A stretch of DNA of 64,000 bases from Arthrobacter bussei. GTDB taxonomy: Bacteria; Actinomycetota; Actinomycetes; Actinomycetales; Micrococcaceae. The notes beneath the pieces are model-generated. The model made no database searches, had not been told where the DNA came from, and saw nothing but the letters and a program-made list of their open reading frames with translations. Made by a program: the position numbers and the translations under genes. The stretch lies in assembly GCF_009377195.2 (NCBI RefSeq), contig NZ_VJXX01000001.1, forward strand, positions 1,426,001-1,490,000, read 5' to 3'. Shown here in pieces: positions 1-64,000 of the stretch (position 1 is its first letter; each line of letters begins with the position of its first letter).

Positions 1-6
1 GGACCG

Positions 7-270
7 TCAGCTGTACCAGAACCACTGGGGCGGGCGCCACGACGTCGGCACCGTATGGGCGTTGAACGTACCGCATTCGGAGCAGCTGTAGCTGGCACTC
101 GCCGGAAGCAGGTCCGTGGAGTGTTCCGCCTGCCGAGCAGGCACGAACTCCTCGAACATCAGGTAGTCGTCGGTGTTGCACCGGGGGCAGGAGGGTGATT
201 CGCCCGTGTCGAGGAGAGGAGAGGTGGGACCGCTGGTGCGCGTGCTCCGCCCGTGATCGATGGTTGTCAT
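7..270 (-). CDS. Small zinc-ribbon protein, function unknown
   Basis: Encodes 87 residues. Two cysteine pairs are visible, CPRC near residue 28 and CSEC near residue 64. Their spacing suits a zinc ribbon, here interrupted by an acidic insert (NTDDYLMFEEF). No signal peptide or membrane segment is seen. I chose the ATG at 270 because AAAGGTG lies a few bases upstream; an in-frame GTG three codons earlier overlaps that ribosome site. Upstream (about 315-350) is an AT-rich stretch in this GC-rich DNA, a likely promoter region shared with the divergent HTH gene. Zinc ribbons of this size usually bind nucleic acid or protein partners, but no specific role can be given. Confidence 0.7.
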   Translation of the reverse strand: MTTIDHGRSTRTSGPTSPLLDTGESPSCPRCNTDDYLMFEEFVPARQAEHSTDLLPASASYSCSECGTFNAHTVPTSWRPPQWFWYS

Positions 271-419
271 GAGATTCACCTTTTTCGTCTTGCCTCCGAC
301 GCTGGAAACAAGTAGTAAGGGTACTTATACCTAGAATATAGACTCCCGCTCCGCGTTGCGGAAGCAGGTATTCCGCAGCGCCGGGGCGGGGTCCGGGTGC
401 CGCGACGCCGGCTGGCACA

Positions 420-845
420 ATGAGCTCCATGACTTCCAGGGCCCCGAGATCATCACCCGCCCTCTCCCCGGAACTGGCGGGGCCGCTCCGCCGGGCCCTT
501 CACGCGAGCCGCGACGTCACCGTCTTCGTGGACGGCACCGCGCACCGCCTTCCCGCGGAAGCTCACGCTGCCGTCGTCGACCTCCTCACCCGCCTGTCCG
601 ACGGCGACGCCGTGCAGGTGACGTCCGTCGCCGAATTACTCACCACGTCGCAGGCGGCGGAGCTCGCCGGGATCTCGCACAGCTATCTCCGGAAGCTCAC
701 GGATGCGGGAACCCTCCCGGTCGAGTACCGGGGCTCGCACCGTCGCCTCCGCAGGGCAGACGTCGAGGAGTGGCTCCGTGGCCAGCTCGAGCGCAGGGAT
801 CCGGTCGGGGCGCCGCACGGGCCGGACGCGGCCGAGTCCCGCTGA
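420..845 (+). CDS. Excisionase-family helix-turn-helix DNA-binding protein
   Basis: Encodes 141 residues. The C-terminal half (about residues 77-122) reads as a MerR/excisionase-like winged helix: LTTSQAAELAGISHSYLRKL, then a tip with EYRGSHRRL and the helix RRADVEEWL. The N-terminal part resembles the DNA-binding half of antitoxins that pair with PIN-domain toxins. No PIN or other toxin gene follows; the next gene is convergent. The start is uncertain: ATG 420 lacks a ribosome site, and ATG 429 lies 7 nt after CACAAT, so it could be a leaderless start. Likely a transcription regulator or orphan antitoxin. I infer this from the family only. Confidence 0.65.
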   Translation: MSSMTSRAPRSSPALSPELAGPLRRALHASRDVTVFVDGTAHRLPAEAHAAVVDLLTRLSDGDAVQVTSVAELLTTSQAAELAGISHSYLRKLTDAGTLPVEYRGSHRRLRRADVEEWLRGQLERRDPVGAPHGPDAAESR

Positions 846-874
846 CAACCGTGCGCAGCACGGACAGCACCCGG

Positions 875-2104
875 TCAGTCGCGCTCGAAGCGGGGCCGTG
901 ACCGCCAGCGCTGGGCCTTGAGTGCCAGGTGCAGTTCGAGGCGCACCAGCCCCGCCAGCGGATCGACGCCGATGATGGAGCGGATGCGCGCCAGCCTGTT
1001 GTAGACACTGCTGCGGTGGAGATGGAGCTGGGCTGCGACGTCCTGCACCGACCCGTTCTTGTCGTAGAGCAGTTCGAGGACCGGAAGGAGTTCCTCCACG
1101 CGGTCGGCCTCGCTCAGCTCCCCGAAGTGGACGCTGCCGTGCGTGGGCGCCTGCCAGCCGGCGGCGCCGAGGAACTGGTAGGCGCCGATGTCCGCATAGG
1201 CGCACGCCTCGCCGAGCTGCGGATCCACTGCGGCGGCCTGGACGGCATGCTGCGCCTGCAGCATGGCCTCCATCAGGTCCCGTGGATCGTCAGCGGGCTC
1301 GCTCAACCCGAGGATGAACCGGCCGGCCGAGCGGCCTGCGCGCTTCTCCACCTCGCGCGTGTACCTGCCCAGCACCTGCGTGAGCGCCGTGCGGCCCACG
1401 TCCGCCGCGCACAGGAGGACCGAGACGTCCGGGGAACCGGCGCTGAAGAGGACCGGTGCGACGCCGACCGTCGCCTGCAGCGCGAGGGTGCGCTGCAGCA
1501 GCGCGGCCTCGTTCGGGTCGGCCCCCTCCCTCGGTGCGGTCGGATGGGGCACCTCGAACACCATGGCGATGCGCCAGGGGCCGTGGCCACCGAGCTCCCG
1601 CCAGCCCCGCAGCTCCTCGACGGCGGTGGCGACGCCGCGGCAGGCCGCCAGGAACGTCGCTTCACGCCGGGTCCGGCGCTCGGAGGACGCCGTGTCGGTC
1701 TCGAGGAGCAGTTCGGCCAGCCGGTCGATGGTCGGCCGGACGGCCGGGAGCGCGGCCAGGATCCCGGCGGCAGGATCATCGCTCGACTGCTGCTGCACCC
1801 ACAGGTAGCCGACCCGGAAACCCCGGACGAGGAGGGGGACGCAGACACGCCCGAGCATCCCGAGATCCTCGTTCGCCGGAACGGCGACGGCGCGCACCGC
1901 ATGGGTGATGCCGTGCCGCTGCTGCCACTCGCTGACGTCGGCGGGAACCCGTTTGCTGAGGAGGAAGTTGACCCGGACGCGGTCGGCCGAGGTCTGGTGG
2001 CTGCTGTAGGCGAGGAGCACGCCGTCGGGGTCCTCCAGCGAGAGGCCGCGTCTGAGGCACTGCGCTATGGACTCGACGACGTCCTCGATGGCCTGGTTCT
2101 GCAC
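875..2104 (-). CDS. PucR/CdaR-type transcriptional regulator, probable activator of ald
   Basis: Encodes about 409 residues from a GTG at 2104; an in-frame ATG at 2164 would add 20 residues and neither start has a good ribosome site. The C-terminus carries the PucR helix-turn-helix (ELLYDKNGSVQDVAAQLHLHRSSVYNRLARI), and the middle is a GGDEF-like CdaR domain. It is divergently transcribed from alanine dehydrogenase with about 270 bp between them. Known from Bacillus: the PucR-family protein AdeR activates ald. By position and family this is the likely counterpart. Binding sites were not identified. The call of the family is firm, the regulatory target is inference. Confidence 0.8.
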   Translation of the reverse strand: MQNQAIEDVVESIAQCLRRGLSLEDPDGVLLAYSSHQTSADRVRVNFLLSKRVPADVSEWQQRHGITHAVRAVAVPANEDLGMLGRVCVPLLVRGFRVGYLWVQQQSSDDPAAGILAALPAVRPTIDRLAELLLETDTASSERRTRREATFLAACRGVATAVEELRGWRELGGHGPWRIAMVFEVPHPTAPREGADPNEAALLQRTLALQATVGVAPVLFSAGSPDVSVLLCAADVGRTALTQVLGRYTREVEKRAGRSAGRFILGLSEPADDPRDLMEAMLQAQHAVQAAAVDPQLGEACAYADIGAYQFLGAAGWQAPTHGSVHFGELSEADRVEELLPVLELLYDKNGSVQDVAAQLHLHRSSVYNRLARIRSIIGVDPLAGLVRLELHLALKAQRWRSRPRFERD

Positions 2105-2371
2105 AGACCAACAGTAGGGCGACCGGTCGTTCCGGGCGACATGTGCCGCTCCCGGACTCGACATCTGTCGATGGCGGCACCGACGCTACCGTGCTAGTGG
2201 TGCGCGTCACACCGCCGGAGTTCCGCGGCGTGGCGCCGTTGTGTTCCTCCGGGCGGGTCGGCCGGCGACGCTCCCCGGGGACACCGGCCGAAGACCCCCG
2301 GTCGGACCGCCCGGCACGGGCCTATCGTTGAGTCACCCCCCGTCCGCCCCGATCGCAGCCTGGAGAATCCC

Positions 2372-3487
2372 ATGATCATCGGCGTCCCCAAAGAAGTGAA
2401 GAACAACGAGTTCCGGGTGGCGATCACCGCGTCCGGCGTCCATGAGTTCCGCGCACACGGACACACCGTCCTGGTCGAGCGCGGCGCCGGGACCGGCTCC
2501 AGCATCACCGATGCGGAGTACGAGGCGGCGGGAGCCGAACTCGTGGACGACGCCGACGACGTGTGGGCGCGCGCGGACATGGTCATGAAGGTGAAGGAAC
2601 CGGTCGCGGCGGAGTACCACCGCTTCCGCGACGGGCTCATCCTGTTCACGTACCTCCACCTGGCTGCCGAGCCGGAGCTGACCCGCGCCCTGCTCGACGC
2701 GGGTGTCACCGCCATCGCCTACGAGACGGTGCAGGACGGCCGCTCGCTCCCCCTCCTCGCTCCCATGTCCGAGGTCGCCGGCCGCCTGTCCGTCCAGGTC
2801 GGTGCGCAGGTGATGACGGCACCCGCCGGCGGCCCGGGCCTCCTGCTCGGCGGGGTGGCAGGGGTCCGCCCTGCCAAGGTGGTGGTCCTCGGCGCGGGGG
2901 TCGCAGGAACCAACGCGACGGCGATGGCGGTCGGGACGGGTGCGGAGGTCACCATCCTCGACATCGACATCGCCCGGCTGCGCGAGATCGACGCCCTCTA
3001 CGCGGGCCGCGTCAAGACCGTCGCCTCCAACTCGCTGGAGATCGAGACCTCCGTCCTCGAGGCGGACCTCGTGATCGGCTCCGTCCTCATCCCGGGCGCG
3101 CGCGCCCCGAAGCTCGTCACGAATGCCCTCGTCGAGCGGATGAAGCCCGGCAGCGTCCTCGTCGACATCGCCGTGGATCAGGGCGGCTGCTTCGAGGATT
3201 CGCGCGTCACCACCCACGAGGACCCGACCTTCCGGGTCCACGGGTCCCTCTTCTACTGCGTGGGCAACATGCCGGGCGCCGTCCCGAACACCTCGACCTA
3301 CGCGTTGACCAATGTGACCCTCCGCTACGCCGTCGCCCTCGCGGACAAGGGGGTCCAGGCTGCGTTCGCGGCCGATCCGGCGCTGGCCCGAGGACTCAAC
3401 GTCGCTGCGGGCCGGGTGGCGCACCACTCCGTGTCGGCGGCGCACGGCCTCGAGCTCGCCGAGGACCGGGCCGCGCTGGTCGGGTGA
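2372..3487 (+). CDS. ald: Alanine dehydrogenase
   Basis: Encodes 371 residues, the usual length. It oxidatively deaminates L-alanine to pyruvate and ammonia with NAD, in the cytoplasm. The N-terminus MIIGVPKEVKNNEFRVA is typical. The substrate lysine region KVKEP and the catalytic-histidine region YLHLAAEP are present, and the Rossmann motif VVLGAGVAGTNA lies near residue 170. GGAGA precedes the ATG by 5 nt, and a TATCGT at 2323-2328 may be the -10. The divergent PucR-type gene probably activates it in response to alanine. The enzyme links amino-acid use to central carbon and nitrogen metabolism. Confidence 0.95.
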   Translation: MIIGVPKEVKNNEFRVAITASGVHEFRAHGHTVLVERGAGTGSSITDAEYEAAGAELVDDADDVWARADMVMKVKEPVAAEYHRFRDGLILFTYLHLAAEPELTRALLDAGVTAIAYETVQDGRSLPLLAPMSEVAGRLSVQVGAQVMTAPAGGPGLLLGGVAGVRPAKVVVLGAGVAGTNATAMAVGTGAEVTILDIDIARLREIDALYAGRVKTVASNSLEIETSVLEADLVIGSVLIPGARAPKLVTNALVERMKPGSVLVDIAVDQGGCFEDSRVTTHEDPTFRVHGSLFYCVGNMPGAVPNTSTYALTNVTLRYAVALADKGVQAAFAADPALARGLNVAAGRVAHHSVSAAHGLELAEDRAALVG

Positions 3488-3509
3488 TCCCCGTCCGCCG
3501 GTCGTGCGC

Positions 3510-4576
3510 TCAGCGCGGACCGCGCCGGACGGGGAACGCCGCATGGACCCGCTCGATGAGCCGGACGACGGCGAGGGCCTCCTCCACCGATACGGGAGCT
3601 GGTCCCTCCCCGTCGATCGCCGCAGCGAGGCCGGCGTAGAACGCCGGGTAGTCGCCCGGCCCCACGGGGAAGGGCTCCTCGGTTACGCCCGCGCCGAGCA
3701 CGCCGCGGCTCGCGCCCGGCAGGCTGCAGCGGCTGCAGCGACGCCGGCAGGAGGGACACCCTGGTCCAGCAGCGCCTCCTGCGGGTCCGTCCCGGTGATG
3801 ACGAGCGAACCGGCGCTACCGGTGACGCGGAACCGCGGGCGGGCCAGCGGTTCGAGCGTGCCGGCGCGCACGTGGCTCGTCACGCCCGACGCGTGCTCGA
3901 TGACGACGAACGCCGTGTCCTCCGCGGCGGTGTCCTCCCGGTTCCGGTGCAGCTGCGCGAAGACGGCCTCCCCCGGGCCGAAGAGCACCAGCGCCTGGTC
4001 GATCAGGTGGGTCCCGAGGTCGTGGAGGACGCCTCCACCCGCAGCGGGGGCCGCCTCGCGCTTCCAGGCCTTGCCGACGGTCGGCTTCCAGGACTCCACA
4101 GCGGACTCGACGCTCCGCACGGTCCCTAGCCTGCCGGCGTCCACCGCTGCCCGCACGGCCAGGACGTCACCGTCCCAGCGGCGGTTGTGGAAGGGGACGA
4201 GGAGCCGGCCGGCACGCAGGGCGGCGTGGCGCAGCCGCTCGCCCTCCTCGGCGTCGACGACGAACGGTTTGTCGGCCACCACGTGCAGGCCGGCGGCCAG
4301 GGCCGCGGTGGCCAGCGGACCGTGCGTCGCGTTGGGTGTGGTGATCACCGCGAGTTCGAGGGCCGGCACCGCGCGGAGTGCCTCGCCGAGGGTGCCGACG
4401 ACGACGGCCTCCGGATGTTCCCTCCGTGCCGCGTCCTGCCGCGCCTCACTGCGCGTGGCCACGGCGGCGACGTCGAAGCGCGGGTCATGCCGGAGCAGCG
4501 GGGCGTGGAAGACGCGGCCACCGTGGCCGAACCCGACCAGGACCGTGCTGATCGGACGGTCGGGAGGTGCTGACAC
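3510..4576 (-). pseudogene. Gfo/Idh/MocA-family oxidoreductase, frameshifted near its 3' end
   Basis: The first 270 or so codons (from ATG 4576) form a typical NAD(P)-binding oxidoreductase: VLVGFGHGGRVFHAPLL at the N-terminus, EKP-like DKPFVVD near residue 102, and GGGVLHDLGTHLIDQ. The frame then enters an alanine run and stops at 3683. The expected C-terminus (EEPFPVGPGDYPAFY... to RLIERVHAAFPVR) continues in another frame from about 3701 to 3510. The shift between frames equals one lost base (or a -1 slip) and falls near a CTGCAG-rich repeat at 3722-3740. Restored length would be about 355 residues, normal for the family. This is either a real pseudogene or a sequencing/assembly error. Confidence 0.8.
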
Positions 4577-4591
4577 GGGCGGGCGGAAGGG

Positions 4592-5419
4592 TCAGGACGG
4601 GTCGAAGTGGGCGCGGGGCACGGAGCCGTTGAGGCCGGCGACCATCCCCGCCGCCAGGATGCGCAGCTTGACGTTGCGGGAGTTCGACGCCCGGCGGAGC
4701 TTGTCGAACGCGTCCTTCTGCGAGCAGTTGTCCTGCCCCATGATGATGCCGACCGCGAGATCGATCTCGGTACGGGTCTGGAGGACCGCGTGCAGGTCCT
4801 CCGCGGTCGCCGTGTGCTGCGCCACCCTCACCGCGAGCTTGAGCGCCTGCGACGCCTGGACGGTGAAGGCCCGCGCCACCCGGCGGTACTCGTCGCTGAA
4901 GACCGAGCTGTCCTCGGCATACAGGTTCAGGGCCGCGCGGGCGGATCCCTCGAGGTCCAGGGGAAGGCAGAACATGGCGCCGACGTCGTTGCGGGCGATG
5001 TGCCGCATGAAGTCCGGCCAGCGGTCCTCGGAGGCGACGTCGGCGATGAAGACCTCGTCATGGACCCGGAGGGCGTGCAGGCACGGGCCGTCGTTGTGGT
5101 CGTACTGCACCTCGTCCATCGCGCGTGCCTTCTCGCCGCTGCTCGCGACGGTGAGCTGCTCGCTCGGAGACCGCTGCAGGGTGATGCCGCAGTAGGTGTC
5201 TCCCTGCGTCCCCAGGGTCTCGGCCGTGAAGTCCGCGAGCTCCTGGAGGAAGGACCGGACGTCCGGGTGGTCGACGAGCAGGTCCTGAAGGCGCGCGGCG
5301 GCCTCCGCGGGCGGCAGGACCTCCACCTCGTCGGCGACCACGTGGAGGATGCGCGAGGAGGGGTCGTCGCCGGCGGATGTCGCCCGGGCATCGGCCTGCG
5401 CCTCGGGTAGCTCCTCCAT
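4592..5419 (-). CDS. GAF-ANTAR regulator (RNA-binding antiterminator)
   Basis: Encodes 275 residues. A GAF sensor domain spans about residues 55-205 (YCGITLQR, YDHNDGPCLHALR, ALNLYAED). An ANTAR domain follows at about 212-265, with its signature IDLAVGIIMGQ and the three-helix pattern ending in AAGMVAGL. ANTAR domains bind paired hexaloop hairpins in nascent RNA to prevent termination. Such GAF-ANTAR proteins are abundant in actinobacteria and usually lack a dedicated neighbour. GGAG lies 7 nt before the ATG. The signal sensed by the GAF domain is unknown. A second, similar protein lies at 42926-43666. Confidence 0.9.
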   Translation of the reverse strand: MEELPEAQADARATSAGDDPSSRILHVVADEVEVLPPAEAAARLQDLLVDHPDVRSFLQELADFTAETLGTQGDTYCGITLQRSPSEQLTVASSGEKARAMDEVQYDHNDGPCLHALRVHDEVFIADVASEDRWPDFMRHIARNDVGAMFCLPLDLEGSARAALNLYAEDSSVFSDEYRRVARAFTVQASQALKLAVRVAQHTATAEDLHAVLQTRTEIDLAVGIIMGQDNCSQKDAFDKLRRASNSRNVKLRILAAGMVAGLNGSVPRAHFDPS

Positions 5420-5554
5420 ACCGACTCCAACCTCGACTCGCCCGCCGGCAGGCTGCCGGCGCTTTTTCCACAGTGTACAAGGGCTCCGCGATCACCCCGG
5501 ACCGACGTCGGACCGCCTGCCGGAGCCATGAGCGGCGGCGCCGGCCGCGCGCCG

Positions 5555-6148
5555 TCAGGCGGCCAGAGCCGAGACGAGGGCGGCCCAGGAGGCGGTCAGC
5601 CGCTCGACGGACATCCCCCGATCGTCCTGCAGATGGAGGAGCAGACCCGCGTTGAGGACGGCGGCCAGGTGGTACGCGCCCACCTCGGGATCGGAGGCCC
5701 CGATCCCCCGCAGCAGTATCGCGAGGTGCAGGCGGACCAACCGCTGCGTCGGGTGCTCGAGATCGGGTCCGCCCTGCTGTTCCGTGGCCCGGAGGATCTG
5801 TCCGTCCAGTCGCATCCTGGCGATGCTCGCCTCTCCGAAGGCGATGAGCCGCTCCAGCGGCGGGGCGCCCGGGCCGAGCGGCGGCGGGCCGCTCATGAAG
5901 GCCTGCTGGAATTCCCGTCCGGCCTCGTCGGCGAGCGCGTGCATGAGGCCCGCCCGGCTTCCGAAGCGGCGGAAGACGGTTCCCTTGCCCACCCCCGCCC
6001 TGCGCGCCACCGCATCGGTGGTCAGCCGTTCCGCACCGCAGGTCGCCACGATCTCGGCCGCGGCGTCGAGCAAAAGCCGGCGGTTCCGGGCCGCATCCGT
6101 GCGTTCTCCGTCGTCGCCCGTGACCCGGAGCAAACCCTCCCCCTGCAT
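5555..6148 (-). CDS. TetR-family transcriptional regulator
   Basis: Encodes 197 residues. The N-terminal helix-turn-helix is clear (RRLLLDAAAEIVATCGAERL, TDAVARRAGVGKGTVFRRFGSR), followed by an all-helical ligand domain. The ATG at 6148 was chosen because the HTH then begins at the usual place; the open frame upstream is the antisense of the neighbour. Divergent from the FMN reductase gene 115 bp away. The perfect inverted repeat at 6175-6188 lies between them, so this protein probably represses itself and that reductase. The inducer is unknown, perhaps a quinone or electrophile given the target. Confidence 0.9.
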   Translation of the reverse strand: MQGEGLLRVTGDDGERTDAARNRRLLLDAAAEIVATCGAERLTTDAVARRAGVGKGTVFRRFGSRAGLMHALADEAGREFQQAFMSGPPPLGPGAPPLERLIAFGEASIARMRLDGQILRATEQQGGPDLEHPTQRLVRLHLAILLRGIGASDPEVGAYHLAAVLNAGLLLHLQDDRGMSVERLTASWAALVSALAA

Positions 6149-6174
6149 GGGGCAAGCATAGACCCGGAATAAAA

Positions 6175-6188
6175 CGGACCGTGGTCCG
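6175..6188. promoter_or_regulatory. Probable TetR operator
   Basis: CGGACC-gt-GGTCCG is a perfect 6-bp inverted repeat with a 2-bp centre. It sits between divergent tetR and reductase genes, 27 bp upstream of the TetR start codon and next to a TTGACC that could be a -35 for the reductase. Position and symmetry support an operator; binding is inferred. Confidence 0.6.
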
Positions 6189-6262
6189 CTTGACCCTGAG
6201 CAGACGCGGATCAGTGCGTCCGCACCAGCCCCGGCCGCGAGGTCACTAGCAACGGAGATTCC

Positions 6263-6823
6263 ATGACCACCACGATCCTGACACTCGTCGGCAGCCTCCG
6301 CGAAGGCTCCATCAATCGCCAGCTCGCAGAGGCCGCGAAGGAGCACGCGCCCGAGGCCGTGAACGTGGTGACGTTCGATCGCCTGAGTGAGGTCCCGTTC
6401 TACAACGAGGACATCGACAACGACGCCGACCGCCCGAAGTCGGCCGACGACCTCCGCGCCGCAGCCGCAGACGCGGACGCCCTCCTCCTCGTCTCGCCCG
6501 AGTACAACGGCACCATGCCCGCCGTCCTCAAGAACGCCATCGACTGGCTGTCCCGCCCCTACGGCGCCGGCGCCATCTCGAGCAAGCCGGCCGCCGTCAT
6601 CGGGTCCGCCTTCGGCCAGTACGGCGGAGTCTGGGCCCACGACGAGGCGCGCCGCGCCCTCGGCGTCGCCGGAGCGTCGGTCGTGGACGACACCAAGCTG
6701 TCCATCGGCGGATCGATCACCCGCTTCGCCGAGGTCCACCCGAAGGACGACGCCGAGGTTGCCGGCCAGGTGTCGGACGTCCTCTCGGCCCTGGCGGGAG
6801 CCGCGTCACCCGTCGCAGCCTGA
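6263..6823 (+). CDS. NADPH-dependent FMN reductase / quinone reductase
   Basis: Encodes 186 residues of flavodoxin-like fold. The family phosphate/FMN loop LVGSLREGSINRQLA is at the N-terminus. The signature SPEYNGTMPAVLKNAIDWLSRP is around residues 79-100. Members use NADPH to reduce FMN, quinones, azo dyes or chromate and protect against oxidative stress. An ATG start follows AACGGAGATTCC. Divergent TetR gene and operator suggest induction by its substrate. A strong hairpin terminator follows 36 nt after the stop. Confidence 0.9.
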   Translation: MTTTILTLVGSLREGSINRQLAEAAKEHAPEAVNVVTFDRLSEVPFYNEDIDNDADRPKSADDLRAAAADADALLLVSPEYNGTMPAVLKNAIDWLSRPYGAGAISSKPAAVIGSAFGQYGGVWAHDEARRALGVAGASVVDDTKLSIGGSITRFAEVHPKDDAEVAGQVSDVLSALAGAASPVAA

Positions 6824-6859
6824 GGAACGCACCCTCGGCCGAGGGCACCCGGATCGGAA

Positions 6860-6899
6860 CACGACGACGCCGGCGCAGAGATGCGCCGGCGTCGTCGTG
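6860..6899. terminator. Bidirectional hairpin terminator
   Basis: A perfect 18-bp inverted repeat (left arm 6860-6877, right arm 6882-6899) with a 4-nt loop GAGA lies between the convergent FMN reductase gene and the 63-residue protein gene. There is no U-tract, as is common in actinobacteria. It closes both transcripts, including the SpaB_C operon. Confidence 0.8.
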
Positions 6900-6929
6900 C
6901 GTGCACCGGAACATTCCGGTGACCGGGTG

Positions 6930-7121
6930 TCAGTGCCAGAGGCTGTCCGCCCAGGCGGCGTCCCGAAGGTAGTCCCGCGCGGGACCGATCTCCCACAGCT
7001 GACCCTGCGATTCGAGCACGCCGTCGTTCTGCATGGACTCGATCGCCTCGGAGGAGCAGCCGAGCGCCTCGGAGAGGTCGTCCTGGTCCATGGCGAGCAC
7101 GATGGTGTTCCTGGCATTCAT
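6930..7121 (-). CDS. 63-residue protein, last gene of the SpaB_C operon
   Basis: Not recognised. Residues 12-45 look like a small helix-turn-helix or winged-helix piece (DQDDLSEALGCSSEAIESM, then NDGVLESQGQLWEIG). The C-terminus is tryptophan-bearing (DAAWADSLWH). GAAGGA lies 8 nt before the ATG, and the gene begins 42 nt after the SpaB_C-type enzyme, so they are co-transcribed. The terminator at 6860-6899 ends the operon. It could be a peptide-recognition adaptor for the enzyme, a small regulator or a second peptide substrate whose tail is modified. The sequence alone does not decide. Confidence 0.7.
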   Translation of the reverse strand: MNARNTIVLAMDQDDLSEALGCSSEAIESMQNDGVLESQGQLWEIGPARDYLRDAAWADSLWH

Positions 7122-7163
7122 GGTGCGGTCCTTCGCTCGATGGGTCCTGGGCGGCCGTGACCG

Positions 7164-8132
7164 TCAGGGCTGTCGCGGTGCAATGAGGTCCACCTGCGGC
7201 TTCCAGCTCCGCGCGTAGAGACCGAGGGCGGCCTCCTCGCGGGGGACGAATCCGAGGCGGTTGAGCGTCATGTGCGCCTGGTAGACCGTGAGGTGCTGCG
7301 CGCTGCGGCTGACCCGCACCTTGTCGGCGCGGTAGAGGTAGGTGTCGAGCGCCCGGTACCAGCGCCGTCGCCAGTTGTGCACCGCGGACTCGGACGCCGT
7401 CGCCGCCATCAGGGCGTGGAAGCCGGTCGCCTTCGAGGAGACCTGCGCCGCCATGGCCTCGCGGACTGCCGGAGCGCGCGGCCCGACGTCGGCGGTGCAG
7501 GTTCGCAGGTGGCTGTCCCAGTAGAAGTCCCAGGTCAGGCGACGGCGATCCTGCCAGCCGGCCGAGCGCGGCCCGCGCATCATGCTCTGGGCGGCGTCGA
7601 ACAGGACCAGAGCGCCGAGCGCCGAGCGGCTCTGCATGCGGGGGAACCGCTGGTTGCCCCAGATCGCCAGCTCGGAGCTGAGTTCGAAGACCTCCTCGGC
7701 CAGGTGGAGTCCCTCCACACCGCCGTACTTCACGAGGTTCGCCTCGAGCTGAGGGTCGGCCATCTCCTGCCCACCCGAGTAGTAGGTGTTGCTCGCGGGA
7801 GCCGTGTAGTGCTGACGGACCGCCAGCAGCGGAAGGGTCCGCGCAGTGCGGGCCTGGAGCGCCCGCTGGAAGGCGCGGAGCCTCTCGAGGACCCGGGGGT
7901 GCGCGTGGATGCTGAGCCTGATCTGGCTGACCACTCCGGTGGATGCGTCCTCGCATCGCGTGAAGTACCAGCGCTTGGCGCCCAGCGCCTGCGCCTGCGC
8001 CACCAGCGGGGTGACCAGCTCTTCGATGATGCCGTCCGCTACATCGAAGCCACCCGTCGAGAGGGAGAGATGCCACCACTGAGTGCTGACGACCGTCCGT
8101 GAGGCGGTTCGCACGGCTGTCAGCTGACTCAT
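7164..8132 (-). CDS. Stand-alone SpaB_C / thiopeptide-type bacteriocin biosynthesis enzyme
   Basis: Encodes 322 residues, about the size of an isolated C-terminal (elimination) domain of LanB lanthipeptide dehydratases. Visible family marks are QWWHLSL (18-24), the strand RWYFTRC with Arg59, QIRLSI with Arg72, and HMTLNRLGF with His287 near the C-terminus. In NisB, two arginines and a histidine at similar motifs act in glutamate elimination; R59, R72 and H287 may match them. No LanB glutamylation domain is encoded nearby. Related stand-alone domains act in split LanB, thiopeptide cyclisation or amino-acid-adding RiPP systems. AAGGAGAG precedes the ATG. It lies 87 nt after a tiny peptide gene that may encode its substrate. 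Family assignment is from motif reading; reaction unknown. Confidence 0.75.
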   Translation of the reverse strand: MSQLTAVRTASRTVVSTQWWHLSLSTGGFDVADGIIEELVTPLVAQAQALGAKRWYFTRCEDASTGVVSQIRLSIHAHPRVLERLRAFQRALQARTARTLPLLAVRQHYTAPASNTYYSGGQEMADPQLEANLVKYGGVEGLHLAEEVFELSSELAIWGNQRFPRMQSRSALGALVLFDAAQSMMRGPRSAGWQDRRRLTWDFYWDSHLRTCTADVGPRAPAVREAMAAQVSSKATGFHALMAATASESAVHNWRRRWYRALDTYLYRADKVRVSRSAQHLTVYQAHMTLNRLGFVPREEAALGLYARSWKPQVDLIAPRQP

Positions 8133-8183
8133 GGCTCTCTCCTTCAGGGTCTGTGATCACCCCCGCTGGGGCGGGCTATGGGA

Positions 8184-8212
8184 GCGGCGCCCGGGCTCTA
8201 GTCCGGCGCCGC
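8184..8212 (-). promoter_or_regulatory. Stem-loop between peptide gene and enzyme gene
   Basis: GCGGCGCC (8184-8191) and GGCGCCGC (8205-8212) form a perfect 8-bp stem with a 13-nt loop, 7 nt after the peptide stop codon. A weaker hairpin (CCCGC/GCGGG, 8162-8175) follows. A partial terminator here would give more peptide than enzyme message, as in many peptide natural-product operons. That role is inferred. Confidence 0.5.
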
Positions 8213-8219
8213 CATGTTC

Positions 8220-8360
8220 CTACTTGGGCCAGTCCCAGCTGCTGGCCGAGACCGAGGCCTTGGGCCAGTCCCAGCTTGCCGCGCTGACGGTCTGGCCTGC
8301 CGGCGCAACGGCTCCGACCAGGATCATCAGGCCTGCAGTTGCGCCGAGTACCTTCTTCAT
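8220..8360 (-). CDS. 46-residue peptide with signal-like N-terminus and duplicated SWDWPK motif
   Basis: The gene is short: ATG 8360, TAG ending at 8220. A strong ribosome site, GGAAGGA, sits 5 nt upstream. The protein starts MKKVLG and has a hydrophobic stretch (residues 4-21). A signal-peptidase-like site VSA lies at 25-27. The last 19 residues contain SWDWPK twice, at 29-34 and as the final six residues 41-46. At DNA level an 18-bp direct repeat (8223-8240 and 8259-8276) recurs with a 36-bp period. The first gene of an operon with a SpaB_C-type enzyme, it is a candidate RiPP precursor or secreted signalling peptide. Nothing known to me matches it. Coding status rests on the ribosome site, motif repeat and context. 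Confidence 0.75.
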   Translation of the reverse strand: MKKVLGATAGLMILVGAVAPAGQTVSAASWDWPKASVSASSWDWPK

Positions 8361-8737
8361 GGCGATCCTTCCTTGCCCGTTCCCCGGGAGGTCGAACTGG
8401 TCCGCACTGCGGATGCGCAGTGCCCGTATCCATCGGCATCCCGGTCAGGACCCCGGTGAACCGGCTCCATCAGAATGTCGGTGCGCAGAGGGTAGTGTCC
8501 AGCAGTACGGGTGGCCGTTTGCGGACATGACGCCAACCGGACGCCGAGCGGATGCGGACACCACGGCCATGCGTGCCGACAGGGAAGACGGATACGGCGG
8601 ATCCGCGGAACGACGCGGATTCCCGGCTCGGACGGGGCCCGTGGATTGCGAGCCCGCCAGATGTGTCATTAACTGGACATGTCATGTTTTTCGCACCGTG
8701 CTGAATGCTCATGACCAGGGGACGACAGGGAGGGTTC
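8361..8737. other. Divergent regulatory region, peptide operon versus regulator gene
   Basis: This 377-bp stretch has no convincing gene. It holds a perfect 8-bp hairpin in the peptide leader (GCACTGCG 8404-8411, CGCAGTGC 8416-8423). Near the regulator it has two TGTCAT direct repeats (within about 8660-8690) in the only AT-rich part, a likely regulator site. No good sigma-70-like promoter was seen for the peptide gene. Confidence 0.5.
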
Positions 8738-9706
8738 ATGCTGGATGCCACGGCGCTGGAGGTCTATCGCTATGCGGTGGGACACCCGGGCTGGACCCGC
8801 GCCGAGGTGTCGGAGCAGCTGGGCCTGACACTGCGCCGGATCGACGAGGCCATCGGCGAGCTGTCCCGGCGCCGGCTGCTCAGCCCTCAGGCGGGCAGCG
8901 ACGACGGCCTCGTCGCGGTGTCCCCGGATGTCGCCCTCGCCGATCTGGTCGACGCCGACGAGCGCACCCTGCAGGACCTGAAGGCACGCATCAGCGGCCA
9001 GCGGCGCGAACTCTCGAGCCTTCTCCCCACCTTCCTCGATGCGCGCAAGCACGTCCTCGCGAGCACGTCGGTGGAGACACTCGAGGACCCCCACCTCATC
9101 CACCGCGTGCTCATCGACTACGGCCGGGATGTGACGGAGAAGGTCTACATCGCACAGCCGGGACAGGGCTCGACGGCGGACGTCCACGAGGAGAGCGTCC
9201 GGAAGGACCTCGAACTCCTGGAGAAAGGGGTGCGCCGCCGCACCCTGTACGACACGAGTACGAGGGACCACGTCCCGACGCGGAAGGCCGTCGAGGCCAT
9301 CGCCGCCGGCGGTGGTGAGTTCGGAGTCCTGCCGTTCATCCCGCTGCGCATGCTGATCTTCGACGAGAAGCTGGCCCTGGTGGGCCGACAGCTGACGCGC
9401 GACGACAAGGCGGCGCTCGTGATCCGGGACCATAGCCTGATCAACATCTTCACGCAGCTGTTCGAGATCGCCTGGGAGATCAGCCAGACGTTCCTGGCAC
9501 CCGAGGAGGTGGAGTCCCCGCTCAGCAGCTTGCAGCGATCGATCATCCAGGGACTCGCCAACGGGCTCTCCGACGAGTCGATCGCACGGCGGTTGGACAT
9601 CAACGTGCGGACGTGCAGGCGGCACATCGCCTGGATGCTCGAGACCCTGCGCGCGGACAGCCGTTTCCAGGCCGCGCTGAAGGCCCGCGACGCCGGCTGG
9701 ATCTGA
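8738..9706 (+). CDS. TrmB-like / LuxR-type two-HTH transcriptional regulator
   Basis: Encodes 322 residues from ATG 8738, chosen because AGGGAGGG lies 4-5 nt upstream; earlier in-frame starts lack this. Residues 1-50 form a winged HTH of TrmB type (LEVYRYAVGHPGWTRAEVSE). The middle resembles a TrmB effector or PLD-like domain (FIPLRMLIFDEKLALVG). The C-terminal 60 residues are a LuxR HTH (LANGLSDESIARRLDINVRT). It is divergent from the SWDWPK peptide operon and probably controls it. Such regulators sit beside peptide and secondary-metabolite genes in actinobacteria. The ligand is unknown. Confidence 0.85.
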   Translation: MLDATALEVYRYAVGHPGWTRAEVSEQLGLTLRRIDEAIGELSRRRLLSPQAGSDDGLVAVSPDVALADLVDADERTLQDLKARISGQRRELSSLLPTFLDARKHVLASTSVETLEDPHLIHRVLIDYGRDVTEKVYIAQPGQGSTADVHEESVRKDLELLEKGVRRRTLYDTSTRDHVPTRKAVEAIAAGGGEFGVLPFIPLRMLIFDEKLALVGRQLTRDDKAALVIRDHSLINIFTQLFEIAWEISQTFLAPEEVESPLSSLQRSIIQGLANGLSDESIARRLDINVRTCRRHIAWMLETLRADSRFQAALKARDAGWI

Positions 9707-9734
9707 CGGCGCACGCGCCGCTGGTCAACACCTG

Positions 9735-9763
9735 TTGCCTGATGGTGAACCCGCGCCTAGACT
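9735..9763 (+). promoter_or_regulatory. Promoter of the aminotransferase gene, leaderless type
   Basis: TTGCCT (9735-9740) and TAGACT (9758-9763) are separated by 17 bp. The GTG start at 9770 follows the -10 by exactly 6 nt, so transcription would begin at or next to the start codon. No ribosome site is present, consistent with a leaderless mRNA. Confidence 0.65.
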
Positions 9764-9769
9764 CTGGGC

Positions 9770-11068
9770 GTGACGTCCTCCAGCGAAGCCTCCGCCGACC
9801 TCCTGCCCGCCGAGACGGAAGCAGCCCTCGAACGCGCCGTCGACTCCGCTGCACGGCACGACCCGCTCTTCTCCGTGCGCGCGGCGAACATCAAGCAGTC
9901 GGCCGTCCGCGACGTCTTCGACATCTCGATCCGCCCCGGCCTCGTCTCCCTGGCCGGTGGCAGCCCCTACCTCCGGTCCCTCCCCCTCGAGGACCTCGGC
10001 CGCACGGCCCAGAAGATCATCGCCGAGCACGGTCTGGAGGCTCTGCAGTACGGCGGCGGGCAGGGGATGGCGGAACTGCGCTCACTCGTCTGCGACGTCA
10101 TGGCCGCCGAGGGGATCGTGGGCGCCAGCCCCGAGGACATCGTCATCACCACCGGATCGCAATCCGCCCAGGACGTCGCCGCGAAGGTCTTCTGCGATCC
10201 CGGAGACGTGATCCTCTGCGAGGACCCGACGTACGTCGGCGCCCTGAACACCTTCGAGGCCTACGAGGTGGACGTCGTCACCGTCCCGATGGACGAGGAC
10301 GGACTGATCCCGGACGAACTCGAGCGCATCATCGGCGAGCTCGAGGCGGAGGGGCGTACCATCAAGCTGCTCTACACGATCCCCAGCTTCAACAACCCGA
10401 GCGGCATCACCCTGGCCGCCGACCGCCGCCAGCGCGTCGTCGACATCTGCCGCGCGCACACGATCCTGGTCCTCGAGGACAACCCCTATGGCATGCTCCG
10501 CTTCGACGGCGAGCCGCTCGAGCCCCTGCGCGCGGCCAATCCCGAGGACGTCATCTACCTCGGCTCGTTCTCCAAGATCTTCGCGCCCGGCGTACGCCTG
10601 GGCTGGGCGCTGGTGCCCAGACACCTCTACCGCCGGTTCTACCTGGCCTGCGAGGCGGTGGTGCTCTGTCCGTCGCCGCTCACGCAGATGCTCGTCACCG
10701 CCTATCTCACCGAGTACGACTGGCGCGGGCACCTGCAGTCCATGCGCGGCCTCTACCGCGAGCGGTGCGAGGCCATGCTCGGCGCCCTGTCCGCCGAGCT
10801 GCCCGACGACGTGCACTGGACCACGCCCGACGGCGGCTTCTTCGTCTGGGTCACCCTGCCCGAGGGGATCGACACCTATCCCCTGCTCTACACCGCCATC
10901 GACGCCGGCGTCGTCTTCATCCCGGGTGCCGCCTTCACGCCGTCGGACGAGCCGTCGAACAAGCTGCGCCTGGCGTTCAGCGCCGTGTCCCCCGAGGACA
11001 TCGTCGAGGGCGTCCGGCGTCTCGCGCCGATCCTCCGCGATGCCATCACCGATCTCCGGGCGCCCTAG
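9770..11068 (+). CDS. PLP-dependent class I/II aminotransferase
   Basis: Encodes 432 residues of fold-type I aminotransferase, subgroup of 2-aminoadipate/aromatic transaminases without a GntR domain. The PLP lysine lies in GSFSKIFAPGVRLGW near residue 270. Further marks are IPSFNNPSG, LEDNPYG and the C-terminal region GAAFTP near the substrate arginine in LRLAFS. The probable start is a leaderless GTG. It is followed closely by a convergent small membrane-protein gene. The substrate cannot be fixed from sequence; the neighbouring ketoacid dehydrogenase would suit branched-chain or aromatic amino acids. Confidence 0.85.
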   Translation: MTSSSEASADLLPAETEAALERAVDSAARHDPLFSVRAANIKQSAVRDVFDISIRPGLVSLAGGSPYLRSLPLEDLGRTAQKIIAEHGLEALQYGGGQGMAELRSLVCDVMAAEGIVGASPEDIVITTGSQSAQDVAAKVFCDPGDVILCEDPTYVGALNTFEAYEVDVVTVPMDEDGLIPDELERIIGELEAEGRTIKLLYTIPSFNNPSGITLAADRRQRVVDICRAHTILVLEDNPYGMLRFDGEPLEPLRAANPEDVIYLGSFSKIFAPGVRLGWALVPRHLYRRFYLACEAVVLCPSPLTQMLVTAYLTEYDWRGHLQSMRGLYRERCEAMLGALSAELPDDVHWTTPDGGFFVWVTLPEGIDTYPLLYTAIDAGVVFIPGAAFTPSDEPSNKLRLAFSAVSPEDIVEGVRRLAPILRDAITDLRAP

Positions 11069-11071
11069 GCG

Positions 11072-11296
11072 TCAGCGCGGCGGGCGCCTCTGCTGGCGGA
11101 ACGTCACCGTGATCGAGATCAGCGCGGCGACGATCACCAGGATGGACAGGCGGGCGATCGTGTCCAGCCACGGGAAGGCGAGTTGCAGGAGGCTCGAGGC
11201 GATGAAGCCGACGACCACGACCAGCAGCAGCCTGCTCAGCGGGTACCTGGCGCGCGGTCGACGGTCGGGATCCTCCCCCGGCAACTCCTGGTTCAT
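11072..11296 (-). CDS. Small membrane protein, two transmembrane helices
   Basis: Encodes 74 residues: a charged N-terminus (EDPDRRPRARYPLSR), then two hydrophobic helices (about 23-42 and 46-64), and a basic tail RQQRRPPR. No known family is recognised. The gene sits 9 nt downstream of the E2 gene start-side neighbour in reverse order, that is, upstream of the ketoacid dehydrogenase operon's last gene on the same strand but ending convergently with the aminotransferase. Function unknown. Confidence 0.65.
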   Translation of the reverse strand: MNQELPGEDPDRRPRARYPLSRLLLVVVVGFIASSLLQLAFPWLDTIARLSILVIVAALISITVTFRQQRRPPR

Positions 11297-11305
11297 GCGC
11301 CAACC

Positions 11306-13054
11306 CTAGTCGAGGAGCAGCGCTGGTTCCTCGAGGATCGAAGCGACGTCCGCCATGAAGCGGGCACTGAGGTCCCCGTCCACCACGCGGTGGTCGAAGG
11401 ATCCCCCGAGGGTCGTGATCCAGCGGGGGATCACCTCGCCGTCGAGCACCCAGGGTTTCTGCTTGATGGTGCCGAACGCCACGATCGCCACTTCCCCCGG
11501 ATTGATGATGGGCGTTCCCGTGTCGATGCCGAGGGCGCCGATGTTCGTGATGGTCAGCGTGCCGCCCTGCATCTGGGCAGGCTGCGTCTTGCCCGCCCGC
11601 GCCGTCGTCGCCAGCTCGTTGAGGGCCAGTGCGAGTTCCTTCAGGGAGAGATCCTGCGCATCCTTGATGTTGGGCACCATGAGGCCCCGCGGCGTGGCCG
11701 CGGCGATACCGAGGTTCATGAAGTGCTTGACGAGGATCTCGTCGTCCGACCAGGTCGCGTTCACGGAGGGGTTCCGTGCAGCGGCCCAGATGACCGCCTT
11801 CGCGAGGATCAGCAGGGGTGAGACCCTGATGCCCTCGAAGTCCCGGCTGGCCTTGAGCCGCTTCACGAACTCCATGGTGCGGGATGCGTCGACGTCCACG
11901 AAGATGCTGACGTGCGGCGCGGTGAAGGCGCTCTGGACCATCGCCCTGGCGGTGGCCTTGCGGACGCCCTTGACCGGGATGCGCTCGATGCGGTCGCCCC
12001 CGAGGAGCTTGCGCTCCGACCAGAAGGAGTCGGCGCCGTCCTGCTCCGCGTCACGCTGCGACTGGTAGCTCATGAGGTCCTGCTTCGTGACCTCGCCGGC
12101 GGATCCGGTGGCCGGCACGTCGGCCAGGTTGATGCCGAGGTCCCGCGCCGCCTTCCGGACCGGGGGCTTCGCCAGGACGCGATTGATGAGCTGGTTGAGC
12201 GGGTTCACGCGGCCCTGGGCGCTGATGCTCGCGGACGGTGCCGGCGTCGCGCTGGGCACCTGCTGTCGATCTGCCGTCCCAGGGCCGACTGACGTAGGCG
12301 GTGCGGGCGCGACCGTCACGGTGGACTGTCCGTCGACGGGCGGCTGGAGGCTTCCCGCCGCCCGGTCATCGCTCCTGTCCCGATGGCCGGCCGCCGGCGC
12401 GGCGGAGACGGCCCGGGCCGGGGCGGACGGTGCCTTGCGGGGGCGGCGTTTGACGGCGTCGGCCTTCGGGCCCGTCCCGACGAGGGGGCCTGGTACCGGA
12501 TCCGCGGGACCCGATCCTGGTGCCGTCTCCCCTCGCCTTGCTGCGGGGCCTGCGCCGGACGCGGCATCACCGCCGGCAGCGGAGTGACCTCCGGTGACCG
12601 TTGCGGGACCATCGGCCTGTGGGCCTGCCAGTTCCCCCGGCATCTCCGGCACGGGGACCTGGCCCTCGGTCGCCGAGCCTGCCTCGCTCCCGGCTGACTC
12701 TTCTGCCGGCACCTGCGCGTCGCGGCCGTTCGAACCCTCGAGCCGAGGCGCCGCCCCGGACGTCGGCGCGGTCACGGCGGAGTCGCCACTGCCGCCACCG
12801 CCGGACGGTCCGGTGCCATCCTCCACGGAGATGATCGGCGTCCCGACCTCGATCGTCTCGCCCTCCGGCACCAGCAGCTCGGAGACCGTGCCCTCGTAGG
12901 GCGAGGACAGCTCGACGAGGGACTTCGCGGTCTCGATCTCGCAGATGATGTCGTTGACGGATACGGCTGCGCCTGGCACCACTCTCCACTGCACGATCTC
13001 CGCCTCGGTGAGGCCTTCACCGACGTCGGGCAGGTTGAACGTCTTCAGCGTCAT
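11306..13054 (-). CDS. bkdC: Dihydrolipoamide acyltransferase (E2) of a 2-oxoacid dehydrogenase complex
   Basis: Encodes 582 residues. The lipoyl domain is at 1-78 with the lipoylated Lys44 in EIETAKS. A very long Ala/Gly/Pro-rich linker follows (about 80-280). The E1/E3-binding domain is near 285-330 ([20 protein letters not shown]). The catalytic acyltransferase domain ends with the active-site motif [12 protein letters not shown]. It moves acyl groups from E1 to CoA. It lies in an operon with E1 alpha and beta. Actinobacteria usually have a homodimeric AceE for pyruvate, so branched-chain 2-oxoacids are the likelier substrate; acetoin or pyruvate remain possible. The linker is about twice the usual length. 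Confidence 0.88.
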
Positions 13055-13063
13055 GGTGGTCCT

Positions 13064-14038
13064 TCAGTATGCGAAGGCACGGTCGAGTGCCTCGAGGATG
13101 CGATCGATGTCGGGCAGGTACTGCTCCTCCACGCGGGCGACCGGATAGGGCATGTGGAACCCGCCCACACGGATGACGGGCGCCTCGAGGGACAGGAACG
13201 CCCGCTCGGAGACGCGGGCGGCGATCTCGCCGCCGATCCCGCCGAAGGTCGGGGCCTCGTGCGCGACGACCAGCCGCCCCGTGCGGATCACGGACTCGGT
13301 CACGGTGTCGAAATCGATCGGCGAGATGGACCGAAGGTCGATGACCTCGACGCTCCGCCCGTCCTCCTCGGCAGCGGCGGCCGCCGCGAGCGCCACGGGC
13401 ACCAGCGGACCGTAGGCGACCACCGTCGCATCGGTGCCACGGCGGAGGACGTGCGCGGTGAACGGATCACCGACGGGCGCCCCCGTGTCCACCTCGCCCT
13501 TGAGCCAGTACCGTCGCTTGGGCTCGAAGACGATCACCGGGTCCTCGCAGGTGACGGCCTGCTGGATCATCCAGTAGGCGTCCTGGGGATTCGAGGGCGT
13601 GATGATCCGGAGGCCGGCGGTATGGGCGAACAGCGCCTCCGGCGACTCCGAATGGTGCTCGACGCTGCCGATGCCCCCGCCGTAGGGGATGCGGATGACC
13701 ACGGGGGCACTCAGCATCCCGTCGCTGCGGGTGCGCAGCTTGGCGAGCTGGGTGGTGATCTGGTTGAACCCCGGGAACACGAAACCGTCGAACTGGATCT
13801 CGCAGATGGGCCGGTAGCCGCGGAGGGCGAGCCCGATCGCCGTGCCGATGATCCCTGACTCGGCGAGCGGGGAGTCGACCACGCGCATCGCGCCGAAGTC
13901 CTTCTTCAGTCCGTCCGTGACCCGGTACACGCCTCCGAGCTCACCGATGTCCTCCCCCATGAGCAGGGTCTTCGGATCGTTCGCGAGGGACGCGCGGAGG
14001 CCCTCGTTGATCGCCCTGGCGATGGTCATCGTCGCCAT
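13064..14038 (-). CDS. bkdB: 2-oxoacid dehydrogenase E1 component, beta subunit
   Basis: Encodes 324 residues from ATG 14038, which overlaps the E1 alpha stop codon (TGATG), implying coupled translation. The N-terminus MTIARAINEGLRASLANDPKT and GEDIGELGGVYRVTDGL are characteristic, as are PYGGGIGSVEHHSESPEALF and AHEAPTFGGIGGEI. The transketolase-type Pyr and C-terminal domains are complete. With the alpha subunit it forms the ThDP-dependent E1 heterotetramer that decarboxylates the 2-oxoacid and passes the acyl group to the E2 lipoyl arm. E3 is not in the window. Confidence 0.92.
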   Translation of the reverse strand: MATMTIARAINEGLRASLANDPKTLLMGEDIGELGGVYRVTDGLKKDFGAMRVVDSPLAESGIIGTAIGLALRGYRPICEIQFDGFVFPGFNQITTQLAKLRTRSDGMLSAPVVIRIPYGGGIGSVEHHSESPEALFAHTAGLRIITPSNPQDAYWMIQQAVTCEDPVIVFEPKRRYWLKGEVDTGAPVGDPFTAHVLRRGTDATVVAYGPLVPVALAAAAAAEEDGRSVEVIDLRSISPIDFDTVTESVIRTGRLVVAHEAPTFGGIGGEIAARVSERAFLSLEAPVIRVGGFHMPYPVARVEEQYLPDIDRILEALDRAFAY

Positions 14039-15258
14039 CAGGCGTGCTTCCCTTCGTCGGCGAAACCGGACTCGTACTGCTGGAAGAACCGGAGTTCCTC
14101 CTGCACGAGCGGGTGCGGCTCGGCGTACACGGCCGCGAAGCGGCTCTCCAGATCCGGCGCGGTCATCGACAGCACGGCCGCCCGGAGGTCCGAGGCCATG
14201 ACCCGGGCCTCGCCCGCGAGCCCCTCGAAGAAGGCGTCGTTGGCGAGTCCGGCCGAGCGCAGATAGGTCTCGAGACGGGCCAACGGGTCCCGGGTCCGCC
14301 ACTCCTGCTCGTCACCGGACAGCCGGTACTTGGTCGGATCATCCGCCGTGGTGTGCGCACTCATGCGGTAGGTGTACGCCTCGATCAGTACCGGTCCCCT
14401 GCCGGTCCGCGCGTGCTCGAGGGCCCAGCGGGTGACGGCCTCCACGGCGAGGACGTCGTTGCCGTCCACGCGGACGCCCGGGAAGCCGTAGCCCTCGGCC
14501 CGCTTCGCCAGCGGCACGCGCGTCTGCACCGTCGAGGGCACGGAGATGGCCCACTGGTTGTTCTGGCAGAAGAACACGACGGGCGCATCGAAGGACGCCG
14601 CGAACACCATGGACTCGTGGATGTCGCCCTCGGAGCTCGCTCCGTCGCCGAAGTAGGCGACGGACGCGGCCTGCGGGAGCGAAGGATCGGCGAGCTGGTC
14701 CCGCTGGATGCCCATGGCGTAGCCCACGGCGTGCAGGGACTGCGCGGCGAGCACCAGGGTGTAGAGGTGGAAGTTCCGCTCACGGGGATCCCAGCCGCCG
14801 TTGGTCACGCCGCGGAAGAGGCGCAGGATCTCGGACAGCTCGACGCCGCGGGTCAGCGCGACGCCGTGCTCGCGATAGGTCGGGAAGGCGTAGTCCTGGG
14901 CCTCCATGGCGCGGCCCGACCCGATCTGTGCGGCCTCCTGACCGGTGAGGGGGACCCAGAGGGCCAGCTGACCCTGCCGCTGCAGGGCGGTGGACTCCTG
15001 GTCGAAGCGACGGACGAGGTACATGTCCCGGTAGAGCGAGAGCAGGTGCGGGGCGTCCGACGTCGAGAGGTAGGGCGCGAAGTCGACGAGCTCACCGGCG
15101 ATCTCGGCCGTCATCCCATCGGCCAGCCGGCCCTCCGGATCGAGGATCCGGAGCATACCCGGCTCGGCCTGACGGTCCTGCCCGAGTCCCGCCGTGCGCG
15201 CCGCGCGCTCGACCTCCTCGACCTCGAACTCCGCTGTCGGCAATCGACCGCCGTTCAT
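14038..15258 (-). CDS. bkdA: 2-oxoacid dehydrogenase E1 component, alpha subunit
   Basis: Encodes about 406 residues from ATG 15258 (GGAG upstream). An in-frame ATG at 15315 would place the 15282-15301 palindrome inside the gene and is disfavoured. The ThDP motif runs from GDGASSEGD to FFCQNN. The phosphorylation-loop-like region YRMSAHTTADDPTKYR is typical of E1 alpha subunits of branched-chain type. It is the first gene of the E1 alpha-E1 beta-E2 operon. The N-terminal 60 residues ahead of the core are somewhat long, as in branched-chain enzymes. Confidence 0.92.
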   Translation of the reverse strand: MNGGRLPTAEFEVEEVERAARTAGLGQDRQAEPGMLRILDPEGRLADGMTAEIAGELVDFAPYLSTSDAPHLLSLYRDMYLVRRFDQESTALQRQGQLALWVPLTGQEAAQIGSGRAMEAQDYAFPTYREHGVALTRGVELSEILRLFRGVTNGGWDPRERNFHLYTLVLAAQSLHAVGYAMGIQRDQLADPSLPQAASVAYFGDGASSEGDIHESMVFAASFDAPVVFFCQNNQWAISVPSTVQTRVPLAKRAEGYGFPGVRVDGNDVLAVEAVTRWALEHARTGRGPVLIEAYTYRMSAHTTADDPTKYRLSGDEQEWRTRDPLARLETYLRSAGLANDAFFEGLAGEARVMASDLRAAVLSMTAPDLESRFAAVYAEPHPLVQEELRFFQQYESGFADEGKHA

Positions 15259-15281
15259 CCCTCGCTCCTCATCCGACCTGC

Positions 15282-15301
15282 ACATTCCATGTGCGGAATG
15301 T
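15282..15301. promoter_or_regulatory. Inverted repeat upstream of the E1-E2 operon
   Basis: ACATTCC (15282-15288) and GGAATGT (15295-15301) are perfect 7-bp arms around a 6-bp centre, 24 nt upstream of the E1 alpha start. A second short repeat, GTATG/CATAC (15300-15319), adjoins it. This looks like an operator for a dimeric regulator, possibly of Lrp type; no regulator gene is adjacent. Confidence 0.5.
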
Positions 15302-15393
15302 ATGCCATCAGTCATACACCGGAGAACATATCTTCCGGCGACATCCTGACCAAGACTAGTCAGCGCGGGCCGACGGGCCTATTTAAGACGGCG

Positions 15394-16554
15394 TCAGCCT
15401 TCCGCTGGACGGTGCGGGAAGTCTCTGCACAGCGCCAGGAAACGGGTGTTCGCGGCCTCCTCGCCGATCGAGACCCGAACTCCCTCGGACCCGAAGGCAC
15501 GGACGGACAGGGCGTGCTCGCCGGCCCGGACGGCGAAGTCCTGGGTGTGCTCACCCAGGGCGAGCCACACGAAGTTCCCCTCGGCCTCCGGAATGGTCCA
15601 CCCCAGATCCCGGAGGCCCGCGACCACCCGGATGCGCTCGTCGACGATGCTCTGCACGCGCACCTCGACCTCGTCGATGTGGCGCAAGGACGTCACGGCC
15701 GCGTGTTCAGCGATCTGGGAGACCGCGAAGGGGACGGCGCTGACGCGGAGGTGCTCGGTCAGGGCCGGTTGGGACACGGAGTACCCGACGCGCAGCCCGG
15801 CCAGCCCGTGCGCCTTGGAGAAGGTCCGGAGCACGATCACGTTCTCGTACCCGCGATAGAGCTCGATGCCGTCGACGGCATCGGACCTGCGGACGAACTC
15901 CTGGTACGCCTCATCGATGACGACGACGACGTGGGCGGGTACCTTCTCGAGGAAACCGACGACGTCGTCGCGTGTGAGGACCGGCCCGGTCGGGTTGTTG
16001 GGCGTGCAGAGCATGACCACCCTGGTGCGGTCGGTGATCACGGCCGCCATCGCGTCCAGGTCATGGGTACCGTCGGCGCGGACCGGCACCTGCACTCCCG
16101 CGGCGCCGGCGAGCCCGACGCTGATGGGATAGGCCTCGAAGGAACGCCATGCGTACACGACCTCGTCCGGAGCGTCGAAATCGTTCTGGCCCGCGAAGGT
16201 CGCGAGGATCTGGTTCAGCGCTCCGAGGCTGCCGGCCCCGGTGACGATGTCGGTCGCGGGGACGCCGAGGTAGCCCGCCAGCTCGGTGCGGAGGGCCGTG
16301 GTCATCGGGTCGGGGTAGCGGTTGACCGAGGTCTCGGAGGCGATCGCCTCCAGCACGGCCGGCAGGGGCGGGAGGGGGTTCTCGTTGGAGGACAGCTTGA
16401 AGCTCTCCAGGCCCTCCACCACCACGGGCGGCTTGCCGGCGGCATAACGCGGCAGCTTCCCGAAGACGCCGCGTGGGCGCAGGCCCTGCTCTGTGCTGCC
16501 CGCAGTGTCCCGACCGGTGGTGGACGGTGCCGGGGAGTCGTCGATCGAAGTCAT
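15394..16554 (-). CDS. hisC: Histidinol-phosphate/aromatic aminotransferase-like enzyme
   Basis: Encodes 386 residues from ATG 16554, whose ATGA overlaps the stop codon of the upstream hydrolase gene; an in-frame ATG at 16560 also exists. HisC-type marks: KLSSNENPLPPLP, RYPDPMTTALR, TPNNPTGPV, DEAYQEFV, and the PLP lysine in RTFSKAHGLAGLRVGY. Histidine biosynthesis genes are absent here, so this second-copy type may act on aromatic amino acids (Pat-like). TAGGCT lies 6 nt before ATG 16554, so an internal leaderless promoter is possible in addition to coupling. Confidence 0.85.
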   Translation of the reverse strand: MTSIDDSPAPSTTGRDTAGSTEQGLRPRGVFGKLPRYAAGKPPVVVEGLESFKLSSNENPLPPLPAVLEAIASETSVNRYPDPMTTALRTELAGYLGVPATDIVTGAGSLGALNQILATFAGQNDFDAPDEVVYAWRSFEAYPISVGLAGAAGVQVPVRADGTHDLDAMAAVITDRTRVVMLCTPNNPTGPVLTRDDVVGFLEKVPAHVVVVIDEAYQEFVRRSDAVDGIELYRGYENVIVLRTFSKAHGLAGLRVGYSVSQPALTEHLRVSAVPFAVSQIAEHAAVTSLRHIDEVEVRVQSIVDERIRVVAGLRDLGWTIPEAEGNFVWLALGEHTQDFAVRAGEHALSVRAFGSEGVRVSIGEEAANTRFLALCRDFPHRPAEG

Positions 16555-17852
16555 GGCCATAGCCTAGACCCGCCTCCCGTGGCATGCCTTCCCGCCGCAG
16601 CCTGCACCTCGTGCGCGGGATCCGGTCTCCGTACCGCGGTGAAGGAGGACCGTCGGGCCGAGCCGCGCGCGGCGGCCGAAACGAGGAGTGCCATGGCGGG
16701 ACCCAGCGACGGCGCCGTGCCGGCGTCGACCAGGCGCGCCCCCGCTGCGTAGTTCCCGAGCTTGTGCGCCGGTCCCAGCCCCCAGGGTTCGGCGGACCCG
16801 TCCGCCTCCCGCCCCAGAGGGGGTACCTGATGGGTCAGCGTGACGGTGGTCCGGTGGGGATCGTCGGGGTTGGGGATCGCGTCGAGGAGCGGGACCGGGT
16901 CCACTGCATGCTCCAGGTGCAGGTACTCGGTGTCCGCCGTCGGGTGCCACCCCGTGGGTGAGCCGACCGTCACGACCAGCTGGACGTCGTACGACGCGCC
17001 GAGACCGGTCCCGCGCGCGAGATTGACGGCGTGGATCCCGCCCTGGCTGTACCCCGCCAGGATGAGTGCGTCCCCCTCCTGCGCCCCCGCTCGACGCAGC
17101 GCCTCGCGCACAGCGGCTTCGGTGTGGCGGCTGTCCTCCACGAGAGCCTCGGCGACACCCCCGGCGTTGAAGGGGTTGCTGCCGCGCGCGTCGCCCACCA
17201 GCCCGGACTGCGTTCCGGGCAGCACCACCAGATGGACCGGCTGCGTCTCCGTACCCAGCCGCAGCACCTCGAACACGCCGGGCCCCTCCGCCTCCACGGC
17301 GGAGATCCGGGCGACGACGCCCTCGATCGACCCATCGAAGGTGACGACGTCCGAGGCCGTCCCGGAGACCGCACCGCGCGTCTCCAGCAGGTCGATGGGC
17401 CCGACGTCCAGCGCGCCGCGACGGATGGCCTCGCGGGCGAGGGCCCGCGCCGTCACCACCGATGCGCGGCGCGCCGACTCGGTCGCTGCACGGGCCGCAT
17501 CATCCGCCCAGGCATAGGCGTCCACGGCAGATCTCAGCCTCTCCCCCGTCTCGGTGAGTGACGCCGCGTTCTCCATGGCCGAGTAGAAGGAGGCACCGAC
17601 CTGCCCGCGTGCCTCCTGGTAGGCCGCTCCGGCGCCCGGGGGCAGGAGCTGCACCGGACGCCATGGCAGCTCGGCGACCTCCGCATCGAGCTGCGCGAGC
17701 GCCGTGGCGACCGCGGCGGTGTCCGATGCGAGCAGGGAGAGGACGCTCGCGGCGTGGTCGAGTTCCTCCCACTGGAAGCGGATCCCGCCCACACCTCCGC
17801 GGATCAGCAGCGGGCCGTCGCCGGGATCCTCGGGCCCGAGCAGCCGCGTCAC
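16551..17852 (-). CDS. WXG100-like N-terminal domain fused to an alpha/beta hydrolase
   Basis: Encodes 433 residues from GTG 17852, which overlaps the upstream stop (GTGA). The first 120 residues are a helical hairpin resembling WXG100 secretion substrates (FQWEELDHAASVLSLLASDT, LPPGAGAAYQEARGQVGASF). The rest is an alpha/beta hydrolase with nucleophile elbow LAGYSQGGIHAVN and a possible acid/histidine pair (AVDPVPLLD, GPAHKLGNY). This layout matches type VII-secreted lipase-like effectors of actinobacteria. No ESX machinery gene is in the window. A secretion role is inferred from the domain pair; a cytoplasmic lipase is the alternative. Confidence 0.7.
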   Translation of the reverse strand: MTRLLGPEDPGDGPLLIRGGVGGIRFQWEELDHAASVLSLLASDTAAVATALAQLDAEVAELPWRPVQLLPPGAGAAYQEARGQVGASFYSAMENAASLTETGERLRSAVDAYAWADDAARAATESARRASVVTARALAREAIRRGALDVGPIDLLETRGAVSGTASDVVTFDGSIEGVVARISAVEAEGPGVFEVLRLGTETQPVHLVVLPGTQSGLVGDARGSNPFNAGGVAEALVEDSRHTEAAVREALRRAGAQEGDALILAGYSQGGIHAVNLARGTGLGASYDVQLVVTVGSPTGWHPTADTEYLHLEHAVDPVPLLDAIPNPDDPHRTTVTLTHQVPPLGREADGSAEPWGLGPAHKLGNYAAGARLVDAGTAPSLGPAMALLVSAAARGSARRSSFTAVRRPDPAHEVQAAAGRHATGGGSRLWP

Positions 17853-18154
17853 AGCCCTGCCCCTCGCTGCAGGGCCTCCGCCACGCGGACGAGGCGGCCG
17901 TACTCGCCCAGGAGACGGGCTGCGGAGTGGAGCAGCTCGATGGTGCCCGAGAGCTCGCTGCACCGCTCGGCCAGGTACGTACGGAAGGCGCCGCCCGCGG
18001 GCGAGTCCCAGGAGAGGAGGGAGACGGACAGCGCCTGGCGCCGCACATCGGTGAGGCTCTCCGCATGCCGGGTCAGGGCTGCCTGGATCGCCAGTACGTC
18101 GTCGCCCGCGCCGCCCCCCGGACGGCTCGAACCACCCTCCCCGCCACTGTCCAT
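17849..18154 (-). CDS. WXG100-like small protein
   Basis: Encodes 101 residues, the classic WXG100 size. After a glycine-rich N-terminus it has two helices separated by SWDSPAGGAFRTYLAERC, where W-D-S-P-A-G stands in the WXG turn position. The second helix is SELSGTIELLHSAARLLGEY. The gene ends in a GTGA overlap with the WXG-hydrolase fusion, so the two are translated together and may form a heterodimer. The gene is divergent from purB. I infer family membership from helix pattern and size. Confidence 0.65.
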   Translation of the reverse strand: MDSGGEGGSSRPGGGAGDDVLAIQAALTRHAESLTDVRRQALSVSLLSWDSPAGGAFRTYLAERCSELSGTIELLHSAARLLGEYGRLVRVAEALQRGAGL

Positions 18155-18277
18155 GATCCGTCCCCTCGCCCGCCCTGTTCGTCCACGCTAGGAGCCCTAC
18201 GGAAAGGCCACCCGAGGGTGGCCGGGTATGTGGACAGGCCGTGAGGAGCCGGCCCCGCTCCATGGAAGGATGGAGCC

Positions 18278-19708
18278 ATGGCTGACTTCGCACTCTCCCG
18301 GGTTGAATTCGCTGCTCTGTCCCGAGGGGAGGGAACGTCGCTGACCCTCGGCCCCCTCGACGGCCGGTACCGTGACGCCGTGGCGCCCCTCGTCGATTTC
18401 CTGTCCGAGGCCGCCCTCAATCGCGACCGCGTGCACGTCGAGGTGGAGTGGCTGATCCACCTCACGCGTCACTCCGTCCTGCCCGGAACCGAGCCACTCA
18501 CCGCGGACCAGGAGGGACGGCTCCGCGCCGTGGTCACCTCGTTCGACGCCGCCTCGGTCGCCGAGCTCGCCGAGATCGAAGCCGTCACGGTGCATGACGT
18601 CAAGGCGGTGGAGTACTTCATCGGACGGCGCCTGGACGGCATCGGCATCGGCCACCTGAAACCGCTGGTCCACTTCGGCTGCACCTCCGAGGACATCAAC
18701 AACCTCTCCTACGCGCTCGGGATCAAGGGCGCCGTCACCGAGGTCTGGCTGCCGGCGGCGCGCTCCCTCGTCGCCTCGATCGCCGATCTGGCGCGCTCGA
18801 CCCGCGAGACCCCGATGCTCTCCCGGACGCACGGCCAGCCGGCGACGCCGACCACGCTCGGCAAGGAGATGGCCGTCGTCGCCCACCGCCTGACGCGCCA
18901 GCTGGACCGCATCGCGGCCACGGGGTTCCTCGGCAAGATCAACGGCGCCACCGGGACCTATGCGGCCCACTACGCCTCCGTCCCCGACGCCGACTGGGAG
19001 GGCGTGGCCCGGACCTTCGTCGAAGGCCTCGGCCTGACCTGGAATCCGCTGACCACGCAGATCGAATCCCACGACTGGCAGGCCGAGCTCTACTCGGACG
19101 TGGCCCGCTTCAACCGGATCCTCCACAACTTCTGCACCGACGTGTGGAGCTACATCTCCATCGGCTATTTCGCGCAGGTCCCGGTGGCCGGAGCCACCGG
19201 GTCCTCGACGATGCCGCACAAGGTGAACCCGATCCGCTTCGAGAACGCCGAGGCGAACCTGGAGATCTCCTCCGGCCTGCTGGACGTGCTGTCCTCGACG
19301 CTCGTCACGTCCCGCTGGCAGCGCGACCTCACAGATTCCTCCAGCCAGCGCAACATCGGCGTCGCCCTCGGCCACTCCCTCCTCGCCGTCTCCAACGTGG
19401 CCAAGGGACTCGCGAGGCTCGACGTCGCCGAGGACGTGCTGGCAGCAGATCTCGACGGCAACTGGGAGGTGCTCGGCGAGGCGGTGCAGATGGTCATGCG
19501 CGCCGAGGCGATCGCGGGCGTGCCGGGACTGGACGATCCCTATGAACGCCTCAAGGACCTGACCCGCGGCCGGCGTGTGGACGCGGCCCGGATGCGCGAG
19601 TTCGCGAGCGGGCTCGGGCTGAGTGCAGAGGCCGAGCAGAGGCTGCTCGCGCTGACGCCCGCCGGCTACACCGGTATCGCGGCGCGGCTCGTGGACCATC
19701 TCGGCTGA
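18278..19708 (+). CDS. purB: Adenylosuccinate lyase
   Basis: Encodes 476 residues of the fumarase/aspartase superfamily. It splits SAICAR to AICAR and adenylosuccinate to AMP, releasing fumarate, in purine synthesis. Marks are SLTLGPLDGRYRD at the N-terminus, FGCTSEDINN, SRTHGQPATPTTLGKE with the catalytic histidine, and the superfamily signature GSSTMPHKVNP near residue 310. The length and N-terminus match the long E. coli-type enzyme. AAGGATGG precedes the ATG. It stands alone, divergent from the WXG100-like genes. Confidence 0.96.
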   Translation: MADFALSRVEFAALSRGEGTSLTLGPLDGRYRDAVAPLVDFLSEAALNRDRVHVEVEWLIHLTRHSVLPGTEPLTADQEGRLRAVVTSFDAASVAELAEIEAVTVHDVKAVEYFIGRRLDGIGIGHLKPLVHFGCTSEDINNLSYALGIKGAVTEVWLPAARSLVASIADLARSTRETPMLSRTHGQPATPTTLGKEMAVVAHRLTRQLDRIAATGFLGKINGATGTYAAHYASVPDADWEGVARTFVEGLGLTWNPLTTQIESHDWQAELYSDVARFNRILHNFCTDVWSYISIGYFAQVPVAGATGSSTMPHKVNPIRFENAEANLEISSGLLDVLSSTLVTSRWQRDLTDSSSQRNIGVALGHSLLAVSNVAKGLARLDVAEDVLAADLDGNWEVLGEAVQMVMRAEAIAGVPGLDDPYERLKDLTRGRRVDAARMREFASGLGLSAEAEQRLLALTPAGYTGIAARLVDHLG

Positions 19709-19769
19709 CCGCGTGCCGGCGCTCAGCCGGGCAGCAGCCACGATCCCCGTGCCGCACCGGAAAGGCGCC

Positions 19770-20648
19770 ATGCCACGAACACCACCTGTCCCGCCGCTCA
19801 TCAGGGCCGGCAGGAGCTCCCTGCACGTCATGACCTTCAACATCCGCTACGACCGTCCCGCCTCGCGTCCCGGGGACGTCGACTACTGGCCGGACCGCAT
19901 CCCGCCTCTGCAGGACGTGCTGCGGCGTGAGGTGCCCACGGTCCTCGGCGTGCAGGAGGCACTGCACCACCAGCTCGTGGTCGTCGAGGCCACCCTCCCC
20001 CCGCGGTACCGCATGATCGGGGCCGGGCGTGACGGCGGGAGCAGGGGTGAGTACTCCGCGATCTTCTACGATGCGCGCCGCCTGCAGCTCATCGAGTGGG
20101 ACCAGTTCTGGCTCTCCGACACCCCGAAGCTGATCGGCTCCTCGACGTGGGGCAACGGCGTGACGCGGATCGTCACGTGGGGCCGCTTCCGGGACACCTC
20201 GACCGACCGCGAGATCCTGCTCGTCAACACGCACTTCGACCACGAGTCGGACATCGCGCGCATCCGGAGCGCCGCCGCCGTGCTCGACCTCGTCAGGTTC
20301 TTCCGTCCCAGGCTGCCCACCGTCGTCATGGGTGACTTCAACTCCGACGCCGGCACCTCGTCCGCCTATCGGAGCTTCCTCGACTCGGGTGTGCTCGGCG
20401 ATGCCTGGGTCCTCGCGGACGAACACCTCACACCGGACTTCGGCACCTTCCCGCGCTATGGACGGCCGGTCGACGGCGGGCGCCGCATCGACTGGATCCT
20501 CACGACGCCGGACGTCCTCGTGCGGCAGGCCGGCGTGAACACGGCGACCCTCGACGGCCGCTGGGCCAGCGACCACGCGCCCGTGCAGGCCCTCGTCGAG
20601 ATCCCCCGCAGGGGATCGGGCGCCGCCTACCCCGTGACGCCGCGCTAG
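19770..20648 (+). CDS. Endonuclease/exonuclease/phosphatase-family hydrolase
   Basis: Encodes 292 residues from ATG 19770 (AAAGG upstream); an in-frame GTG at 19713 is less likely. EEP-fold metal-site motifs are present: MTFNIRYD, GVQEALHHQ, VVMGDFNSDAG and the terminal SDHAPVQALVEI. RRIDWILTTPDV is also typical. Such proteins hydrolyse phosphodiesters in nucleic acids, sphingolipids or phosphoinositides. The short distance (61 nt) after purB need not mean a functional link. No signal peptide is evident. Confidence 0.85.
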   Translation: MPRTPPVPPLIRAGRSSLHVMTFNIRYDRPASRPGDVDYWPDRIPPLQDVLRREVPTVLGVQEALHHQLVVVEATLPPRYRMIGAGRDGGSRGEYSAIFYDARRLQLIEWDQFWLSDTPKLIGSSTWGNGVTRIVTWGRFRDTSTDREILLVNTHFDHESDIARIRSAAAVLDLVRFFRPRLPTVVMGDFNSDAGTSSAYRSFLDSGVLGDAWVLADEHLTPDFGTFPRYGRPVDGGRRIDWILTTPDVLVRQAGVNTATLDGRWASDHAPVQALVEIPRRGSGAAYPVTPR

Positions 20649-20720
20649 CAGACACGCCCCCTGCCCGGTGCACCGATGTCCTGTTGACCCCGGCGTCCGG
20701 CGGACCGGAGGCTGTACGGC

Positions 20721-22163
20721 ATGGAGTGGGTGACCGGGGTCCTTGCGGCGGAGGACTACGAGGTGGGCCGGCAGATCGTGCAGCGCGGGGTGGCGGCGGT
20801 CTACCTGATCGCCTTCGCCTCGGCCCTGAACCAGTTCCCCGCCCTCCTCGGGGAGCGGGGGCTGCTGCCCGTGCCCGAGTACCTCCGACGGGCGGGCGAC
20901 CGCGCGGGTCCCACGCTCTTCCGCCGCGGATACACGGACCGCCGGCTCCGTGCCGTGGCCTGGACCGGCATCGTCCTCTCGGCGCTCCTGGTCCTCGGGC
21001 TGCCGCAGGCAGGCCCGCCCTGGCTGCCCCTCGTCGCCTTCCTGGTGCTCTGGGGGCTCTACACGTCGATCGTGAACGTGGGGCAGGTGTTCTACGGGTT
21101 CGGGTGGGAGAGCCTGTTGCTGGAGGCCGGGTTCATCGTCGCGTTCCTCGGGTCGGACGAGGTGGCCCCGCCGTTCCTCGTCCTGATCATGATCCGCTGG
21201 CTCGTCTTCCGTCTCGAGTTCGGCGCGGGCATGATCAAGATGCGCGGCGACCGCTCATGGCGTGACCTCACCGCCCTGGACTACCACCACGAGACGCAGC
21301 CGATGCCGAACCCGGCCAGCCGATTCTTCCACCTCCTGCCGAAGCCCCTGCACCGCGTCGAGGTGGCCGGCAACCACGTCACGCAGCTCGCGGTGCCGTG
21401 GCTGCTGTTCGCTCCCCAGCCCCTCGCGGGGATCGCCGCCCTGGTGATGATCCTGACGCAGGGCTGGCTCGTGGTCTCGGGCAACTTCGCCTGGCTCAAC
21501 ACGCTCACCATCATCCTGGCCTTCGCGGCCGTCCCCGACTCGTTCTACGCCGCGGTGGTCCCCGCCGTCGATCCCGCCGGCTCCTACCAGCCGACCCCGC
21601 TGTGGTTCACAATCGTCGTCGTGCTCGCCGTGCTCGTGCTCGCCTACCTGAGCCGCCAGGCGCTCGTGAACCTCTTCGCCCGGCACCAGTTGATGAATGC
21701 CAGCTTCAACAGGTGGCACCTCGGCAATGCGTACGGGGCGTTCGGGAGCGTCACGAAGGTGCGCTACGAGGTGGTCGTGGAGGGCACGCTCGACGACGCC
21801 GGTCCGGACGCGCACTGGCGGGAGTACGGGTTCAAGGGCAAACCCGGCGACCCGGCGCGCAGGCCACGGCAGTTCGCGCCGTACCACCTGCGCCTGGACT
21901 GGATGATGTGGTTCCTCGCGCTCGGGTCCGAGCGCGGATGGTTCACGCCGTTCCTGGTCAAGCTCCTGCAGGCCGATCCGCAGACCCTGGGACTCCTCGC
22001 GGAGGACCCGTTCGACGGCGCCCGCCCGCGGTACGTACGGGCGCGGATCTTCCTCTACCGGTTCGCCAGCCGACGCGAGAAGCGGGAGACGGGCCTGTGG
22101 TGGATCCGGGAGCCCCAGGGGGTTCTCGTCCGGCCCGCCTCACTGCGCGCCGAGTCGCCCTGA
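20721..22163 (+). CDS. Lipase maturation factor family membrane protein
   Basis: Encodes 480 residues. Several hydrophobic helices lie in the first 340 residues. The C-terminal part (about 345-480) is the conserved soluble region: SFNRWHLGNAYGAFGSVTKVRYEVVVEG, YGFKGKPGDP, PYHLRLDWMMWFLAL. This is the hallmark of the LMF1-like family, whose animal members help fold lipases in the ER. The bacterial role is not established. The start MEWVTGVLAAEDYEVGRQ fits the family. The gene overlaps the convergent RNA ligase gene by 24 bp. Confidence 0.88.
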   Translation: MEWVTGVLAAEDYEVGRQIVQRGVAAVYLIAFASALNQFPALLGERGLLPVPEYLRRAGDRAGPTLFRRGYTDRRLRAVAWTGIVLSALLVLGLPQAGPPWLPLVAFLVLWGLYTSIVNVGQVFYGFGWESLLLEAGFIVAFLGSDEVAPPFLVLIMIRWLVFRLEFGAGMIKMRGDRSWRDLTALDYHHETQPMPNPASRFFHLLPKPLHRVEVAGNHVTQLAVPWLLFAPQPLAGIAALVMILTQGWLVVSGNFAWLNTLTIILAFAAVPDSFYAAVVPAVDPAGSYQPTPLWFTIVVVLAVLVLAYLSRQALVNLFARHQLMNASFNRWHLGNAYGAFGSVTKVRYEVVVEGTLDDAGPDAHWREYGFKGKPGDPARRPRQFAPYHLRLDWMMWFLALGSERGWFTPFLVKLLQADPQTLGLLAEDPFDGARPRYVRARIFLYRFASRREKRETGLWWIREPQGVLVRPASLRAESP

Positions 22164-22700
22164 CGCCTGAGGAGCTCTTCCGCCGCCGAGCAGGATCAGG
22201 CGCTTCTCCTTGGCATCCCACCGCCGCACGATCCCGGCTGCAAGCCGCACCGGAGGGCTGTCCCTGAGCAGATCGAGCGCTGCGCCCAGCTGCTCGGCGG
22301 TCAGGCCGTGGCCGAGCGTGATGTGGGGCGTCCAGGCTCCGCTGACGGTGGTCGGCACGGTCTCCTGGACACCGTCGAGCGCGAACCAGATGCGCCGGTG
22401 CAAGCCGGTCAGTGCCGTCCCCGCGACGATCTGCCGCGCCAGCACGAACTTCCGGCGCGTGGGGAACACCAGGAAACCGGCGGTCCTCAGGTCGGGGGCG
22501 GGTCCGCCTGACGCAGCGGCGAGGTCGGCGTCGTACCGGTCGTCGATGCGCGCGGCCGCGGCGAGCGTGATGTGCGGGGCATTGCTGAAGGACTGGTGCC
22601 GCGACTGGTTCGGCAGGCCCGCGGCCTCGAGCGTGGCCCAGTCCTGCAGGAGGCGGAGGTCGGAGGGCGGGTCCAGCAGGAGTTCGATGCTATCGGCCAT
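22140..22700 (-). CDS. 2'-5' RNA ligase / cyclic phosphodiesterase family protein
   Basis: Encodes 186 residues from ATG 22700 (GGAGAGGG upstream). The two HxT motifs of the 2H phosphoesterase superfamily are clear: APHITLA near residue 40 and TPHITLGHG near residue 125. Such proteins join or open 2'-5' RNA linkages or hydrolyse cyclic nucleotides; the true substrate in bacteria is often unknown. The 3' end overlaps the convergent lipase maturation factor gene. Confidence 0.85.
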   Translation of the reverse strand: MADSIELLLDPPSDLRLLQDWATLEAAGLPNQSRHQSFSNAPHITLAAAARIDDRYDADLAAASGGPAPDLRTAGFLVFPTRRKFVLARQIVAGTALTGLHRRIWFALDGVQETVPTTVSGAWTPHITLGHGLTAEQLGAALDLLRDSPPVRLAAGIVRRWDAKEKRLILLGGGRAPQASGRLGAQ

Positions 22701-22817
22701 GCAGCACACCCTCTCCCGCCGGTCCCGTCAGCACCCGTCCCACTGCCCGTCCACTACGGTCCCCTGCTCGCCTCTTCCTGACCGGGCAGGGAGCCCGGCC
22801 AGGCGAACCGGCACGGG

Positions 22818-23732
22818 TCAGCGCGGCCGGCGGAAGTCGCCGACCCCGGCTGAACCGTCCACCTCGGTGGCACCCGTGCGCGGGTTGCGCTGCGGACGCT
22901 GATACGAGAGCTCACCACCGTTGCGCCCGCCGAAGGGCCTTCCGTGATCGGCGTACTCCTCGCGGAAGAACGCGAGCGCCCACTCCCCTAGCTGGATGCG
23001 GGCACCCGTTCGGAGGATGGACTGCTCCTTGCCGTTGACGCTCCCCGTGATCACGCCGTGCGGCACCAGGACGTACTCGTCGTCCTCGGTGTGGATGACC
23101 TCCGCGTGCAGCTCGTCGAGGCCCGCGAGGCGGAGCATCGCGTCCTCGCCGCTGCCGATGGTGGTGCGGTCACCGAGGAGTTCCACCTCCCTCGGCACCT
23201 GGCCGTCCCACGTCTCGGAGTTCTGCACGAAGATGAGCCGTGGACGCCCGCTCCCATGCAGGTAGTGCGTCGTCGTGATGGTGCGCTTGATACTCCGGTT
23301 CACGGTCGGCACGAGGGGGAACGGCGTGCCCGGAGGAAGGAGCGACGGCGTGTCCCCCTTCTCCAGGGCACGCCGGCCGATCCCGAGCAGCGGCGCGAGC
23401 GTACCGGGCGAACCGAGGCGGATGTGCGGCGAGCGCGTGATGAGGCGCTGCGCCATCGAGGACTGCACCGCACCGAGACTCACCAGCAGGCCCTTGGGCC
23501 CACTGACCGAGACGGCGAGGCCGCGATCCGCGAGTTCCTTCGCGATGGAACGCACCTGAGCGAGCCCCGGCAGGTTGTTGCCCCGGAAGGATGCCGGATC
23601 GTCCACGAAGACGTCCACGGTGCTCCCGGCGGCCTTCACCGTGCCGGAGAGGCGCGCTTCCGGCTTGCCGTCGACCGCGGGCTCGCCCAGCGAGAAATCG
23701 ATGTCAATGTCGAGCCTGAGTGTCGAGGCCAT
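22818..23732 (-). CDS. FHA-domain protein
   Basis: Encodes 304 residues. The C-terminal part (about 182-262) is an FHA phosphothreonine-binding fold (RTTIGSGEDAMLRLAGLDELHAEV, LVPHGVITGSVNG). The N-terminal 170 residues are a separate, unrecognised domain (LRLDIDIDFSLGEP, DVFVDDPASFRG). The strict GR.S..I motif of canonical FHA is altered here to TTIGSGED, and LHAEV replaces SRxH-type residues; phosphopeptide affinity is thus uncertain. It starts 14 nt after an 84-codon gene, forming a two-gene operon. Confidence 0.75.
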   Translation of the reverse strand: MASTLRLDIDIDFSLGEPAVDGKPEARLSGTVKAAGSTVDVFVDDPASFRGNNLPGLAQVRSIAKELADRGLAVSVSGPKGLLVSLGAVQSSMAQRLITRSPHIRLGSPGTLAPLLGIGRRALEKGDTPSLLPPGTPFPLVPTVNRSIKRTITTTHYLHGSGRPRLIFVQNSETWDGQVPREVELLGDRTTIGSGEDAMLRLAGLDELHAEVIHTEDDEYVLVPHGVITGSVNGKEQSILRTGARIQLGEWALAFFREEYADHGRPFGGRNGGELSYQRPQRNPRTGATEVDGSAGVGDFRRPR

Positions 23733-23746
23733 CGTGGTCCGGCGGA

Positions 23747-24001
23747 TCAGCTCGCGTGGGGGTCGGAACCGCTGGCGGCGTTGTCACTCGTGGTGATCCG
23801 CAGGGTGCCGTTGAACTTCCAGGTTGCACGCGGGGCATCGGGGCCGATGTCCCGCGGGACCTCGATGGTCATGTCCTGGAGGGTGTAGTTGATGGCTGCG
23901 CCCCGTCCGGTCAGGTAGGACCACATCTCCTCCGCGAGGTCCGTCCAGTCGCGGATGGTGTGGGACTCGCCGGTGCCAACGCTTGAGGTGTTTTCAGTCA
24001 T
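23747..24001 (-). CDS. 84-residue protein paired with the FHA gene
   Basis: Not recognised. The acidic, soluble 84-residue protein has a helical segment (IRDWTDLAEEMWSYLTGRGAAI) and then beta-like strands (YTLQDMTIEVPRD, ATWKFNGTLRITTSD). It is immediately upstream of the FHA-domain gene (14-nt gap) and so probably works with it. No signal peptide or metal motif is seen. Confidence 0.7.
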   Translation of the reverse strand: MTENTSSVGTGESHTIRDWTDLAEEMWSYLTGRGAAINYTLQDMTIEVPRDIGPDAPRATWKFNGTLRITTSDNAASGSDPHAS

Positions 24002-24099
24002 GTCGATTCCTTCGTCGGTGATCCAACAATGACAGACGTCCTCTAACTCCGTCTGACCTGGTGTTCCCCACCCTAGCGGAGGGTCAGGCCGGCCGGAAC

Positions 24100-24118
24100 C
24101 CGCCCCCGCAGGGGGCGG
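24100..24118. terminator. Hairpin terminator after the aldo/keto reductase gene
   Basis: CCGCCCCC (24100-24107) and GGGGGCGG (24111-24118) form a perfect 8-bp stem with a 3-nt loop, 19 nt past the reductase stop codon. No U-tract follows. Confidence 0.65.
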
Positions 24119-24136
24119 CGGATCCCGGCGCGGCGG

Positions 24137-25120
24137 CTACCACTTCGGGTGGACCGTGGCCCTGAAATGACGGTCGTAGATGGCGGCGACGGCGTCCGCC
24201 ATGCCCGCGGCGACTCCGGCGGACCCGGCGGCCGCCGCGTTGGCGCGCGCCTGCTCAGGGGTGCGCGCGCCGGGGATGACCGTGCTGAGGCCGTCCTGCG
24301 CGATGATCCACGCGAGCGCGGCCTGCGCCGTCGTGACGCCCTCCGGGACCAGCTCGGCGAACTCGCGGGCGGCCTGCAGGCCGGTCTCGTAGTCGACGCC
24401 GGAGAAGGTCTCCCCGACGTCGAAGGCGGCGCCGTCGCGGTTGTAGTTGCGGTGGTCGTTCTCGGCGAAGGCGGTGTCCGTCGTGTACTTCCCGGACAGC
24501 AGGCCCGAGGCGAGCGGCACGCGGGCGATGATGCCGACGCCGGCCGCCTTCGCCGCGGGCAGGACCTCGTCGAGGGGCTTCAACCTGAAGGCATTGAGGA
24601 TGATCTGCACGCTCGCGGTGTTCCCCCGGGCGATGGCGGCCAGGGCCTCGTCGGTCCGCTCGACGCTCACGCCGTAGTTCCTGATGACGCCATCGGCCAC
24701 GAGCGTGTCCAGCGCGTCGTAGACCTCGTCCGAACTGTAGACGGCGGTGGGCGGGCAGTGCAGCTGCACGAGATCGAGGGAATCCACGCCGAGATTGGTC
24801 CTCGACCGGTCGATCCACTGGCGGAAGTTCGAGAGCGTGTAGTTCTCCGGCGTCTGGTCCACCCGGCGGCCCATCTTGGTGCCGACGAGGATGTCGAGGT
24901 CCGGGTTGTCCCTGAGGAAGCCGCCGATCGTCGACTCGCTCCTGCCGTCGCCGTAGACGTCCGCCGTGTCGAAGAAGGTCACGCCGGCTTCGACCGCCGC
25001 ATCGAGTACCGCGACGGCGTCCTTGTCCTCCACCTCGCCCCAGTCCGCGCCGAGCTGCCACGTGCCGAGGCCGACGACGGAGACTGGATGGCCGGTTCTT
25101 CCGAGAATTCTCTGTTCCAT
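24137..25120 (-). CDS. Aldo/keto reductase
   Basis: Encodes 327 residues. The catalytic tetrad is visible: Asp and Tyr in FFDTADVYGDG, Lys in VGTKMGR and His in LVQLHCPP. The NADP-binding end (STVIPGARTPEQARANAAA) is intact. Members reduce aldehydes and ketones or act as beta-subunit-like oxidoreductases (YhdN/general stress type). The gene starts just 9 nt after the photolyase-family gene ends on the same strand, so they are probably co-transcribed. Confidence 0.92.
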   Translation of the reverse strand: MEQRILGRTGHPVSVVGLGTWQLGADWGEVEDKDAVAVLDAAVEAGVTFFDTADVYGDGRSESTIGGFLRDNPDLDILVGTKMGRRVDQTPENYTLSNFRQWIDRSRTNLGVDSLDLVQLHCPPTAVYSSDEVYDALDTLVADGVIRNYGVSVERTDEALAAIARGNTASVQIILNAFRLKPLDEVLPAAKAAGVGIIARVPLASGLLSGKYTTDTAFAENDHRNYNRDGAAFDVGETFSGVDYETGLQAAREFAELVPEGVTTAQAALAWIIAQDGLSTVIPGARTPEQARANAAAAGSAGVAAGMADAVAAIYDRHFRATVHPKW

Positions 25121-25129
25121 GCTTGAAGA

Positions 25130-26812
25130 CTATAGGCCGGGCAGTGTGGCCTCCGTCATCGGCTTCGCCTGTGCCATCCGGCGCTCGACGGCGGACCGCT
25201 CCCCGGGCGAGGGTTCCTGCTCGAGCGGTGCGCGCGCCTTCGTGGGCGTCCGGGCCGGCTCCGTCCCGGCATCGTTCCCCGCCCCGGCCTCACCGTCCTC
25301 CGCGGTCGGTCCCGATCCCCTGCCGGGGATCCAGCGGGCGGCCTCGCCGCGCAGGGACACGCGCCGTTCGGTGTCCATCTTGTCCAGCAGGTTCACGCTC
25401 ATCCGCGAGCGCGGGTTGCGGGCGAAGAGCTCCCGATGGTCGGCCACGAACTCCCAGTACAGGGCATCCCAGCTGAACCGCCAGGGGCCCTCGCCGAAGT
25501 CGCTCATCTTCCGGATGTAGTTGCTGCCGCTGACGTAGGGCTTCGTGGTGATCATGGTGCCGGCCGCGTACTGGCTCATGGCGTAGACGTTGGGCACCAT
25601 CACCCAGTCGTACGCATCGATGAACATCTCCATGAACCACTCGTAGACGGCGTCGGGCTTGGCGCGCATCAGCAGCGCCGCGTTGCCGAGAATCATGAGG
25701 CGCTCGATATGGTGCGCGTAGGCGGTGTCGAGGATGCGCGTGATGACGGAGTCGACCGGTTCGAGCCCGGTGTCACCGGTCCACCAGCGCTCGTCCAGAT
25801 CCGCGGTGAACCCGAGGGTGTTCCCGGTGCGCATCTCCCTGCCCCGCAGCACGTAGGAGGCCCGGATGTACTCCCGCCAGCCGATGACCTGCCGGACGAA
25901 ACCCTCCACGCTCGCGATGGGCGTGCCGTGACGCCCGGCGAAATCGAGAGCGAGGTCCACGACCTCCCCTGGGCTGAGGAGTCCGGTGTTCATGCTGGAA
26001 CTCAGGGCGGAGTGGAACAGGTAGGTCTGCCCGACGGCGATCGAGTCCTCGTACGGACCGAACAGCTCGAACCGCTCCGCGAGGAAGGCCTCGAGGGCGT
26101 CGAAGGCCTGCCGATGGGTCACGGGCCAGTTGAAGGACTCCGCGTTCCCCGGATTGTCGGGGAACTCTGCGGTGACCCAGGCGATGGCGTCCCGGACCTC
26201 CGGCGGGCGGTCGAACTCCGGGAGGTCCGGCAGTTCGATCTTCTTCGGCAGCTTCTTGCGGTTCTCCGTGTCGAAACTCCACCGACCGCCCTCCGGGGAC
26301 CCGTCGGGGCCCACCATGATGCCGAGTCGCTTGCGCTGCCATTCGTAGAACGTCTGCATCCGCCAGTTGTGCGAGGAGAAGTAGGTGCCGAGGACCTCGC
26401 GGTCGGTGATGAACTGCGGCGTCTCGAGCACGCGGACCTCGACGCCGGCATCGGCGAGCGTCTGCGTCAGCCGCCGGTCGAGCCAGTCGTCGACGACGTC
26501 GTAGTAGGTCACGGCGGTTGCGCCGCACCCGGCCAGGGCGGCGGCAAGACGCTCCTGGCTCGGAGTGTCCGCCGAGGTGTCCACATAGTGCACCTCGTAC
26601 CCGGCGGCTTCCGCACGCCGCGCGAAGATGGTCATCCCCGCGCGGTGCAGGACGAGTTTCTGCTGGTGGAACCGCAGGCTGCGGAACAGGAGGTCATCCT
26701 CGAGGAACACGAAGAGCGTGTCCTGGGGTGCATCGAGGTGTTCCTCGAAGAGCTGGTGGGGGAGGACGAGACGGACGTGCACAGGGCCTGCCTTCCTGGT
26801 GCGGGCGGTCAT
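25130..26812 (-). CDS. Photolyase-related protein of the PhrB/CryB class, lacking Fe-S cysteines
   Basis: Encodes 560 residues from ATG 26812. The N-terminal 130 residues match the deoxyribodipyrimidine photolyase-related Rossmann domain (LVLPHQLFEEH, FVFLEDDLLF, QQKLVLHRAGM). The C-terminal FAD domain has GQTYLFHSALSSSMNTGLLSP, RQVIGWREYIR and TKPYVSGSNYIRKMSDF. Known (6-4) photolyases of this class use four cysteines for a 4Fe-4S cluster. Here GNAALL (376-381) and SDFGEGPWRF (436-446) stand where those cysteines are expected, and no others are nearby. The last 65 residues form a low-complexity tail. The likely role is light-driven DNA repair or photoreception, cluster-free. Confidence 0.85.
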   Translation of the reverse strand: MTARTRKAGPVHVRLVLPHQLFEEHLDAPQDTLFVFLEDDLLFRSLRFHQQKLVLHRAGMTIFARRAEAAGYEVHYVDTSADTPSQERLAAALAGCGATAVTYYDVVDDWLDRRLTQTLADAGVEVRVLETPQFITDREVLGTYFSSHNWRMQTFYEWQRKRLGIMVGPDGSPEGGRWSFDTENRKKLPKKIELPDLPEFDRPPEVRDAIAWVTAEFPDNPGNAESFNWPVTHRQAFDALEAFLAERFELFGPYEDSIAVGQTYLFHSALSSSMNTGLLSPGEVVDLALDFAGRHGTPIASVEGFVRQVIGWREYIRASYVLRGREMRTGNTLGFTADLDERWWTGDTGLEPVDSVITRILDTAYAHHIERLMILGNAALLMRAKPDAVYEWFMEMFIDAYDWVMVPNVYAMSQYAAGTMITTKPYVSGSNYIRKMSDFGEGPWRFSWDALYWEFVADHRELFARNPRSRMSVNLLDKMDTERRVSLRGEAARWIPGRGSGPTAEDGEAGAGNDAGTEPARTPTKARAPLEQEPSPGERSAVERRMAQAKPMTEATLPGL

Positions 26813-26862
26813 GGGACGCCATGCTAGTGCCCTCCTCCGACAGGCTTCCCGATGCTTGACTG

Positions 26863-26874
26863 TAAGCATGCTTA
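26863..26874. promoter_or_regulatory. 12-bp palindrome between photolyase and FAD/Rieske genes
   Basis: TAAGCATGCTTA is a perfect palindrome. It lies 43 nt upstream of the FAD/Rieske start and 51 nt from the divergent photolyase start. A TTGACT (26856-26861) abuts it and may be a -35 for the plus-strand gene. A shared operator for both genes is plausible but inferred. Confidence 0.45.
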
Positions 26875-26916
26875 GTGGTTCGGTGGAGGCACCGACCGAC
26901 TCCTGAAGGGAAGCCC

Positions 26917-28404
26917 ATGAGATCGCTCTGGCTCGACACCGCGCCGCCCATCCCGTCGGATGCGCTGCAGGAGAAAAGCGCCTTCGATTCGGTCGTGGTG
27001 GGTGCCGGCCTCACCGGCCTCACGACGGCGCTGCTGCTGGCCCGCGCAGGGCATCGCGTCGCCGTCCTCGAGGCCCGGACCACCGGGGCGGTCACCACGG
27101 GCAACACCACGGCAAAGCTCTCGCTCCTCCAGGGCACCAGCATGTCGACCATCCTCCAGCACCACGACGCCGAGCTGGCTCGCGCCTATGTCACCGGCAA
27201 CCGTGAGGGCCAGAGCTGGCTCCTGCGGTTCTGCGACGAGCACGGCATCGCCTACGAGACCCGCGACGCCGTCGACTACGCCACCACGGACACCGGGGCG
27301 CGGAGACTCGTCGCCGAACACGAGGCCTGCACGACCGCAGGCCTAGCGACCGAACTGGGCAATGCCGCCACCCTCCCCTTCCCCGTGCGGAAGACCCTGC
27401 GGCTCAAGGACCAGGCGCAGTTCCATCCCCTGGAGGTCCTCGCCGGCCTGGCCGCCGAGTTCAGGCGGCACGGCGGCGTGCTGGTGGAGGGCGTCCGGGT
27501 CCGGGGAGTCGTGAAGAGCGACTCCCCGGACGTGGAACTGGCCACCAGCGCGGGCCCGGTCACGGCGTCGAACGTGGTGCTCGCCACCGGGATCCCCATC
27601 CTGGACCGCGGCGGGTACTTCGCCGTCCTGCAGCCCATGCGTTCCTACTGTGTCGCGCTGACGGTCGAGGACGACGTCCCCGAGGACATGTACCTCAGCA
27701 CCGACTCTCCGACCCGGTCCCTGCGGACCGCCCTGGTGGACGGGACGAACTATCTGATCGTCGGCGGGAACGGCCACAAGGTGGGTCACAGTTCGAACAC
27801 CCGGGCCAAGGTCGACGATCTCACGCGCTGGGCCCAGGAGTACTTCCCCACGGCCAGGCGCGCCTACGCCTGGTCGGCGCAGGACTACACGCCCGCGGCG
27901 TCCGTCCCGTATGTCGGGAAGGTCCCGGCGGGCGGCGGACACATCTATGCCGCGACGGGCTACAACAAGTGGGGCATGACCAACGCGGTCGCCGCCTCCC
28001 TCGCCCTCGCCGGGGAGATCCTGGGCGGCAACATGCCCTGGGCAGACACGCTCTACCGGACGAAGGTCAGCCCGGCGGATGCCCTCCAGACCGCGCAGGC
28101 GAACGCCGTGGTCGGCATGGAACTGGTCACCGGGTGGCTGTCCGGCCTCGCGAAGAGCGGCACCTCCACCCCGGGCGAGGGAGAAGGCAGGGTGATCCGG
28201 GAGGGCGCGCGACCCATCGGCATCTGCACCGTCGACGGCGTGCAGCACCGGGTCTTCGCCGTCTGCCCGCACCTGAAAGGGATCCTCTCCTGGAACGACG
28301 CCGAACGATCCTGGGACTGCCCGCTGCACGGCTCGCGCTTCACCGCGGACGGCACACTGCTCGAGGGGCCGTCCACCTCGGACCTGGCGACCACGCGGCG
28401 CTGA
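26917..28404 (+). CDS. FAD-dependent oxidoreductase with C-terminal Rieske domain
   Basis: Encodes 495 residues from ATG 26917 (GAAGGGAAG upstream). A DAO-type FAD motif VVVGAGLTGLTTALLLARAG is at 24-45. The C-terminal 90 residues form a Rieske 2Fe-2S domain with C-P-H at VCPHLKG and C-P-L-H at WDCPLHGSRF. This fusion is a known class, homologous to oxidoreductases acting on amines, but the substrate is unknown. Electron flow from FAD to the cluster is the inferred reaction path. It is divergent from the photolyase-family gene. Confidence 0.9.
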   Translation: MRSLWLDTAPPIPSDALQEKSAFDSVVVGAGLTGLTTALLLARAGHRVAVLEARTTGAVTTGNTTAKLSLLQGTSMSTILQHHDAELARAYVTGNREGQSWLLRFCDEHGIAYETRDAVDYATTDTGARRLVAEHEACTTAGLATELGNAATLPFPVRKTLRLKDQAQFHPLEVLAGLAAEFRRHGGVLVEGVRVRGVVKSDSPDVELATSAGPVTASNVVLATGIPILDRGGYFAVLQPMRSYCVALTVEDDVPEDMYLSTDSPTRSLRTALVDGTNYLIVGGNGHKVGHSSNTRAKVDDLTRWAQEYFPTARRAYAWSAQDYTPAASVPYVGKVPAGGGHIYAATGYNKWGMTNAVAASLALAGEILGGNMPWADTLYRTKVSPADALQTAQANAVVGMELVTGWLSGLAKSGTSTPGEGEGRVIREGARPIGICTVDGVQHRVFAVCPHLKGILSWNDAERSWDCPLHGSRFTADGTLLEGPSTSDLATTRR

Positions 28405-28420
28405 GCCGGGTATTCGACAC

Positions 28421-29107
28421 TCAGGCCTTGCCGGCCGCCCTCCCTGCCCGTCCGTCGAGCAGGGAGCCGAGCGGCGGAAGGCTCCGGCTGACGAGGATGA
28501 CGAGGGCACCGAACGCCGTGAACGTCAGGGCGATCGCCACGACATACAGCAGCACGGAGGCGTACCCCGTGGCCGGATCGAGGAACGGGTACGGCACCCA
28601 CCCGTCCGTGGCCCCGCGGATCAGCACCACGACGGCCCAGACGAGCGGATACACGAGGATCAGCCGGATGACGCGGTAGGAGAGCGGACGGCGATCGGTG
28701 GTGCACAACCAGTCGAGCACCGCGTAGATCGGGAACGCCACGTGCAGCACCCAGTTGGCCCAGGCCAGTTCCACGCCGCCCGCCAGGCCAGCGAGCAGCA
28801 GGTTGTACACCGCACCCACGACGAACATGTAGGTGGCGGTGGCCGCCCGGACGGGGACGAGCCACTCCGGGCCCGGAGCGGCCCGCAGCTGCAGGACCGC
28901 GGCCAGCAGGAGGATCACCGCCGCCATGATGTTGCTCTGCATCGTGAAGAAGCCGAAGAAGTTGAACGGATTGATCGTCGCCCTGGACGCCGTGTCGAGG
29001 AACGTCGAGACGACGGCCAGCAGGACCACTGCGACGACGCCGATCCGGACGGCCGCGCGCAGCGGTACGATTCCCCGGGCAACGCCCCTCTCCGCGTCGC
29101 CACTCAT
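28421..29107 (-). CDS. Pr6Pr family membrane protein
   Basis: Encodes 228 residues with about six hydrophobic helices. The family pattern FNFFGFFTMQSNIMAAVILL near residue 48 and WANWVLHVAFPIYAVLDWL near 117 is visible. Function is unknown; relatives are six-helix proteins of the androgen-induced type. Its ATG overlaps the mscL stop (ATGA), so the two are translationally coupled. Confidence 0.85.
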   Translation of the reverse strand: MSGDAERGVARGIVPLRAAVRIGVVAVVLLAVVSTFLDTASRATINPFNFFGFFTMQSNIMAAVILLLAAVLQLRAAPGPEWLVPVRAATATYMFVVGAVYNLLLAGLAGGVELAWANWVLHVAFPIYAVLDWLCTTDRRPLSYRVIRLILVYPLVWAVVVLIRGATDGWVPYPFLDPATGYASVLLYVVAIALTFTAFGALVILVSRSLPPLGSLLDGRAGRAAGKA

Positions 29108-29523
29108 GGCCGCGCGTCCCTCGCCGACATCTCCTTGAGGAGGTCCCGCATCTCGGTGAGGAGAGCGATGTCCACGGGGGTGGGCTCCTCCTCCGGCTCC
29201 TGCGGGGCCGAGAGGGAGCGCAGGCGGGCGTTCGCGCGGTTCATCGGCACCACGAAGAGGAAGTAGACGACGGCGGCGGTGATGAGGAACGTGATGATCG
29301 CGGTGAGCACGGCGCCGACATCCACGAAGGTGGCGTCGTTGCCCGGCCGGATCGGGAATCCCCAGCCGGCGGCGTCGACCCCGCCCGCCGAGGCGATGAC
29401 CGGGTTGATGATGTTCGCCGTGAACGCTCCGACCAGGGCGGTGAAGGCGCTCCCGATCACCACGGCGATCGCCAGCTCGATCACGTTGCCCCGCAGGATG
29501 AAATCCCGGAATCCCTTGATCAT
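29104..29523 (-). CDS. mscL: Large-conductance mechanosensitive channel
   Basis: Encodes 139 residues from ATG 29523 (AAGGGGA upstream). MIKGFRDFILRGNVIELAIAVVIGSAFTALV is the conserved N-terminal helix and TM1, and the second helix is DVGAVLTAIITFLITAAVVYF. The C-terminal bundle is LLTEMRDLLKEMSA. It opens under membrane tension at hypo-osmotic shock. It is the first gene of a pair with Pr6Pr. Its leader carries three 13-bp repeats (29552-29590). Confidence 0.95.
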   Translation of the reverse strand: MIKGFRDFILRGNVIELAIAVVIGSAFTALVGAFTANIINPVIASAGGVDAAGWGFPIRPGNDATFVDVGAVLTAIITFLITAAVVYFLFVVPMNRANARLRSLSAPQEPEEEPTPVDIALLTEMRDLLKEMSARDARP

Positions 29524-29551
29524 GTGATGCGTCCCCTTGTGCTCGGTGTGC

Positions 29552-29590
29552 GTGCGAGAAGTGCGTGCGAGAAGTGCCTGTGAGAAGTGC
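29552..29590. repeat. Three tandem 13-bp repeats upstream of mscL
   Basis: GTGCGAGAAGTGC occurs twice exactly (29552-29564, 29565-29577), then as CTGTGAGAAGTGC (29578-29590). It lies 29 nt upstream of the mscL start, in a region without a gene. Confidence 0.8.
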
Positions 29591-29740
29591 CTGCTGGACG
29601 TGCCGGTGGAGGGTGTCCGCCGGAACTGCCTGCGGATCATGTGCGGGCGCGCCTACGGGACCTGCCCGGGACGTGCATGCAGGGCCAACTGTAGTGAGCC
29701 ACGGGGGCTGCGGACAGTAGCCGGAGGCACGGGACGGGCG

Positions 29741-30298
29741 TCAGCCCGTGGCCGCGCCCGCGCTGCGTCCGGACACGATGAGGTCGACGACGTCGAGGAG
29801 ATCCCGGATCTCCCGCTCGCTCGTGCGCCCTGATCCTGCGGACGCGAAGAACGCCGCGTCGTAGTAGAGCCCGTCACCGAGCAGTTTGACCGCCCGGGCC
29901 GTGGTGCGGTCGCCGAGCTGGGCCTCCAGGGCGTCGAGCCACCGCTCCTGGATCTCGGCGAGCGACCCCTTGGCTGTCGGGTGGCCCTGCTGGGCCAGGC
30001 GGGCCATGGAGACGAGGGCGCGGTCCAGCGCGCTGTCCTCGAACACGGAGGTTCGCACGTAGTATCGCGCGGCGCCGTCCGGCGCTGCGGTCATGGCCTC
30101 GCGGTCCCGGTCGGCGAGAGCCCGGAGTCGGTGCGCGAGGCCCTCGACGAGCGCTTCCTTCGACGGGAAGTGATAGAGGAGTCCACCCTTCGACACCTCC
30201 GCAGCGGCGGCGACGGCCTCCATGGTGGCGGCCCTCTCACCGTCGCGGATCAGCGCGTCCTCGAAGCTGTCGAGGATGCGCTCGCGGGAACTGGACAC
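29741..30298 (-). CDS. TetR-family regulator of the adjacent MFS exporter
   Basis: Encodes 185 residues. The HTH is MEAVAAAAEVSKGGLLYHFPSKEAL; the rest is a helical ligand domain. It starts with GTG 30298. TATCAT lies exactly 6 nt before this start on the minus strand, so the message is probably leaderless. It is divergent from the MFS gene with a shared operator at 30329-30350. The usual logic is repression of the exporter, lifted by the exported drug. Confidence 0.9.
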   Translation of the reverse strand: MSSSRERILDSFEDALIRDGERAATMEAVAAAAEVSKGGLLYHFPSKEALVEGLAHRLRALADRDREAMTAAPDGAARYYVRTSVFEDSALDRALVSMARLAQQGHPTAKGSLAEIQERWLDALEAQLGDRTTARAVKLLGDGLYYDAAFFASAGSGRTSEREIRDLLDVVDLIVSGRSAGAATG

Positions 30299-30328
30299 TC
30301 ACTCATGATACCCGTCACTTTTGTTGTA

Positions 30329-30350
30329 CTGTACCGGCTGGACGGTATAG
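30329..30350. promoter_or_regulatory. TetR operator overlapping the MFS promoter
   Basis: CTGTACCG (30329-30336) and CGGTATAG (30343-30350) are inverted arms with one mismatch, around a 6-bp centre. TTGTAC (30324-30329) and TAGCTT (30348-30353), 18 bp apart, form the plus-strand promoter with TAGCTT 6 nt before the MFS ATG. The site also covers the -35 zone of tetR, so both genes would be repressed. Confidence 0.65.
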
Positions 30351-30359
30351 CTTGGACCG

Positions 30360-31961
30360 ATGACCACCACTCCGTCCTCCTCCGCACGTCCGACCGGGGT
30401 GAACCCGCGTGCCGTTCACACCCCTTCCCCTTCCCTGGCCCCCACCGCCGACCGTCGCGCCTGGTTCGCCCTGGCCGTGCTGATGCTGCCGGTGCTGCTG
30501 GTCTCCGTCGACAACACCGTCCTGAGCTTCGCCCTGCCCGAGATCTCGCGCCACTTCGCGACCAGCGAGACGATGCTGCTGTGGATCGTCGACAGCTATC
30601 CACTGGTCCTGGCGGGACTCCTCGTGGCGATGGGCAGCTTCGGCGACCGCTTCGGCCGTCGCCGGCTCCTGATGATCGGAGCCGCTGGCTTCGCCCTGTT
30701 CTCGGTGGCAGCAGCGTTCGCACCCACGGCGGAGTTCCTCCTGGCCTCCCGCGTGGGCCTTGGTGTCTTCGGCGCGATGCTCATGCCCTCCACGCTGTCG
30801 CTGATCCGCAACATCTTCACCGACCGGAACCAGCGGCGCATCGCCATCGCGGTGTGGGCCGCGGGCTTCTCCGCCGGGGCGGCCCTCGGACCGCTGCTGG
30901 GCGGCCTGCTCCTCGAGCACTTCTGGTGGGGCTCCGTCTTCCTGCTCGCCGTGCCCGTCCTGCTGCTGATGCTCGCCCTGACGCCCGCCGTCGTGCCCGA
31001 ATCGAGGGACGCGAACCCGGGACGCGTGGACTACGCCGGGATCGTGCTCTCGATCGCCACCATGCTGCCCGTGGTCTACGCCATCAAGAACCTCGCCAAG
31101 GGCGGTCCCTTGCTGGTGTCCGTCACGGCGGCGTTCATCGGGATCGCGGCCGGCACCGCGTTCGTGGTGCGCCAGCTCCGGCGACGGCATCCGATGCTGG
31201 ACGTCAGGCTGTTCACCATCCGTGCGTTCTCCGGCGCGGTGCTGGTCAACCTCCTCGCGATCTTCTCCCTCGTCGGGTTCCTGTTCTTCGTCTCGCAGCA
31301 CCTGCAGCTCGTGCTCGGGTACACCCCGCTCGACGCCGGCCTCGTCCTGCTGCCGGGGCTCCTCGTGACCATCGTCGCGGGCCTCGCCGTCGTGCCCGTG
31401 GCCCGGCGCCTGCCGCCGCACGTCGTCGTCTCGGTCTCCCTCCTGTTCTCCGCACTCGCCTACGCGATGCTCGCCCTGCTCGGCGAAGGCGGTTCTGCGG
31501 GCTTCCTCATGATCGCCTTCGTGGTCCTCGGCATCGGCGTGGGCGCCTCCGAGACCGTCTCGAACGACCTCATCCTCTCGACCGTCCCTGCGGCGAAGGC
31601 GGGGGCGGCGTCTGCCGTGTCGGAGACCGCGTACGAGGTCGGCTCGGTGCTCGGGACGGCCGTGCTCGGCAGCATCCTGCTCGCCTCCTACCAGCGGAAC
31701 CTGCTGCTGCCAGCGGGCCTCACCTCGGCCCAGGCGGACTCGGCGACCGAGACGCTCGGTGGCGCCGTCGAGGTCGCGTCGCAGCTCGGCACGGGCAATG
31801 CGTCGCTGCTGCTCGACTCGGCGTTCCATGCCTTCGACAGCGGGGTGACGGTCACCTCGGGGATCGCTGCCCTGCTGATGATCGGCGCATCGGTCCTCGC
31901 CGCCTGGAGCCTGCGCGGCGGCACACCGGCCGCGACAGGGCGGGCGACGGCGGAACACTGA
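30360..31961 (+). CDS. MFS drug exporter, DHA2 (14-helix) type
   Basis: Encodes 533 residues with about 14 hydrophobic helices. Motifs: LLVSVDNTVLSFALPEISRH in helix 1, GSFGDRFGRRRLLMIG between helices 2 and 3 (motif A), and WAAGFSAGAALGPLLGGLLL (motif C of antiporters). This resembles SmvA/QacA exporters of cationic drugs and antiseptics, driven by protons. It starts at an apparently leaderless ATG. The divergent TetR gene would regulate it. Confidence 0.92.
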   Translation: MTTTPSSSARPTGVNPRAVHTPSPSLAPTADRRAWFALAVLMLPVLLVSVDNTVLSFALPEISRHFATSETMLLWIVDSYPLVLAGLLVAMGSFGDRFGRRRLLMIGAAGFALFSVAAAFAPTAEFLLASRVGLGVFGAMLMPSTLSLIRNIFTDRNQRRIAIAVWAAGFSAGAALGPLLGGLLLEHFWWGSVFLLAVPVLLLMLALTPAVVPESRDANPGRVDYAGIVLSIATMLPVVYAIKNLAKGGPLLVSVTAAFIGIAAGTAFVVRQLRRRHPMLDVRLFTIRAFSGAVLVNLLAIFSLVGFLFFVSQHLQLVLGYTPLDAGLVLLPGLLVTIVAGLAVVPVARRLPPHVVVSVSLLFSALAYAMLALLGEGGSAGFLMIAFVVLGIGVGASETVSNDLILSTVPAAKAGAASAVSETAYEVGSVLGTAVLGSILLASYQRNLLLPAGLTSAQADSATETLGGAVEVASQLGTGNASLLLDSAFHAFDSGVTVTSGIAALLMIGASVLAAWSLRGGTPAATGRATAEH

Positions 31962-32119
31962 TCGGGGCACGCGGCGCGGCGGCGCCGTAGCAGGGGGACC
32001 ACGCGTCGCCGAGCCGGCGGTCGCCGGCGGCCCGCCTCATCCCGCGGTATGAGCCACGGCCGGCGAACCCCGGCCCCTGTGCTGATTCGCGCGGCCCGGA
32101 AGCTCCCTAGCGTAGGAGG

Positions 32120-32917
32120 ATGACCACTTCCACGAATACACCTGTGAATCCGCCGGGCAGCGCCGGCGCCCCTGACATCGTCGACCTCCCGAGCGGCAGC
32201 GCCGTCGCCGCGCGTGGCGTGTCCAAGAGCTATGGCCGCGGCGAGACGGCGGTGCACGCGCTCCGCGACGTCTCCCTCGACTTCGAGCGGGGGCGCTTCA
32301 CCGCGATCATGGGCCCGTCCGGCTCCGGGAAGTCGACGCTCATGCACTGCCTCGCCGGCCTGGACTCGGTGGACGCCGGGCGGCTGTGGATCGGCGGGAC
32401 GGACATCACGGACCTTCCCGACGCCGATCTCACGCGCCTGCGCCGGGACCACGTCGGGTTCGTCTTCCAGGCCTTCAACCTCGTCCCCACGCTCACCGCG
32501 GAACAGAACATCACGCTGCCGGTGGCCCTCGCCGGCGGTCGCGTCGACTCCCCCTGGCTGCAGCAGATCGCCTCGACGCTCGGTCTCACCGATCGCCTGT
32601 CCCACCGCCCCCACGAACTGTCCGGTGGCCAGCAGCAGCGCGTCGCCGTCGCCCGCGCGCTGCTCACGCGGCCCGATGTGATCTTCGGCGACGAGCCGAC
32701 CGGGAACCTCGATTCCGCGACCGGCGCCGAGGTCCTGTCCCTGCTCCGGCGCAGCTCCCGCGAGATGGGACAGAGCATCATCATGGTCACGCACGATCCC
32801 ATGGCGGCGTCCTACGCCGATCGCGTGGTCCTCATGAAGGACGGCGCGCTCGTGGGCGAACTGCAGCAGTCCACCCCGGAGGCCATCCTCGGCGCACTCG
32901 CGAAGCTGGGTGCCTGA
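32120..32917 (+). CDS. ABC transporter ATP-binding protein, MacB/LolD type
   Basis: Encodes 265 residues. Walker A GPSGSGKST, Q-loop FVFQAFNLVP, signature LSGGQQQRVAVARALL and Walker B DVIFGDEPTGNLDS are intact. The TGNLDSATG stretch is typical of the MacB/LolD/FtsE class. The FtsX-like permease gene overlaps its 3' end by 8 nt. TAGCGT lies exactly 6 nt before the ATG (leaderless type). Such pairs drive mechanotransmission in lipoprotein, peptide or antibiotic export. Confidence 0.93.
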   Translation: MTTSTNTPVNPPGSAGAPDIVDLPSGSAVAARGVSKSYGRGETAVHALRDVSLDFERGRFTAIMGPSGSGKSTLMHCLAGLDSVDAGRLWIGGTDITDLPDADLTRLRRDHVGFVFQAFNLVPTLTAEQNITLPVALAGGRVDSPWLQQIASTLGLTDRLSHRPHELSGGQQQRVAVARALLTRPDVIFGDEPTGNLDSATGAEVLSLLRRSSREMGQSIIMVTHDPMAASYADRVVLMKDGALVGELQQSTPEAILGALAKLGA

Positions 32918-35549
32918 CGTGCTGCAGGTAGCCCTCGCGCAGGTCCGCATGCACGCGCGCCGCTTCGTGGCCGTCGGCCTCGCCGTGGTGCTCGGCGTCG
33001 CCTTCCTCTCCGCGACCCTCATGGTGAACGCGACCACCAACGCCAGCCTCCGGGAGAGCATCGGGGCGTCCTACGCCAGGGCGGATCTCGTAATCACCGG
33101 GCAGGACGGCGCCCCCGTCCCCGCCGAGGCCGTGGCACCCCTCGCCGGGCTCGACGGCGTCGAGGCGGCGTACGGCCAGGAACGCACCTACGCCCAGCTG
33201 GCCACGGGCGCCCAGACGTCGCTGGCCGCGCTCACCACGACCGCTCCGGCGGCCCTAAAGAACGCGACGGTCTCCAGCGGCTCCTCCCCCCAGGCTCCGG
33301 AGGAGGTCCTGCTCGACGAGGTCTCCGCCGAGCGGCTCGGCGTCACCCCGGGGGACACCGTCGCGCTCGACGGTGGTTCCGGCCCGCAGGGGTCGCCGGC
33401 GGCCGGGCCACTCAGGGTCACCGGACTCTACGCTCCGAGCCCCGACCCCAGCCTGTCCGGCGTCGTCCAGGTCCTTGCCTCACCGGAGGTGGTGCGCGGG
33501 AGCAACGGCGGAACCGCGTCCGTCCGCAACGTGCAGCTCGCCCTCATGCCCGGCGCGGACGAGCAGTCGGTGACGGCTGCAGCCCTGTCCGTGCTGGACG
33601 AGACCGCGGCCGCGGCGACCGGGGACGGAGGTCCGGCAGGATCGGACCCGGGGACGTTCACCGTCCGTACGGCCCTCGAGCAGACGACGGCGGACGTCGC
33701 CCAGCTCTCGAGCGGAGGGGACATCCTCACCGGCATCCTCCTCGCCTTCGCGGCGGTGGCCGTGATCGTCGCGGCCCTCGTCATCTCGAACACCTTCTCC
33801 GTCCTCGTCGCCCAGCGCACACGGGAGCTGGCCCTCCTGCGCTGCATCGGGGCCGAACGACGGCAGGTGCGCACCTCGGTGCTGGTCGAGGCAGCCGTCG
33901 TGGGCCTGGTGGCGTCCGTGCTCGGCGTGCTGCTGGCCGTCGGGGTCATGGCCGCCCTCGTCGGCCTCGCGGGGCAGACCTCCTTCGGATCCTTCGCCGT
34001 GCTGGCGGTACCGCCCTCCGCCGTCGTCATCGGCATCGCCATCGGGGTCCTGATGACGGTCCTCGCGGCGCTCGTCCCCGCCCGGGCCGCGACGCGGGTG
34101 GCACCCCTCGCCGCCCTGCGTCCCGCCGAACCTCCGGCAGCAGGCAGCAGGAGCGGCCGGACCAGGCTCGCCATCGGCCTCGTGGCACTGCTCCTCGGCA
34201 GTGCGCTCCTCGCCTTCGGCGCAGTGACCGTGGCCCTCGTGCCGGCACTCGTCGGTGGCGCGCTTTCCTTCCTCGGCGTGATCCTCCTCGCGCCGTTCTT
34301 CGTCCCGGCGAGCGTCGCGGCCATCGGCCGCCTCGCCCGTCCACTCGGGGTCCCGGGGTCGCTCGCCTCGGTCAACGCCGTGCGCAACCCCGCGCGGACC
34401 ACGGCGTCCTCCGCGGCACTGATGGTCGGCGTCACGCTCGTGACGATGATGATGGTCGGAGCCCAGACGGCACGTACGTCCTTCGACCGCGAACTCGAAG
34501 CGAACTACGCCGTGGACCTCCAGGTCACCGGGCCGGGAAGCGCGACGGTGACCGCGGCGGAAGCCGGACGGATCACCGTCGACGCACGGACCCTCCTCGC
34601 GGTCGACGGCGTGCTCGATGCCGTCGAGGTCACCCCCGTCATGCTCACCAGCGCCGAGGACGGCGAACTGCTCGTCTACTCCGCGGATCCGGCCGAGGTG
34701 GCGGGCGTGCTGCGCGCCGAGGGCCTGGAGCTGATGGACGGCGCGGTGCTCGCTCCGCAGTCCTGGGAACAGGACGAGGTCACGCTCGACGGCGGGAACG
34801 GCCCCGCGACGCTGCCTGTCACGTCGACGGATGCCGCGTTCTTCCTCCCGCTCATCACGACGGCGACGGCCGAGCAGCTCGGAGGGACGCCACCGGACGC
34901 CCTCACCACGCTCCTCGGGCCAAGCCTCGACCCGAACCTCGACCCGGCGTCCGCACCACCGGAGGCCCTGCAGGACGGGACTCTCGCCGACTACATCGGC
35001 GCCACGTTCTGGCTCAGGCTCGTCGACGGGCTCGACGGCACGGCCGCGGCCGACCTGCAGTCGGAGATCGTCACCGCGACGGGGGTCTCGGAGTACAACG
35101 TGTCCGGGGCGGTGATCGAGCGCCTGGCGTACAACCAGATCATCGACGTCATGCTGCTGATCGTGACGGCCCTGCTGGCCGTCGCCGTGCTGATCGCGCT
35201 CATCGGCGTCGCCAACACGCTGTCCCTGTCCGTCCTGGAGCGGCGCCGCGAGAACTCGCTGCTGCGCGCACTCGGCCTGACGCGCGGGCAGCTGCGCGGC
35301 ATGCTCGCCGTCGAGGCCGTCCTCATCGCGGGCGTCGCCGCGCTGCTGGGATCCGGCCTCGGCATCCTGTACGGGTGGTTGGGCACGCAGTCCGCCCTCG
35401 GCGGCATCACCGCGGTCGCTCCCGCGGTGCCGATCGGACAGATCGGCGCGGTCCTGGCCGTCGCCGTCGCGGCCGGGCTCCTGGCCTCGGTGCTGCCGGC
35501 CCGCCGGGCCGCGAGGCTGTCACCTGTCGCGGGACTGGCAGCCGACTGA
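32910..35549 (+). CDS. FtsX-like ABC permease
   Basis: Encodes 879 residues. The N-terminal helix and periplasmic MacB-type domain are followed by a first FtsX block (about 270-400: ALVISNTFSVLVAQRTRELALLRCIGAERRQV), a central pair of helices, a second extracellular domain, and a final FtsX block (LIGVANTLSLSVLERRRENSLLRALGLTRGQLRG). This is the usual 10-helix actinobacterial layout. GTG 32910 overlaps the ATPase gene; a second GTG at 32919 is possible. With the ATPase it forms an exporter or cell-envelope mechanotransmitter of unknown substrate. Confidence 0.9.
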   Translation: MPDVLQVALAQVRMHARRFVAVGLAVVLGVAFLSATLMVNATTNASLRESIGASYARADLVITGQDGAPVPAEAVAPLAGLDGVEAAYGQERTYAQLATGAQTSLAALTTTAPAALKNATVSSGSSPQAPEEVLLDEVSAERLGVTPGDTVALDGGSGPQGSPAAGPLRVTGLYAPSPDPSLSGVVQVLASPEVVRGSNGGTASVRNVQLALMPGADEQSVTAAALSVLDETAAAATGDGGPAGSDPGTFTVRTALEQTTADVAQLSSGGDILTGILLAFAAVAVIVAALVISNTFSVLVAQRTRELALLRCIGAERRQVRTSVLVEAAVVGLVASVLGVLLAVGVMAALVGLAGQTSFGSFAVLAVPPSAVVIGIAIGVLMTVLAALVPARAATRVAPLAALRPAEPPAAGSRSGRTRLAIGLVALLLGSALLAFGAVTVALVPALVGGALSFLGVILLAPFFVPASVAAIGRLARPLGVPGSLASVNAVRNPARTTASSAALMVGVTLVTMMMVGAQTARTSFDRELEANYAVDLQVTGPGSATVTAAEAGRITVDARTLLAVDGVLDAVEVTPVMLTSAEDGELLVYSADPAEVAGVLRAEGLELMDGAVLAPQSWEQDEVTLDGGNGPATLPVTSTDAAFFLPLITTATAEQLGGTPPDALTTLLGPSLDPNLDPASAPPEALQDGTLADYIGATFWLRLVDGLDGTAAADLQSEIVTATGVSEYNVSGAVIERLAYNQIIDVMLLIVTALLAVAVLIALIGVANTLSLSVLERRRENSLLRALGLTRGQLRGMLAVEAVLIAGVAALLGSGLGILYGWLGTQSALGGITAVAPAVPIGQIGAVLAVAVAAGLLASVLPARRAARLSPVAGLAAD

Positions 35550-35639
35550 GCGGACGGCCGGGCGGACGGCCGGGCTGCAAGGCCGTCGGCACGCGGCCGG
35601 CGGCCGACTGAGCGGAAGGCCTGGGCTGCAACGCCGTCG
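35541..35639. repeat. Imperfect tandem duplication over the permease 3' end
   Basis: GCCGACTGAGCGGA occurs at 35541-35554 (including the permease stop codon) and again at 35603-35616. Each copy is followed by GGGCTGCAA and GCCGTCG. The roughly 60-bp unit seems duplicated with small gaps. No gene lies in it. Confidence 0.6.
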
Positions 35640-35678
35640 CCCGTCGCGGGGGCGCCGCGGCACCGCGGCACCGGTCGA

Positions 35679-36914
35679 TCAGCGCAGCGAACGGAATGTC
35701 GCGCGGATGTCGTCGACGAGCAGCTCCGGCTGCTCGAGCACGGCGAAGTGCCCGCCGTCCGCCACCTCGGAGAAGTGCACGAGGTTCGTGTACCGCCGCT
35801 CGGCCCAGCGGCGGGACCGGCGGACGTACTCGCCCGGCATGATGCTGAGTCCCACGGGCAGGGTCAGCGGTTCCTCGAGCGTCCCAGGAGTGGCCCAGCC
35901 GTTCCTGCCGGACTCCCAGTAGAAGCGCGCGGCCGACGCCGCGGTGTTCGGGAGCCAGTAGAGCATGATGTCGTCGAGCATCTCGTCGAGGGTGAAGATC
36001 GCCTCCGCATCCCCGTGCCGTCCGTGCGCGCCGCCCACGTCCTGGAACATCGCATAGATCCACGCCGCCAGGCCGACGGGCGAGTCGGCGAGCGGATAGC
36101 CGATCGTCTGGGGCCGGGTAGCCATCTGCTGCGAGTAGGCGGAGAGGGTCTGCCAGTAGTAGCCGCCCTCCTGCAGCATCGCCTGCTCCTCCTCCGACGC
36201 CGCCCGCATCTCCTCCTCGGACGGCATGAAGAGCGCCATGTTCAGGTGGATGCCGGCCAGGCCGATGCCCTCGGACTGCTCCAGAGCGGCGAGTTCGGCC
36301 GTGACGGACGCCCCGAGGTCACCGCCCTGCGCGAACCAGCGGGCGTAGCCGAGCCGCTCCATCAGCACGGCCCAGGCCCTGGCCGTCCGCTGTGCGTCCC
36401 AGCCGGCTCCGGTGGGCCGCCCCGAGAAGCCGAAGCCGGGCAGGCTCGGGATGATGACGTCGAAGGCGTCCGCTGCGTCGCCGCCATGGGCTTCGGGATC
36501 CGTCAGGGGCCCGACGGCGTGCCGGAACTCCAGGACGGACCCGGGCCAGCCGTGGGTCAGCAGAAGGGCACGGGCGCCGGGGATGCCGGAGCGGACGTGC
36601 ACGAAGTGGATGTCGAGGCCGTCGATGCTGGTGGTGAACTGGCCCCAGGCATTGAGCATCGCCTCGGTCCGGCGCCAGTCGTAGGCGGAGGCCCAGTGGT
36701 CCGCCAGGGCCTGGAGCTTCTCCAGCCGTGGCCCCTGCGTCGTGTCCGGCACCGTCTCGCGGTCCGGCCAGCGCGTGGCCAGGATGCGCCGCCGGAGATC
36801 GTCGAGGTCCGCCTCCGGGATGTCGAGGATGAACGGCGTGACAGCGGGATGGTCGTCGTGGCCGAGGGCTGCGGCGGGGTGTTCCGTCGTCGTGGAGGGC
36901 TGGGCGTCAGGCAT
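35679..36914 (-). CDS. Epoxide hydrolase family protein
   Basis: Encodes 411 residues from ATG 36914 (AGAAGGA upstream). The N-terminal EHN domain (FILDIPEADLDDLRRRILATRWPD) precedes an alpha/beta hydrolase core. HGWPGSVLEF gives the oxyanion region, and the nucleophile aspartate lies in AQGGDLGASV. The catalytic histidine is in ADGGHFAVLEQPE. It opens epoxides to diols through an aspartyl ester. A divergent MarR gene with an operator lies 105 bp away and may control it. Confidence 0.92.
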   Translation of the reverse strand: MPDAQPSTTTEHPAAALGHDDHPAVTPFILDIPEADLDDLRRRILATRWPDRETVPDTTQGPRLEKLQALADHWASAYDWRRTEAMLNAWGQFTTSIDGLDIHFVHVRSGIPGARALLLTHGWPGSVLEFRHAVGPLTDPEAHGGDAADAFDVIIPSLPGFGFSGRPTGAGWDAQRTARAWAVLMERLGYARWFAQGGDLGASVTAELAALEQSEGIGLAGIHLNMALFMPSEEEMRAASEEEQAMLQEGGYYWQTLSAYSQQMATRPQTIGYPLADSPVGLAAWIYAMFQDVGGAHGRHGDAEAIFTLDEMLDDIMLYWLPNTAASAARFYWESGRNGWATPGTLEEPLTLPVGLSIMPGEYVRRSRRWAERRYTNLVHFSEVADGGHFAVLEQPELLVDDIRATFRSLR

Positions 36915-36974
36915 GGGGGTCCTTCTGATCGTGGTTGGGTCTCCGACCGGCTGATGTCCGATCATCCTAACCAG

Positions 36975-36999
36975 AGATCGTCTTTTCAAAAGATCATCT
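36975..36999. promoter_or_regulatory. 25-bp MarR-type operator
   Basis: Symmetric halves are AGAT (36975-36978) with TCTTTT (36981-36986), and AAAAGA (36988-36993) with ATCT (36996-36999), around a central C. It lies between divergent epoxide hydrolase and marR and covers a likely -35 (TTCAAA, 36985-36990). The -10 TACGAT (37008-37013) is 17 bp on and 6 nt before the marR ATG. Confidence 0.7.
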
Positions 37000-37019
37000 G
37001 AACTTGCTACGATTGCAGC

Positions 37020-37646
37020 ATGACTGCTTCACCCTTCCCCGATCCGCCTCCCGAACCCTCTGCCCCTCCGCGCGGCGACGGCGACATCGACTGGGAGGCG
37101 GGGGGCATCGAGACCGAGCTGGGCTGGTCGGTGCAGGCGATGTCGCAGGGCTTCTCGCGCATCGCCACGGGTGCGGTCGCCGACGTGCCCGGCGGGCCGC
37201 GCGGATATCAGGTCCTCGTGGCCATCACCACCGAGGAGCCGACCTCGCAACTCGTCCTCGCACAGCGCCTCGGCATTGACAAGACCGCGATGACCTATGT
37301 CATCGACGCGTTGGAGGAGGCGTCGCTGGTCGAGCGCCGGCCCGACCCGCAGGACCGCCGCATCCGCCAGGTCCTTCCCACGGATCAGGGCCGGGCGATC
37401 CTCACCTCGGCCCGAGCTGCGCTCCGCGCCGTGGAGGGAATCCTCCTGCGAGCCCTCGGCACTGAGGAACAGACACAGCTGCGCCGCCTCATGGCCCGCG
37501 TCGCCCTCGATGCCGGTGCCGTCGAGTCCTGCGTCGGGCCCGTCCCAGGCGCCGGCCGACCCGCCGCCGCACCCCACCTCTCGGCCCGCCGGCGTTCCGC
37601 CGGTGCCCGAGCAACCGCCCCCACAGAGAAGAGCACCCCACCATGA
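37020..37646 (+). CDS. MarR-family regulator
   Basis: Encodes 208 residues. The winged HTH is PTSQLVLAQRLGIDKTAMTYVIDALEEASLVERRPDPQDRRIRQVLPT, with the usual DRR in the wing. The C-terminal 45 residues are a disordered tail, longer than usual. The ATG appears leaderless (TACGAT 6 nt upstream). The gene overlaps the NmrA-like gene by ATGA, so both are one transcript. The palindrome at 36975-36999 is the expected site, giving control of itself, the reductase and the epoxide hydrolase. Confidence 0.9.
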   Translation: MTASPFPDPPPEPSAPPRGDGDIDWEAGGIETELGWSVQAMSQGFSRIATGAVADVPGGPRGYQVLVAITTEEPTSQLVLAQRLGIDKTAMTYVIDALEEASLVERRPDPQDRRIRQVLPTDQGRAILTSARAALRAVEGILLRALGTEEQTQLRRLMARVALDAGAVESCVGPVPGAGRPAAAPHLSARRRSAGARATAPTEKSTPP

Positions 37647-38557
37647 CCACCCTCCTCGTCGCCGGCGCCACCGGTGACCTCGGCCGCCGGATCGTCCGCG
37701 AACTGCTCGCTGCCCGGCCCGACGCCGTCGTCCGCGTCATGACCCGCCCGGGCAGCGGCACCGCACACTCCCTGTACGGCGAGCAGGACCGCGTCGAGAT
37801 CAGGGTGGCCGCCTACACGGACCACGCGGCCCTGGTCGCCGCGCTCTCGGGTGCCGACGTCGTTGTCTCCGCGGTGAGCGGCGCACGCGCCGTGATCCTC
37901 GGTGCCCAGCGGGCGCTGCTCGCCGCGGCCGTCGACGCCGGAGTCCCACGCTTCATCCCGTCCGACTACTCGGCCGACTACCGCCGCGTCAGCCCGGGCA
38001 CCAACCGGAACTTCGAACTGCGCCGCGAGTTCGCCGCCTACCTCGACGCCACGCCGGTGCGCGCCACCTCCGTGCTGAACGGCGCCTTCGCGGACATGCT
38101 CACCGGCCAGGCGCCGATGATCCTCTTCGCGCGGAAGAAGGTGCTCTACTGGTCCTCGCCGGACCAGGTGCTCGATTTCACGACCAAGGACGACGTCGCC
38201 CGCACCGTTGCGCACGTGGCGCTCGACGACGCCGCACCCCGCGTCGTCGAGGTCGCGGGGGACCGGGTCACGGCGCGCAGCATCGCCCGGATGATGGGCG
38301 AGCTCACCGGCACGCCGTTCGGCATGCAGTGGGCCGGCACCACGGCGATGCTCTCCGGTGCCGCCCGGATCGGTCGCCGCCTGTCCAGGGACGAGGAGGC
38401 GACCTTCCCGGCATGGCAGGGCATGCAGTACTTCGTGAGCATGTTCAGCGGCGAGGCGGAACTGCAGCATGTGGCGAACCACCGCTACGGGCAGCAGGAC
38501 TGGACATCCGTGCGCGATGTCCTGGCGAAGCACCTGCAGGTCGACGCCGCAGGCTGA
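37643..38557 (+). CDS. NmrA-like NAD(P)-binding oxidoreductase
   Basis: Encodes 304 residues. An atypical SDR of the NmrA/isoflavone reductase group: LLVAGATGDLGRRIVRELLAA is the dinucleotide motif, and IPSDYSADYRR lies after strand 5. It may reduce an aromatic or phenolic substrate or sense NADP. It is coupled to the MarR gene by a 4-nt overlap, and lies near the epoxide hydrolase, hinting at detoxification of an aromatic compound. Confidence 0.85.
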   Translation: MTTLLVAGATGDLGRRIVRELLAARPDAVVRVMTRPGSGTAHSLYGEQDRVEIRVAAYTDHAALVAALSGADVVVSAVSGARAVILGAQRALLAAAVDAGVPRFIPSDYSADYRRVSPGTNRNFELRREFAAYLDATPVRATSVLNGAFADMLTGQAPMILFARKKVLYWSSPDQVLDFTTKDDVARTVAHVALDDAAPRVVEVAGDRVTARSIARMMGELTGTPFGMQWAGTTAMLSGAARIGRRLSRDEEATFPAWQGMQYFVSMFSGEAELQHVANHRYGQQDWTSVRDVLAKHLQVDAAG

Positions 38558-38566
38558 CCGGGCTGC

Positions 38567-39823
38567 TCAGCCCGGCCCGGAACCGAACCAGACCCGCACC
38601 GTGAGCCCGCCGCCGGGCGTCCGGTCGAACGCCAGGTGTCCGTCGTGGGCCTGCGCGATCCGCGCGCAGGTCGCCAGGCCGATCCCCGTACCCGCCGGAT
38701 CACCCTCACGCTCCAGCCGGACGAGGGGCTCGAGCACGCGGTCGTAGTCCTCCTCCGGGATGCCCTTCCCGTTGTCGGCGACGTCGAGACGCCAGAACGG
38801 GGGGCTGCCGGAGCCGGTGATGTGCACGCTCGGCGGCAATCCGGGCCGCGCGTACGCGACGGCATTCGCCACCAGGTTCTGGATCAGCACCCGGAGCTGC
38901 TCGCGGTCCGCGTGGCCGGTGAAGTCGTCCACGGTGACGCGCACGCCGTCGACATGGTGCCCGAGGTCGTCGACGGCCGCGGACACGACCTCGGCGAGGG
39001 ACACGGGGTCCCTCCGCGTGGCGCCCCCCACCCGGGAGTAGCCGAGGAGGTTCTCCACCATCGAGGACATGCGGAGCGCGCTCGCGCCGATGCGCTTGAA
39101 GTAGGTGCCGGCGGGCCCCTCCTGCAGTGCCGGCTCGTCCTCGGCGAGCTCGGCCAGCCCCACGACGTTGGTCAGCGGGCCGCGCAGGTCATGGCTGATG
39201 CGCCCGGCGAACTCGCCCAGCAGCTCGTTGCTGCGGCGGAGTTCCGAGACGGTGGCGTCGAGCTGGCGCGTCCGGAGCTGCAGGTCGAGGACGTCGACCA
39301 CCTGGGCCGCGAGCGTCTCGAGTCCTGCGGCCTGCTGCTCCGTGAGTTCGCCTGGGTGCTCGTCGAAGATGCAGAGCGTTCCCAGCGGGACACCCTCCGT
39401 GGTGAGCAGCGGCGTCGTCGCATAGAAACGCACGGCCCCGAAGCGCCCGTCGACGAAGGGGTTGGTGCGGAAGCGGGCATCCTCGGTGCAGTCCGCCACG
39501 ACCACGGTGTGCCCGTACCTGAACACCTGCCCGCACAGCGAGTCCTCCCGTGCGCACATGAGCGGCTCGAGGCCGAGGGCGGCGATCTGGTGGAACTCGT
39601 CCTCCGTGATGACATTGATCGCGCCGTACTGGGCATTGCAGAGCTGGACCGCGAGGGACACGAGGTTCTGGAGGGCGGCGGGTGCGCCCGAAGGTGCGGC
39701 AGGCTGAGGCATGGACCCGACCGGTAATACCTCGCCGAGGGCCACGCCGAGTCCGTACTGCGCGAGCAGCTCGGCATGGACCGACCCCCTGGCCGGACGT
39801 CGTTCCGATACCTGATCGGTCAT
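38567..39823 (-). CDS. GAF-domain sensor histidine kinase
   Basis: Encodes 418 residues from ATG 39823. A GAF domain spans about 45-190 (AQYGAINVITEDEFHQIAA, CAREDSLCGQVFRYG, PLGTLCIFDEHPG). The kinase core follows: H-box GRISHDLRGPLTNVVG, N-box NLVANAVAYARPG, G1 DVADNGKGI and G2 GTGIGLATC. No membrane segment is seen, so it is a cytosolic sensor. No response-regulator gene is adjacent; it is an orphan kinase. The GAF type is akin to light- or redox-sensing relatives, but no cofactor can be named. Confidence 0.9.
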   Translation of the reverse strand: MTDQVSERRPARGSVHAELLAQYGLGVALGEVLPVGSMPQPAAPSGAPAALQNLVSLAVQLCNAQYGAINVITEDEFHQIAALGLEPLMCAREDSLCGQVFRYGHTVVVADCTEDARFRTNPFVDGRFGAVRFYATTPLLTTEGVPLGTLCIFDEHPGELTEQQAAGLETLAAQVVDVLDLQLRTRQLDATVSELRRSNELLGEFAGRISHDLRGPLTNVVGLAELAEDEPALQEGPAGTYFKRIGASALRMSSMVENLLGYSRVGGATRRDPVSLAEVVSAAVDDLGHHVDGVRVTVDDFTGHADREQLRVLIQNLVANAVAYARPGLPPSVHITGSGSPPFWRLDVADNGKGIPEEDYDRVLEPLVRLEREGDPAGTGIGLATCARIAQAHDGHLAFDRTPGGGLTVRVWFGSGPG

Positions 39824-39951
39824 GCGATCACGTCCTCCCGGTAGCCGCACGCCATGATCTGCCTCCAAGGGTAGTCCCCGGTACCCACGCGCACAGCGAA
39901 CACCGGCAGCACCCCGACGGGCCGCACCGCGCGATCGGGGACAATGGAAGC

Positions 39952-41565
39952 GTGGCCCTGCTTACCGAATCCCCCGTCCTCGACGCCGATGCCGTCCGCC
40001 GTGAGGCCGGACGCCGTCGTACCTTCGCCGTCATCTCGCACCCCGACGCCGGCAAGTCGACGCTGACCGAGGCCCTCGCCCTGCTGGCCCGCGCCATCCA
40101 GGACGCCGGCGTGACGCACGGGAAGTCCAGCCGCCATGCCACGGTGTCCGACTGGATGGGCATCGAGCAGGAGCGCGGGATCTCCATCAGCTCCGCCGCC
40201 CTCCAGCTGACCTACCGCGACACCATCCTCAACGTGGTGGACACCCCGGGGCACGCGGATTTCTCGGAGGACACCTACCGGGTCCTCGCCGCCGTCGATT
40301 CCGCCGTCATGCTCATCGACGCCGCGAAGGGCTTCGAGCCGCAGACCGTGAAGCTGCTGGCTGTCTGCAAGGCACGGAACATCCCGATCATCACGGTCAT
40401 CAACAAGTGGGACCGGCCGGGCCTGGACGCCCTGGGCCTGATCGACGACGTCGGTGAGCGTACCGGGATGACGCCCGTGCCGCTCACGTGGCCGGCCGGC
40501 ATCGCGGGCCACTTCGAGGGACTGCTGGATCTCCGCGCCGAGCGGGCCATCGCCCTCGAGGCGGTCGAGGCCGGTGCGCAGGCGGCCGAGGAGACGGACA
40601 TCGACATCGACGCCCTGGATCCGCGTGACGCCGGACCCTGGCTCGAAGCGCGGGAGGAATCCAAACTCGTCGAGTCCTCCAACGGCTCGTTCGACCGCGA
40701 GGAGTTCGAGGCGGCCCGCCAGACACCTGTCCTCTTCGCCGCGGCGGCCAAGAACTTCGGGGTGTCGCAGCTGCTCGACATCCTCGTGGACGTCGCGCCC
40801 TCCCCGACGCCCCGCCCCTCCCGCGACGACAAGCCGCGCCCGATCGACGCACCGATGTCCGGCTTCGTCTTCAAGGTGCAGGCCGGCCAGGACAGCGCCC
40901 ACCGCGACCACATCGCCTACCTGCGCATCTGCTCGGGCACCTTCGAGCGCGGCATGGTCATCACCAATCAGCGCACCGGCAAGCCCTTCGCGACCAAGTA
41001 CGCGCACCGCGTCCTCGGCCGCAGCCGCGAGGTCGTGGACACCGCCTGGCCCGGCGACGTCGTCGGGCTGGTGAATGCGACGAGCCTCCGCGTCGGTGAC
41101 AGCCTCTTCGCGGAGGAGCCCGTGCAGTTCCCGGACATCCCCCGCTTCTCCCCCGAGCTGTTCGCCGTGGCGCGCGCCAAGGATCCGGGGCGGTACAAGC
41201 AGTTCCGCCGCGGGATCGAGCAGCTCGAGCACGAGGGCGTGGTCCAGGTGCTGCGCTCCGACCTCCGCGGTGACCAGGCGCCGGTGCTCGCCGCCGTCGG
41301 GGCGCTGCAGTTCGAGGTCGCCGCCCGGCGCCTCGGCACCGAGTTCAACGCCCCCACCTCGCTCGACAACCTCTCCTACACCCTCGCCATGCGCGTGGCC
41401 CCCGAGAGCCAGGGCGTCCCCGAGACCTTCCGCGGCGGCGAGATCCTGTCCCGGTCCGACGGCGAGAAGGTCGCCGTGTTCGGGGACAAGTGGAAGGTGG
41501 GCCACTTCACGAAGGACTACCCGGACGTCGTCCTCGAGCCGATCGGCGCGTCCGCCGACCTGTAG
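39952..41565 (+). CDS. prfC: Peptide chain release factor 3
   Basis: Encodes 537 residues. GTPase motifs are HPDAGKST, DTPGHADFSEDTYR and NKWDRPG. The C-terminal RF3 domain and YKQFRRGIEQLEHEGVVQVL region are present. RF3 recycles RF1/RF2 from the ribosome after termination. The start is GTG 39952; GACAAT (39940-39945) lies exactly 6 nt upstream, so it may be a leaderless message. Divergent from the histidine kinase. Confidence 0.95.
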   Translation: MALLTESPVLDADAVRREAGRRRTFAVISHPDAGKSTLTEALALLARAIQDAGVTHGKSSRHATVSDWMGIEQERGISISSAALQLTYRDTILNVVDTPGHADFSEDTYRVLAAVDSAVMLIDAAKGFEPQTVKLLAVCKARNIPIITVINKWDRPGLDALGLIDDVGERTGMTPVPLTWPAGIAGHFEGLLDLRAERAIALEAVEAGAQAAEETDIDIDALDPRDAGPWLEAREESKLVESSNGSFDREEFEAARQTPVLFAAAAKNFGVSQLLDILVDVAPSPTPRPSRDDKPRPIDAPMSGFVFKVQAGQDSAHRDHIAYLRICSGTFERGMVITNQRTGKPFATKYAHRVLGRSREVVDTAWPGDVVGLVNATSLRVGDSLFAEEPVQFPDIPRFSPELFAVARAKDPGRYKQFRRGIEQLEHEGVVQVLRSDLRGDQAPVLAAVGALQFEVAARRLGTEFNAPTSLDNLSYTLAMRVAPESQGVPETFRGGEILSRSDGEKVAVFGDKWKVGHFTKDYPDVVLEPIGASADL

Positions 41566-41799
41566 CGGTCCAGGGCGACGGTGGGTGCCTCCCCGGCTGC
41601 AGACCTCGTTCACCTCCCTCCGGCTGCTCCGGCAGTCGTCCTTCCTTCGAAGCTGGGCGCGTGCTCCCCGCCGACTGGGTGTCCGCCCGGAATCCGGTGA
41701 AGGGTTGGTTGCAGTGCTGTCCCCGCGGTGTCACCTCTCGACGATCCGACCTACGGTCGAAGAGACCGCCCGATCACCGACACCGCAGAGGACCGGACC

Positions 41800-42312
41800 A
41801 TGCGACTCCCCCCACACCAGCGAAGGCAGCCAGAACGACAGCTACGAAGCGCCGGTATCCGCCGTCGTGTGCGGCTACCCCTGATCGGCGCTCAGGCAAG
41901 CGGGCTGGTGGCCCTTGTGATCGCCGTCTCGTCCTGTGCGACCGGGGGCGAGGACAACTGGAACTCCACCGCCGTCGGAGACGACAAGAGCATCGGAGCC
42001 CTCGACCTGCGCAGCGTCCTTCTCGTCACCGGCGACGAGGGCGCAGCAGCGAGGATCCTCGGAACCTTCGAGAACAACACCGACCAGCCGATCGACCTGA
42101 CCATCAGCGACGATGACGAGGAGACACGTCTGACCGTCCCGGGACAGGGAAGTATCGCCTTGGATACGCGGGAGACGCTGCTCCGAACCTCCGGTGATGC
42201 ACCGGGAGCCCGGACAACCCTGGTGGCGACCACAGCCGACGGATCCGTGGACCTGCTCGTACCGGTCGTCGACGGCACGTTGGACCCCTACCGGCCCTAC
42301 CTCCCGGACTGA
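41800..42312 (+). CDS. Putative lipoprotein
   Basis: Encodes 170 residues from ATG 41800 (AGGA 8 nt upstream). A long basic N-terminus (about 35 residues) leads to a hydrophobic stretch LVALVIAVSS and a lipobox-like cysteine at the SCATG step. The mature part has strands such as DLRSVLLVTGDE and RILGTFENNTDQPIDLTI. Not assignable to a known function. Low hydrophobicity and a C-terminal proline-rich end fit an extracellular lipoprotein. The 234 bp upstream (41566-41799) hold nothing I recognise. Confidence 0.7.
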   Translation: MRLPPHQRRQPERQLRSAGIRRRVRLPLIGAQASGLVALVIAVSSCATGGEDNWNSTAVGDDKSIGALDLRSVLLVTGDEGAAARILGTFENNTDQPIDLTISDDDEETRLTVPGQGSIALDTRETLLRTSGDAPGARTTLVATTADGSVDLLVPVVDGTLDPYRPYLPD

Positions 42313-42416
42313 CCACGCTGACGCCCTGCGTCCGGCCCTCGTACTGCCGCCCCAGCATGGAGCCATGCCGCAGGGAGCGCGGCTGACGCCCCGATCAGTC
42401 GCCCCACATCGAGGTG

Positions 42417-42668
42417 CTATCGCCGGCGGCCGTCGTCCTGGTGTGCCAGGCGGATCCGGCGGCGGAACACGACGCAGCACTGGGCAGCTACTGCAAGACA
42501 CAAGCAGACGGCGCTGATGTTGAGGAAGAACAGCGGCCCGGCGATTCCATCACCGACGATCGCCGCCCACAGCCGGACGCCGGCGATCATGGACCACACC
42601 ACGGCGCCCACGAGGGCTCGACCACCCCTCGCCCCGGCCGCTGATGTCCCGCCCCCGATCTCGCCCAT
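42417..42668 (-). CDS. Small putative membrane protein
   Basis: Encodes 83 residues from ATG 42668 with GAAGG about 10 nt upstream. Two hydrophobic helices (LVGAVVWSMIAGVRLWAAIV and FFLNISAVCLCLAVAAQCCVVF) precede a basic tail RRRIRLAHQDD. No family is recognised. The region 42313-42925 is otherwise empty, and weaker reading frames overlap here, so coding status is moderate. Confidence 0.5.
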   Translation of the reverse strand: MGEIGGGTSAAGARGGRALVGAVVWSMIAGVRLWAAIVGDGIAGPLFFLNISAVCLCLAVAAQCCVVFRRRIRLAHQDDGRRR

Positions 42669-42925
42669 GCTGCCCAGCCTTCCCGACCGGACACAGGCCC
42701 TGCACGTCGACGCTGCCACGTCCCGCAACGCGCGGTATACCCAGCAGGATGACGTCATCGACGCGAGCCGCAGTGCCCAGACACTCCTCGGGCGTCATCC
42801 GCGCTCCGTCGAGGCATGGCTCCGCGACACGAACGCCTGACCCTCGAGGACCGGATTCCACCCATCGGATGCAGCACAGGACACCTCCGCCCGGTCGATG
42901 TCGCGAGCGGCGGGTTCGACCGCCC

Positions 42926-43666
42926 TCAGGCGTCGAAGTGTGTCTCGGGAAGTTGCTGGCCGATCGATGCGACCACGGCCGCCGCTATCTCCGCCAGTTT
43001 CACGTTGCGCCCGCTCGAGGCCGCCTTGAGGATGGTCATCGCGGTGTCGTGGCTGCAGCGGTTCTGGCCCATGATGACGCCGGCCGCCACGTCGATGGTG
43101 GTCCGGGAGCTCATGGCGTCCCTGAGCTGCTTCCCGGTGTCGGACAGGTGGGCCACGCGCACGGCCAGGCGCAGCGACTGCGATGCCTCCCGCGCCAGGT
43201 CGCTCGCGGTGGTGATCATCGCGTCATCGAAGGCTCCGGGCTGCGGGGAGTACAGGTTGAGGCCGGCCGCGGCGAAGCCGTCGAGGGGGATCGGCACACC
43301 GAGGGCGGATCTCAACCCGTGCCCGGCGACCGCCCTCGGGTACTCGCCGAACCGTGATTCCTCACGGAAGTCCGGGACCACGTAGATCTGGCCCTCCCGG
43401 GCGGCGCGGATGCAGGGGCCGTCGTCGAACTGGTACTGGATCTCGTCCATCAGGCGGGCCTGCTCGCTGCTGCTCGCCACCGTGCCCTTGGACCGGGGCC
43501 TCAGCAAAGTGATCCCACACAGCATCCCGGTGCCCTCGGAGGAGAGCCTGTCAGCGGCGAGCCCGGCCAGGCCATCGAGGAACTGATGGATGTCGAGGCT
43601 CTCGAGCACCATGTCCTGCAGCATCCGCGGCAGGCTGACCTCACCAAGAATCCTGTCGTCGGTCAT
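42926..43666 (-). CDS. GAF-ANTAR regulator (second copy)
   Basis: Encodes 246 residues from ATG 43666 (GGAAGG upstream). The GAF domain covers about 20-175 (MLCGITLLRPR, YQFDDGPCIRAAREGQ). The ANTAR domain is at 187-240 with IDVAAGVIMGQNRCS. The C-terminus PETHFDA resembles that of the 4592-5419 paralogue (RAHFDPS). It would bind RNA hairpins to antiterminate. No histidine kinase or target operon is adjacent. Confidence 0.9.
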   Translation of the reverse strand: MTDDRILGEVSLPRMLQDMVLESLDIHQFLDGLAGLAADRLSSEGTGMLCGITLLRPRSKGTVASSSEQARLMDEIQYQFDDGPCIRAAREGQIYVVPDFREESRFGEYPRAVAGHGLRSALGVPIPLDGFAAAGLNLYSPQPGAFDDAMITTASDLAREASQSLRLAVRVAHLSDTGKQLRDAMSSRTTIDVAAGVIMGQNRCSHDTAMTILKAASSGRNVKLAEIAAAVVASIGQQLPETHFDA

Positions 43667-43873
43667 CACAGCGCCTTCCCTCACCTTCGGGCCACGTCCG
43701 CGCGGTCCGCTGAGGTCACGCTACCGGGCCGGGTCGCCCGGATGGAAGGCCGCGGATTTCGCTCGGAACGAGCGGGCGCACTGTACGAGGACAGCGCGCC
43801 CGCCGTGGACGGGGCGAGCGGGTGCACGGTACGACGACGGCGCCCTGCGCGGGCGGACCCGGGACCGGTCCGA

Positions 43874-44527
43874 CTAGGAGGCGCGACCCGCCGGCGTGAG
43901 GCCACCCGAGCAGGCGGCGCCGGGCTCGCGGGTCTGCTCACCCTGGATGTACTTGTCGAGGAAGGTGGCGAGACGGGAGTCGTCCGCGGAGTCGACCTTG
44001 AGCTGGAGGCCCCAGGCGCTGGCCGCGATCGGGGTGTCCAGATCGGGGTACGGGCTGAGCAGCACGTAGGACCGGGTCCCCACGAGCTCCGTGAGCTTGT
44101 CGATCTCGGCCTGCCCAATCTCCGGGTCGTACGTGATCCAGACGGCGCCGTGCTCCATCGAGTGGACGGAGTTCACGTTCGGCACTGGCTCGGTGTACAC
44201 ACCGCAGTTCGTCCAGATGGGATTGTGGTCCCCACCGACGGGCGGGGCCTGGTCGTACTCGACCTCACCCTCGACGTGGTTGAAGGTCACGTCCGGGTAC
44301 TCCTGGATGCCTTCGATGGGCTGGGACGCCGCCGCCTCGCGCTCCTGGTTGACCTGGACCTGGTTCACGATCACCAGGGTCACGGCGATGATGACGGCCA
44401 GGATCACGGCGCCGATCCCGCCGAAGATGAGGGCGTTGCGCTTGCGCTCACCGGCCCGCTGCTCGGCCTGGATGGCGGCCAGGCGCGCCTGGCGGTCCTG
44501 GTTCTCCTGTGATCGCTTCTTGTTCAA
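43874..44527 (-). CDS. DUF3105 membrane-anchored protein
   Basis: Encodes about 217 residues from TTG 44527 (GAAGGA 6 nt upstream; an in-frame ATG 11 codons earlier lacks one). A basic coiled segment and one transmembrane helix (ALIFGGIGAVILAVIIAVTLVIV) lead to an extracellular domain. The DUF3105 pattern includes YDQAPPVGGDHNPIWTNCG, YTEPVPNVNSVHSMEHGAVW and YVLLSPYPDLDTPI. The conserved His/Cys/Met residues suggest metal binding. It neighbours the DUF305 and copper genes, so a role in extracytoplasmic copper handling is plausible. Confidence 0.85.
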   Translation of the reverse strand: MNKKRSQENQDRQARLAAIQAEQRAGERKRNALIFGGIGAVILAVIIAVTLVIVNQVQVNQEREAAASQPIEGIQEYPDVTFNHVEGEVEYDQAPPVGGDHNPIWTNCGVYTEPVPNVNSVHSMEHGAVWITYDPEIGQAEIDKLTELVGTRSYVLLSPYPDLDTPIAASAWGLQLKVDSADDSRLATFLDKYIQGEQTREPGAACSGGLTPAGRAS

Positions 44528-44653
44528 CGGTCGTCCTTCAGTGCTGGGGGTCTGCGGCAACGGCCGCGGATCGGGTGGCGCCGGAACCCAATGTACCGGC
44601 GGGTGCTGCCAGTCCCCGAACCGGCGGGCGCGCGGGTCGGGTCCACGGTTCGG

Positions 44654-45316
44654 TCAGAGCTTGTCGAGCAGGGACTCCATCAGCGTGATCTCCGACTGCT
44701 GCCCCGACTGGATCTTCGATGCGAGGTCGCGGACCTGGTCGGTGGTCCCCAGCTCCGCCCCTGCCTTCGCCATGTCGACGCCTGCGACGTGGTGGGTGAT
44801 CATGAGCTGCAGGTAGAGCCGCGCGGCGTCGTCACCGGATGCGGACCTCAGCTCGTCGAGTTGCTGCTCGGTCGCCATGCCGGGCATCCGGCCGTCCGGT
44901 TCGAGCATCGAGCCGGACCCGGCGGACTGCCCCATCTGCATGCCGCCGTGATCGCCGGAGGCGCCGGCCATCCACTCCATCCGGGGTTGGGTGCTGCTCT
45001 GCGACAGGCCCCACTCCTCGAGCCACGCGTACATCTGGCCCGCCTGCTGCTGCTGCGTGGTGGCGATGTCGTAGGCGACCGCCCGCAGCGTCTCGTCGTC
45101 CACCTCGTCCCGGACGATCATGGACATCTCGACCGCCTGGTGGTGGTGGACCTGCATGTCGCGGGCGAAACCGGCATCGGCACTGGTGGTGCCCGGGTGG
45201 GTGGGCGCGGCGGACAGGCGCCCTGCCGAGAAGGCGAGGGCGAAGAGCGCGACGACGGCGAGCGCGGACAGGGCGAGGAGAACGCGTTTCTGCCAGCCCG
45301 ACAGCGAGATGTTCAT
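44654..45316 (-). CDS. DUF305 protein, probable copper-binding
   Basis: Encodes 220 residues from ATG 45316 (AAGGAC upstream). An N-terminal anchor helix (RVLLALSALAVVALFALAF) leads to two DUF305 repeats, each with HH and Met motifs: DMQVHHHQAVEMS near residue 54 and MITHHVAGVDMAKA near 172. A methionine-rich loop (HGGMQMGQSAG) lies between. Proteins of this family occur with copper-resistance genes. It is divergent from csoR across a shared operator, so probably copper-induced. Confidence 0.88.
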   Translation of the reverse strand: MNISLSGWQKRVLLALSALAVVALFALAFSAGRLSAAPTHPGTTSADAGFARDMQVHHHQAVEMSMIVRDEVDDETLRAVAYDIATTQQQQAGQMYAWLEEWGLSQSSTQPRMEWMAGASGDHGGMQMGQSAGSGSMLEPDGRMPGMATEQQLDELRSASGDDAARLYLQLMITHHVAGVDMAKAGAELGTTDQVRDLASKIQSGQQSEITLMESLLDKL

Positions 45317-45424
45317 GGTGTCCTTGGATCGGTGGGGTGCCGGTTGACCACCGTACGTCATGCTGCTGGACGTTCCCGCAGAACGACCGCCGCGGCAGCG
45401 GAATGAAATCGTCACTGGTCCGGT

Positions 45425-45443
45425 TATACCCCCCGAGGGTATA
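45425..45443. promoter_or_regulatory. CsoR operator and promoter
   Basis: TATACCC (45425-45431) and GGGTATA (45437-45443) are perfect arms around CCCGA, the typical GC-centred CsoR operator. TATAGT (45440-45445) overlaps it as the csoR -10. It lies between divergent DUF305 and csoR, so both sides can be copper-regulated. Confidence 0.85.
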
Positions 45444-45466
45444 GTCGAGAGCATGCGAGGACCACG

Positions 45467-45793
45467 ATGACCACGGAGACCCGTGCGGAGAACACCGCAC
45501 CCCACGGCTACACCGCCGACAAGGAGGCCTATCTCAAACGCCTGCGCCGGATCGAGGGCCAGGTGCGCGGTATCGCCCGGATGGTCGACGAGGACAAGTA
45601 CTGCATCGACATCCTGACGCAGGTCGCTGCAGTCAACAAGGCGCTGCACGCGGTCTCCATGGGCCTGCTCGAGGAACACATCTCGCACTGTGTCGTCGGC
45701 GCGGCACAGGAGGCGCAGTCCTCCGGTGACGACACCGCCGTCCAGGACAAGGTCCAGGAAGCGACGGCCGCCATCGGCCGTCTCCTCCGCTGA
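45467..45793 (+). CDS. csoR: Copper-sensing repressor CsoR
   Basis: Encodes 108 residues. The Cu(I) ligands Cys46, His71 and Cys75 keep the exact family spacing (YCIDILTQ; EHISHC). RRIEGQVRGIARMV is the family N-terminal helix. Copper binding releases it from the operator at 45425-45443. A five-codon leader frame (45453-45470) just after the -10 ends in an ATGA overlapping the csoR start; AGGA within it could serve csoR. It is the first gene of csoR-copZ-copA. Confidence 0.95.
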   Translation: MTTETRAENTAPHGYTADKEAYLKRLRRIEGQVRGIARMVDEDKYCIDILTQVAAVNKALHAVSMGLLEEHISHCVVGAAQEAQSSGDDTAVQDKVQEATAAIGRLLR

Positions 45794-45845
45794 CACCCCA
45801 CCCGCCGGAAGAACCCGGCACTCCACCCGACTCAAGGAGAACACC

Positions 45846-46070
45846 ATGACAACGACCACCATCGGCATCACCGGGATGACCTGCGGCCACTGCGTCAGTG
45901 CCGTGAAGAGCGAACTCGGGGGGCTCCCCGGCGTCGAGACCGTCGACGTGGACCTCGTCAACGGCGGTACGTCCACCGCCACCATCTCCTCCTCCGCACC
46001 GCTCGGTGCCGACTCGATCGACGCCGCCGTCGCCGAAGCCGGCTATACCGTGGTGCCGTCGGAGGCCTGA
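45846..46070 (+). CDS. copZ: Copper chaperone CopZ-like
   Basis: Encodes 74 residues, one heavy-metal-associated domain. The binding loop GMTCGHC has Cys13 and Cys16. AAGGAG lies 6 nt before the ATG. It delivers Cu(I) to the ATPase encoded immediately downstream (1-nt gap) and to CsoR. Confidence 0.95.
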   Translation: MTTTTIGITGMTCGHCVSAVKSELGGLPGVETVDVDLVNGGTSTATISSSAPLGADSIDAAVAEAGYTVVPSEA

Positions 46071-46071
46071 G

Positions 46072-48348
46072 ATGGCCGCGCAGCAGGCCCCGCTCCGGAA
46101 CCCGGGATCGGCAGGGGCGGGCATCGCCGGGGAACAGCGCGTCGTCGAACTCGCCATCCAGGGCATGACCTGCGCCTCCTGCGTGGGCCGCGTCGAGCGC
46201 AAGCTGGGCAAGCTCGACGGCGTCGAGGCGAGCGTGAACCTGCCGCTCGAATCCGCCGTCGTCCGGGTCCCCCCGACCGTCAGCGACCAGGACCTGATCG
46301 ACACGGTGGTCGCCACCGGGTACGGCGCCCGGGTGGTGCGGCCCGAGCACGACGGCGAGGGCGGTCACGATCACGACCACACGCCGTCGCTGCTGGGCGT
46401 CCGCCTGACCCTCGCGGCCGTGCTCTCCGTGCCCGTCCTGCTGATCTCGATGGTGCCCGCACTGCAGTTCGCGAACTGGGGCTGGGTGGTGTTCGCCCTC
46501 TCCCTGCCCGTCGTGACGTGGTCGGCATGGCCGTTCCACCGTGCGGCCGCGGTGAACGCGCGCCACTTCGCCTCCACGATGGACACGCTCGTGTCCATCG
46601 GCGTCACCGCCGCATTCCTCTTCTCCGCCTGGCAGCTCCTCGCCGACCCGACGCTGACGCAGCACGCCGGCATGGCCGGTATGGACATGACGGAACACTC
46701 GCTCTACTTCGAGGTGGCCGCCGTCGTCGTGACCTTCCTGCTGCTCGGCCGCTTCCTCGAGGCGTCCGCCAAGCAGCGGGCCGGGAACGCCCTGAAGTCC
46801 CTGCTGAGCCTCGGCGCCAAGGAAGCACACGTGCTCCGCACGGTGGACGGCGAGCGCACCGAGGTCACCCTCCCCGTCCACGCGCTGATTCCCGGGGACG
46901 AGTTCGTGGTCCGCCCGGGCGAGAAGATCGCGACCGACGGCGTGGTGTCCGAGGGCCACAGCGCCGTGGACACCGCACTCCTGACGGGCGAGAGCATCCC
47001 GGTGGAGGTGGCTCCCGGTGACGCCGTCACGGGCGCCACCATCAACACGTCCGGCAGGCTCGTGGTCCGCGCCACGCGCGTCGGCTCGGACACCGTCCTC
47101 TCCCACATGGGGCGCCTGGTGAGCCAGGCGCAGAGCGGCAAGGCGCGGATCGCCCGCCTCGCGGACCGCATCAGCGCCGTCTTCGTGCCCGTGGTACTCG
47201 TGATCGCCGTCCTGACCTTCGTCCTGTGGCTCGTGCTGACCGGGGACCTGGATGCGGCCTTCACCGCGTCCGTGACCGTGCTCGTCATCGCCTGCCCGTG
47301 CGCCCTCGGACTCGCGACCCCGACGGCGCTCCTCACCGGCACAGGGCGCGGCGCCCAGCTCGGTATCCTCATCCGCGGCCCCCAAGTCCTCGAGGACACC
47401 CGCACCGTGGACACCATCGTGCTCGACAAGACCGGTACCGTCACTACGGGCACCATGGCCGTGGACGACGTCGTCGTGCTGGCGGACCTGCCCGCCGCCG
47501 CCCTGCTCCGACTTGCCGGAGCGGTCGAGGCGCAGAGCGAGCATCCGATCGCCCAGGCGATAGCCCGGCACGCCGCCCGGGAAGGCCGCCTCCCCGAGGC
47601 CACGGCCTTCGCGAGCGCACCCGGTGGAGGCGTCCGCGGGACGGTCGACGGCGTGACCGTCACCGCCGGGCGCGCCTCCTGGCTCGAGCGCAACGGCATC
47701 CGCCCGACCGCCGGCCACCTCGCAGCGTTCGCCGCGGCGGAAGGGACGGGCACGACGGCGGTGTGGATCGCCGTCGACGACGCCGTGGCCGGATTCATCG
47801 CCCTGTCCGACACCGTGAAGGACGGCTCCGCTGCCGCGATCCTGCGGCTGCGGGACCTTGGGCTGCGCCCGGTCCTGCTGACGGGCGACAACCGCGCCGT
47901 CGCGCTCCAGGTCGCAGCGGCCGTGGGTATCGACGCCACCGACGTGCATGCCGGCGTCACGCCGGAGGGCAAGGTGGACGTGGTTCGGGATCTTCAGGCG
48001 GCAGGGGCCACGGTCGCGATGGCCGGGGACGGCGTGAACGACGCCGCGGCCCTGGCACAGGCCGACCTGGGTATCGCGATGGGCTCCGGCACCGACGTCG
48101 CCATCGAGGCCGCCGACCTCACGGTGATGGGCAACAGCCTCGAGCAGGTGGCGCAGGCCATCGAACTCTCACGGCGCACGCTCGGCACCATCAAGGGGAA
48201 CCTCTTCTGGGCGTTCTTCTACAACGCGGTCGGCATCCCCGTGGCGGCATTCGGCCTGCTGAATCCGATGCTCGCCGGGGCCGCGATGGCCGCCAGTTCC
48301 GTCCTCGTGGTCCTCAACTCGCTCAGGCTCCGCCGCTTCGGGCGGTAG
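46072..48348 (+). CDS. copA: Copper-exporting P1B-type ATPase
   Basis: Encodes 758 residues from ATG 46072. An N-terminal metal-binding domain with GMTCASC is followed by a His-rich segment (HDGEGGHDHDH) and eight predicted helices. The intramembrane CPC of CPCALGLATPTALL marks copper specificity. Actuator TGES, phosphorylation site DKTGT, SEHP loop and hinge GDGVND are intact. It exports Cu(I). The gene is coupled with copZ (stop and start 1 nt apart). Confidence 0.96.
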   Translation: MAAQQAPLRNPGSAGAGIAGEQRVVELAIQGMTCASCVGRVERKLGKLDGVEASVNLPLESAVVRVPPTVSDQDLIDTVVATGYGARVVRPEHDGEGGHDHDHTPSLLGVRLTLAAVLSVPVLLISMVPALQFANWGWVVFALSLPVVTWSAWPFHRAAAVNARHFASTMDTLVSIGVTAAFLFSAWQLLADPTLTQHAGMAGMDMTEHSLYFEVAAVVVTFLLLGRFLEASAKQRAGNALKSLLSLGAKEAHVLRTVDGERTEVTLPVHALIPGDEFVVRPGEKIATDGVVSEGHSAVDTALLTGESIPVEVAPGDAVTGATINTSGRLVVRATRVGSDTVLSHMGRLVSQAQSGKARIARLADRISAVFVPVVLVIAVLTFVLWLVLTGDLDAAFTASVTVLVIACPCALGLATPTALLTGTGRGAQLGILIRGPQVLEDTRTVDTIVLDKTGTVTTGTMAVDDVVVLADLPAAALLRLAGAVEAQSEHPIAQAIARHAAREGRLPEATAFASAPGGGVRGTVDGVTVTAGRASWLERNGIRPTAGHLAAFAAAEGTGTTAVWIAVDDAVAGFIALSDTVKDGSAAAILRLRDLGLRPVLLTGDNRAVALQVAAAVGIDATDVHAGVTPEGKVDVVRDLQAAGATVAMAGDGVNDAAALAQADLGIAMGSGTDVAIEAADLTVMGNSLEQVAQAIELSRRTLGTIKGNLFWAFFYNAVGIPVAAFGLLNPMLAGAAMAASSVLVVLNSLRLRRFGR

Positions 48349-48592
48349 CCCGCAGACAGAGGTTCCGAGCGGTTGCTCCGGCGGTAGCCGGCAGCCGGAG
48401 CCGTGCCCGGTTCCGCCCTGCCGGCGGCGTCCTGTGGCAGGGTCTGCTCATGACCGATGACACGGCGCTGCTGGAGGATTGGGATCAGGGCGTCAGGCCT
48501 CGTTTCTCGCGTCGACGATCAAGAAATGTGGACGGGCGTGAATTCCCGACAACCGCTTCGCAGGTAGGCGGGGACGACGGTCTCGGTGTGGT
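48349..48592. other. Intergenic junction, copper cluster to tat/nan region
   Basis: 244 bp without a convincing gene. It has short direct repeats (GCGGTAGCC twice). A 48-codon frame (48450-48596) is open, MTDDTALLEDWDQG at its start, but lacks a ribosome site and resembles nothing; it may be a remnant. Base composition falls on the right side, so this may be the edge of a transferred block. Confidence 0.4.
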
Positions 48593-49432
48593 CTAGAGGT
48601 CATTCAGGGGCGTCGCCCGGTCCGCGTGTGTTTCCACGTCCGCGTCTCGTGCCGCGTTCCGGCTGGCCCGGCGCTTGTCGTTGAGCAGGCACAGACCGAT
48701 CGCGACGAAGAACAGCAGCAGCAGGGGCACCGCGAGGTAGAACATGCTCAGCGCATCCCCGCCGGGGGCGGCCATCGCCGCGAACAGGCACACCAGGAAC
48801 ACGGTAATCCGCCAGGCCTTGAGGATCTGCCTACCCGAGACCAGGCCCACCATGTTCAGCCCGAACAGGACCACCGGCAGCAGGAACGCGATGCCGAACG
48901 CCAGCATCAACCGCAGCACGAACGCGAAATACACGGTCACGCTGATCAGGTTCGAGAACTGGTCCGGCGTGAAGTCCGTCAGGACACGCACCGCGTTCGG
49001 CAGGATCAGCCACGCCAGATAGATCCCGGTCAGGAACAACGGGACCGCGACCACGATGAACCCCAGCGCCGTGCGGCGCTCCTTCGTCTTCAGCCCCGGG
49101 GTGATGAACGCCCAGAGCTGGTACAGCCACACCGGGCTGGAGATGACGACGCCGAGGAAGATCGAGACCTGGATGAGCAGGTCGAAGGGCGAGGCCGCGG
49201 TGTCGAAGTTCAGCGACGCGGTCCGGCCGTCCTGGTCGTTGATCGCCACGATCGGGGCGCCGAGGGCCTCCAGGACCGGCTCGTACAGGAAGAAACCGGC
49301 CACCGTCCCGGCCAGGACGGCCAGGGCGGACTTGAACAGCCGGTTACGAGCCTCGCGGAGGTGTTCCTTCAGGGCCATCCGGCCCTCGGGGTTCGTCTTC
49401 CTGCCGCGCGCAGGAGCCTTTTCGGTCGTCAC
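48593..49432 (-). CDS. tatC: Twin-arginine translocase subunit TatC
   Basis: Encodes 279 residues with six hydrophobic helices. The family N-terminus MALKEHLREARNRLFKSAL is where twin-arginine signals bind (Glu in HLREAR region), and FDLLIQVSIFLGVVISSPVWLYQLWAFITPGL is the conserved first loop and helix. The last helix ends in GLCLLNDKRRASR. It is the last gene of the sialic acid operon. A second housekeeping tatC is expected elsewhere in the genome. It would work with TatA and TatB encoded just upstream. Confidence 0.92.
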   Translation of the reverse strand: MTTEKAPARGRKTNPEGRMALKEHLREARNRLFKSALAVLAGTVAGFFLYEPVLEALGAPIVAINDQDGRTASLNFDTAASPFDLLIQVSIFLGVVISSPVWLYQLWAFITPGLKTKERRTALGFIVVAVPLFLTGIYLAWLILPNAVRVLTDFTPDQFSNLISVTVYFAFVLRLMLAFGIAFLLPVVLFGLNMVGLVSGRQILKAWRITVFLVCLFAAMAAPGGDALSMFYLAVPLLLLFFVAIGLCLLNDKRRASRNAARDADVETHADRATPLNDL

Positions 49433-49447
49433 AGGAGCGGGCGCCGG

Positions 49448-49858
49448 CTACTGGCTGGTGTGCGAGGTACCGCTCTGCTGGGACGGTCCCGCCTGGGACC
49501 GGCCCTCCACGAAGCCCTCGCCCTGGTGGGGTGCCGGGACGTGCTGCTGACCGGGCTGCTGGTGGGACTGACCCGCCTGCTGTGCCGGGTGCTGACCGGG
49601 CTGCTGGGCATGGGTGGCCGCTGCGGGTGCCTGGTAGGTCGGTGTGTAAGTCTGCGGTGCCGGGTTCACGACACGTCCCTCGACGGGATCCGTGCCGGCT
49701 CCACCGGTGTTGTTCTCGTCCTTCATCTGCTTCACCTCGGACTTGAAGATCCGCAGCGACTGGCCGACGCTCCGGGCCAGCCCGGGAAGCTTCGGCGCAC
49801 CGAAGAGAACGATCGCAAGAACGATGATGATGACGATGTGCCAGCCTTCGAGCTTCAT
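49448..49858 (-). CDS. tatA: Twin-arginine translocase subunit TatA
   Basis: Encodes 136 residues. One N-terminal helix (GWHIVIIIVLAIVLFGAPKLP) is followed by the amphipathic helix ARSVGQSLRIFKSEVKQMKDE. The C-terminal 80 residues are a Gln/Pro/His-rich disordered tail, longer than usual. Its ATG overlaps the tatB stop codon (ATGA). It forms the export pore together with TatC. Confidence 0.9.
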   Translation of the reverse strand: MKLEGWHIVIIIVLAIVLFGAPKLPGLARSVGQSLRIFKSEVKQMKDENNTGGAGTDPVEGRVVNPAPQTYTPTYQAPAAATHAQQPGQHPAQQAGQSHQQPGQQHVPAPHQGEGFVEGRSQAGPSQQSGTSHTSQ

Positions 49859-50181
49859 GAGGAGGTTCCTTTAGGTATACGTTGCGGTGCAGGGTCTACG
49901 GGGCGGCCTGCTGCTGGGAGTGCTGTCGGTAATTCGTCGAGCAACGCTTCACGAACGATCACTCGCGGGTCATAGCGTCGAGGGTCAAGGCTTTGCCACT
50001 CGATGTCCTTGAGCTCCTCTCCGAGTTCCTCGTCGAGGCGAAGCCGGGCAGAAGACACGAGCACCTTGGTCGTCCGGACGAGCCGGCCTAGTCCGGCAGC
50101 ATAGTCGGGCAGCTTCGCCGGGCCGATGACCAGCAGGAGCAGGATGCACAGCGCAGCAGCTTCGAGGGCGTTGATCCCCAT
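49855..50181 (-). CDS. tatB: Twin-arginine translocase TatB/TatA-like subunit
   Basis: Encodes 108 residues: helix ALEAAALCILLLLVIGPAKLPDYAAGLGRLVR, then an amphipathic helix and a DE-rich, later Pro/Arg-rich tail. The GP between helices and EELGEELKDIEW in the tail suit TatB rather than TatA. ATG 50181 overlaps the esterase stop (TGATG). It is coupled to the esterase before and tatA after. The TatB/TatA split is a judgement by tail type. Confidence 0.82.
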   Translation of the reverse strand: MGINALEAAALCILLLLVIGPAKLPDYAAGLGRLVRTTKVLVSSARLRLDEELGEELKDIEWQSLDPRRYDPRVIVREALLDELPTALPAAGRPVDPAPQRIPKGTSS

Positions 50182-51215
50182 CACGGCGGGGCTGTCCCGA
50201 TGGACGGGGTGGGCATCACCGAGGCTGCATCTGATGCGGCATCTGACACGGCATCCGATGCAGCGGGGGTTGAAGGGGGGCCGCCCGAAGCTCTCGTACT
50301 GAGGGCTCGGTTGAAGGCACGGTCGCGGTCCTGGAGGGTTTGCCGTGAGACACGTGCTTCCGGGACCGTGAGTTCGTACCCGTGGTAGGCGCCGGGATAG
50401 ACGTGGAGTTCGACGGGCACCCCGGCCGCCAGGAGACGCTGCGCGTAGTCGATGTCCTCGTCACGGAAGAGGTCCAGCTCGCCGACCTGAATGAGGGTGG
50501 GCGGCAATCCCTGTAGGCGTGTCGCGCGGGCGGGAGCTGCCAGGGGCGAGGCCGGAAAGTGTGCCAGGTAGCTCTGCCAAGCAAAAAGACTGTGGTGGCG
50601 GTTCCATGTCGGGATGTTGTGGAACTCCAGGCTCGAAGGTGTGGAGTGGCTGTCGTCGAGCATGGGGTACATGAGGTACTGGAAGACCAGTCGGGGACCG
50701 TGTCGGTCGCGGTCCACCCTGCTCGCTGCGGCCGCCAGTCCGGCACCCGCGCTCGATCCCGCGATTGCAATGCGGTTGAGGTCAATAAGGAGGCTGTCGG
50801 CAGAGGTGAATAACCAGTCGAGGGCTTCCAGGACGTCCTCGAGCGCGGCGGGATAGGGATGTTCAGGTGCGAGCCGGTAGTCGACGGCGATCACCGTGGC
50901 GCCCGTGGCCTGGCTCAGGTTCCAGCAGTAGTCGGTGTCGGCCGCTGCCTCGCCGGCGATCATTCCGCCACCGTGAATCCAGAGGATCGCCGGTGCGGGT
51001 CCTGGGGCGGCGGCGTGGATGAGCAGGGGAACACCGGACGCCGTGTACGTGGCAACTGCCGCTGGAGTGGTTGTGGTGACCGTTTTGGGTGCGGGGGCGC
51101 AGGTGAGTTCCCGGAAGGCGAGGAGTTCCTCGATGGTGGTGGGCGGCGGGAAGTCCTGCGAGTAGGCGAGCCCGGGTAGGAGCTCGGGATCGACCCTGTC
51201 GATGAAGGTGCTCAT
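50181..51215 (-). CDS. Alpha/beta hydrolase of the HSL (acetyl esterase) family
   Basis: Encodes 344 residues from ATG 51215, overlapping the nanE stop (ATGA). The HSL oxyanion motif HGGGMIAGEA and the nucleophile motif GSSAGAGLAAA are visible, with a C-terminal histidine in AYHGYEL. In this operon it may remove O-acetyl groups from sialic acids, as esterases in other sialic acid clusters do; this is inference from context. The tail is Ser/Asp/Ala-rich, encoded by three 12-bp tandem repeats (50226-50261). Confidence 0.85.
   Translation of the reverse strand: MSTFIDRVDPELLPGLAYSQDFPPPTTIEELLAFRELTCAPAPKTVTTTTPAAVATYTASGVPLLIHAAAPGPAPAILWIHGGGMIAGEAAADTDYCWNLSQATGATVIAVDYRLAPEHPYPAALEDVLEALDWLFTSADSLLIDLNRIAIAGSSAGAGLAAAASRVDRDRHGPRLVFQYLMYPMLDDSHSTPSSLEFHNIPTWNRHHSLFAWQSYLAHFPASPLAAPARATRLQGLPPTLIQVGELDLFRDEDIDYAQRLLAAGVPVELHVYPGAYHGYELTVPEARVSRQTLQDRDRAFNRALSTRASGGPPSTPAASDAVSDAASDAASVMPTPSIGTAPP
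50226..50261. repeat. Three tandem 12-bp repeats in the esterase tail
   Basis: GCATCTGATGCG, GCATCTGACACG and GCATCCGATGCA follow each other. They encode a SDAA-type tetrapeptide repeat at the esterase C-terminus. In-frame units allow length change without frameshift. Confidence 0.7.
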
Positions 51216-51886
51216 GCTGACAGTGCTTCGGCGAACCAACGTGTGATGGTTGTGGGGTGGGTGATGGCCGTTCCGACGACGACGGCGAACGCGCCGGCAT
51301 GAAGTGCCTGCTGTCCCTGCTCTGGGGTATGGATGCGGCCTTCGGCGATGACGGGCACACCCAGGTTCAGGGCCGCGATCTCGCTGAGCAGTTCGAGGTC
51401 AGGGCCGACCGTCTTGGCTCGTTCATCGGTGTAGCCGGCCAGTGTCGTTCCCACAATGTCTGCTCCGGCCTCCACTGCGGAAAGGACGTCGTCTACTGAT
51501 CCGCAGTCGGCCATGACCAGGGCACTGGTTCGCTCATGCACGCCGTTGATCGTCTCTTTCAGGGACAGTCCATCCGGTCGGGTCCGGCGGGTACCGTCGA
51601 GCGCAACGACGTGGGCTCCGGCCTGCGCGCATGCCAGTGCGTGATGCAGGGTCGGCGTGATGAAGACACCGTCGTGGCCGTCCTTCCACAGACCGATGAC
51701 CGGTACCTCTACTGCCGAGCGGACGGCCTGGATGTCCGCCAGCCCTTGGACGCGCACTGCTGCTGCGCCGCCGATCACGGCGGACTGCGCGATCTGCGCC
51801 ATCGTCCGGGGGTCGCGCATTGGTTCTCCTGAGTATGCCTGACAGGACACGATCAGGGTGGACCGGAGGGTATCAAGAGTGAACAT
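51212..51886 (-). CDS. nanE: N-acetylmannosamine-6-phosphate 2-epimerase
   Basis: Encodes 224 residues of TIM-barrel type. It converts ManNAc-6-P to GlcNAc-6-P. Marks: LIVSCQAYSGEPM, SAVIGGAAAVRVQG, VIGLWKDGHDGVFITPT, ADIVGTTLAGYT and GRIHTPEQGQQAL. ATG 51886 overlaps the nanK end by 14 nt and its own stop overlaps the esterase start. The reading frame continues far upstream without start signal, as antisense of the kinase. Confidence 0.93.
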   Translation of the reverse strand: MFTLDTLRSTLIVSCQAYSGEPMRDPRTMAQIAQSAVIGGAAAVRVQGLADIQAVRSAVEVPVIGLWKDGHDGVFITPTLHHALACAQAGAHVVALDGTRRTRPDGLSLKETINGVHERTSALVMADCGSVDDVLSAVEAGADIVGTTLAGYTDERAKTVGPDLELLSEIAALNLGVPVIAEGRIHTPEQGQQALHAGAFAVVVGTAITHPTTITRWFAEALSA

Positions 51887-52835
51887 GATGTCTTTCGGTC
51901 GAGGTGGTGAGCTCAAGGGCCCTGCGTGCGGCGCCGCGGATCGCGGCGGTTTCCCCCAGGCGGGCAGGGAGGATCGGTAGGGCTGCGAGAGGGTGAAGTA
52001 GTTCCGTGCGTGCTGCCTGCTCCATCGCGTCCCACCAGAGCGGACCTGCACCGGCGAGCCCTCCTCCGACGACGACCACGTGTGGGTCGAAGATGTTGGC
52101 CAGCCCGCCGATGGCTTGGCCGGCGGCGATCGCACCGCGGTCGAGTGCTTTGGCGGCCAGGAGATCCCCTTGCGCTGCGAGTCGGTATACCGCTCGGGTG
52201 TCCCTGGCAATGTCACCACCAAGCCGCTGATAGGCGCTGAGGATAGCGGGGCCGGACGCTATGGCTTCGACGTGTCCTGCCCCGCCGCAACTGCAAGGCA
52301 GGGGGACGCCGTGGTCGTATGCCAGTGGCGCAGCGTAATGACCGACATGTCCTGCTGTGAAAGTCGCTCCCTGAAGACACTGTCCTTGAAGGACGTATCC
52401 GCCGCCGACGCCGGTTCCCATCCCGATGAACAGGACGGTGTCCGCACCAGAACCGGCGCCCAGCCAGCTTTCACCGAGGGCGTGCGCATGGACATCATTG
52501 ATGGCGGTGCTCTGCAGGCCGGTCCGTCGTGTGACCTCGGTCGTGAGCTGGGTTCCCGTCCATCCCCTGATCGAGTCCGTCGCTGAAACGACGACTCCCC
52601 GGCTGGAATCGATGACCCCGGCCGACCCGATACCGACCGCATCGATGGTGTGACCGGTCCGCTCGGCGTCTCTTCGCAGCTGGTTGATCAGGGAGGCCAG
52701 CGTGGAGACCACGGCTTCGGAGCCCTCGCGGGACGGTGTGGGAACCGTACACGGAGGTGATGTCGTCCCTTGTGCAGCAACGATCGCGCCGGCGATCTTC
52801 GTGCCTCCTACATCGACGCCGATGACGTATGGCAT
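51873..52835 (-). CDS. nanK: N-acetylmannosamine kinase, ROK family
   Basis: Encodes 320 residues. The phosphate motif VIGVDVGGTKIAGAIV is at the N-terminus. The ROK zinc-binding signature is GHVGHYAAP with CSCGGAGHVE. INDVHAHALGE carries the catalytic aspartate. Phosphorylates ManNAc at C6. Its neighbours nanA and nanE fix the substrate among ROK kinases. Starts 5 nt after nanA ends. Confidence 0.92.
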   Translation of the reverse strand: MPYVIGVDVGGTKIAGAIVAAQGTTSPPCTVPTPSREGSEAVVSTLASLINQLRRDAERTGHTIDAVGIGSAGVIDSSRGVVVSATDSIRGWTGTQLTTEVTRRTGLQSTAINDVHAHALGESWLGAGSGADTVLFIGMGTGVGGGYVLQGQCLQGATFTAGHVGHYAAPLAYDHGVPLPCSCGGAGHVEAIASGPAILSAYQRLGGDIARDTRAVYRLAAQGDLLAAKALDRGAIAAGQAIGGLANIFDPHVVVVGGGLAGAGPLWWDAMEQAARTELLHPLAALPILPARLGETAAIRGAARRALELTTSTERHHVHS

Positions 52836-52840
52836 AGCGA

Positions 52841-53773
52841 TCAGAGCAGACCGTTGTGCTCGAGGACCGACCGGATTGCGCGGGTTTCGGTGTCGTCGAG
52901 CTTCACCATGGGGGCAGACATCACATTGGTGTCGATGATGCCCAGCAGCATCAGGGCGGTCTTGAAGGCTCCCAGTCCGCCGGCGCCGGGCGAGACGCGC
53001 CCGGGAGTGGGTGCGTAGACGATGTTGAAGAGGTTCGCGAGCCGGTCCTGTTCGCGGGCTGCCGCAGCGTGGTCTCCCCGCTGGCTCGCTGCGTAGAGCG
53101 AAGCATAACCGGCAGGATCGACATTACCGAGGCCAGGAACGACGCCGTGGGCACCGCCGAGCAGTGCGCCATCGACGACGACTTCGTGGCCGGTGAAGAC
53201 GGCGAAGTCAGGGATGTTACGGGTGGCGAGGAGGAGCTGGCGGAAGGACACGTCATCGCCGGAGGAGTCCTTGACTCCGGCGATGACTCCGTCGTGGGCC
53301 AGAGTGGTCAGCAGGTCCAGGGGAAGTTTGAAGTGGGTCCGGACCGGGACGTCGTAGGCGAAGAGGGGGACATCGAGGGCCGCGTGGATCGCTCGGAAAT
53401 GGGTGTCGGTCTCCCGGGCGTCGGAGATCGCATAGAACTGGGACGTGGCGACGATGGCGTCGGCACCGAGATCGACCAGGCGGCGTCCCTCGTCGATGAC
53501 GCGGGCGGTGGTCTGTTCGTTGGCGCCGGCGATCAGGGGCACCTCGCCGGCGTTGACGCCTGCGATCGTGCGTACGACCTGGTCCCGTTCCTCGGTGGTG
53601 AGGTAGGGCACTTCTGCGGAGGAGCCGAGGACGAAGAGACCGCTTACCCCGCCCTCGAGCAGATATTTCGTCAGTCGTTCCAGGGAAGCGGTGTCGACCG
53701 CCCCGTCAGCGGTGCGGGGGGTGACGACGGGAGGAATGACGCCGTGGAAGCGTGTTGTCAGTGCGTTGGTCAA
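52841..53773 (-). CDS. nanA: N-acetylneuraminate lyase-type aldolase
   Basis: Encodes 310 residues of the DHDPS/NAL superfamily. The Schiff-base lysine lies in GVKDSSGDD and the tyrosine in FAYDVPVRTH. The carboxylate-binding loop is LGSSAEVP, where the DHDPS family has GTTGE, so some deviation is seen (GSSAE for GSSGE). It splits sialic acid into ManNAc and pyruvate. Operon with nanK and nanE supports this over other aldolases. Confidence 0.88.
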   Translation of the reverse strand: MTNALTTRFHGVIPPVVTPRTADGAVDTASLERLTKYLLEGGVSGLFVLGSSAEVPYLTTEERDQVVRTIAGVNAGEVPLIAGANEQTTARVIDEGRRLVDLGADAIVATSQFYAISDARETDTHFRAIHAALDVPLFAYDVPVRTHFKLPLDLLTTLAHDGVIAGVKDSSGDDVSFRQLLLATRNIPDFAVFTGHEVVVDGALLGGAHGVVPGLGNVDPAGYASLYAASQRGDHAAAAREQDRLANLFNIVYAPTPGRVSPGAGGLGAFKTALMLLGIIDTNVMSAPMVKLDDTETRAIRSVLEHNGLL

Positions 53774-53792
53774 GGTGATCTCCAGTTCGGGT

Positions 53793-54593
53793 TCAGATGT
53801 GCAGAAGGCTTGGAGCTGCTCCGAGGAGGCTCTTGGTGTAGTCGTCGGTGGGGTTGTCGAAGACGTCGCGGGCGGGGCCCTGTTCGACGATGCGCCCGTA
53901 GTACATGACGCAGATGCGGTCCGAGACGTAGCGGACCGTCTGGATGTCGTGCGAGATGAACACCATGCCCAGGTTCAGGTCTTTCTTCAGGTCGGCCAGC
54001 AGGTTGAGAACCTGGGCCCGCACGGACACGTCAAGGGCGGATGTCGGTTCGTCGGCGACGATGACCGACGGATCCAGGCTGAGGGCCCGCGCGATGGCCA
54101 CGCGCTGTCGTTGCCCGCCGGAGACCTGATGAGGGGTGACTTCCGCTGCGGATTGCGGGAGTCCGACCAGGCGCAGGAGGTCCTTCACTTTGGCATCACG
54201 GGTCCGTGGGTTGCCTATGCCGTGGACCTGCAGCGGGTCGGTGAGGATGTCGTGGATCGTCATTCTCGGGTTGAGGGCGGTGGAGGGGTCCTGGAACACC
54301 ACCCCCACCTCACGGCCGAAAAGCTTTTTCGACGACGAGGTGCGGGTGTTGACCCGTGCGCCGCGGAAGAGCACTTCACCTGAGGTCGGCTCCTGCAGTC
54401 CGACGAGAACGGAGGCCAGGGTGGACTTGCCGCAACCGGACTCCCCCACGATCCCTACTGTCTCTCCGCGTCGGATGATGAAGTCGATGCCGTCGACGGC
54501 CTTGACGATGTTCGGGCGGAAGAGCGAGCCGGACCGGGCCCGGTGATGGACCTTGATGTCTTTGAGCTCGAGGACGGGGTTGGTGTCGGTCAT
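53793..54593 (-). CDS. ABC transporter ATP-binding protein, DppF/OppF type
   Basis: Encodes 266 residues. Walker A GESGCGKST, Q-loop VFQDPSTALNPR, signature VSGGQRQRVAIARAL and Walker B VIVADEPTSALDVS are intact. It begins in an ATGA overlap with the permease-ATPase fusion gene. With the second ATPase domain in that fusion it energises the sialic acid-type importer; Corynebacterium glutamicum SiaI is the presumed counterpart. Confidence 0.9.
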   Translation of the reverse strand: MTDTNPVLELKDIKVHHRARSGSLFRPNIVKAVDGIDFIIRRGETVGIVGESGCGKSTLASVLVGLQEPTSGEVLFRGARVNTRTSSSKKLFGREVGVVFQDPSTALNPRMTIHDILTDPLQVHGIGNPRTRDAKVKDLLRLVGLPQSAAEVTPHQVSGGQRQRVAIARALSLDPSVIVADEPTSALDVSVRAQVLNLLADLKKDLNLGMVFISHDIQTVRYVSDRICVMYYGRIVEQGPARDVFDNPTDDYTKSLLGAAPSLLHI

Positions 54594-56722
54594 GGCTGCT
54601 GCCTCGCTGTCCTGCTGATATCGACGAGCTCGTCCTGGTGATGATCCTCATGACTTGCCCAGTAGTGGTCCCCATCACCGACGCGTACCAGGGTGAGAAC
54701 CTGGTCCGGGTCGGCGTCGGGACGCAAGGATCGCTCGGCAAATCGGTCGCCGGCGGCGAATTCCCTCGGTGAGGGCACTGTTCCCTGGATCTGGTGAAGA
54801 CGTTCGGCGCCTGCCTCGATCGAGAGCACCGCGCCGAGAAGGCCTCGCGTGTACTCGTGGCGCGGATTGGACAGCAGTTCGGGCACGTCGGCTGATTCGA
54901 CGACCTGGCCCGCATACATGACGGTCACCCGGTGCGCGAGGGAGGCCACCAGGGCCAGGTCATGGCTGACGAACACCATGGCGAAGCCGAGTTGCTCGCG
55001 CAGGTCGTTGAGGAGGTCGACAACCTGCTTCTGCACGGTCACGTCCAGCGCCGTCGTTGGTTCGTCGGCGACGACGATCTTCGGTGACCTCGAGAGCGCC
55101 ATGGCGATCAGTACCCGCTGACGTTGCCCGCCCGAGAGTTCATGCGGGTAGCTCTTCAGGGTGCGGTCAGGATCGAGTTTGACGAGTTCGAGCAGCTCGC
55201 GGGGACTCTTTCGACCATTGCGCTGCGTGAGCTGGCGCATCTGGTCCTTGATGAGCATCGAGGGGTTCAGGGAGCTGAGAGCGTCCTGGTAGACCATGGC
55301 GATCTGCTCGCCGCGCAGGCCGCGGTAGAGGCGGTCCCTGTCCCGGGGGTCATTGGTCAACAGTTCCTTGCCGTTGAACCGGATGGACCCGGAGAGTTCG
55401 GCGGTTCGCGGCAGGAGACCCATGATCGCCAGTGAGGTGATGGACTTGCCGCATCCGGACTCGCCGACGAGCCCCATGGTTTCTCCCTCTCGGACGGAGA
55501 AGCTCACCCGGTCGACGATGGCGGTCTGCCCGTATCGGTCGGGGAAGCGGATGGACAGATCCTTGACCTCCAGGATGACCGGAGCGTCACCGGCGATCGC
55601 GGGGAGCCGATCGGTGCGGCGTCGCTCGACGGCAGCGAGCATGTCCAGTTCGACGGCGAGAGCTTCCAGGGATCCGGGCTTGTGGATGTTCGTGCCGGCG
55701 GCAGAGGGCGGAACCGCATCTTCCTCGATGAGGTCCAATCCGTCCTGCTGCGTGAGCGAGGTTCCCGCGGAGTCCAGGGCCGAGGGCTGCGCGGCCGTTG
55801 GGACGGCGTTCACGACGGCCGGTACCTGCTTGCCCTTCCGCCGGCGGCCACCCCCGGGGTTGACCATGGCATCGGTGAGCCCTTCGGCCAGGATGTTCAG
55901 TGCCAGGACGGTGAGCAGGATGGTGATACCGCCGAACGTGGTGGGCCACCAGGCACCGCTGAAGACGACATTCCGGCCGTCCGACATGACGTTTCCCCAG
56001 GACGCCGCAGGCTGCTGCACCCCGGCGCCGAGGAAGGACAGGGAGGCCTCGAGGATGATGGCGTCGGCGACCATGACGGTCGCGAACACGAGAATCGGGG
56101 CGGCGCAGTTCCGCGCGATGTGCTTGAGCAGGATGTAGGTGCGTCCGGCTCCGATGACGCGTTCGGCGCGGACATAGTCCTCGCCGTACTGGGCGAGGAC
56201 ATTCGCCCGGACGACGCGTGCGAGCTGCGGGGTGTACACGACGGCGATGGCGAGAATGATGACGGGCACGGTCGACCCGAAGAGGTTGAGCGAGTGCTCT
56301 CGCAGGGCGAAGAGCAGGGCCGCGGCCAGAGCGATACCGGGGAATGCCATCATGATGTCGAGGATCCGCATCACGCTCTCGCTGACGAATTTGCGTGAGG
56401 TTGCTGCGATTGCACCGAGAACCGAACCCAGGATGAGCGCCAGGGCCACTGCGCCGAGCCCGATGCTGATCGATACGCGTGCGCCGTAGAGCATGCGGGA
56501 GAAGACGTCGTAGCTCGAACCGTCCGTGCCGAAGGGGTGCTCGCCTGTCGGGGCGAGTACGGGTGCGGTGGATTCGTTCTCGCCGAAGGGGGCGATATAG
56601 GGCCCTATGACGGCGATCAGGACGATGAAGGCCAGGAATCCGAGCGCGAACCGCGAACTGAGGTTCAGGGCGGTGAACCGGGCGCCGGTGCTGCTGAGTC
56701 GTTCGGCTAGTCCGTTGCGCAT
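54590..56722 (-). CDS. Fused ABC permease and ATP-binding protein (DppC-DppD type)
   Basis: Encodes 710 residues from ATG 56722. Residues about 1-305 are a DppC-type permease (five or six helices, EAA-like loop YVRAERVIGAGRTYILLKHI). After a linker comes an ATPase (about 400-650): Walker A GESGCGKS, signature LSGGQRQRVLIAMAL, Walker B IVVADEPTTALDV. The fusion is rare in peptide importers but resembles what I recall of SiaG in Corynebacterium sialic acid uptake. It sits 2 nt after dppB-type permease gene. Confidence 0.9.
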   Translation of the reverse strand: MRNGLAERLSSTGARFTALNLSSRFALGFLAFIVLIAVIGPYIAPFGENESTAPVLAPTGEHPFGTDGSSYDVFSRMLYGARVSISIGLGAVALALILGSVLGAIAATSRKFVSESVMRILDIMMAFPGIALAAALLFALREHSLNLFGSTVPVIILAIAVVYTPQLARVVRANVLAQYGEDYVRAERVIGAGRTYILLKHIARNCAAPILVFATVMVADAIILEASLSFLGAGVQQPAASWGNVMSDGRNVVFSGAWWPTTFGGITILLTVLALNILAEGLTDAMVNPGGGRRRKGKQVPAVVNAVPTAAQPSALDSAGTSLTQQDGLDLIEEDAVPPSAAGTNIHKPGSLEALAVELDMLAAVERRRTDRLPAIAGDAPVILEVKDLSIRFPDRYGQTAIVDRVSFSVREGETMGLVGESGCGKSITSLAIMGLLPRTAELSGSIRFNGKELLTNDPRDRDRLYRGLRGEQIAMVYQDALSSLNPSMLIKDQMRQLTQRNGRKSPRELLELVKLDPDRTLKSYPHELSGGQRQRVLIAMALSRSPKIVVADEPTTALDVTVQKQVVDLLNDLREQLGFAMVFVSHDLALVASLAHRVTVMYAGQVVESADVPELLSNPRHEYTRGLLGAVLSIEAGAERLHQIQGTVPSPREFAAGDRFAERSLRPDADPDQVLTLVRVGDGDHYWASHEDHHQDELVDISRTARQQP

Positions 56723-56724
56723 GA

Positions 56725-57684
56725 TTACACCGTCCGGATTCTGGGGTTGATGAGCAGGTAGAGGAGGTCGACGACGATGTTGACCAGGACGAAGGCGACG
56801 GCGATCGTCAGGACCGCTCCCTGGACGAGGTTGGTGTCGGACGTCGTGAGGCCGACGACGATCAGGTCGCCCATCCCGTTGAGGCTGAAGATCTTCTCGA
56901 TCACGACGGCGCCTCCGAGCAGGTAGCCGACGCGCAAGCCAAGGACGGTCACGGGCGTGACGAGAGCGTTCCGCAGGACGTTGCGGGCGACGACGGTGCG
57001 GTAGGGCACCCCGTTGCCGATGGCGGTGCGGACGTAGTCGCGATCCAGTTCCTCCACCATCGAGGTGCGCACGACCCGGATGAGGGAGGCCGAGACGGGG
57101 ATGCCGAGGGCAAGGGCTGGAAGGGCCATGGAGTAGAGCCATCCGACGAATCCGTACTGGTCTGCCCAGGCCAGCCCTCCGGTCGGGAAGATGGAGCCTT
57201 CGGGAAGGGCGAACCACTGGATGAGCAGGATGGCCAGCCAGAATGACGGTGTGGCGATGGCTGCGATGGAGAAGATGCGAATGGCCTGATCCGGCCACCG
57301 GTCGCGGTACAGGGCACCGGCGATTCCAAGGGTCAGTGACAGGACGACCGCGAGAAGGATGCCGAGGAATGTCAGCTGCAGGGTGACGGGAAACGCCGAG
57401 GCGATCTTCGTGGCAACCGATTCTTCCGGCGGATTGGTGACGCCGAAGTCCAAACGGATGACGCCGGCGAGGTAGCGGAAGAACTGGACGAACAGGGAGT
57501 CGTTGAGCCCGCGTTGCTCACGCCAGGCCTCCTTGGCTTCCTCGCTGGCATTCTCGCCCAGGACAGCTGTGGCGCGGTCTGCGGGGATGACGGACAACAC
57601 GACGAACACCATGACGGTGACGCCGAGCAGCATGATCGGCAGGACCGCCAGTCGGCGTCCTAGAAGGCGGATGAACGTGCTCAC
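56725..57684 (-). CDS. ABC transporter permease, DppB type
   Basis: Encodes 319 residues with six helices. The family N-terminus FIRLLGRRLAVLPIMLLGVTVMVF and the coupling loop DYVRTAIGNGVPYRTVVARNVLRNALVTPVT are present. GLRVGYLLGGAVVIEKIFSLNGMGDLIV is also characteristic. It is the first permease of the sialic acid-type importer, between the binding protein and the fused permease-ATPase. Confidence 0.92.
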   Translation of the reverse strand: MSTFIRLLGRRLAVLPIMLLGVTVMVFVVLSVIPADRATAVLGENASEEAKEAWREQRGLNDSLFVQFFRYLAGVIRLDFGVTNPPEESVATKIASAFPVTLQLTFLGILLAVVLSLTLGIAGALYRDRWPDQAIRIFSIAAIATPSFWLAILLIQWFALPEGSIFPTGGLAWADQYGFVGWLYSMALPALALGIPVSASLIRVVRTSMVEELDRDYVRTAIGNGVPYRTVVARNVLRNALVTPVTVLGLRVGYLLGGAVVIEKIFSLNGMGDLIVVGLTTSDTNLVQGAVLTIAVAFVLVNIVVDLLYLLINPRIRTV

Positions 57685-57737
57685 TCAATAACTCCGATTA
57701 CTCCGGTTGTTCCGGCTATTCCGGTGCTGGACCTGCT

Positions 57738-57765
57738 GGCAGGGCGCCGATCACGGCGCCCTGCC
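57738..57765 (-). promoter_or_regulatory. Stem-loop between binding-protein gene and permease gene
   Basis: GGCAGGGCGCCG (57738-57749) and CGGCGCCCTGCC (57754-57765) form a perfect 12-bp stem with a 4-nt loop, 13 nt after the binding-protein stop. Such hairpins raise binding-protein levels over the membrane subunits by partial termination or mRNA protection. Confidence 0.65.
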
Positions 57766-57778
57766 GTGTGCTGTAGTG

Positions 57779-59392
57779 CTACTTGCGACCGACACCGATG
57801 AAGGACACGCCGGTGGTCGGCAGCGGCTGGAATCCATCGAGCGCTGCACCGTCCCACGCGGTGGGGAGCTTCCGGTGGAAGAGAGGATAGAGCGGTACTT
57901 CCTCGGACACGATGTCGACGACGTCGGCGTGGATGCTCTTGGCGTCCTCGGAGTCGAGCTGAACGGCCTGGTCCAGCTTCTTCTGCACCTCGGCGTATTC
58001 GGGCGTGGTGTTCCACCCCGCCCTGTTCTCCATCCAGGTGGCGCCGCGGTAGAACCAGCTCAACAGGATGTCACCATCGTTGCCGAACACCGATGGATCT
58101 CCGGGTGCGCAGAGGACGTCGAAGTTCTTTCCGCCGACCTTCTCGGGTGCGTAGACGGCGGCCGACTGCAGGATCTCGAGGGTGGTGGTGACACCGATCG
58201 CGTCCCAGTACTCCTTGATGAGCGGGACCACCCGCGCCACCCAGCCGGTGTCGGTCGAGGTGAGGGTGAGCGTCATGTCCTGCATTCCGGCCTCCTGAAG
58301 GAGTGACTTCGCCTTCGCTGCGTCGAACCCGTAGGCGGTGGACGCCTCCGAGTAGGACGGGTGACCCTTCTGGAAGTACGAGGTGGCCGCCGTGGCGTTG
58401 CCAAGGAGTGCCTTGCTGATCACTGCCTCGGTATCGATGGCGTAATGCAGTGCCTGACGCACCCGCTTGTCGGAGAACTTCTCGGACGCGCAGTTGAACA
58501 TGAGGAACAGCAGCCCGAAGGACTGGACCGACTCCACATCGACCTTCGCCGCGAGCTGGTCGACGTCCAGGTAGGGAACGTCCTCGATGGCCTGGGTCCG
58601 TGACGGGACGGCAGCCACTCGCGCTGCAGGATCAGCCAGGAGCAGCCAGGTCATGTCCTGGACCCTGGCCGGGTACTTGCCGTTGTAGGCGTCGAACTTC
58701 TTGAAGACGATGCGGTCTTCCTTCACAGCGGACACCAGGCTGTAAGGTCCCGATCCGATCGGTGCCAGATCGAAACCGGCAGGATCGGCGGTAACAGCAG
58801 CTTCAGGCACGATCTTGATGACCGAGATGCGCTCCTTGAAGGCCGGGAAGGGGTACTTGAGGGTGAAGCTGACGGTGGTGTCATCCTTCGCCGCTACCTG
58901 GTCGATGAAGGGGATGAACCCGGCGAACAGCGACTTGTTGGCCGGGTCGAGTACCCGAGTGAAGGAGAAGACGACGTCGGCAGGCGTCACCGGTTCACCG
59001 TTGTGGAAGGTGGCCCCGTCGCGGAGCTCGACCTCGTAGGTGGTGTCGTCGACCTTGGTCGGATCGGCTGCAGCGAGGGCCAGGTAGGGCTCCCGGGTGG
59101 CGGGGTGCAGCTCCACGAGGCCCTCGAAGACATGCAGATTTGCAGCCTGCGGTGTCGCTCCGGTCGCCAGCATCGGGTCGAACCCCGTGGAGAGCTGGTA
59201 GGAGATACCCGCTTCGATCGAGCCTGTTCCTTCGGCTGCTGCAGTGCCTGCCGGTGCTGGGCTGCCGCCCGGGCTACAGGCGGAGATCGATCCTGCGAAG
59301 GCAGCCGCGGCACCCATGACGCCGGCCAGTTTGAGGAAGTTTCGGCGGCTGGCGTCGTTGACCAGACCGTTCGAATGGAAAGTGTTGCTCAT
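57779..59392 (-). CDS. Tat-type lipoprotein, solute-binding protein of the sialic acid ABC importer
   Basis: Encodes 537 residues of SBP family 5 (oligopeptide/DppA type: ELRDGATFHNGEPVTPADVVFSF). The signal has the twin-arginine motif SRRNFLK (residues 15-21) and a lipobox ISAC with Cys39. So it is exported folded by Tat and lipidated. tatBAC lie in the same operon. The ligand is inferred to be sialic acid from nanA, nanK, nanE and nagAB; SatA and SiaE of known sialic acid importers are also family-5 proteins. Confidence 0.88.
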   Translation of the reverse strand: MSNTFHSNGLVNDASRRNFLKLAGVMGAAAAFAGSISACSPGGSPAPAGTAAAEGTGSIEAGISYQLSTGFDPMLATGATPQAANLHVFEGLVELHPATREPYLALAAADPTKVDDTTYEVELRDGATFHNGEPVTPADVVFSFTRVLDPANKSLFAGFIPFIDQVAAKDDTTVSFTLKYPFPAFKERISVIKIVPEAAVTADPAGFDLAPIGSGPYSLVSAVKEDRIVFKKFDAYNGKYPARVQDMTWLLLADPAARVAAVPSRTQAIEDVPYLDVDQLAAKVDVESVQSFGLLFLMFNCASEKFSDKRVRQALHYAIDTEAVISKALLGNATAATSYFQKGHPSYSEASTAYGFDAAKAKSLLQEAGMQDMTLTLTSTDTGWVARVVPLIKEYWDAIGVTTTLEILQSAAVYAPEKVGGKNFDVLCAPGDPSVFGNDGDILLSWFYRGATWMENRAGWNTTPEYAEVQKKLDQAVQLDSEDAKSIHADVVDIVSEEVPLYPLFHRKLPTAWDGAALDGFQPLPTTGVSFIGVGRK

Positions 59393-59428
59393 CTATGCGC
59401 CTCACCCTTCAAGTACTTATCGGACGTA

Positions 59429-59531
59429 GGATGTCCAACGGTTGTGTCGAAACTGTAAGGTTCATCACAGCGCGAGTCAAGCCGAGCAAGAACCCGCGCT
59501 TCTCGCTTTCTTCCCTAGACGTGGGACATCC
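59429..59531. promoter_or_regulatory. Divergent nan promoter region with paired GGATGTCC sites
   Basis: Minus strand: -35 TTGACT (59480-59475), 17 bp, -10 TACAGT (59457-59452), serving the binding-protein operon. GGATGTCC occurs at 59429-59436 just past the expected start of transcription, and inverted at 59524-59531 before the regulator gene. Both are followed by nAC, giving GGATGTCCnAC. These are likely sites for the GntR/NanR-type regulator; binding would block both directions. Confidence 0.6.
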
Positions 59532-59597
59532 GATATCTTGATGGTGTTGGGGTCCTGTGCGACGCCTCCATACTTCTACCGTCTCAGGAGGACCCGT

Positions 59598-60335
59598 ATG
59601 AGTTCGCCCACCGTCTCCTTGCCGCCGGCTCGTTTCAGTGCCCAGAATCGCTCTCGTGCCCTACAGGCCGAGATCATGGAACTGATTTTGGAACGTGACC
59701 TGAAGGCCGGTGATCCGCTTCCGACGGAGAACGAACTGGCCTCAGCGCTGGGTATCGGTCGAAATACTTTGAGGGAAGCCCTGAAGGTGCTGCAGGCTCT
59801 TGGTGTGGTGGAGATCAGACACGGCTTCGGCATGTTCGTCGCCCCGCGGAACTTCGACGCTCTGACCGATGGTTTGACCTTCCGCGGCAGACTCTCGCTC
59901 CGCCATGAGGGCCAGGAAGCGTTGCAACTCGTGGATGTTCGCCAGGCCCTGGAGGCGGGCCTCATCGGTGAGGCAATGGATCTCATGACGGCCGATCACC
60001 TTGCTGATATTGAAGCAAGCGTGCGTCAGATGGAGGTTCTGGCAGCCAGGGGTGAGATCTTCACGAGTGTTGACGAGCAATTCCACTATCAGCTCTTCGA
60101 GCCCTTGAACAACGAACTGCTCTCCAACCTGATGTCCGTGTTCTGGAAGGTCTACAGCAAGATTCATACGGAACTGGGTGGCGACCCCCTCATCGACCTC
60201 GTCGAGACGGCAGCCATCCACCGTGGGATCTTCGAAGCGGTCAAGGACAACGACAAGGCGAAGGCCTCCGAACGTCTGAAGCGACACTTCGATGGCATCA
60301 GGGCTGAACTGGTCAAGCTCAGGGACGCCCGGTGA
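59598..60335 (+). CDS. nanR: GntR/FadR-family regulator of sialic acid genes
   Basis: Encodes 245 residues from ATG 59598 (AGGAGG 8 nt upstream). The winged HTH (LPTENELASALGIGRNTLREALKVLQALGVVEIRHG) is followed by an FCD ligand domain (DVRQALEAGLIGEAM, DEQFHYQLFEP, AIHRGIFEAVKDND) with metal-type histidines. Divergent from the importer operon and first of the nagB-nagA operon, it fits NanR. The ligand may be sialic acid or a phosphosugar. Codon use is less GC-rich than the flanks. Confidence 0.85.
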   Translation: MSSPTVSLPPARFSAQNRSRALQAEIMELILERDLKAGDPLPTENELASALGIGRNTLREALKVLQALGVVEIRHGFGMFVAPRNFDALTDGLTFRGRLSLRHEGQEALQLVDVRQALEAGLIGEAMDLMTADHLADIEASVRQMEVLAARGEIFTSVDEQFHYQLFEPLNNELLSNLMSVFWKVYSKIHTELGGDPLIDLVETAAIHRGIFEAVKDNDKAKASERLKRHFDGIRAELVKLRDAR

Positions 60336-61084
60336 GCGGGACCGTGCGATACCCGTCGGCTCCCGAAGTACATCGGGTCGATGCAGAAACGATCGGTGAG
60401 TTTGCCGCCGATATCCTCATGGAGACCGTGGAGACGGTCCCTCAGCCGGTTATCGGTGTCGCGACGGGATCCTCGCCCTCGCCTCTCTATCGGACCCTGG
60501 CACGACGCGACCGCCCACCCAATACCTTTGAAGCGACGTCGTGGTTCGCCCTCGACGAGTACATCGGGCTACCTGCCGGCCATCCTCAAAGCTATTCAGA
60601 AGTGCTGCGGCGTGAGATCGTCGAACCGCTGCACCTCGATCCGACGACGGTCCACGTCCCCAACCCCCACAGCGATGATCTCGACCGCTCAGCGGTCGCC
60701 TACGAAGAGGCCATCACCTCCGCAGGAGGCGTTGATCTGCAGATCCTTGGCATTGGACGAAATGGCCACCTCGCCTTCAACGAGCCCGGCGCGTCGCTGG
60801 ACTCCAGGACCAGGGTCGAACGGTTGACCGATGACACCCGAGAGGCGAACCGCCGTTTCTTCGACTCCCTCTCGGACGTCCCGACCCACTGCCTGACGCA
60901 AGGCCTGGGCACAATCCTCGAAGCACGCCATCTCCTCCTTCTCGCCCAGGGCCGAGGTAAAGCGGAGGCTGTTCACGACGCGCTCACTGGCCCGGTCTCA
61001 TCCGGGTGTCCCGCTTCGATCCTGCAGCTACATCCCCGAGTGACGATCCTGGTGGACGAGGAAGCCGGCTCGCTCCTGATCTAG
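60332..61084 (+). CDS. nagB: Glucosamine-6-phosphate deaminase
   Basis: Encodes 250 residues starting at GTG 60332, overlapping the regulator stop (GTGA). The phosphosugar-isomerase motif VIGVATGSSPSPLY, ALDEYIGLP with the catalytic aspartate, and GIGRNGHLAFNEPGA are diagnostic. It converts GlcN-6-P to fructose-6-P and ammonia, the last step of the pathway. The C-terminal allosteric region seen in E. coli NagB is shortened. Confidence 0.92.
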   Translation: MSGTVRYPSAPEVHRVDAETIGEFAADILMETVETVPQPVIGVATGSSPSPLYRTLARRDRPPNTFEATSWFALDEYIGLPAGHPQSYSEVLRREIVEPLHLDPTTVHVPNPHSDDLDRSAVAYEEAITSAGGVDLQILGIGRNGHLAFNEPGASLDSRTRVERLTDDTREANRRFFDSLSDVPTHCLTQGLGTILEARHLLLLAQGRGKAEAVHDALTGPVSSGCPASILQLHPRVTILVDEEAGSLLI

Positions 61085-61131
61085 TATCCCTGCCCGACCC
61101 ATGCGACATTCTTCGTACCAGGACGGAAACC

Positions 61132-62448
61132 TTGGCCGCACATCACCCTGCCTCCCAACAACGAGCCCATCACCATCTCTCATCGACGGTCCCGGCAGCC
61201 CCCTCACCCCGCACCGTTCTGCGCGGTCGAGCCCTCACCGCATCCGGGATGATTGACGACGCAACGATAGCGGTCGCCGGTTCGACGATCCTCTTCGCCG
61301 GCACAGCCGCGGATTTCGTGGCTGAGAGCGATGATGACATCCTCGTTCTCACCCCCGGTCAGATCATCGTTCCGGGCCTCATCGACCTGCACTGCCACGG
61401 AGCGTTCGGAGTCGATTTCTCCACGACGAATGCACACGATGCACGAATCGCCCTACGGAAGCTGCACGCCCTCGGCACTACGTCGATCGTGGCTAGTCTG
61501 GTCACCGCATCTCCGGATGAACTGGCAGGACAGCTCACACTCCTGGCCGAGCTCGTCGACGAAGGCCTGCTGGCCGGACTGCATCTGGAGGGACCTTTTC
61601 TCGCCCGGGCCCGATGCGGAGCTCAGGACCCTCGCTGTCTCAGCGAACCCGATAGCGGCGTCACGCAGCGCCTGATCGACAGCGCGCGCGGCCATCTCAC
61701 CACCATGACCTACGCACCGGAGCTGCCGGGGTCGGACTACCTGCTGGAGCTTCTCACAAGTCACGGCGTCGTACCGTCCCTCGGCCACACGGCCTGCTCC
61801 ACAACAGAAGCATCCGCATCGCTCCAGTCTGCCCAGGACGGGCTGCTGACCTCACCCCACGGACGGGGCCGGTCCCGGCCGACCGTGACGCATCTGTTCA
61901 ATGCCATGGATCCACTGCACCATCGAGCTCCCGGAGCTCTGGCGGCCTGCCTTCGAGCCGCGAAGGCAGGAAACGCCGTCGTCGAACTGATCGCAGACAA
62001 CACCCACCTGCATCCAGACCTCGTGGTGATGATGTTCGACCTGGTCGGAGCCGGCAACATAGCCCTCGTGACTGACTCGATGGCGGCGTCCGGGCTGACC
62101 GATGGGCAGTACCGTCTCGGGCCCGCCCACGTCACCGTGAACGAGGGAGTGGCCCGGCTCGCGACGTCCGGGGCCATTGCAGGCGGAACAGCGAGCATGC
62201 TGGAGCTGGTCAGGAACTCGGTGCAAGCCGGCGTCAGCCTCGATGACGCCGTGACCGCCGCCGCCGCAGTACCGTCCGACATCATCGGCAGCAGCTCCCG
62301 GGCCGGGCGCCTTCAGGCAGACCGTGCCGCGGACCTACTCATCCTCGATGACAGCCTCGAAACCGTCAGAGTGATGAGGCATGGACACTGGCTCGACCGA
62401 CCTCCAAAAGGCTCGATCTCGCACGACCAAACAGGTGCCACAACGTGA
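61132..62448 (+). CDS. nagA: N-acetylglucosamine-6-phosphate deacetylase
   Basis: Encodes about 438 residues if TTG 61132 is the start (AGGACGG upstream). The family core begins at VLRGRALTASG about 28 residues later, and an ATG at 61250 would cut the first strands, so the true start is unsure. Metal and catalytic motifs: DLHCHGAFGVDF, HLEGPF, SLGHTACS, THLFNAMDP, and the aspartate in LVTDSMAASGL. It hydrolyses the acetyl group to give GlcN-6-P for NagB. Overlaps the next gene by TGATG. Confidence 0.9.
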   Translation: MAAHHPASQQRAHHHLSSTVPAAPSPRTVLRGRALTASGMIDDATIAVAGSTILFAGTAADFVAESDDDILVLTPGQIIVPGLIDLHCHGAFGVDFSTTNAHDARIALRKLHALGTTSIVASLVTASPDELAGQLTLLAELVDEGLLAGLHLEGPFLARARCGAQDPRCLSEPDSGVTQRLIDSARGHLTTMTYAPELPGSDYLLELLTSHGVVPSLGHTACSTTEASASLQSAQDGLLTSPHGRGRSRPTVTHLFNAMDPLHHRAPGALAACLRAAKAGNAVVELIADNTHLHPDLVVMMFDLVGAGNIALVTDSMAASGLTDGQYRLGPAHVTVNEGVARLATSGAIAGGTASMLELVRNSVQAGVSLDDAVTAAAAVPSDIIGSSSRAGRLQADRAADLLILDDSLETVRVMRHGHWLDRPPKGSISHDQTGATT

Positions 62449-63401
62449 TGGAGCGCTACTTCGTCGGCGCGTACGCAGCATCCCCGGCCCACCAGCGCTG
62501 GCAACCCGATCTCGAGCACGAGTATCTTCATGCTCTGGCGGCCCTGCCACACGTCGCCGGTCTCGAACTCCCCTGGATCGACGGACTGCACCCGCACGAC
62601 GACGAATGGCTCCTGAGGAACCTCCCCGTCGGCATGGATGTCATCTTGACCGACATACCGGGCACAGTACGGCGCCTAGCTCACAACTCCTCGTTCGGGC
62701 TCGCCTCAGCAGATACGAGCGGCAGGGCAGAGGCGCTGGACGTCCTTGCCCGTATCCGTGACGACGTCCACAGACTCAACGATCGGACGGGCAGAGCCAC
62801 GGTCCAGGTCCTCGAACTGCACTCTGCGCCCCGTGCTTCCGCCGGCAGACCGGAACTACTCGCTGACTCCCTCGAACAACTCGCGACGTGGGACTGGGAC
62901 GGAACGAAACTCGTCATCGAGCACTGCGACGCGGAAGTGCCTCAACGGCGGCCTGAGAAGGGATACCAATCCCTCTCTGCAGAAATTACGGCCATTCAAC
63001 AATCCGGAACCGACGTCGGTATCTCGTTGAACTGGGGCCGGTCGGCCATCGAGCTACGCGATCCTGACCGGGTGACGGACCACATCACGTACGCAGCCGA
63101 CGCCGGTCTTCTCCACGGCCTCATCATCTCGGGCGCATCGAACCAGCCGAGCGTCTTCGGCCCCGGATGGACGGACGCGCATCATCCATTCGAAAAATCT
63201 GCCCGACATCCTCACGGTGAACGCACCTCCCTCCTCACGGAGGACCGCGTCACCAGCGCTTTCGCCGCGGCGGGCCCTCTGCTGTGGGCCGGCGTGAAAC
63301 TGGGATTCCCGTATCCGACGGCCGACGTCAGCGATCGTGTCGCGATGATCGCTGACGCCCTGGACGCCATCGACCGATGCAGGATCCCCGCCCGAATCTG
63401 A
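62448..63401 (+). CDS. DUF4862 family protein
   Basis: Encodes 317 residues from ATG 62448, in TGATG overlap with nagA. It reads as a TIM-barrel of sugar-isomerase type (GLELPWIDGLHPHDDEWLL, VIEHCDAEVPQRRPEKGY, GISLNWGRSAIELRDPD, GVKLGFPYP), matching what I recall of DUF4862. Its place at the end of the nagB-nagA operon suggests a role with amino sugars or a modified sialic acid. The reaction is unknown. Confidence 0.8.
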   Translation: MERYFVGAYAASPAHQRWQPDLEHEYLHALAALPHVAGLELPWIDGLHPHDDEWLLRNLPVGMDVILTDIPGTVRRLAHNSSFGLASADTSGRAEALDVLARIRDDVHRLNDRTGRATVQVLELHSAPRASAGRPELLADSLEQLATWDWDGTKLVIEHCDAEVPQRRPEKGYQSLSAEITAIQQSGTDVGISLNWGRSAIELRDPDRVTDHITYAADAGLLHGLIISGASNQPSVFGPGWTDAHHPFEKSARHPHGERTSLLTEDRVTSAFAAAGPLLWAGVKLGFPYPTADVSDRVAMIADALDAIDRCRIPARI

Positions 63402-63497
63402 CGGGGCGCCGCATGGCCTTCGGGGTTACGACTGGTGACCGCGACGGAGTTGCCCCTGAGCCGACATGAACGGCTCGAGCACAGGATCAGCGTCCCG

Positions 63498-64000
63498 TCA
63501 GACGCGCGGCAGTGGCTCCACCGGGTTGGGAACGCCGGGTTCCACGGCAGACTCGTCGACTGTCTCGTCGACTGTCTCGTCCACGGATGCGGACCGGAGT
63601 TCGTCGAGGCGCACGCACACGACACCAACGACGATCAGCAGTCCGCCGAGCAGCTGCACGGCAGCGGGGAGCTCACCGAGGATGAGCCACGCCGCGATGA
63701 CGGCGAACATCACCTCGGTCAGGGCCACGAAGCTCGCCACCTTCGACCCGAGGCGCCGCGCGGCGAGGATGCCCGTCACATAGGCCGCGACCGTCGCGAC
63801 GAGCACGAGGACCGCCACCGGGACCAGCCAGCTGTAGGTCTGCCCGGCCAGCTGGACATCGGAGAAGACGAACCGGAAGGGCATGATGTTCGTCAGCCCG
63901 AGCACCAGGATCACGCCGGAGGCGACGACCATCCCGCCCCCGGCCATGACGATCGGCGGCAGGGACTCGTCCACCCGGGCCGACATCAGGAAGAACACCA
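63498..64000 (-). CDS. DMT/EamA-type transporter, C-terminal part
   Basis: The window cuts this gene at its 5' side; about 167 codons are visible. Four or five hydrophobic helices (PIVMAGGGMVVASGVILVLG, LVPVAVLVLVATVAAYVTGILAARRLG, VASFVALTEVMFAVIAAWLILGE, VQLLGGLLIVVGVVCVRL) match the second EamA repeat of drug/metabolite exporters. The tail has a DETV repeat from a 12-bp tandem repeat near 63556-63581. Substrate unknown. Confidence 0.85.
   Translation of the reverse strand, partial: VFFLMSARVDESLPPIVMAGGGMVVASGVILVLGLTNIMPFRFVFSDVQLAGQTYSWLVPVAVLVLVATVAAYVTGILAARRLGSKVASFVALTEVMFAVIAAWLILGELPAAVQLLGGLLIVVGVVCVRLDELRSASVDETVDETVDESAVEPGVPNPVEPLPRV

Follow-up and report, generated by a model that had tools for sequence, protein, structure and literature searches.

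Stand-alone SpaB_C proteins are associated with two chemistries, elimination and [4+2] cyclisation. Mycofactocin and PQQ each depend on a short precursor with a conserved core that is kept through a lineage, and the enzyme that makes darobactin includes a SPASM domain. For pyritides, the passages of PMC9247985 on its own enzymes assign both elimination and [4+2] cyclisation to stand-alone SpaB_C enzymes and propose that MroBC and MroD bind the leader and a C-terminal Trp tripeptide, and mutants of NisB at the elimination residues are covered in a portion of PMC4979651. Precursor genes can be minimal, as in the biarylitides, for which an excerpt of PMC13417212 gives five residues in 18 bp, and the darobactin core WNWSKSF carries Trp-Trp and Lys-Trp cross-links according to an excerpt of PMC9055067.

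In the window, the whole 64,000-nucleotide stretch of Arthrobacter bussei DNA that was analysed, a 46-codon peptide gene, a stand-alone SpaB_C gene and a 63-codon gene follow one another in this order on the minus strand, with a TrmB-like/LuxR regulator gene divergent from them. The features are given below.

8220 to 8360, minus strand: precursor-like peptide gene, 46 amino acids, with a hydrophobic N-terminus and two SWDWPK copies
8223 to 8240 and 8259 to 8276 (span 8223 to 8276), minus strand: two 18-bp repeats encoding SWDWPK, 100% identical
7164 to 8132, minus strand: stand-alone SpaB_C (PF14028) protein, 322 amino acids, profile and fold match
6930 to 7121, minus strand: 63-residue protein with a winged-helix-like body (weak model) and a conserved tail, RDAAWADSLWH
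8705 to 9706, plus strand: divergent TrmB-like/LuxR regulator, start possibly at 8738
8523 to 8531, plus strand: candidate operator GGACATGAC on the peptide side, by motif
8675 to 8683, plus strand: candidate operator GGACATGTC on the regulator side, by motif
8133 to 8219, minus strand: peptide-SpaB_C intergenic RNA, with a stem-loop past the stop codon and, at 8160 to 8175 ahead of the SpaB_C ribosome site, a conserved C-rich/G-rich hairpin element
6860 to 6899, no strand assigned: inverted repeat with a perfect 18-bp stem, lying between convergent genes; it resembles a terminator but has no T run

The peptide reads MKKVLGATAGLMILVGAVAPAGQTVSAASWDWPKASVSASSWDWPK, with AAGGAAGGA upstream of its ORF, and the nearest named record for the SpaB_C protein is that of Arthrobacter sp. 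Leaf234 (98%). All four genes, the 46-codon one with its identical repeats included, lie where the preliminary description had put them; what it had called a strong terminator is a perfect 18-bp stem that lacks a T run and is absent from the terminator-scan output. Nine neighbouring ORFs were scanned, three without a family and six with one (PucR-type HTH, ANTAR/GAF, FMN reductase, aminotransferase, acyltransferase and transketolase); they look like backbone genes, and neither a protease or exporter nor an immunity gene was recognised among these nine.

The peptide is a genus-wide feature. The pattern W[D/E]WPK followed by TR has exactly one match in 37 of the 38 genomes of the window genus (g1), the reversed pattern used as a control gave one match in 8 of 38, and the genus-wide single match exceeds chance. 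The one exception, genome G032 (locus L015), keeps an internal SWDWPK and has an altered second copy. Among the 33 g1 precursors read, from 34 loci of which L071 failed the start filter, the copy number is two in 20, one in 9 and three in 4; the motif forms the exact C-terminal end in 32, and the hydrophobic N-terminus is likewise present in 32, being lost in L016. Outside g1 the pattern was matched in 6 of 357 family genomes; the three of these that were looked at (L049 to L051, the others being G088, G118 and G336) have no SpaB_C gene in the stretch examined, and these three matches were therefore taken as chance.

The SpaB_C profile itself extends further, to 86 of the 395 genomes of the family, which belong to 9 of its 32 genera (E 1e-20), and, in a search of 394 genomes of the class at 1e-15, to five that lie outside the family. 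It was found in every g1 genome (35/35 in the first search, own genome included; 38/38 in the family search) and in all 29 genomes of genus g53. At the loci examined, a W-x-W peptide is present in seven of these nine genera, the other two (g27 and g44) having a LanB-type gene instead, and in six further lineages the peptide is almost wholly different except for W-x-W at or near the C-terminus. Genus g53 has before its main-copy SpaB_C gene only 7 to 17 codons, counted from the nearest well-placed start, encoding MKSWDWF (7 residues), MTKVWDWI, MTSKVWDWL or MKKATAPVSIKSWEWF; this short gene was found at 27 of 27 intact loci and twice more beside a frameshifted SpaB_C copy. In g29 the peptides have a signal-like start and finish with AWDW or IWDW (6/6 loci, from 10 genomes), those of g26 end in IWGWPQKT and IWDWKN (2/2), and those of g47 carry four and six copies of VWDWPQQ (2/2). 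Haematomicrobium (L048) has IYDWPTVA with no signal, and the peptide of L204, at a contig end in g35, is RRIWAWPESWPILGRK. The middle residue is D or E, with the exceptions of G (L190) and A (L204), Haematomicrobium having Y-D-W. Beside the 49 g53 SpaB_C paralogues, whose upstream regions were read, there is no common W-x-W peptide, and three isolated W-x-W ORFs occur there, in L124, L140 and L150.

What the genera share is W-x-W alone, to the exclusion of Ser, Pro, Lys and the signal sequence. The expectation that a conserved short peptide adjoins SpaB_C homologues in related genomes was thus confirmed, and the earlier proposal of Ser, Asp, Pro and Lys as targets is not supported, because only W-x-W recurs from genus to genus. 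Export by Sec, with cleavage after VSA, does not hold generally: signal-like starts are present at the g1 loci other than L016 and in g26, g29 and g47, but by eye none is seen in the peptides of g53, Haematomicrobium, L204 and L016. A short ribosomal precursor accordingly stands beside a tailoring-enzyme homologue with which it is co-conserved, as in RiPP loci. The reading that we favour, with some reserve, is a LanB-free RiPP-like system in which a SpaB_C protein lacking a LanB partner recognises, and most likely modifies, the W-x-W of tiny peptides.

The fold of the protein was confirmed by profile (PF14028, 62 bits against a cut-off of 24.4; the sole match in the genome) and by structure comparison, as the preliminary description had proposed, and the homologues do not cluster with an unrelated fold; the SpaB_C profile had no match among PDB sequences. 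At the positions of the elimination residues the window protein has S74, N132, K135 and H287, so that the full Arg/Glu/Arg/His set is absent. Across 37 W-x-W orthologue rows, R74 is found in 18, E132 in 11, R135 in 10 and H287 in 34, in an alignment that covers 7 of the 27 g53 orthologues and 14 of 45 paralogue rows and holds one gene twice (L048 and L200); the LanB-type rows are the 16 loci, out of 30, whose frame showed the motif, together with L083. With all 27 g53 orthologues (45 orthologue rows) the counts are 20 for R74, 4 for E132, 3 for R135 and 45 for H287. R74 is lost in 17 of 18 g1 rows and kept in five of seven g53 rows and in all 12 others; E132 is kept in seven of the 12 rows from outside g1 and g53, and both g47 proteins keep R74, E132 and H287. 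As read from the alignment, the elimination residues are unevenly eroded in the W-x-W clade, and most in g1. Of the four aligned positions in the window protein, three are occupied by S, N and K, which makes plain LanB elimination an improbable reaction here. The earlier suggestion of a chemistry unlike that of known clusters therefore suits the window protein, but applies less well to its relatives in other genera, which retain more.

The main rival to modification is a non-catalytic receptor: the SpaB_C protein would no longer be an enzyme and would bind or sequester the W-x-W peptide or the tail of the 63-residue protein, the contest between them feeding the regulator. The uneven erosion speaks for it, as do the replacement of H287 by Q (L190 and L191) or R (L204), from which it follows that catalysis by H287 is not universal, the retention of H287 in only 5 of 45 paralogue rows, and the two different Trp-bearing tails flanking one putative binding protein. 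H287 nevertheless persists in most orthologue rows, and W205, H208, R255, R257 and R276 are invariant in all 37, a pattern that is also compatible with a catalytic pocket; we regard the receptor as possible and as the less probable account.

The ancestry of the clade is visible in eight relatives (g27, g44 and family f35), in all of which the SpaB_C gene follows a PF04738 gene (hmmscan). These LanB-linked proteins keep three of the four aligned elimination residues and have K at position 135 in 8/8, so that this change predates the W-x-W clade. Six of the eight loci were read for small W-x-W ORFs; the five found there (L193, two in L205, L206 and L209) are chance-like, and none is common to the relatives. 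Under the favoured modification reading, the ancestor would have been one part of a split lanthipeptide dehydratase, the separate SpaB_C protein, whose LanB partner was then lost. The same relatives, the SpaB_C fold and the residues kept in g47 could also fit a lanthipeptide or pyritide pathway in reduced form, with its LanB encoded at another place in the genome. PF04738 was nevertheless matched in 0 of 27 genomes, in a search that had no working positive control and also missed the below-cut-off LanB-type ORF of G056, so that this zero does not prove LanB absent, and cores such as VWDWI and AWDW have no Ser or Thr in common; we consider a hidden LanB improbable.

The 63-residue protein has no family above cut-off. 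Among 115 matching ORFs at all loci there are 28 distinct 13-residue ends, all 28 of which fit RDxxWAxxxWx and 25 of which have RDAAWA, and the tail is retained in g1, g53, g26, g29 and g47, even where the body has decayed (L018, L031 and L043) or can hardly be aligned (g29); L048 gave no match to a counterpart. The predicted structure (pLDDT 67, pTM 0.43; best Foldseek E 0.09, to CRP-type winged helices) is a weak model in which the elements of the body seem to follow one another as in a winged helix. The single SpaB_C gene thus has on either side a short ORF that combines a variable body with a conserved Trp tail. Since it has its own conserved tail, the 63-residue protein may be a second substrate, and both Trp tails would then be read by the same SpaB_C protein.

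Codon comparison suggests that the peptide itself is what selection preserves. In 30 loci the last copy occurs in 12 DNA forms and two amino-acid forms, and in 16 loci of equal length its pN is 0 against a pS of 0.425, the linker having a pN/pS of 0.74; these rows were preselected by motif, and the selection, hairpin-element and operator counts cover 53 of 61 loci, those with a match to the motif and to a SpaB_C start. These sequence comparisons are read as purifying selection on the peptide. A C-rich/G-rich hairpin element followed by TAACCA-like bases precedes the SpaB_C ribosome site in g1 and g53. The stem-loop noted earlier after the peptide gene does exist, but the window fold is no better than shuffles (z -0.69); of six loci folded, L048 is strong (z -7.2) and L005 moderate (z -2.1), L016, L082 and L066 are about zero or above, and four are non-significant. 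These elements, together with the shortness of the ORF, at least two Trp codons in nearly all cases and a stem-loop between ORF and gene at several loci, would be expected if the ORF were a leader through which Trp-dependent attenuation acts on the SpaB_C gene. Selection is nevertheless not confined to the Trp codons: the last copy drifts synonymously with no amino-acid change, an acid stands between the Trp codons nearly always, and whole units are repeated up to six times. Signal-like starts occur in four genera, L048 has a single Trp, and no T run follows the stem in L048 or L082, all of which makes attenuation distinctly unlikely.

The regulator matches GerE (3.7e-08) and, under its cut-off, TrmB (0.0058), and translation may in fact begin at 8738, preceded by GGGAGGG. 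In the stretch that separates peptide and regulator, GGACATGnC was found at 30 of 30 g1 and 18 of 23 g53 loci (mononucleotide shuffles, 0.87 of 53), with two sites about 140 to 152 bp apart at 24 of the 30 g1 loci; among 13 other loci with a regulator, eight have one or two GGACATG sites and five have none. A terminator-scan hit at 8660 to 8683 overlies the regulator-side palindrome. At most g1 loci and L048 the regulator flank leads to aminotransferase and acyltransferase genes and the other flank to FMN reductase; among five g53 loci compared, FMN reductase is found in three and the aminotransferase side in one, and in L082 a catalase was read at that flank. Neither the operator pairs nor the conserved 63-residue tail, the LanB-linked ancestry or the genus-wide inheritance had figured in the preliminary description. 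Judged by gene order and distribution, the gene set seems to be ancient and passed on vertically. This favours a role in physiology or signalling over that of a patchily distributed antibiotic, as does its presence in all genomes searched of two genera (38 and 29). A secreted antimicrobial W-x-W peptide whose repeats raise the dose would suit the signal-like starts (g1, g26, g29 and g47) and the one to six repeats, but it is the most doubtful account, given a peptide nearly invariant in the genus with one pattern match per genome, chromosomal surroundings that g1, L048 and parts of g53 have in common, nine neighbours among which no gene for immunity or export was recognised, and a 7-residue form in g53 that has no signal.

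In the mechanism that we propose for the modification reading, the SpaB_C protein would recognise the C-terminal W-x-W of a ribosomal peptide of 7 to about 90 residues with one to six motif copies, and modification would most likely take place in the cytosol, around the Trp-acid-Trp unit, by a chemistry that would be neither glutamate elimination nor [4+2] cyclisation. The SpaB_C protein would also read the Trp tail of the 63-residue protein, either as a further substrate or as a docking partner, peptides with a signal sequence would exit by Sec, and the divergent regulator would bind the GGACATGnC palindromes and probably sense the product. More tentatively, this may be a new RiPP class in which a lone SpaB_C protein, freed from LanB, makes a compact Trp-acid-Trp product from precursors of as few as seven codons and has the Trp tail of another small protein as an additional target; this product would be a pheromone or redox cofactor used throughout the genus, which the regulator reads through paired operators, with repeat number (one to six) setting the dose. 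The carriers are soil bacteria related to Arthrobacter, and their precursor genes are so short that gene callers likely miss them.

No published account of a W-x-W/SpaB_C system was found among the matches listed in the open-licence literature, where the strings SWDWPK and WDWPK were likewise absent and no listed title was on the topic, and the locus has the look of a modified-peptide system, perhaps one for signalling, of a kind not yet described. A SPASM search (PF13186) gave 0 of 11 g1 genomes, the window genome included, and 4 of 9 in g53, with the control positive in 8 of 14; among SPASM-bearing proteins, to which the search was directed, these 11 g1 genomes thus offer no darobactin-type enzyme.

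Compared with the pyritide and thiopeptide [4+2] enzymes (MroD, TbtD, PbtD and TclM), the present locus has no adjoining LanB-type partner, most of its cores lack a pair of dehydratable residues, and the g53 peptides have no leader. Unlike the LanB elimination domains of NisB, MibB and MadB, its SpaB_C protein has no glutamylation domain attached or adjoining, and the positions aligned by motif to R786 and R826 of NisB are R in 18 and 10 of the 37 rows. The clade combines an elimination function that looks eroded and missing [4+2] substrates with a tie to a nearly invariant Trp motif, and together with its LanB-linked relatives it forms a natural series that leads to SpaB_C proteins free of LanB. 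Biarylitides have a similarly minimal precursor gene, but a P450 enzyme and another motif. The W-x-W-x-K spacing of WNWSKSF resembles that of SWDWPK, although Lys is not conserved in the W-x-W peptides and darobactin is made by a radical SAM enzyme rather than a SpaB_C protein. Mycofactocin and PQQ have comparably short, lineage-kept precursors, with enzymes that differ from SpaB_C. By analogy, we propose that the W-x-W end may be read by the SpaB_C protein as the pyritide Trp tripeptide is, and that the chemistry then carried out on Trp-acid-Trp would be new. The SpaB_C fold is a known one and the system follows a RiPP-like logic; it would constitute a new class if the chemistry is new.

Two upstream elements accompany the SpaB_C gene and the peptide gene:

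7164-8132 (-), stand-alone SpaB_C (PF14028) protein, 322 aa
8154-8175 (-), hairpin element with a TAACCA-like flank, upstream of the SpaB_C start
8220-8360 (-), 46-aa peptide with two SWDWPK copies
8404-8423, inverted repeat with perfectly matching 8-bp arms (GCACTGCG/CGCAGTGC), within the leader ahead of the peptide gene

The hairpin element is kept in two genera while the sequence surrounding it drifts, and the leader repeat was recognised by eye from the sequence. Within SpaB_C itself, residues 1-14 (MSQLTAVRTASRT) are strongly conserved among orthologues despite the predicted disorder of this N-terminus, and the orthologue at locus L046 (6001-7032) carries an insert of about 35 residues ahead of the YGG motif. 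The Arthrobacter SpaB_C locus was also observed, at 84-90% identity to the window, in a record titled Vibrio cholerae strain 35D (L040), which looks mislabelled or contaminated.

Additional SpaB_C copies were examined in g53, another genus of the family, where 25 of the 29 genomes hold at least two matches (loci L110-L152), with a maximum of seven in a count that includes fragments, and where some of the additional copies are arranged in tandem. No common W-x-W peptide was found adjoining these copies at loci L110-L152, and the catalytic His (H287) is retained in 5 of 45 paralogue rows. The class-level search revealed adjacent PF14028 genes in pairs, each gene of stand-alone size, in six large actinomycete genomes (G888, G755, G746, G798, G773 and G638).

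In g47, a further genus of the family, the precursor genes at loci L202 and L203 encode four and six tandem VWDWPQQ units and resemble multi-copy pheromone precursors.
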